IMG/VR virus record: IMGVR_UViG_3300030451_006143
Location: 1-21,422 of that record
Strand: one strand, 5' to 3'
DNA length: 21,422 bases
Source of the DNA: a virus
Shown: one piece after another, positions 1 to 21,422 of the stretch
Numbering within the stretch: position 1 is the stretch's first letter
Layout of the letters: each line of letters starts with the position of its first letter
Notes under the pieces: model-generated
Seen by the model: only the letters and a program-made list of their open reading frames with translations
The model's database searches: none
What the model was told of the DNA's origin: nothing
Position numbers and translations under genes: made by a program

Positions 1-230
1 ACAGCATAATATGAATCATCATAAGCAACAGATCCGGGTATCACTACGGATCCTTCTTTGAACATATGTTGTCCAAATTTTTCAATCTGATCTTGTAAGA
101 TCGATTGTAGTGTTGTCAGTTCCCTTGCTTGGACTGGAGTTCCGGGTTTGAATAAGACTCTGTTGAATTTCTTATCCTTATCGAAATCATCAAAATATGG
201 ATTGACGTTTAGGTTGGTGTTCTGTGGCAT
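1..230 (-). CDS. DUF4815-type phage structural protein, N-terminal part (cut by window edge)
   Basis: The minus strand from the ATG at 228-230 stays open to the window edge, giving 76 codons. The peptide begins MPQNTNLNVNPYFDDFD and continues with FKPGTPVQARELTTLQSILQ and KEGSVVIPGS. This N-terminus (NPYFDDF, then a PGxPVQARELT segment followed by a helix with LQ repeats) is the signature I associate with DUF4815 proteins encoded next to gp8 in marine T4-like phages, where they are regarded as tail or baseplate-associated virion proteins. It starts only 4 nt after the gp8 stop codon, so it is almost certainly in the same late transcript and translated together with gp8. The C-terminus is outside the window, so length and any fibre-like domains cannot be judged. 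The family name is from memory; the virion role is inferred from context. Confidence 0.75.
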   Translation of the reverse strand, partial: MPQNTNLNVNPYFDDFDKDKKFNRVLFKPGTPVQARELTTLQSILQDQIEKFGQHMFKEGSVVIPGSVAYDDSYYA

Positions 231-234
231 CGAT

Positions 235-1773
235 TTAGAATTCTAAGACGATTTTAATATCTTCTCTTTGATTTGCTGCTCTTGTCACCTCTGGTCTGTT
301 ATCAATGTAAATGATGTCGCCAGAGTATTTTTCTATCTCAGGGGAAGCAATACCGCTACTTATGGATTGTCCAAAATAATATGTTTTGGAATTCACTGAT
401 GTGGATACACCTGTGAACGTAGTCTCAATTCCTACTGTTTCGGTTCCTGTGGTTGTCTTGACAACAACGTTGATAGAACCACCTGTTGCAGGAGTGCTCG
501 TGAACCTATTTAGTCTGTAACCGTAGGTGGGAACTGAACCTGTAGAACTTTTAGTTGCTAGATCTCTATCTTGCCAATATCTAAGGAATTTAGTGACTGG
601 ATCGTAAGATATAATCTTACCTACAGCAGTAGATCCTATACCTATTGTTTGAGTTATTTCACCATCAACTTGCACACTCATGGTGCTTGATGCTGCTCCT
701 GCAAGACGAAGACCATACACACCACTTGCTGATGAAGCAGTGAGTAGATTTGTAGTTCCGTTTACATTTGGGTTCTTGAGAATACCGATACGAGCAAACT
801 GATTACCTACTGGGAAATCAGGATTTGTTGTATCACTATTTTCTATTCTCGAATATACTAAAATTTTATTTGCACCTAGTTCTCTGTATATGTCTGCACC
901 ATGTCCTTTTGGAGGTGGTATTATAACTGAGAACACTGCACCTGATCCTGTTACAACTGAATCCAAATCTAATGTTGCAAAGGAATATCCTGAACCACCA
1001 TTTGTCACCTGAACAGTAGTAGGTTTACCATTTACAAAATTAACAGATGCTAGTCCGTCTTGCCCATCTCCTCTGATTGGAACATTATTTTTTGTGCCAC
1101 TAAATTGATAAGCAGCAGAGGTTGTATCCTCTATAACGATTGTTTCTATCTTACCGTCAACAGCAGCATTTCTTACATCAAGAGTATCAGAACTAGTTAA
1201 CCAATTCTGTGGAACTGGAATGTATTCAACACTATCAAACTTAACGATGTCGCTTGGTTTGATTGTGTAGAGGTATTTCCAAAGATACCCGTCAGATTCT
1301 AATCGTGGTTGTAGATCAGTATGGGTGGGTTCTTCTAGTGATGCAATACCCTTACCACTATTGGTTGGGTTTGCTCCATTGAATATACACTCGTAAACTC
1401 TAAAATCCGAGTTCATTACATAATAATTTGAATTATATAAATTAGCGGAATTTGTTTGTGGAGTGGTATTGTTTATATCATAGTCATGACGATACATCTC
1501 GTATATCGTTCCCGATGTCCAAGATAATTTTCTGATGACTTGAAGTACATCTGCCGAATTAATTTTCTTAGCAGATATAAGTGTATCATATATGTCGTCG
1601 TGATCGTCAAAGTTATCAATTGGTGCCGGAGTATTGGTATTCCAATCTGAATTTACTTCCGTAGCATTCGGCAACCCTATAAACACGTAGTAACTATTTG
1701 TCGTGGTGGATATTCCGTTGACAAAGTTAGACGCATTTAATACTCTGATTTGATCTGTAATGATCGCAGGCAT
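235..1773 (-). CDS. 8: gp8 baseplate wedge subunit, enlarged
   Basis: 512 aa. In T4, gp8 is a 334-aa baseplate wedge protein that binds gp7 and gp10. The assignment rests on two segments resembling T4 gp8 as I recall it: ESDGYLWKYLYTIKPSD (159-175, T4-like DGYVWEYLFEI) followed by EYIPVP, and the C-terminus KYSGDIIYIDNRPEV plus EDIKIVLEF (482-512), matching the T4 pattern SGEMIYMENRPP...INILFTF. The extra length lies mainly between about residues 205 and 470. It includes a glycine-rich beta segment (VQVTNGGSGYSFATLDL, 254-270) of the same repeat type found in the two larger neighbours. ATG start with AGAGAAG just upstream (1775-1781). A late-type promoter lies about 25 nt upstream, giving gp8 its own transcription start in addition to read-through. 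Identification is firm; the origin of the insert is inference. Confidence 0.88.
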   Translation of the reverse strand: MPAIITDQIRVLNASNFVNGISTTTNSYYVFIGLPNATEVNSDWNTNTPAPIDNFDDHDDIYDTLISAKKINSADVLQVIRKLSWTSGTIYEMYRHDYDINNTTPQTNSANLYNSNYYVMNSDFRVYECIFNGANPTNSGKGIASLEEPTHTDLQPRLESDGYLWKYLYTIKPSDIVKFDSVEYIPVPQNWLTSSDTLDVRNAAVDGKIETIVIEDTTSAAYQFSGTKNNVPIRGDGQDGLASVNFVNGKPTTVQVTNGGSGYSFATLDLDSVVTGSGAVFSVIIPPPKGHGADIYRELGANKILVYSRIENSDTTNPDFPVGNQFARIGILKNPNVNGTTNLLTASSASGVYGLRLAGAASSTMSVQVDGEITQTIGIGSTAVGKIISYDPVTKFLRYWQDRDLATKSSTGSVPTYGYRLNRFTSTPATGGSINVVVKTTTGTETVGIETTFTGVSTSVNSKTYYFGQSISSGIASPEIEKYSGDIIYIDNRPEVTRAANQREDIKIVLEF

Positions 1774-1788
1774 TCTTCTCTACAAACT

Positions 1789-1802
1789 TTTAGTGTTATT
1801 TA
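1789..1802 (-). repeat. 14-bp repeated promoter motif, copy 1
   Basis: The minus-strand sequence TAAATAACACTAAA is identical to 15,639-15,652. Both copies begin exactly at the TAA stop of the preceding gene and run 6-9 bases past the TAAATA box. The match ends at exactly these borders on both sides. Confidence 0.8.
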
Positions 1803-1804
1803 TG
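1797..1804 (-). promoter_or_regulatory. T4-type late promoter box CATAAATA upstream of gp8
   Basis: On the minus strand the sequence reads CATAAATAACACTAAA, and the TAA stop codon of the 1042-aa gene (1800-1802) forms part of the box. T4 late promoters are a single TATAAATA-like element recognised by the gp55-type sigma; T4-like cyanophages use close variants (CTAAATA or ATAAATA). It sits 23 nt before the gp8 ATG, which leaves room for a short leader with AGAGAAG. The same 14 bases occur upstream of gp25, which strengthens the call. Confidence 0.72.
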
Positions 1805-4800
1805 TGTAATCTAGCGATAGTTTCGTGGTACGAACTATAGTTGGTGCAGTTGATAGACCAGTAAGTCCATCAGATGAGTTACAAGTGAACGCTATTCCGG
1901 TAGTTCTAGAAGACGAAAACTTCGCCCAACTGTAGTTACCGTAGTAGTTTCCAACTCCAGATCCTAGTCCAGTAAAGTTTAGACCATGACCGGTCTCTAC
2001 ATTTACATGTACTCTCACAGATGATGCACTACCAACTGGTGCAATATCTTCTATATGGGATACTTGGAACACAGTATCTATAAGGTCAGAGCATGATGAA
2101 ATAGCGACTGTCCTATCTTGGGATAGTGCTGTCACACCATTACCCACATTTGATCTAGTTACTTGGAAGTAATCTCCTGTTGAGATTCCTGTCTTAGTAA
2201 GTCCACCCAATGTATTTGTTCTTAGAGGTGATGATAAAGGTATATGCATATTGAATTGAATTCCTTGTGCAGTTGTACCTATTCCAGTAATCACACCATC
2301 ATCTCCAGTGACAGTCACACCAGTAACTGTCTCAACAGGGTTGAAGAATGTGGTAGTTCCAAACCCAGTATTGTTTTTATCAGAATCTATAATCTGAATA
2401 CTCATTGTGCTGACATCAGGTTCCTCAGTCTTACTGAAGACTAAAGCACCTCCTCCTGTATAGAAGGTATTGTCAGTTGTACTGACACTTTGTATTATTC
2501 TTGCTGCTGGTTTCACTCGTGCATCATATAAATCTCTTGCCTTACTGACAGGAGCACCATCAACAATAAGATCATCCTGCTGCTTACACCACATTACAGG
2601 TCTCAAAGGATCAATTTGATTTGATATACCTTGCTGTGTATATACGTTTGTTCTAAGAGTATCTCTTGCAGTGATAGCAGAAACTATTCTCTCATTCTGA
2701 GTTACAGGATTTATCTCACCATCATTCTTTCTTATTGTTATACCATCACCAGTTTTGATTGTCTGTAATGATCCCTCTGTTGCAACATCAGAATCAGTTC
2801 CTCTATACAACATAATCTGTAGAGTTGTTCCTTCTACAGGTGGTTCAAGAAACTCTATTTGAGTTCCACCATCAAAGACATATGATACTCCGGGGTGTTG
2901 AATTATATCATTCAAGAATACTAATAAATTTTCTTTCAACTCAATAGGAGATCCGGGATTCTTTTCAATACTGAGTGGATTTTTGTTCTCAGTTATTGTA
3001 AATACCTTTTTCCTTCCATCAAACTCATTAGAGAAGTCATCTAATACTTGCAGTTTACCAAATACCCATCCTGCAAATTCATCGTCTCTAGTTTCAGTGA
3101 CAGTAAATACTGCATTCTGGAAGGTAGAACCAATACTTGTAACAGTTGGTATTCCTGCAATACGTAATTGCTCTCCCACTGTAAATCCATATCCAATATT
3201 ATTCAAATCAAATGAAGTGATGCTAAGTCCTGCACCTACATTCACACTCACAGATGCACCTACACCAGTAGATGAACTTATAAGTTGTAAATCATCATAT
3301 CCAACTGGACTATCAAAAGTAATTCTAGGAACATCAGTCCATGTATATCCTGTACCTACAGGATTCATAAAGACATCTTTTACGTGTCCCCCTTCGACTG
3401 TAAATGTGCCAGAACTCCCAACCGTAGGATTTCCGCCATCGACCAGAATTCTATAAGTTGTAGGAGGATTTCTGTATCCGGATCCACTGAATCCAATTGC
3501 AACTGTAATCGTACCAAATCCCGTAACCACTGCGGTTCCTGTTCCCACTTGTCGTTGTTGATATCCATATCCCTCCGTATTTGCTATTGAGACTATAAGA
3601 CCCTTTCTGGGTAATTGATTTGAATTTACATCATTTATACTGACGGTATTTGTAGTGTTACCTGTAAATCTGATTGATGTAATTCCAGTTGCAGAACCAC
3701 CTATGAAATCATAATCTACTTCTGGTTTCTGGAAAATGTTATTGATGAGTACTGCACCAAAATCACTGGTTATACCTGTTGTATTGACTCCTGCACTTGT
3801 GATAGTAAAAGTCTTTGCTATACCAGTAAAACTAGGAGAAGCATCATCCATCACCACATTGCCACTGTAATCAGATCTCATAAAAGATCTACCTTGGAAC
3901 GAACTTCCATTTGAAGTATCTACAAATAAGAAGTTGTGAGTTCCTATACCTGCACTTGTAAGTGTGATAGCAGTGCCAACGAGAGCATCTCCTCTATTTG
4001 CTGCTAGAGAGAAGTTATTTACTCCATTCTTGATGATAAAGTAATTATCATTACCTACTAATGGTGCAGGGGGATTTGCACTTCTAAGTCTTACTTCTGA
4101 TCCACTCGTAAGAAAATCAGATAGTGCTGTAAAACTATTTGATGTTAGATTGAATTGATTAGAATCAACACCGACATTTACTTTTATACCACCGAAAGGA
4201 ACATCAGCAAAGGTAATTCTATCATTGATAATATTATAGTCACCCTTGACTAATTGAACTGTAGCACCATTTGAATGTGATGCTAATGTAGTCCCCATCC
4301 ACTCACGGTCTACCAAAAATGCATTATTTACTCCATTGTAATCAACAACTTGTATTCTCATGATCTCATCATCAATTTTGATTAGATCATATGCTTTCAA
4401 ACCGGGATTATCAAATGTGGTAACAACTCTATTCAAGATACTAACTGTTGTAGTCGCTGCTCCTACAGTATTATAGAGTGGTGATTGTATGATATTATCA
4501 AGTGCTACTATAACTTTACTATTCTGCTTCTTTGCTGTAAAGTAATGACTATTTCCTACGCCAACAGTTGTTAGACCTATCTGTGTTCCTGCTGCTGCCA
4601 GTGCAGGAGTTGCTGCTAGTTTTATCTTATCTTCATCAACCTTTATAGCATAAACTTTTTCAGGCAGAGTTGTTGCTGCACCAACTCCACTACTTGTATG
4701 ATCTATACCAATAGCAACATCATTAGCATAGTACTCTAATTCTTCACCTGTAATATAAAAATGGTTTTTGAGAACTATAGTATCTGACCCTAATAAAACA

Positions 4801-4928
4801 GCAGTTGTGCTTGACCCATCAAAAGATTTCAGGAAGATAGGATCTCCCTTATGAGTAAGATGAAAAGAGTATCTGAATGTCTCAGTTTCTCTATTGAATT
4901 TTTTATTTACTGACCCTATCTTGAACAT
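1800..4928 (-). CDS. Repeat-built virion protein between gp7-like and gp8 (baseplate/tail structural protein)
   Basis: 1042 aa, without enzymatic motifs. It is rich in Gly, Thr, Ser, Asn and Val, like a beta-structured fibre or baseplate protein. Visible modules: two copies of a repeat ending in (I/V)G(T/N)(S/H)HxF (about 56-131 and 266-334; the second has NYFIIKN then NNFSLAANRGDAL); three 'LNDIIQHPGVSYVF'-like segments (140-150, 391-410, 668-690), a motif typical of phage tail proteins; one DxIKIDDEIM...VDREWMGTT module (181-213); and glycine-rich GSGY...PP and GTGY...VP beta repeats (480-490, 525-535). In T4 only gp7 lies between gp6 and gp8, so this is an additional component in marine phages. 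Its ATG overlaps the TAA of the gp7-like gene by one base (TAATG, 4926-4930), and no good ribosome-binding site is visible, suggesting reinitiation. Structural role by context; exact position in the virion unknown. Confidence 0.75.
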   Translation of the reverse strand: MFKIGSVNKKFNRETETFRYSFHLTHKGDPIFLKSFDGSSTTAVLLGSDTIVLKNHFYITGEELEYYANDVAIGIDHTSSGVGAATTLPEKVYAIKVDEDKIKLAATPALAAAGTQIGLTTVGVGNSHYFTAKKQNSKVIVALDNIIQSPLYNTVGAATTTVSILNRVVTTFDNPGLKAYDLIKIDDEIMRIQVVDYNGVNNAFLVDREWMGTTLASHSNGATVQLVKGDYNIINDRITFADVPFGGIKVNVGVDSNQFNLTSNSFTALSDFLTSGSEVRLRSANPPAPLVGNDNYFIIKNGVNNFSLAANRGDALVGTAITLTSAGIGTHNFLFVDTSNGSSFQGRSFMRSDYSGNVVMDDASPSFTGIAKTFTITSAGVNTTGITSDFGAVLINNIFQKPEVDYDFIGGSATGITSIRFTGNTTNTVSINDVNSNQLPRKGLIVSIANTEGYGYQQRQVGTGTAVVTGFGTITVAIGFSGSGYRNPPTTYRILVDGGNPTVGSSGTFTVEGGHVKDVFMNPVGTGYTWTDVPRITFDSPVGYDDLQLISSSTGVGASVSVNVGAGLSITSFDLNNIGYGFTVGEQLRIAGIPTVTSIGSTFQNAVFTVTETRDDEFAGWVFGKLQVLDDFSNEFDGRKKVFTITENKNPLSIEKNPGSPIELKENLLVFLNDIIQHPGVSYVFDGGTQIEFLEPPVEGTTLQIMLYRGTDSDVATEGSLQTIKTGDGITIRKNDGEINPVTQNERIVSAITARDTLRTNVYTQQGISNQIDPLRPVMWCKQQDDLIVDGAPVSKARDLYDARVKPAARIIQSVSTTDNTFYTGGGALVFSKTEEPDVSTMSIQIIDSDKNNTGFGTTTFFNPVETVTGVTVTGDDGVITGIGTTAQGIQFNMHIPLSSPLRTNTLGGLTKTGISTGDYFQVTRSNVGNGVTALSQDRTVAISSCSDLIDTVFQVSHIEDIAPVGSASSVRVHVNVETGHGLNFTGLGSGVGNYYGNYSWAKFSSSRTTGIAFTCNSSDGLTGLSTAPTIVRTTKLSLDYT

Positions 4929-7900
4929 TAGTATTCTATCGTGGTGTCGTTAGCAACATCATCAGGTTTATCAATTTTTATTTCAGATACTCTTACAACG
5001 TAAGTTCTATTTTCCATAGGTGTGAATTGTAAAAGTACATTTGTACCAGATACAGTAATATCTGTATTCTGTATATCTCGTGTAGCAGTCAAACCAGTAG
5101 AGACATTTCCATACTTAACAAAGTTGGAATCACCTTGATAAGCATTAGCAGCAACATGGAATGTTGAGTATTCGTTGTTAGTAACATTTTCAACTTCCAC
5201 ATAATATTTAACACTTGTGTAATTGTCGTATGAGAGTGATGATATATTGGTAGCAGCAGGAGTTCCAGATGCTGATATCTCAGTTCTTCTGGATTCTAGA
5301 TAAGCATCTCCAACTTCATATGCTCCACCGGGAATACCATTTGAAACTGTAGTTCCTACCCCCACTAGAGTTGCCAATGTTGCAACTGTCACACCCATAC
5401 CTGCAATAGGAGTGAACTTGAGTTGTATATCATTTGTACCAGTCATTCCAATATCAAATGTACCCAAATCCATATCCTCCTTCATCTTGCCATATTCGAT
5501 GTATTGAGTTGTAGATCCTACACCTACGAAACTTGCCTCTAATACTTCTTTTTCATTTACACCTGTTACTGATACAAGAACTGTTCCAGACTTGAATGTA
5601 TTCGCATCTATAGATTGGATAATTTGCTCTGATGGTGATCCGGAAGATGCAACAAATGATGATACACCCACCTTCTTGATAGCACCGTAGGATGTAGTAC
5701 CAACACCCACCCCTTGATTCAAGATTTCACGATACACTGTTACATCATAAACAAAGGTGCTATTATAAGGTTCAAATGATACCGATACTTGACCACCTGC
5801 AGTCATATCTGCTGTGAATTCACCAAGGTCAAATGAATCTGCTAGATCAGAATATTGATTGATCAATGCAGTTGTTCCATTATGTGTTACAGTAAATTCG
5901 CTATAATGTGTTTCATTACTGTTCACTCCAGATGTGTCATCTAAAACAACTTGTGCATAGTATTTGACAGCAGTAAAATCAATTGCTCCCCATGAATCTA
6001 ATTCAACTGCTCTCTCGATATTAGGATCTGAATAGAACTGTGGACTGATGTCATCTATAGACAATACTCTGTTTGTTTTACATATAAGAGCATCACCGAA
6101 CTTGTTAGATTGGAATATAACTTTATCACTCTTTGTTTGTTCAGCATTTGTAAGTTCTCTTACTAAGTCAAAGTCATGTTTACAGTAAATCTTTGCCTTA
6201 TTATCAATCAACACGAGAGATGATATTTGCTGTTCTTTTGCTGATACAGTAGATCCTATTCCAACTGATGCAACAGAGGGAACAAGAAGATCAGAATGCT
6301 TTTTGAATCCTGCAGGGTGTGCCAGTGAATCAACTGGTTCACTCCAACTCGATATTCCTACTAATGATTTGAGTGAATATGAGAAGTTCTGATAATAATC
6401 ATTATCTTGTATTCTTTGGAAATATTCATTAGTTTTACCAGTATCTTTCTGCCATCCAAATGATTTCTTGAATGTAGATCCTATTTTGAATCTACCAGTG
6501 TTTGCAGTCGAACTTTCAATAACACCTGATGCTTGAGATGTTTTACCTCTTACTAAATCTCCGACATTGAACCCATCAAGAGAATCAACTCGAATAATAT
6601 TTGTGGAACTATCTTGTCCTCTGGAAATGTTTGTTGTTGCATTGTCTGTATAAATTTCTTCACCTGAGAAGAATACACCCTCTTTCAGTGAAAGGTCAAA
6701 CTGTGCTATATCAGTCTTTCTAGTAACAACACCGAAACCTTGTAAATCATGTGTTCCGGGATCTGTAGTTACATTATAAGTGATTGTTGCCTGATCCACC
6801 AGTCCGGGTGCTGTATTCACACCACTGACAACGAAGTAATTGTATTGGAAGTCAGAAGAGTTATATCCATGACCTGTGGATACACCAATATTCTCAACAA
6901 ATATTTCATCACCAATAGTAAATGGTAAAGGTAGTGCTGTTGTAAATCCACCTGAAGGTGTCTGTAATCTAAGTGTTACAGTAGGATCTGAATATGTAGC
7001 ACTTATGATACCAACACCATTACTATTATTAATAGCAAATACTTCTGTGTCTGTACTCTTTAGATTACCGCCAGAATTGATAACCCTTACACCTTGAACA
7101 CTTGTTCCTTCTAAAGATGCAACTAATTCAACACTTGAATTGACTACATCATCTTGTCTGTTATAAACGATAAGATCAGGTGCAGAAAGGTACTTAGATC
7201 CAGTTGAGGTGATTCCTACAGAATCGAGACTAAAGTTATCCTTCAATGTGATAATATTCGGCACACTCGCTTCTGGGCGTAGTGTGGGATCAGATGAGTG
7301 ATCATATCCAAATTCTAAGATTTCTGTAGTCAATAGTTTTCCTGCAGATTCAGTTTCTGCCAATATGACTGCAGATCTACCTGTTGTGGTGGCAACAGAG
7401 ACTTTTGGAAGATCTTGATAATTCATACCACCTTCTTCTAAGATAACCTTAGAAATAGGTCCACGAGCACTCGATGATGATGTTGTATAGGTAATACTAG
7501 ACTCACTTGTATATCCGACTCTTTCTGGTAGACCACCGGTGAAGAATTTGAATGTTGTGCCTGTAGCAGTTGTTAGAGAGTGCTTTCCTGTAAATTCACT
7601 TGGGTTTACAATAATCTTACCATAATCAGTGACATCCTCATCTATATTAACATACACACTTGGAGATATTGACATAAACCTGTAATACAGTGTATCGGGC
7701 ACATTTTCGGTTACATGTAGTGTGGTTCTTGCAGATGAGATTCCGGGAACGAGATTATCGATTCTTTCCATTGTAGATTTACCAGAACCGACAAATTTCT
7801 TTGTAAATGCTTGATCCAAGAAGAATTCAAGTTTAGTTCCTGATAAATCAGTATCTGAAGTGTCAAATATCAATTTCTCACCAAGAGTAGTTGTAATTGG

Positions 7901-10900
7901 TGGATTATTGGATGAACCTATACTTATAAACCTAGTTCCAGAGTCATAGTTGATATTGAGTATGCTTGATCCTGCAGAAACCACTTTCATATCAATTTCA
8001 TCAAATTGACCGAGATGATGAGTAGTTGCAGTCGAAACTGTTACTTCAAACGTTGTAGCGTCCGATGTTGGGACATTTCTGTTGGATCTGAACTGATGAC
8101 TGTTACCAATACCAATAGTTCCGTTGAAGAAGACTCTATCATTTGGATTATTGATCTGATATGAGTTTGTAACGATACCAATCAAATCACTACTTATTTT
8201 CTGTACAAATAGTCCAGTTGTAGGTAAGAAGTGTGTATTTGTGCTGTCATATGAATATAACAAGTTAGATCCACCACCCGGTGTGTATGTCAAAGGATCA
8301 CCGTGTACAAAGGGATGTCCGGGCAATCTAACTGCCTTGATTGGTAAGAATGTAGTAGTGGATATATTTCCTGCACCTACAAAGGATACTGTCGTACCGA
8401 TACCTACTCCACCTGTAAGACCAACACCAATATTACCTGTAGCGTCAAAATAGTATTGTACATTCTTTGGAGTCGCTACATCTAGCGGTCTGTCTAATTC
8501 ATAAGTAAATTTATTTTCTCTTCTATAAATTTCTGCTCTATCTGTGTGTGCTACACCTGTTGTTCCGTTCTGAGCACGTAATAATGTGATCTTCTGATTC
8601 AAATGATCATGCTGCATCACTACCATCTGCTCATCATCAACTTGGACTATATCATTTACATCAAAGATGTCTATATTGTCTGTAAGTGTGATAGATGTAG
8701 TAAGACCGCCTGCTAGAAGCGATGTTCCTAATCCACTTCTTACAAACTTGACTTTGATTGGGAATGTTCCTTCTAGTCCAGAATATATGGCAGATGAAAT
8801 ACCACTTATCTGTACTGGTATTCCTGCTTCATAGTCATGAAGACCTGATGTGACTATACCAGTTACAGTTGTACCCTCTGCAAACAATTCAATTTTTTCT
8901 TTAATCTGTTGTGCGGAAGTAATGATTGTAGCACCGGCACCAACTAATTCAGTTACCTTTGCAGATGCACCAAAACCAAGTGTATCAGAGTTATCAAATG
9001 TTAGTTTATCATTTATAGCGTAATCAATTCCACCCTCTACAATTTTTAGAGTATCAACTGAACCCTTTTGTGTATTCTTTATCTTTGCTATACTTGAAGT
9101 AATTTTTGAACTACTAGAAATGCACTCATAGTCTTTGATATTGTATTTCTCAGTGTTTCTCAACAACCCATCAGGTAAATTATCCTGAGTTGAGGTAAAG
9201 TCGTTATTATATGGTAATAACTTAGAATTATAAGTATCTCCTACAATATAAGGGAATATAGGTTCTCTTCTAGTAGCGAATGGACTGAGTGGATTGCCGA
9301 CTACTGTTGCAGACTCAGTAACATAGTACGCATATACTCCATTAGGATACTCAGGAGTTACAGCAAATCTACCATTATGCTCATCTAAGTCTCCGTAACC
9401 TTCTCGATACTCGTAATCTTCAATAAAGAATCCTGCACCATAATCAGTGAAAGCGGGACCATTTGGTCTTGTTCCACCACTTACCTTGAGATAACTGGAT
9501 TGTAAGTATTTGAGTGATCCGCTACCATCACGATTTTCTATCGCATATGGACCGTATATTGGATGTCCGTCATACGCCCATCCTAGTATAGGTGAGTGTT
9601 TTGATCCATCATCATCAAGAAATTCGCGTAATTTTCTTGATGCATAGTAATTTACATATGGATATCCATTTTCATCCTTTTTGAACTCGCCATAATAACC
9701 ATCATCATCTTTTACATCACCAAAGTTAGCATATCTCTCTACATTATTGATTGTCCATGTTCTTAGATGAGATGAAAGAATTGTTCCTGATCCGGGAGTT
9801 TTAGCGGTAATAGTTGTTCCATTCTCAGTGTATCCTGCACCCTTTGTTATAACATCTACACCTACAACTTTACCATTAGATACTCGTGCTATCAGTTTTG
9901 CACCTACACCATCACCATTCACAATTATGTCAGGGACACTAAAGAAGTCTTTACCACCACTCTTGATTGATACAGAATCTATTCTTCCATTGACAATCAC
10001 AGGATCAAACGCTGCTTTCGATCCTTCAATGACTACTACATCAGGTCTATAATTATCATTCATAATTAGAGAACCGAAACTGTTACCTTTATTCTTTACA
10101 TGAACTCCATCAATTATACCTCTGATAATTGGTGATGCAGTTGCATTTGCAGTTGATATTCCTTGTGAACCATCTATAGTTACAACTATTGGTGGATAAT
10201 TGAAACTATGATTACCAAGACCGGGATTTGTAATATCAACATAGTCAATCAAAGATGTCGATATAGACACTCTAAAGTTATGATCATCAATCTTTACGAC
10301 ATAATAATCATTTCCTGCTGTGATTCCTGTGACGTCAGTAAGATCTGATCCACCATATCTTATTGTCTCACCTGATGAGTATCTGTGATTGGGTATGTTG
10401 AATGTACTTGTGAAGGTATTGATACCGACTGTATCTACAGTATTTTCTCTATTATGGAAATTGGTGGAAGATATGATTTCTACCTTATCAACCTTTAGTC
10501 TTGAAACCTTTGTTTCAAAGTTGTGTAGTCCACCACCGTTTGATGTGACATTGATTGTCGAGATCCCTGATAGGGCATCATTACGGGTCTTAGCGAGGGA
10601 AATGGTATAGTCGTCATTCTTGATGACAAAATAACCTGATTTGTTAATAAGATTTCCCGGAGTAGTGCCAATTCCAATGGTCGTTGAACCATCTGTTCCG
10701 TAGATAATCTCCTCACCATGCTTGAATCCATGTGCTTCTGTAAAGGTAAATTTATCAGTGCTAGTATTGACTATGCCACCCACACTGGTGCTATCAAATG
10801 AAACTACATGTGGTGCAAGTTTCATTTTTGCTTGAGCAGTTGCCTGACCATTACCACCGGTAATTTTTACGTCAGGGGTTCCTTTGTAATCTAGACCTGT

Positions 10901-13111
10901 AGAGTTGACTAGAATCTCCTTGAAGGTGCCTGTAACTTGAGAGATAACAGATGCACCCACTCCAATATGTCCGTCTTGCTGAACGGATAATCTAGGTGGA
11001 TTTACGACATCATAATCTGAACCCTGATTGAGAACTTCTATTTCCTCAACAGAACCATAATAAACTTTATCTGATGATTTGTATGAATATGCCTCTACTC
11101 CATTAACAAATAAACCTACACCTGTGCCAGTTTCAGTTTTGTCCTTTGTAGCACCGAATATTGGTGTTTCAAACTTACGAATTAGTTTTTGTGCACCTAT
11201 TGTACCAAAACCAACCTCATAAGGTGTTAATGTGTGATTTGTGTTTGTGCCAATATCTGAAGTGTCATACACATACACATATTCTCCTCTACGGGCGTTC
11301 TCTGCCGATAGAGAGAGGTAAATGTTACCAGTAGATAGATTGGTTACATAATACGATTGACCAGTGCTAAGACCCGCTACAGGTGATCCTGATGTAACAG
11401 GGTTGTATAATACAATATCACCATTTTGATAATTGTGATCTGGAATATTGATAAGTTGAGATCTAGTTGTTATTCCTGCTGTGCCGAAAGTTCTGATACG
11501 TTTCTGTACGTCAATACTGAAATGAGGTAAACTATTAGATGCAACGACGACTGTATCGCCTTGTGCGTAGGTATTTTGAACATTAGCGACAAAACCATTC
11601 TGAGTTTTGATTTTTGCTTGAATGCTATAACTATTGCCTGCAGATAGAGTAGGTGTATTTACATATATGACTCGATCATTCAATATACCTGTGATTGTAC
11701 CGTCATTACGCTGATTGTCCTGACTGATGACTTCTACTAAGTCTCCAGACTTGTAATAATGCGGTTGTGTCAATATAAGTTCAAAGTTTCCTGCAGATAT
11801 TGTCTTGAAGTCTTTTACAACGTGTTTTGTTGCAATATTCTCTAACCACTCACTATATCTAATACCTTTCTGTGTAGTGCCAAGTGATCTTATCTTATAC
11901 TCGCTTCCCTTTTGCTGTAAAACGCCAGATCCTTCAAATCCAACAATAGAATTCAATATTCTCAATCTAACTTTACGATATAACTTACCATCTTCATATG
12001 ATACTATTTCATCACCTTGATTTACAGTGGTTCCAATTGATACAGTTCCTATACCAGTAACATTCAAGAATTCAGTAAGAGTTTTATCGGTATATCCATA
12101 AACTCTATTCCCTATACTAAGAGATGATGATTTTGCAAATCCAATAGTCGAATCTACGGTTAGAACAGAAGAACCTGCCACACGGGGACTTGTAAGATTG
12201 GTTCTTAGAGTGGGTTTGAATTCACCTTCAATAGTATCTGAAGATAATCTTATCTTATAAAACTGTTTATCACCAATAACTATATTTTCAACATCATAGA
12301 CAGATGCTAATGCATAATCTCCCTGTGATATAGATTGAGACTTGATTTTTTGAGGATTTCCGCTTATAACTTCTGCAATCAGAACATCATTTACAATATA
12401 CTCCGCATCTGATGGTTTGAATAGAAATTCTTGCGGTTTGATCATATCAACCGCTTCATTATATAAAGTTCCAAAGAGAATCTTGAAACCTTCCTCTGTT
12501 CCCTTGGCACTGTAGAAGTCCTGTGCCTGTTTTAGGAAAAGACGAGAGTCTAGATTACCTGTAAAGTTACGATTTACGAAACCGGGTGCAATCTGACCCT
12601 TTACTTTCTTGAAAAATTTCTGTAAGAATAGATTACTTAGATTTGTAACTCTTGATCTATCAGCATGTGTTGAAACTCCCGATTGAGTAAATGTCAAATA
12701 CTCTGGAGCATTAGTTTTCTGATTATTCTCAATACCACTAAAACCTCTTACACATCCTGTAAATGAAGTAGAACCAATACCTGTATATGTGATTATCTCA
12801 TTATCGATCTTCAAAAGTCCGTATGAGGACGGCCATCCTTTTGTCGAATCAACGTATATTGTTTTTGTAATTGGAGGAATATATCCTGATACAGAAGTGA
12901 ATCCAGTTAGATTATCGCTATTCAGAAAATCAAGACTTTTATACTCATTGAGATTCTCAGCAATATCAACTGGTCCTCCTTGATATTCCTGTGATATGTA
13001 ATATTGCTTTAGAAATTCGCCAAATACAGGATTATCAGAACCTATCGATTCAGGTATCTGACTTTCTATTACTTCATGTATTTTGACTCTGGATAGTGAG
13101 GTTTCTATCAT
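4928..13111 (-). CDS. Giant gp7-like baseplate wedge protein with internal YHYH domain
   Basis: 2727 aa, against 1032 aa for T4 gp7, in the gp7 position directly after gp6. Residues about 188-246 (QDFYSAKGTEEGFKILFGTL, then YNEAVDM and a DAEYIVND segment) resemble, from memory, the C-terminal part of T4 gp7 (YDFYSTKGIEASYKFLFKVLYNEE), so the gp7-like core appears to be near the N-terminus. The rest is beta-rich and modular: repeats of the G(D/E)xxxY...YYV...H(S/N)F type (about 557-630, 791-866, 907-970, and a divergent one near 1595-1680); GG-x-Y glycine-rich repeats (about 688-768, 1039-1100, 1349-1392, 1883-1940); a YHYH-type domain beginning GWAYDGHPIYGPY (1177-1189); and three related C-terminal repeats (about 2375-2470, 2505-2600, 2629-2715). 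Start ATG overlaps the gp6 stop (TAATG). Structural function is well supported; the exact gp7 orthology is moderately sure. Confidence 0.82.
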   Translation of the reverse strand: MIETSLSRVKIHEVIESQIPESIGSDNPVFGEFLKQYYISQEYQGGPVDIAENLNEYKSLDFLNSDNLTGFTSVSGYIPPITKTIYVDSTKGWPSSYGLLKIDNEIITYTGIGSTSFTGCVRGFSGIENNQKTNAPEYLTFTQSGVSTHADRSRVTNLSNLFLQKFFKKVKGQIAPGFVNRNFTGNLDSRLFLKQAQDFYSAKGTEEGFKILFGTLYNEAVDMIKPQEFLFKPSDAEYIVNDVLIAEVISGNPQKIKSQSISQGDYALASVYDVENIVIGDKQFYKIRLSSDTIEGEFKPTLRTNLTSPRVAGSSVLTVDSTIGFAKSSSLSIGNRVYGYTDKTLTEFLNVTGIGTVSIGTTVNQGDEIVSYEDGKLYRKVRLRILNSIVGFEGSGVLQQKGSEYKIRSLGTTQKGIRYSEWLENIATKHVVKDFKTISAGNFELILTQPHYYKSGDLVEVISQDNQRNDGTITGILNDRVIYVNTPTLSAGNSYSIQAKIKTQNGFVANVQNTYAQGDTVVVASNSLPHFSIDVQKRIRTFGTAGITTRSQLINIPDHNYQNGDIVLYNPVTSGSPVAGLSTGQSYYVTNLSTGNIYLSLSAENARRGEYVYVYDTSDIGTNTNHTLTPYEVGFGTIGAQKLIRKFETPIFGATKDKTETGTGVGLFVNGVEAYSYKSSDKVYYGSVEEIEVLNQGSDYDVVNPPRLSVQQDGHIGVGASVISQVTGTFKEILVNSTGLDYKGTPDVKITGGNGQATAQAKMKLAPHVVSFDSTSVGGIVNTSTDKFTFTEAHGFKHGEEIIYGTDGSTTIGIGTTPGNLINKSGYFVIKNDDYTISLAKTRNDALSGISTINVTSNGGGLHNFETKVSRLKVDKVEIISSTNFHNRENTVDTVGINTFTSTFNIPNHRYSSGETIRYGGSDLTDVTGITAGNDYYVVKIDDHNFRVSISTSLIDYVDITNPGLGNHSFNYPPIVVTIDGSQGISTANATASPIIRGIIDGVHVKNKGNSFGSLIMNDNYRPDVVVIEGSKAAFDPVIVNGRIDSVSIKSGGKDFFSVPDIIVNGDGVGAKLIARVSNGKVVGVDVITKGAGYTENGTTITAKTPGSGTILSSHLRTWTINNVERYANFGDVKDDDGYYGEFKKDENGYPYVNYYASRKLREFLDDDGSKHSPILGWAYDGHPIYGPYAIENRDGSGSLKYLQSSYLKVSGGTRPNGPAFTDYGAGFFIEDYEYREGYGDLDEHNGRFAVTPEYPNGVYAYYVTESATVVGNPLSPFATRREPIFPYIVGDTYNSKLLPYNNDFTSTQDNLPDGLLRNTEKYNIKDYECISSSSKITSSIAKIKNTQKGSVDTLKIVEGGIDYAINDKLTFDNSDTLGFGASAKVTELVGAGATIITSAQQIKEKIELFAEGTTVTGIVTSGLHDYEAGIPVQISGISSAIYSGLEGTFPIKVKFVRSGLGTSLLAGGLTTSITLTDNIDIFDVNDIVQVDDEQMVVMQHDHLNQKITLLRAQNGTTGVAHTDRAEIYRRENKFTYELDRPLDVATPKNVQYYFDATGNIGVGLTGGVGIGTTVSFVGAGNISTTTFLPIKAVRLPGHPFVHGDPLTYTPGGGSNLLYSYDSTNTHFLPTTGLFVQKISSDLIGIVTNSYQINNPNDRVFFNGTIGIGNSHQFRSNRNVPTSDATTFEVTVSTATTHHLGQFDEIDMKVVSAGSSILNINYDSGTRFISIGSSNNPPITTTLGEKLIFDTSDTDLSGTKLEFFLDQAFTKKFVGSGKSTMERIDNLVPGISSARTTLHVTENVPDTLYYRFMSISPSVYVNIDEDVTDYGKIIVNPSEFTGKHSLTTATGTTFKFFTGGLPERVGYTSESSITYTTSSSSARGPISKVILEEGGMNYQDLPKVSVATTTGRSAVILAETESAGKLLTTEILEFGYDHSSDPTLRPEASVPNIITLKDNFSLDSVGITSTGSKYLSAPDLIVYNRQDDVVNSSVELVASLEGTSVQGVRVINSGGNLKSTDTEVFAINNSNGVGIISATYSDPTVTLRLQTPSGGFTTALPLPFTIGDEIFVENIGVSTGHGYNSSDFQYNYFVVSGVNTAPGLVDQATITYNVTTDPGTHDLQGFGVVTRKTDIAQFDLSLKEGVFFSGEEIYTDNATTNISRGQDSSTNIIRVDSLDGFNVGDLVRGKTSQASGVIESSTANTGRFKIGSTFKKSFGWQKDTGKTNEYFQRIQDNDYYQNFSYSLKSLVGISSWSEPVDSLAHPAGFKKHSDLLVPSVASVGIGSTVSAKEQQISSLVLIDNKAKIYCKHDFDLVRELTNAEQTKSDKVIFQSNKFGDALICKTNRVLSIDDISPQFYSDPNIERAVELDSWGAIDFTAVKYYAQVVLDDTSGVNSNETHYSEFTVTHNGTTALINQYSDLADSFDLGEFTADMTAGGQVSVSFEPYNSTFVYDVTVYREILNQGVGVGTTSYGAIKKVGVSSFVASSGSPSEQIIQSIDANTFKSGTVLVSVTGVNEKEVLEASFVGVGSTTQYIEYGKMKEDMDLGTFDIGMTGTNDIQLKFTPIAGMGVTVATLATLVGVGTTVSNGIPGGAYEVGDAYLESRRTEISASGTPAATNISSLSYDNYTSVKYYVEVENVTNNEYSTFHVAANAYQGDSNFVKYGNVSTGLTATRDIQNTDITVSGTNVLLQFTPMENRTYVVRVSEIKIDKPDDVANDTTIEY

Positions 13112-15213
13112 TAGTATCCGCTACTGCTGCTGCTTGACGATGAACTTGTTGATGACGAAGTAGTCACAGGGGTGATAGTTGAAAGATTATCACGAATCTG
13201 TACACTATTTACTGAGTGAGAAGAACCGGTCATTTTAGTACCATCTTCCATGGTATGAAACTCACCATAGTAAGGTTGTCCGTTTACATAACCGACTAAT
13301 TTACCAACTCCCGATGAACTTGATACAATAGCACCTCTTACCTTATTACCGTTAATATAACTTGATTGAACATCAAATCTTGTTCCTGATAAGTTCGCTC
13401 CTGATGATATCAAGTCCTGTCTCATTGTGAAGTTGCTCTTTTCAGTACTGAGTTGTAGGTACAACTCTTTTCTTCCTAAAACATCATTTGATAGTGGCAC
13501 TGCCTGTATCTCAACAATATTCTCTGGTAAGAGTGTGGAAGTTATGTTTACTGTATTGATGAGTATCTCACCTTTTTCATAATCTACTGTTCCAAAGTTT
13601 TCTATCACTACTTCGATCTCTGTAGCGTCTGTAATCTTGAATAAGAAGATTCTGCCTATATTTGATCCCTTGGTTACTTTATCAGCGAGGTAGACCGTTC
13701 CAGTGACCCCTGAGACACTAAATCCTGTACTCTTGATATTGAATTCATCTAATTCATGATAAAACTCATTATCAAAACATAACTCATACTGTGTGAAGAC
13801 ATTGACCGATGCTTTTAGATTTCTTCTAATCAATATGTTAGTAATGTTGGATGTTATAGCATCATCTACTGAATCTAAAACTGATACAAGTTTAGAATAT
13901 TTGAATCTACCACCAAACTTATTCAAGTCTCCTTGTCTTCCAAATTGTGAGACAGCATCTATAACATCTGTTTTTAGATTATCAGGTGCACCTATAAAGT
14001 TCGTATTATAGTAAACATAACTGTCTAATTCAACGTATAGGAATTTTAGATCAACAAAAGATGGTACAATACCCGCTATCGAATAACTCTTCAAAGACTT
14101 CAATATTGATGTTTTTGTAGAATTGGGTAAAAAATTACCATTTCTAGGTTTTGCTGCGATAAAAACTCGACCATATTGAGGTGGATTGAGGTCTTCTCCG
14201 CCATATGCACTCACTGATTCAATATTTGGGTATATTGAAGGGAGTAATGATTCATAATCTGTAGCAGTAACCGCACGATTCTGTGCAGCATACCTTCTTG
14301 GGGCGTAATTTCTGATACTTTCAACGCTTTCAATATCATCTCCACCTTCTGCTGCTCTCAATGTGCGGAGATCTACTTCAAAATTATTAATATCTGCTCC
14401 ACTATCGTCCTTTATCGTACCTGCAAAGTTAAATTGCTTCACACCATTACCAGTTGGACCATCTGTAACAATATAAGATGCGGTTATGACATTACCTGTT
14501 TCTAACTTTTTACCAAATATACCGTCACCAAATATAAGTTCATACTTCTCATCTGTGGTCTCTTGTGTTAGATATATGTTTGAGTTTCCATCAACACCAA
14601 CAATACTATCTACAGACTTGAAGTTAGTTACAGTTGTATCAGAGGCAGAGTTCTGAATTTTGACATTTAGAGTAGATAAGTCAATATTATTGTTGGGTAG
14701 AATATAAGTTTGATTGGGTTGTGATAAATCTACTGTCCATTTCTTCTCAAGATATTGTCCTTGATGAATCAAGGCAGCACCAGTTGCTCGTCCATTGTTT
14801 GCAGGAACGGTTAGTTTCTCTGCTAGTGAGAATAGGTAGTTTGTCTGATTGAATCCTCCATTCGCAAAAATACCCGGTTGAATGGATACAGAGGCAGATG
14901 TTGAAGTTATACCTACTAAATTGAATCTAACAATACCAACTGCTGCACGTTTTGATCTAGGTACATATCCAATATTTCTTGCTAATGATACAACATTCTC
15001 TCTCAACGTTGCCGAGTCAATAAATGACTCATTAGCAACCATATTAGTGTTATATGCTGTAATGTAGGAATTATATGCTAACGTATTGAGAAGTACTGAA
15101 AAATTTGATCCTTCAAAATCAAAATCTGAAAATTTTGAGTTTTCTCTCAAATAATTTTTTATAGAGGTCTTGATATCCTCGAAGTTTAGGTTTGTAAATT
15201 GTGTGAGAGCCAT
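13111..15213 (-). CDS. 6: gp6 baseplate wedge subunit (baseplate J-like)
   Basis: 700 aa; T4 gp6 has 660. gp6 dimers form the inter-wedge ring of the T4 baseplate. The N-terminus shows FDFEGSNFSVLLNTLAYNS (31-49) followed by NESFIDSATLRENVVSLARN and GYVPRSKRAA, matching the T4 gp6 pattern YDFEGS...LAYN...ESF...LR..V...GY.P.SK.AA. The middle has NRAVTATDYESLLPSIYP and later GRVFIAAKPRNG, matching T4 CVTATDY...FIAAKP. The last 22 residues are an unusual tail of Thr and Ser ending in nine serines and GY, absent from T4 gp6 as I recall it. The ATG at 15,211-15,213 overlaps the gp25 stop as TAATG, and its own stop overlaps the gp7-like start the same way. It belongs to the late transcript starting before gp25. 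Confidence 0.93.
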   Translation of the reverse strand: MALTQFTNLNFEDIKTSIKNYLRENSKFSDFDFEGSNFSVLLNTLAYNSYITAYNTNMVANESFIDSATLRENVVSLARNIGYVPRSKRAAVGIVRFNLVGITSTSASVSIQPGIFANGGFNQTNYLFSLAEKLTVPANNGRATGAALIHQGQYLEKKWTVDLSQPNQTYILPNNNIDLSTLNVKIQNSASDTTVTNFKSVDSIVGVDGNSNIYLTQETTDEKYELIFGDGIFGKKLETGNVITASYIVTDGPTGNGVKQFNFAGTIKDDSGADINNFEVDLRTLRAAEGGDDIESVESIRNYAPRRYAAQNRAVTATDYESLLPSIYPNIESVSAYGGEDLNPPQYGRVFIAAKPRNGNFLPNSTKTSILKSLKSYSIAGIVPSFVDLKFLYVELDSYVYYNTNFIGAPDNLKTDVIDAVSQFGRQGDLNKFGGRFKYSKLVSVLDSVDDAITSNITNILIRRNLKASVNVFTQYELCFDNEFYHELDEFNIKSTGFSVSGVTGTVYLADKVTKGSNIGRIFLFKITDATEIEVVIENFGTVDYEKGEILINTVNITSTLLPENIVEIQAVPLSNDVLGRKELYLQLSTEKSNFTMRQDLISSGANLSGTRFDVQSSYINGNKVRGAIVSSSSGVGKLVGYVNGQPYYGEFHTMEDGTKMTGSSHSVNSVQIRDNLSTITPVTTSSSTSSSSSSSSSGY

Positions 15214-15617
15214 TATAGTCTAGTGGGTTCTAGAATGAAGTCTATTGTCTGCTGTGGTAAAGGCAAACCTATAATATCGTATGCAATTTCAACGTTTAGA
15301 CTATTTTCGTCTGGAATAGTAGAAACACTGACATTCTTCAAATTAACTCTGGGTTCAAAGTTTGTTATAACAGTTTCAATTTCACTAATCAGGGGATCTA
15401 CCAGATCATCATTTGCCAATTCAAAAAGTGACCCTGTTAGTTTCGTGCCTATGTCGTTTCTAAAAAATACTTCTCCAACTCTTATTCTGACAAGATTTTG
15501 CACCGCACGTTTGATAGCATCTGCATCTTTGAGCGTTACAATATCCCTTGTAATTGGATGTTTCTGAAAAGATAGTGAAATATCTCGGAAACCCCTTGAT
15601 TTTTTCTGGACAGGCAC
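15213..15617 (-). CDS. 25: gp25 baseplate wedge protein (GPW/gp25 lysozyme-like fold family)
   Basis: 134 aa; T4 gp25 is about 132 aa. It is the baseplate protein that joins gp6 and gp53 and is related to the sheath-initiator proteins of contractile injection systems. Visible features: the RGFRDISLSF start, the helix DADAIKRAVQNLVRIRVGEV (31-50) followed by FFRNDIGTKL, and the conserved EPRV motif at 88-91 (NFEPRVNLKNV), the hallmark of the family. The start is GTG at 15,615-15,617: an in-frame TAA lies two codons upstream and no ATG is available. It is the first gene of the baseplate operon, with a late-type promoter 30 nt upstream. The downstream gp6 start overlaps its stop codon. Confidence 0.93.
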   Translation of the reverse strand: MPVQKKSRGFRDISLSFQKHPITRDIVTLKDADAIKRAVQNLVRIRVGEVFFRNDIGTKLTGSLFELANDDLVDPLISEIETVITNFEPRVNLKNVSVSTIPDENSLNVEIAYDIIGLPLPQQTIDFILEPTRL

Positions 15618-15638
15618 TTTTTATACAATACTCGTATA

Positions 15639-15652
15639 TTTAGTGTTATTTA
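15639..15652 (-). repeat. 14-bp repeated promoter motif, copy 2
   Basis: The minus-strand sequence TAAATAACACTAAA is identical to 1,789-1,802, with the same relation to the preceding stop codon. Flanking bases differ (G versus T on the right, A versus T on the left, in plus-strand view). Confidence 0.8.
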
Positions 15653-15653
15653 G
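15647..15653 (-). promoter_or_regulatory. T4-type late promoter box CTAAATA upstream of gp25
   Basis: The minus strand reads CTCTAAATAACACTAAATA. The TAA stop of the upstream SGNH-like gene (15,650-15,652) is part of the box. CTAAATA is a known cyanophage form of the T4 late promoter. It precedes the whole gp25-gp6-gp7-like-1042-aa block, and shares 14 contiguous bases with the gp8 promoter. Confidence 0.75.
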
Positions 15654-16213
15654 AGAACTTCTAGGAGAAAGTTTGCTATACGTCTATGTTCTTCCTTATT
15701 AGGGTGTCCACCTCTATGCCTATAACCAAGTATATCCTTCCAAATGTTCCATATTTTAGATTTACATAAAGAACTCCAATGTCCATGTGATAGTTCGACA
15801 TCACAGTCAGCAAAAAGGATTATATGCTTCAAATTATGGAGATAACAAAACTGCTCAAAGATGAAAACGTTTTTGAAGAGGTTTTCCATCTGATGATGGT
15901 CATTATTTACCTCACTATAATAACTTCTCATTGGTTTACGAAATGGCACCATTTTCATCTGCCTCTGTAACGAAAACTTTTGAGGACCGTCCTGTGTGAA
16001 GTATTCTATACGACTTGGAACAGTCAGTTGTAATATGATAGGTTGTATTGGTTGTGAAGACACTGCTCTTCTCACAATCGCATCATTACTGATACCACAG
16101 AGAGATATATTATTCTCTGTCACTTTGAGTGTGTCTGATACGATTTTACTAAATCTATCTTCTTGATTATCAAGTTCATCACCCCATGTGATGCTGCATC
16201 CACTAAAAATCAT
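15650..16213 (-). CDS. SGNH-hydrolase-like protein (copy A)
   Basis: 187 aa. The N-terminus MIFSGCSITWGDEL carries the block-I motif of SGNH/GDSL hydrolases with Ser7 as candidate nucleophile (GCS in place of GDS). CGISNDAIVRR (39-49) supplies the Gly and Asn oxyanion-hole type motif (Asn43), and RGGHPNKEEHRRIA (167-180) near the C-terminus resembles block V, with His170 or His176 as candidate catalytic residues. Family members hydrolyse or transfer acyl groups (esterases, O-acetyl hydrolases), but phage versions have unknown substrates. A second member lies at 18,862-19,482 with the same three motifs. Its start overlaps the preceding 55-aa gene as ATGA, and its stop codon is built into the late promoter of gp25. 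Fold call is fairly sure; activity and substrate are unknown. Confidence 0.7.
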   Translation of the reverse strand: MIFSGCSITWGDELDNQEDRFSKIVSDTLKVTENNISLCGISNDAIVRRAVSSQPIQPIILQLTVPSRIEYFTQDGPQKFSLQRQMKMVPFRKPMRSYYSEVNNDHHQMENLFKNVFIFEQFCYLHNLKHIILFADCDVELSHGHWSSLCKSKIWNIWKDILGYRHRGGHPNKEEHRRIANFLLEVL

Positions 16214-16377
16214 CTTTCGTCTGACTTATTCACTTCACTAAAATGATGATAGTACATATCATCTATATCTGCCATGACTTGTTTATCTTCCAAATCTTTT
16301 TGAAGATTTATACAAATATTTTTTATTTCCTCAATAGCATTATCAATTAATAATTTTTTTTGATCTGGAATAGTCAT
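16210..16377 (-). CDS. Small charged protein, 55 aa
   Basis: ATG at 16,375-16,377, stop TGA at 16,210-16,212. The protein begins MTIPDQKKLLIDNAIEEIKN and continues through NLQKDLEDKQ to a tail MYYHHFSEVNKSDER. The first ~35 residues have the heptad-like spacing of a single amphipathic helix, possibly a short coiled coil. It sits immediately after a terminator/promoter pair, and its stop overlaps the ATG of the SGNH-like gene (ATGA), so the two should be co-translated. No family is recognised. Support comes from codon-compatible packing, the 4-nt overlap and the upstream promoter rather than from homology. Confidence 0.62.
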   Translation of the reverse strand: MTIPDQKKLLIDNAIEEIKNICINLQKDLEDKQVMADIDDMYYHHFSEVNKSDER

Positions 16378-16397
16378 AATAATCTATCTTTGTACTA

Positions 16398-16425
16398 ATT
16401 ATACACAAAAAAAGAGGACTGTCTA
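16398..16425 (-). promoter_or_regulatory. sigma70-type promoter, TAGACA-16-TATAAT
   Basis: On the minus strand TAGACA (16,420-16,425) is followed by 16 nt and TATAAT (16,398-16,403). The start codon of the 55-aa gene at 16,377 lies about 20 nt downstream of the -10. The -35 falls in the loop of the terminator hairpin. The stretch TTGTGTATAAT is identical to that of the promoter at 17,421. Confidence 0.5.
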
Positions 16426-16432
16426 GTCCTCT
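16407..16432 (-). terminator. Intrinsic terminator for minus-strand transcription
   Basis: Reading the minus strand, a perfect 8-bp stem (AGAGGACT / AGTCCTCT, 16,425-16,432 with 16,413-16,420) closes a 4-nt loop and is followed by seven T residues (complement of the A run 16,407-16,413). It ends transcription coming from the glycosyltransferase and 55-aa gene at 16,423-16,590. No U-tract exists in the other direction, so it acts on the minus strand only. Confidence 0.88.
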
Positions 16433-16590
16433 GTTTCTGTACCTAAGTATTTGACTTCGATATCGTCAGGGTGTGGGGTTCCGTCACGATAAAATTGTTC
16501 TGCATATTCTTGAGTCACCTCAAGCATCTCTTCCTCATCAATGTCAGAACGGACTTTCTCACCCTGCAAGTATATATCGTACCTTTCCAT
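16423..16590 (-). CDS. Small acidic protein, 55 aa, paralogue of the 52-aa protein at 19,922
   Basis: ATG at 16,588-16,590 preceded by GAAGAGAG, a good ribosome-binding site; stop TAG at 16,423-16,425 inside the terminator hairpin. The sequence starts MERYDIYLQGEKVRSDIDEE, has a helix around EEEMLEVTQEYAEQF, then PHPDDIEVKYLG and an acidic end. The layout (YxxYL strand, EE-rich helix, PxxIxVKY strand) is repeated by the 52-aa protein at 19,922-20,080, so both probably belong to one small-protein family common in marine T4-like phages. Function unknown. It follows the glycosyltransferase gene by 37 nt and is probably the last gene of that transcript. Confidence 0.75.
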   Translation of the reverse strand: MERYDIYLQGEKVRSDIDEEEMLEVTQEYAEQFYRDGTPHPDDIEVKYLGTETED

Positions 16591-16627
16591 CTCTCTTCGG
16601 TTGTATATTGTGATACTACAACAGTAC

Positions 16628-17398
16628 TTATATAACTCGTGTCTTCTCGTGTCCTACACGACATGTTGGATCACACCAAATTTCAAAACCTGCTTTGATT
16701 GCATCAAGACAGAAAGAAACGTCTTCACCACACATATCTTGGACAGCACCAGACTCAAAAACTTGCATTTGAGGAGCAAACCAAGGATAAGTCATTTGTT
16801 TGTGTTCAAAGACACCATTTTTGATTAGAACCCAACCAAACCCTGTATAGTCAACTTTGAATGGTTTTCTTCTCTTTCCAATACCATCAACCATCTCATG
16901 ATTCATGACACCGCCATTTGCTTGGAAATCTTCTTCTTCTAACCAGTGTGCAACAGATGTAGTTCTACCATCTTCTGTACAATACCATCCTGCTGCGATA
17001 TCTTTGTTCATCCAGAACAACTTATAGAATGATTCTAAGTTGAATACAATATCACTGTCAATCCACAGTTGATAGTCATACTTCAGTTTGCCCTGCCAAG
17101 GTAATTGATCTGCACCTTTGAGAACGTTTGCTCCAAGCACTTTACATCGAGCAAAGTTGACCATTGAAGAGTAGTCTTGTGAGATTTGAATGGAAGCACC
17201 CTGCTGTACACATTCAAAACATAATTGGACGAAATTTTTGAGAAAGGTATATGATACTCCACGTCCGGGTAAGCAGAATACGATTGCCTTGCCTTTGATG
17301 AGTTCTCTTGCCTTTTCTATAGAGAACTCGTCGTCTCCACCTTCGTTTTTACTTTTAGTTTCGGGGGCGGTTGTGACAACCTTGAATCCTTTTGCCAT
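16628..17398 (-). CDS. GT-A-type glycosyltransferase-like protein
   Basis: 256 aa. The Rossmann-like segment KAIVFCLPGRGVSYTFLKNF (37-56) is followed by the acidic metal/nucleotide-sugar motif LWIDSDIVF (111-119, DSD at 114-116) and, near the C-terminus, GEDVSFCLDAIKAG (224-237) and CRVGHEKT (246-253). This is the order seen in GT-A fold enzymes: DxD, then an acidic (E/D)D pair as candidate base, then a C-terminal His ligand. The enzyme would transfer a sugar from a nucleotide donor; the acceptor is unknown. A near-consensus sigma70-type promoter ends 22 nt before the ATG, so the gene can be transcribed independently of the carbamoyltransferase upstream. Context with a carbamoyltransferase and SGNH-like proteins suggests glycan tailoring. 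Fold call is good; substrate is not inferable. Confidence 0.75.
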   Translation of the reverse strand: MAKGFKVVTTAPETKSKNEGGDDEFSIEKARELIKGKAIVFCLPGRGVSYTFLKNFVQLCFECVQQGASIQISQDYSSMVNFARCKVLGANVLKGADQLPWQGKLKYDYQLWIDSDIVFNLESFYKLFWMNKDIAAGWYCTEDGRTTSVAHWLEEEDFQANGGVMNHEMVDGIGKRRKPFKVDYTGFGWVLIKNGVFEHKQMTYPWFAPQMQVFESGAVQDMCGEDVSFCLDAIKAGFEIWCDPTCRVGHEKTRVI

Positions 17399-17420
17399 TA
17401 CAGAAAATCTTTTTCATTTC

Positions 17421-17449
17421 ATTATACACAATAATTTATACAACGTCAA
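17421..17449 (-). promoter_or_regulatory. sigma70-type promoter TTGACG-17-TATAAT before the glycosyltransferase, with a late-type box in its spacer
   Basis: On the minus strand TTGACG (17,444-17,449) is separated by exactly 17 nt from TATAAT (17,421-17,426). It overlaps the last codons of the carbamoyltransferase. The spacer also contains TATAAATT (7 of 8 bases of the T4 late consensus), again formed around the TAA stop codon of the upstream gene (17,436-17,438), so both early and late transcription are possible. Confidence 0.75.
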
Positions 17450-18818
17450 CGGAGTATTTTTTGGAAAACTCACATGCATGTTCCCATGTATTAACCATTG
17501 GCATACCTCGTATGTTCAATGAAGTATTCAATAGCACAGGACAACCAGTTTCTTCATACCATGCCTCTAGAATGTCTCTGAGAACGCTTTCACTGCCAAT
17601 CGGGACTGTTTGTACTCTTGCACTATTATCAAAGTGTACAACAGCAGGAATCTGGTCAGGATGCTTACATTGATATGTGTAAGACATGTAACGAGACTGT
17701 GGTGGCATATGAAAATAGTCCTGACAGTGTTCTTCAAGTATTGCAGGAGCAAATGGACGGAACTTCTGTCTTCTTTTGATTTGATTGACTAAGTTTTTGT
17801 TTTCAATTTTCCTTGGATCCGCCAATAGACTTCGATTACCCAAAGCACGAGGACCAAACTCACCACGACCATTTGCAACCCCCACGATTCCTTTGTTGAG
17901 AAGGATTTTGACAACTTCTTTCGGATTTACAGTACGTCGTATATTATATCCAAGATAAGGACTGAATTCAACCTTTCGTTTGTGGCATAATAGTGCAGCA
18001 CCCAAAGAAGCACCGGCATCACCGGGATTTGGCATAATCCACATATTATAGTCCTTTTGCAGTTTAGCGTTGACGACACAATTCAAGGCAACACCACCTC
18101 CATAACAAATATTCGGACTTATATTTCTTGCTATATTGAATAACTTACGAATCTCACCTTCTAACACCCATTCGGCACTTTTCGCTACATTTTCGGGTCT
18201 ACTAGAGAGAGGAGAGATTCCACGGTGGTTGTTTTGAGAGAGAAGGTCGCGAACTTCTTCAGTACAACAAGGAGTACCGAACGCTGCCATACCCATAAAG
18301 ATATATTCTTCATCTAAAGGACGAAATCCTGCCCACTTCGTCAGAGCACTATACCAAAGACCAATACTCTTTGGATATTTCATACTCCACCACTTCCAAT
18401 ATCCGACAGTGCCATCATCCTGCACTCTTGCCTTCCATACTGATGCAGTATCCCACTCACCAATGCTATCTACAACAACACATGCTGCATCATCGAATGG
18501 AGATGTCTGAAATGCTGCTGCAGCATGAGACAAGTGATGTCCAAAGTAATCTGTAGGTTGTAATGAGAGAATACGTTTCTTGAATACTGTCTTATACTGT
18601 CCTGCTAATAATTGTCTTGTCTTCTTCCATATAGGTCTCTCATAGAAACCGATTCTCTTATCTGTTGTATATTCTTTTGCTATATGACCTAATATTGGTC
18701 CTAATATCTTATCATGCTTCTCTAATGAATATCTCTCTGCATGACTTGCAAATACTATCTGTCCGTCATTGACGACGGATATTGCTGCATCATGAAATCC
18801 TTCGGAAAAACCAATCAC
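17436..18818 (-). CDS. Carbamoyltransferase, NodU/TobZ (HypF-like) family
   Basis: 460 aa. These enzymes move a carbamoyl group from carbamoyl phosphate, through an adenylate, to a hydroxyl group of a sugar or antibiotic. Conserved blocks in order: FSEGFHDAAISVVNDGQIVF (4-23); GHHLSHAAAAF (93-103) with the metal-binding histidines; VVVDSIGEWDTASVW (114-128); GGGVALNCVVNAKL (240-253); GRGEFGPRALGNRS (317-330); and FRPFAPAILEE (353-363). The C-terminal lobe with NTSLNIRGMP (431-440) is complete. At 460 aa it is shorter than typical cellular members (about 550-600). The start is GTG at 18,816-18,818: an in-frame TAA lies five codons upstream and no ATG is available. It follows the second SGNH-like gene by 43 nt. 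Similar genes occur in several marine T4-like phages. Family assignment is very secure; the acceptor is unknown. Confidence 0.93.
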   Translation of the reverse strand: MIGFSEGFHDAAISVVNDGQIVFASHAERYSLEKHDKILGPILGHIAKEYTTDKRIGFYERPIWKKTRQLLAGQYKTVFKKRILSLQPTDYFGHHLSHAAAAFQTSPFDDAACVVVDSIGEWDTASVWKARVQDDGTVGYWKWWSMKYPKSIGLWYSALTKWAGFRPLDEEYIFMGMAAFGTPCCTEEVRDLLSQNNHRGISPLSSRPENVAKSAEWVLEGEIRKLFNIARNISPNICYGGGVALNCVVNAKLQKDYNMWIMPNPGDAGASLGAALLCHKRKVEFSPYLGYNIRRTVNPKEVVKILLNKGIVGVANGRGEFGPRALGNRSLLADPRKIENKNLVNQIKRRQKFRPFAPAILEEHCQDYFHMPPQSRYMSYTYQCKHPDQIPAVVHFDNSARVQTVPIGSESVLRDILEAWYEETGCPVLLNTSLNIRGMPMVNTWEHACEFSKKYSVDVV

Positions 18819-18861
18819 TTTAGAATAATATTAAAAGATACCCTCTGGAAAACTCACAGAG

Positions 18862-19482
18862 TTAGTTATGTTTTTTGTTTACTATGTCAATTATGTGTTT
18901 ACAAATTAACACATGACCTTCTTCATTGGGATGATAAGACTGTTTCTTATGACCATCCTCAATCACCATTGCTCTTGGTAATTTCTTCCAAGACATACAG
19001 TAATCAAAGGGTAAACGACTTGATTCATCGTTTGTGACGAGAACCAATGGTACACCCATTATAGCACAATGATCTTCAATTGACTTGAATATGATTTCTT
19101 CCGTTGCACGACCATATTCATCATCATATATGTGTTCGTAGTAATGTTGCCAGAAAGGTCGGTGTGCCTCATTCATAAAAATCTTTTGATGAGGGTATGT
19201 ACGACACTTTGCCTGATTGACAAGAGAAAACTTCCGTTTGATTCGATCATAATACTCAAATCGAGAACGGAAGGTCATTTGTATGATTGCTAGATCATAC
19301 TCTTCAATTTTATTGTCTACAAGTAGTTGTCTTTGTATTCTTTGATTACTTGCTCCACCCACACTGAAGTTACACTCTTCTGCATTGAAGTGATCTGCGA
19401 TGAGTTTGCTGAATCTTGAGTTTGCAGGATCAACCAACCTCTTACCCATGGTAAAAGAGTCGCCATCAAAGTAAATTCTCAA
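18862..19482 (-). CDS. SGNH-hydrolase-like protein (copy B), TTG start
   Basis: 206 aa. Starts (M)RIYFDGDSFTMG with the canonical block-I GDS (7-9, Ser9 as candidate nucleophile), then SVGGASNQRIQRQL (40-53, Gly and Asn46 of the oxyanion-hole type), and near the end SYHPNEEGHVLICKHI (182-197, His184/His190 as candidate catalytic His). These three motifs and a shared SRxEYF/SRFEYY stretch make it a divergent paralogue of the SGNH-like protein at 15,650. No start other than TTG fits: its TTG overlaps the upstream stop (TTGA), and a strong GAGGAAGAGG lies just before it. Likely esterase or acyl-transfer type chemistry; substrate unknown. It is the last gene of the overlapping small-gene chain and is followed by the carbamoyltransferase. 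Confidence 0.75.
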   Translation of the reverse strand: MRIYFDGDSFTMGKRLVDPANSRFSKLIADHFNAEECNFSVGGASNQRIQRQLLVDNKIEEYDLAIIQMTFRSRFEYYDRIKRKFSLVNQAKCRTYPHQKIFMNEAHRPFWQHYYEHIYDDEYGRATEEIIFKSIEDHCAIMGVPLVLVTNDESSRLPFDYCMSWKKLPRAMVIEDGHKKQSYHPNEEGHVLICKHIIDIVNKKHN

Positions 19483-19610
19483 TCCTCTTCCTCGTAGATG
19501 AAAGGATCTTGCTTTCTAAGTTTCCAAAGATGATATTGTGTTCTTATCCAACGAATAGGATGCCAAGTCTTGACTTTTTGAATTGTAAATGGAGTTTTAT
19601 CGAGTTTCAT
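19479..19610 (-). CDS. Small basic protein, 43 aa
   Basis: ATG at 19,608-19,610, stop TGA at 19,479-19,481. The protein begins MKLDKTPFTIQKVKTWHPIR and continues WIRTQYHLWKLRKQD to an acidic end EEED. It is rich in Trp, Lys and Arg, so nucleic-acid or membrane-surface binding is conceivable but not shown. It overlaps the previous 39-aa gene by 14 nt and the next SGNH-like gene by 4 nt. No family is recognised; existence is supported by the translational coupling on both sides and the ribosome-binding site for the next gene lying in its last codons. Confidence 0.55.
   Translation of the reverse strand: MKLDKTPFTIQKVKTWHPIRWIRTQYHLWKLRKQDPFIYEEED
19484..19493 (-). promoter_or_regulatory. Strong ribosome-binding site deciding a TTG start
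   Basis: The minus strand reads GAGGAAGAGG, then A, then TTG. The site also encodes the C-terminal acidic residues of the 43-aa protein. The GAGGAA core is 5 nt from the TTG, which supports TTG as the true start of the SGNH-like copy B. Confidence 0.65.
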
Positions 19611-19716
19611 CACTTGCCTCCTCAAATTTCTCCTCCCATGAATCATCAGGAGTAAAAATGACGGGACCTTGTGCTATCGCTTCTGCCAGTTCCTCAAGTA
19701 GTGGATCTTTTTCCAT
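19597..19716 (-). CDS. Small acidic protein, 39 aa
   Basis: ATG at 19,714-19,716, stop TAA at 19,597-19,599. The sequence is MEKDPLLEELAEAIAQGP followed by VIFTPDDSWEEKFEEASDETR, i.e. a short acidic helix, a VIF turn and a second acidic segment. It starts inside the end of the 67-aa membrane-protein gene (23-nt overlap) and overlaps the 43-aa gene by 14 nt. No family is recognised. The protein-like composition and place in an overlapping chain support it; it remains a weaker call than its neighbours. Confidence 0.5.
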   Translation of the reverse strand: MEKDPLLEELAEAIAQGPVIFTPDDSWEEKFEEASDETR

Positions 19717-19897
19717 TTTTTCCAAAAATCAGGTAATATGCCCCACCTAGTACAAGTGGTACGGTTATCATATGCATTGTAACCATCATTTCGAGATCTG
19801 TCAAACCGGTACCCACTGTTACTTGGTCTGTCCATGTACTTCTAATGAAGTAGACAGGTGGGTTCGCCATAAAGTAAGAAATAGCAGAAAAGATCAT
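19694..19897 (-). CDS. Small membrane protein, 67 aa
   Basis: One clear hydrophobic segment (about 38-58, MVTMHMITVPLVLGGAYYLIF) is followed by a basic tail GKNGKRS, so a single-pass protein with its C-terminus in the cytoplasm is predicted by the positive-inside rule. The N-terminal 20 residues (MIFSAISYFMANPPVYFI) are also apolar and could be a second membrane or interfacial segment. A sigma70-like promoter lies just upstream (19,921-19,948). It is downstream of the 52-aa gene by 24 nt, and the 39-aa gene starts within its 3' end. Not recognised as a holin or any known family; function unknown. Confidence 0.65.
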   Translation of the reverse strand: MIFSAISYFMANPPVYFIRSTWTDQVTVGTGLTDLEMMVTMHMITVPLVLGGAYYLIFGKNGKRSTT

Positions 19898-19920
19898 TAG
19901 TAAGTTTGTTCTCTATTTCT

Positions 19921-19948
19921 ATTATATAGAGTCATACTTGATTGTCAC
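19921..19948 (-). promoter_or_regulatory. Possible sigma70-type promoter, GTGACA-16-TATAAT
   Basis: The minus strand has GTGACA (19,943-19,948), 16 nt, then TATAAT (19,921-19,926), ending 24 nt before the ATG of the 67-aa membrane protein. It lies over the end of the 52-aa gene. Five of six bases match at -35 and six of six at -10; in AT-rich phage DNA such matches can arise by chance. Confidence 0.4.
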
Positions 19949-20080
19949 CTGCTCTGGAGTATAACAACTCTTTACACCGGCGTTAATCATCTTACGAAAT
20001 TCATCTTGTCTCTGTAATGCCTCTTCCTTACTGAGATGATGGAAAACTATTTGTTTGTTGAGATATACGGAATAACTCAT
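19922..20080 (-). CDS. Small protein, 52 aa, paralogue of the 55-aa protein at 16,423
   Basis: ATG at 20,078-20,080 overlaps the HNH stop as ATGA; stop TAA at 19,922-19,924. Sequence MSYSVYLNKQIVFHHLSKEE, then a helix ALQRQDEFRKMINAG, then CYTPEQVTIKYDSI. The order of a Y-x-(V/I)-Y-L strand, an EE-led helix and a P-(E/D)-x-(V/I)-x-(V/I)-K-Y strand is the same as in the 55-aa protein at 16,423-16,590. Function unknown. The strict ATGA overlap with a confidently coding gene makes translation likely. Confidence 0.72.
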   Translation of the reverse strand: MSYSVYLNKQIVFHHLSKEEALQRQDEFRKMINAGVKSCYTPEQVTIKYDSI

Positions 20081-20460
20081 AAAACTATACACTTTGTAGG
20101 AATTCCTCCCCTACCTCTTATATATCTCTTTCTTTGTACAGGGGCAAGATTTGCTCTCCATACCTCAATTGCTTCCCATCTCTTCTGATCAAAGAAGTCT
20201 TGCTGAAAATACCAGATTTCCACAGATTCGTGTGATTTAGATTTGTTACAAGTATCGCAGCAACATATCATGTTTGTCAACTCACTCTGCCCCCCGTGAG
20301 TCTGTGCATGTATGTGATCTATCGTATCTCCGTATTCCCCACAGTATGCACACCTATAATCCCATGCTTCCTTGATATGTTTTCTCCACATCTTTTTCGC
20401 CTTCCCATAATTACTCGCCAACATTTCATAAAGATACTCTGAAGGTTTGCTTAGAAGCAT
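20077..20460 (-). CDS. HNH endonuclease
   Basis: 127 aa. Zinc-ribbon HNH layout: YRCAYCGEYGDTIDHIHAQT (35-54) with Cys37 and Cys40 and the Asp48-His49 pair, a GG turn (57-58), Asn63 (LTNMI), then CDTCNKSKS (68-76) with Cys68 and Cys71. This matches the CxxC...DHI...GG...N...CxxCN pattern, with the His general base and the metal-binding Asn present, so catalysis is plausible. Such small phage HNH proteins are either free-standing homing nucleases or nucleases used in DNA metabolism or packaging. No intron or split gene is visible nearby, so the role is open. It is the first gene of the minus-strand cluster, 28 bp from the divergent sulfotransferase start, and its stop overlaps the next ATG. 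Confidence 0.88.
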   Translation of the reverse strand: MLLSKPSEYLYEMLASNYGKAKKMWRKHIKEAWDYRCAYCGEYGDTIDHIHAQTHGGQSELTNMICCCDTCNKSKSHESVEIWYFQQDFFDQKRWEAIEVWRANLAPVQRKRYIRGRGGIPTKCIVL

Positions 20461-20488
20461 ACATATTTGGTGTAGTACTATTATCTAT

Positions 20489-21422
20489 ATGAAACCCAAG
20501 TTTATCTTTGGTACGGGCTATGGGTGGGCAGCAACAACTCCCTTATTCTATACCTTGACGATAACGAATGAGATAGTCAGTCCCGGATTAGCAAAAGAAG
20601 ATAATTACCTCTATTCGTGTGATTATAATAAACAGGGGAAGTTTGAGAGAGATATGATGCTCAGAAAAACTGGTTGTTTGACTGACAGGCAGAAGTTTGA
20701 GAGAAAAAAGAAGAAATATAAAAATAAAATATCAGAGAAGTATGGAACAACCTCTACAGGAGGTCTGAGATGGGAAGCAAGAAGACATTTGTTCTTTACA
20801 CAGGAAGAGGTTGACGAATATTATTCTCCACCTTATACTATGGAGAAGTACATCACGTACTATCGGAAACACTGGGATTATATGCAGGAAAATAACCTGC
20901 CTCATCTTGGAGTTTGTGATTTTTCCAATATTAATGGCACTCTCACTGAAAGATTGATTGATGAAGCAGTAACTGCATTGTCAGAGCATTTTGAAGTGAT
21001 TGCACTTAATATTGTACGAGATCCTATTCGTAGAGCATGGTCTGCGTCGTGTTCCTTTTCAAATCCTCAATCCACACATTGTTGGGAAAGTCGAGAACAG
21101 CATTTGGAATACTATTATCAAAAAGTACAAAATCCAGAACGGTATCTTGAAACCTTTGATAAGTGGTCTAAGTATGTTCCATTTCATCCAGTGATTATGG
21201 AACAATTATGGGAAGGAGATCAACAAGAAAGAGAAGTGTCACGGTTATCTGACCATATTGGTTATGATATCAAAGAGGTGCATCCAAACGTGTACTGTCC
21301 TGACTGTGGCACGAATCCTCCTCAGATACCGGGGTTGCCTGATCAGTGGACTTCAGACAATTTCCGACTTGACGATGATATATACTATAAGTCAATGCCA
21401 TTTTTCCAATCAGAATATGATG
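20489..21422 (+). CDS. Sulfotransferase-like protein, partial (runs off the right edge)
   Basis: The plus strand from ATG 20,489 is open to the window end (311 codons); an in-frame stop lies about 50 nt upstream. The N-terminus MKPKFIFGTGYGWAATTPLF resembles the 5'-phosphosulfate-binding loop of PAPS sulfotransferases (usually GTGRCGTT-like), and NIVRDPIRRAWSASCSF (174-190) matches the 3'-phosphate-binding motif (RxPxxRAxS). The first loop is atypical: the usual Arg/Ser-Gly is replaced by YGWAA. A CPDCG pair at 270-274 could bind metal. These enzymes transfer sulfate from PAPS to sugars, proteins or lipids; the acceptor is unknown. It is the only plus-strand gene in the window, and no clear ribosome-binding site is seen. 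The C-terminus is missing. Confidence 0.78.
   Translation, partial: MKPKFIFGTGYGWAATTPLFYTLTITNEIVSPGLAKEDNYLYSCDYNKQGKFERDMMLRKTGCLTDRQKFERKKKKYKNKISEKYGTTSTGGLRWEARRHLFFTQEEVDEYYSPPYTMEKYITYYRKHWDYMQENNLPHLGVCDFSNINGTLTERLIDEAVTALSEHFEVIALNIVRDPIRRAWSASCSFSNPQSTHCWESREQHLEYYYQKVQNPERYLETFDKWSKYVPFHPVIMEQLWEGDQQEREVSRLSDHIGYDIKEVHPNVYCPDCGTNPPQIPGLPDQWTSDNFRLDDDIYYKSMPFFQSEYD

Follow-up and report, generated by a model that had tools for sequence, protein, structure and literature searches.

A superfamily of tiny proteins in T4-like cyanophages, one branch of which is closely tied to a putative glycosyltransferase gene

Two tiny genes and their setting

The window, by which we mean the whole 21,422-nucleotide stretch of DNA analysed here, from a virus of marine cyanobacteria, carries two very short genes on its minus strand, P1 and P2, whose 55- and 52-residue reading frames lie where a first-pass annotation had placed them. 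The features of the locus are as follows:

16413..16432, minus strand: intrinsic terminator-like site with an 8-bp stem and a T-run, overlapping the end of P1
16423..16590, minus strand: P1, 55-residue protein of the PHROG 3252 family (phrog_3252, E 5.9e-8), predicted strand-strand-helix-strand fold (AlphaFold2 pLDDT 92.6), dN/dS 0.13
16628..17398, minus strand: putative glycosyltransferase (GT) gene, phrog_1574, T4-GC 102 in annotated relatives, directly before P1
17421..17449, minus strand: promoter-like site of sigma-70 type (TTGACG-17-TATAAT) preceding the GT gene
17436..18818, minus strand: NodU-like carbamoyltransferase gene, part of the cassette context
18862..19482, minus strand: SGNH/GDSL-like hydrolase gene, a relative of which adjoins P2 in other phages
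19922..20080, minus strand: P2, 52-residue probable paralogue of P1 that matches no library family
20077..20460, minus strand: HNH endonuclease gene, directly upstream of P2

Between the HNH stop and the P2 start there is a 4-nt overlap, and an alternative GTG start at 20092 would add four residues. Three sequence patterns that the first-pass annotation had read in the pair are present exactly in both proteins: one near the start (YDIYL in P1, YSVYL in P2), one opening an EE-led helix (EEEM, KEEA), and a P-x-x pattern near the end (PDDIEVKY, PEQVTIKY). The same annotation gave the proteins a strand-helix-strand outline; a single fold common to both is indeed predicted, but because the AlphaFold2 monomers place two strands ahead of the helix in P1 (E2-8, E11-18, H19-36, E44-51; pLDDT 92.6) and in P2 (E2-7, E10-16, H18-33, E45-50; pLDDT 92.5), the outline is better described as strand-strand-helix-strand. 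Both genes are under purifying selection, with dN/dS of 0.13 for P1 (11 sequences) and 0.11 for P2 (5 sequences). In the window, P1 has 18 acidic residues against 5 Lys/Arg residues; its S-SKS1 relative is less acidic.

The GT gene matches phrog_1574, annotated as ‘unknown function’, at E 1.9e-114 and, weakly, the glycosyltransferase family phrog_34859 at E 3.7e-6, with no match in Pfam, NCBIfam or the PDB. Its glycosyltransferase label, which draws on phrog_34859 and on the annotation of some records, is accordingly a tentative one.

A superfamily of strand-strand-helix-strand proteins

PHROG 3252, a family with no assigned function that is common in T4-like cyanophages, includes P1: residues 2-47 align to positions 3-48 of the 53-position model (E 5.9e-8), which is matched by 19/19 members of our P1 alignment, A1. 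The P1 of S-SCSM1 was detected by A1 and missed by phrog_3252 at E 0.01. P2 gave no match to phrog_3252 at E up to 1, touched the phrog_2626 family model only over residues 2-20 (E 0.075), and accounted for the sole Pfam match of the pair, to PF20698 at E 0.028, below the cut-off of that family. Neither protein matched NCBIfam or PADLOC, the PDB sequence search gave nothing significant (best E 0.11 and 0.62), and Foldseek returned no match for P1 at E 0.001 or better. Fold comparison (VIA) reached Z 4.4 for P1 and 4.1 for P2, an AcrIIC5 chain being among the P2 matches (Z 4.1, 2.1 Å over 47 residues); since Z values of this size are common, we set these matches aside. In BFVD, two longer proteins, A0A6J5KYH0 (296 aa) and A0A6J5L9A6 (230 aa), match the P2 model. 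The search for cellular homologues in a bacterial and archaeal genome collection yielded one match; its contig, 4 kb long and assigned to a MAG, is probably phage. Among the literature matches listed, which covered few subscription papers, none describes the P1/P2 proteins or the GT-P1 pair.

As single sequences, P1 and P2 are identical at 11 of 47 positions (23%), with an E of 0.001 for that one comparison. Profile-to-profile comparison does find similarity between them: hhalign gives 77-81% with E 1e-5 to 2e-5, or 59% with E 9e-5 when a larger P1 alignment is used, and the profile score of 27.6 compares with a mean of 9.2 (sd 2.0, maximum 15.3) over 200 column shuffles. When the P1 profile was scored singly against 330 small phage ORFs, a set from which ORFs overlapping longer ones (the S-SKS1 P1 among them) had been removed, scores of 24.6 and 23.5 came from two ORFs that seem unrelated; the P2 of the window alone scores 20.5, under both, and its orthologue in the contig G001 scores 28.9, over both. 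Because apparently unrelated ORFs outscore the window's P2, the direct link between the two profiles is, taken alone, only suggestive.

A third family, phrog_2626 (PSSM2_103, Bellamy gene 104), bridges the pair. Its alignment, A6, is homologous by profile both to P1 (91.9%, E 6.8e-7, 29 columns) and to P2 (92.2%, E 6e-7, 45 columns), with 0/200 shuffles at either score; it differs in a longer C-terminal tail, which ends in SY or SF in 9/10 rows of A6. Tiny families used as negative controls, a KH family and one named AbrB-like by eye, gave 0.0-0.1%. Searching nine whole records with A1 recovered, beyond the P1 family, only the phrog_2626 members of P-SSM2 and S-SSM7, and searching eight records with A6 gave one extra match, the P2 of G001 (E 0.0015). 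The 121-kb G001 contig holds three members of the superfamily. Since 0/200 shuffles equalled the 92% match of phrog_2626 to either profile, paralogy of P1 and P2 is well supported, and the duplication proposed by the first-pass annotation gains from the profile links, the common predicted fold, the bridging family and the three members in G001 alike. We conclude that T4-like cyanophages encode a superfamily of strand-strand-helix-strand proteins of about 50-60 residues, which divides into three branches or more: PHROG 3252 (P1), PHROG 2626 and P2.

That the three families are instead convergent look-alikes of a very simple fold is, in our judgement, quite improbable. Such a reading could draw on the mere 23% identity of P1 and P2 over 47 residues, on the unrelated-looking ORFs with P1-profile scores of 24.6 and 23.5, and on the many unrelated phage minifolds that reach TM-scores of 0.5-0.6 with the P1/P2 models. 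It sits poorly with the 92% match of phrog_2626 to both profiles, with the 0.0-2.9% obtained for the tiny KH, AbrB-like and phrog_31958 families, and with whole-record searches that recover superfamily members only. A phrog_31958 protein occupies the slot of P1 in S-SSM7, and a similar one is found in Sf-FS3; this family looks related by eye, but was rejected as a member at 2.0% with A1, 2.9% with alignment A5 and 0.1% with A6. Tiny ORFs upstream of GT in three phages (S-SSM7_094, Sf-FS3_75 and S-SCSM2R_95) reach 51%, 37% and 34% in profile comparison and may constitute a fourth branch.

Gene neighbours and transcription signals

The first-pass annotation described the tiny genes as dispersed beside different genes. 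Across the superfamily this holds, the neighbours including GT, HNH, SGNH-like, 2OG oxygenase and sulfotransferase genes; P1, however, is tied to one enzyme gene. We fetched 111 metagenomic loci, picked by P1 and not by GT and drawn in part from the best 80 of 586 relatives, of which 110 had a scored P1 (L032 holds a 20-residue fragment) and six of these had P1 at the contig start, leaving 104 assessable. In 104/104, P1 lies directly behind GT with a gap of at most 60 nt, and in 67 the genes overlap by 1 nt. The gap was taken to whichever start codon lies closest to the GT stop, a choice that biases toward small gaps. These IMG/VR counts include near-identical contigs; the promoter and terminator counts below are of distinct sequences. 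The phrog_3252 members of P-SSM2 (PSSM2_107) and S-SKS1 (SWZG_00170) likewise sit behind GT. A tiny KH gene (phrog_516) follows P1 in 82/104 scored loci; in the window's clade the terminator-like site takes that place. Eight of 19 GT-bearing reference records (S-SSM7, S-SM2, Bellamy, P-TIM68, S-TIM5, Sf-FS3, S-SCSM2R and S-B05) gave no P1 match with our models, whether behind GT or in any other position. In S-CAM7, P1 lies beside gp25 (at 67.7 kb) with GT 115 kb off, next to phrog_2626 at 182 kb; S-BM3 has a P1 and no GT match.

phrog_2626 is also a frequent neighbour of GT. Among the best 80 of 83 loci, GT lies downstream in 65 (within 60 nt in 53), and 43 of these 65 also have P1 no more than 120 nt from the GT end, so that in many phages the two paralogues flank the enzyme gene on either side. 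The other 15 lack GT in the fetched stretch, and phrog_2626 has other gene neighbours too: in L258, L272, L274 and L200 it directly borders or overlaps a 2OG-Fe(II) oxygenase gene, and in L200 a sulfotransferase gene as well. P2 is rarer than P1 and neighbours HNH or SGNH genes, HNH being the direct neighbour in 9/14 loci.

As criteria for transcription signals we used the cyanophage promoter types described in PMC2984593. A TTGACN-17-TANNNT element precedes GT in 55/57, 44/44 and 13/16 distinct sequences of three sets (shuffles 0.06-0.28) and precedes the P1 start in 0/77. In the window's clade a terminator-like site lies behind P1 in 18/22 distinct sequences (shuffles 0.2). Given that GT but not P1 is preceded by a sigma-70-type promoter, and that a terminator comes after P1, the pair in the window is likely a two-gene operon of early type, as predicted from these signals. 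The exact late motif NATAAATA occurs before GT in 0/57, 0/44 and 0/16 and before the P1 start in 0/77, compared with 60/61 before gp25 in the L108-187 set. One-mismatch late-like motifs do precede GT (44/57, 27/44 and 9/16 distinct sequences, against 9.6, 14.5 and 3.8 in shuffles), so additional late expression is possible. In L108-187, a terminator is found behind P1 in 0/65 distinct sequences and a third tiny gene, KH, comes after P1; co-transcription therefore does not single out GT. Terminator-like sites closely follow the GT stop, lying ahead of P1 or within it, in 11/65 of that set (shuffles 0.2), and L031 has a 9-bp terminator-like stem between GT and P1.

Possible roles of the tiny proteins

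Because the P1 gene usually lies right behind the GT gene, P1 may well help GT work. We propose, with somewhat less than even confidence, that P1 is a partner subunit of the adjoining GT and that its paralogues serve their own neighbour enzymes in the same way. P1 would be made in step with GT from one early-type unit and would bind GT, stabilising it or directing it to its acceptor; the duplicated copies, phrog_2626 and P2, would act likewise on GT or on other adjoining modifying enzymes, with 2OG-Fe(II) oxygenases, the sulfotransferase and the SGNH hydrolase as candidates. MbtH-like proteins are small, are encoded beside a much larger enzyme, and activate or stabilise that enzyme. Their likeness to P1 is one of mode of working only, and their partner enzyme is of a different class. 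A bolder version, which we regard as unlikely, has the superfamily acting as interchangeable adaptors that re-assort beside modifying enzymes and set their substrates, with a phrog_2626-P1 heteromer held at the GT core. Three orphan tiny families are here joined into one superfamily, one of them closely tied to a single enzyme gene, which raises the concrete question of whether these proteins bind and control the adjoining enzyme, and of what target that enzyme has in the cyanobacterial host.

The early type of the promoter leaves room for a reading already raised by the first-pass annotation, in which P1 and P2 would aid early host takeover by inhibiting or regulating a host protein, RNA polymerase for example, and would merely share GT's transcription unit, an alternative to which we give a lesser but real chance. 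RNA polymerase inhibitors of the T7 Gp2 type resemble P1 and P2 in being small early phage proteins; no such chain is among their PDB sequence matches, and the lack of a significant match to any solved structure says little. The persistence of P1 away from GT (S-CAM7, S-BM3) and the absence of both proteins from annotated families would fit such a role, yet shared timing would not call for adjacency to one enzyme gene in 104/104 loci, many of them showing a 1-nt overlap. The position of the S-CAM7 P1 upstream of gp25, with GT elsewhere, together with the excess of late-like motifs before GT in all three sets, could also mean that P1 serves as a minor component of the virion or in baseplate assembly, and that this role keeps it near gp25. 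This we find improbable, given that the exact late motif is absent before GT and P1 and nearly constant before gp25 (L108-187), and that in the window's clade a terminator-like site stands between P1 and gp25. A very improbable role for P1 itself is that of a nucleic acid-binding protein or of a regulator of the operon's own mRNA or promoter: P1 matches no DNA- or RNA-binding family, and the window's copy is strongly acidic, though the S-SKS1 relative is less so. Several phages do carry tiny ORFs, AbrB-like by eye, upstream of GT, so small regulators may occur near this gene.

Kinship of two tiny cyanophage proteins

The 21.4-kb virus record is most like a stretch from the T4-like cyanophages that infect Synechococcus and Prochlorococcus. 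Its relevant features, in gene order, are:

20460-20077, minus: HNH endonuclease
20080-19922, minus: P2, the 52-aa paralogue of P1, directly after the HNH endonuclease gene
between P2 and the SGNH-like hydrolase, minus: three short ORFs
19482-18862, minus: SGNH-like hydrolase
18818-17436, minus: NodU-like carbamoyltransferase
17449-17421, minus: promoter-like TTGACG-17-TATAAT
17398-16628, minus: GT, putative glycosyltransferase
16590-16423, minus: P1, the 55-aa protein
16432-16413, minus: 8-bp stem with a T-run
16377-16210, minus: 55-aa ORF
16213-15650, minus: ORF resembled by other SGNH-like ORFs
beyond 15650, minus: gp25, gp6 and very large ORFs, the window extending to the gp25 side

P1 is a member of a known, uncharacterised PHROG (3252), and both P1 and P2 are under purifying selection. 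The first-pass annotation took the two for dispersed paralogues, and we found both ORFs and every motif it quoted as described. The two sequences are only weakly similar, with 11 of 47 positions identical (E 0.001 for that pair alone). In profile-profile comparison, a 19-row P1 alignment (A1) matched P2 alignments of 6 rows (A2; 81%, E 1.2e-5) and 10 rows (A5; 77%, E 2e-5), and a larger, 41-row P1 alignment (A4) matched the P2 family at just 59% (E 9e-5). The P1-P2 profile score was 27.6, against a maximum of 15.3 among 200 column shuffles. When 330 small phage ORFs were screened, two apparently unrelated ones scored 24.6 and 23.5. The window's P2 on its own scored less than either (20.5), and its orthologue in G001, a 121-kb contig with three family members, scored more (28.9). 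The direct link is therefore by itself only suggestive.

A third tiny family, phrog_2626, connects the two. Its 10-row alignment (A6) matched A1 at 91.9% over 29 columns and A5 at 92.2% over 45 columns; none of 200 shuffles equalled either score, and control tiny families gave 0.0-2.9% against the superfamily profiles. Whole-record six-frame searches agree. Searching nine complete phages with A1 recovered, beyond the P1 family, phrog_2626 of P-SSM2 (E 0.0039) and of S-SSM7 (E 3.7e-4), the latter record giving no P1 match; A6, run on eight records, had P2 of G001 as its sole additional match (E 0.0015); and A2, run on ten, found P2 in G001 only, where its single other match fell inside the phrog_2626 gene (E 0.09).

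AlphaFold2 predicts a strand-strand-helix-strand fold for both P1 (pLDDT 92.6) and P2 (pLDDT 92.5). Against a viral structure library, the top four for P1 include proteins of S-SRM01, S-CAM7 and S-SKS1, which from organism and length would be P1 family members. P2 gave weaker E-values (best 0.018), and its top 13 includes proteins of S-SCSM1, S-SM2, S-SRM01, S-CAM7, S-SKS1 and S-T4 common to the P1 list (E 0.028-0.078, query TM-scores 0.69-0.75); judging by length, the S-SM2 protein E3SIY4 is probably the product of SSM2_090, a phrog_2626 gene. Structure and sequence comparison gave neither protein a clear match among solved structures. At the level of sequence, the profiles and the predicted fold show P1 and P2 to be paralogues.

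Tiny ORFs immediately upstream of GT in three phages (S-SSM7_094, Sf-FS3_75, S-SCSM2R_95) reach 34-51% against the three superfamily profiles and are a possible fourth branch.

Genes beside the three families

P1 loci were picked without regard to GT, itself a tentative label (31 loci plus the best 80 of 586 relatives). P1 was scored in 110 of 111 fetched loci, and six have it at the contig start, leaving 104 assessable. GT lies directly upstream within 60 nt in all 104, with a one-base overlap in 67; the window's gap is 37 nt. The tiny gene KH (phrog_516) follows P1 in 82 of the 104 and was not found in the window. KH (e.g. S-SKS1 SWZG_00169; seen in L108-L187 and L024-L028) is very basic, with KKTRQGxGKHTKYAATSRNxxKKRYRGQG.

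By whole-record or regional searches, 19 of 20 named reference records carry GT. P1 is directly 3' of it in nine (S-SRM01, DSL-LC03, ACG-2014f, P-SSM2, S-SKS1, S-SCSM1, SynMITS9220M01, S-T4, S-CAM9), and one gene beyond it in Sf-CH5, while S-CAM7 has the two 115 kb apart; eight show no P1 (S-SSM7, S-SM2, Bellamy, P-TIM68, S-TIM5, Sf-FS3, S-SCSM2R, S-B05), and S-BM3 has P1 with no GT match. On these counts, the linkage is strong but not obligate. The P1-family frame of S-CAM9 (KU686205.1, near 49748-49855), directly 3' of the GT gene, is unannotated.

A search with the phrog_2626 protein of G001 found 83 loci. Among the best 80 of these, GT lies downstream of phrog_2626 in 65 (within 60 nt in 53), and in 43 of those 65 P1 also lies no more than 120 nt from the end of GT; the other 15 have no GT within the fetched stretch. 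Elsewhere phrog_2626 abuts or overlaps 2OG-Fe(II) oxygenase genes (PF13640 or PF13759; L258, L272, L274, L200) and a sulfotransferase gene (PF00685; L200), lies 156 nt from an oxygenase gene (L231), or adjoins genes that carry no annotation or, in L046, one that looks NfuA-like by eye. In G001 (contig IMGVR_UViG_3300017909_004107, 71887-75239, minus), sulfotransferase, phrog_2626 and 2OG-oxygenase genes form a touching or overlapping cluster, in which we recognize by eye an SGNH-like ORF and two more oxygenase-like ORFs. P2 is less common: 14 loci carry it, and among named records AG-345-D19 does, the three others that matched having E of at least 6. HNH is directly upstream in nine of the 14 loci, and an SGNH-like gene is the nearest larger neighbour in the other five.

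Transcription signals around GT and P1

Counting distinct upstream sequences, TTGACN-17-TANNNT precedes GT in 55 of 57 from loci L108-187, 44 of 44 from those L200-279 loci whose next large ORF lies 40-69 nt 3' of phrog_2626 and 13 of 16 from the window clade (shuffles 0.06-0.28), the spacing being 17 in 112 of 112. None of 77 distinct sequences has this pattern before the start of P1. The late motif NATAAATA stands upstream of gp25 in 60 of 61 L108-187 sequences, and exact copies stand upstream of GT in none of the three sets (0/57, 0/44, 0/16). One-mismatch versions do so in 44/57, 27/44 and 9/16 (shuffles 9.6, 14.5 and 3.8), and 7 of the 16 window-clade sequences have CTAAATA upstream of GT. 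Because of these late-like motifs, and because some cyanophage genes carry mixed early and late signals according to PMC2984593, the GT-P1 unit, early in type from its sequence signals, may be expressed later too. Upstream of window-clade gp25, exact NATAAATA occurs in 2 of 18 and CTAAATA in 17 of 18 (shuffles 0.5); the late promoter motif there departs from TATAAATA.

Of 22 distinct window-clade sequences, 18 have a terminator-like site 3' of P1 (shuffles 0.2). None of 65 from L108-187 does, and 3 of 64 there have one 3' of KH. Two observations count against a GT-P1 operon: of 65 distinct L108-187 sequences, 11 carry such a site shortly 3' of the GT stop codon (shuffles 0.2), and L031 has a terminator-like 9-bp stem that separates GT from P1. 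The window's minus strand lists no promoter- or terminator-like site between the two genes.

Possible roles and the surrounding cassette

We propose that P1 binds the GT product and would aid its folding, sustained activity or acceptor finding, and that other paralogues may act likewise on neighbouring enzymes. The first-pass annotation had suggested small inhibitors or regulators; a role for P1 and P2 as RNA-polymerase inhibitors is unsupported but may apply. The literature searched, which covered few subscription papers, yielded no description of the three-family link, the GT-P1 unit or a GT bracketed by two paralogues.

The ORFs at 15650-16213 and 18862-19482 look related, one with a sub-threshold GDSL/SGNH match, and their presence with the NodU-like carbamoyltransferase in one cassette suggests sugar or lipid tailoring. 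The 55-aa ORF at 16210-16377 has only its last ~22 residues (ADID..YYHHFS..KSDER) in common with a protein that relatives have at the same position before gp25 (239 aa; phrog_3704, labelled ferredoxin); the rest is unlike, as if bodies had been exchanged on a constant C-terminal end.
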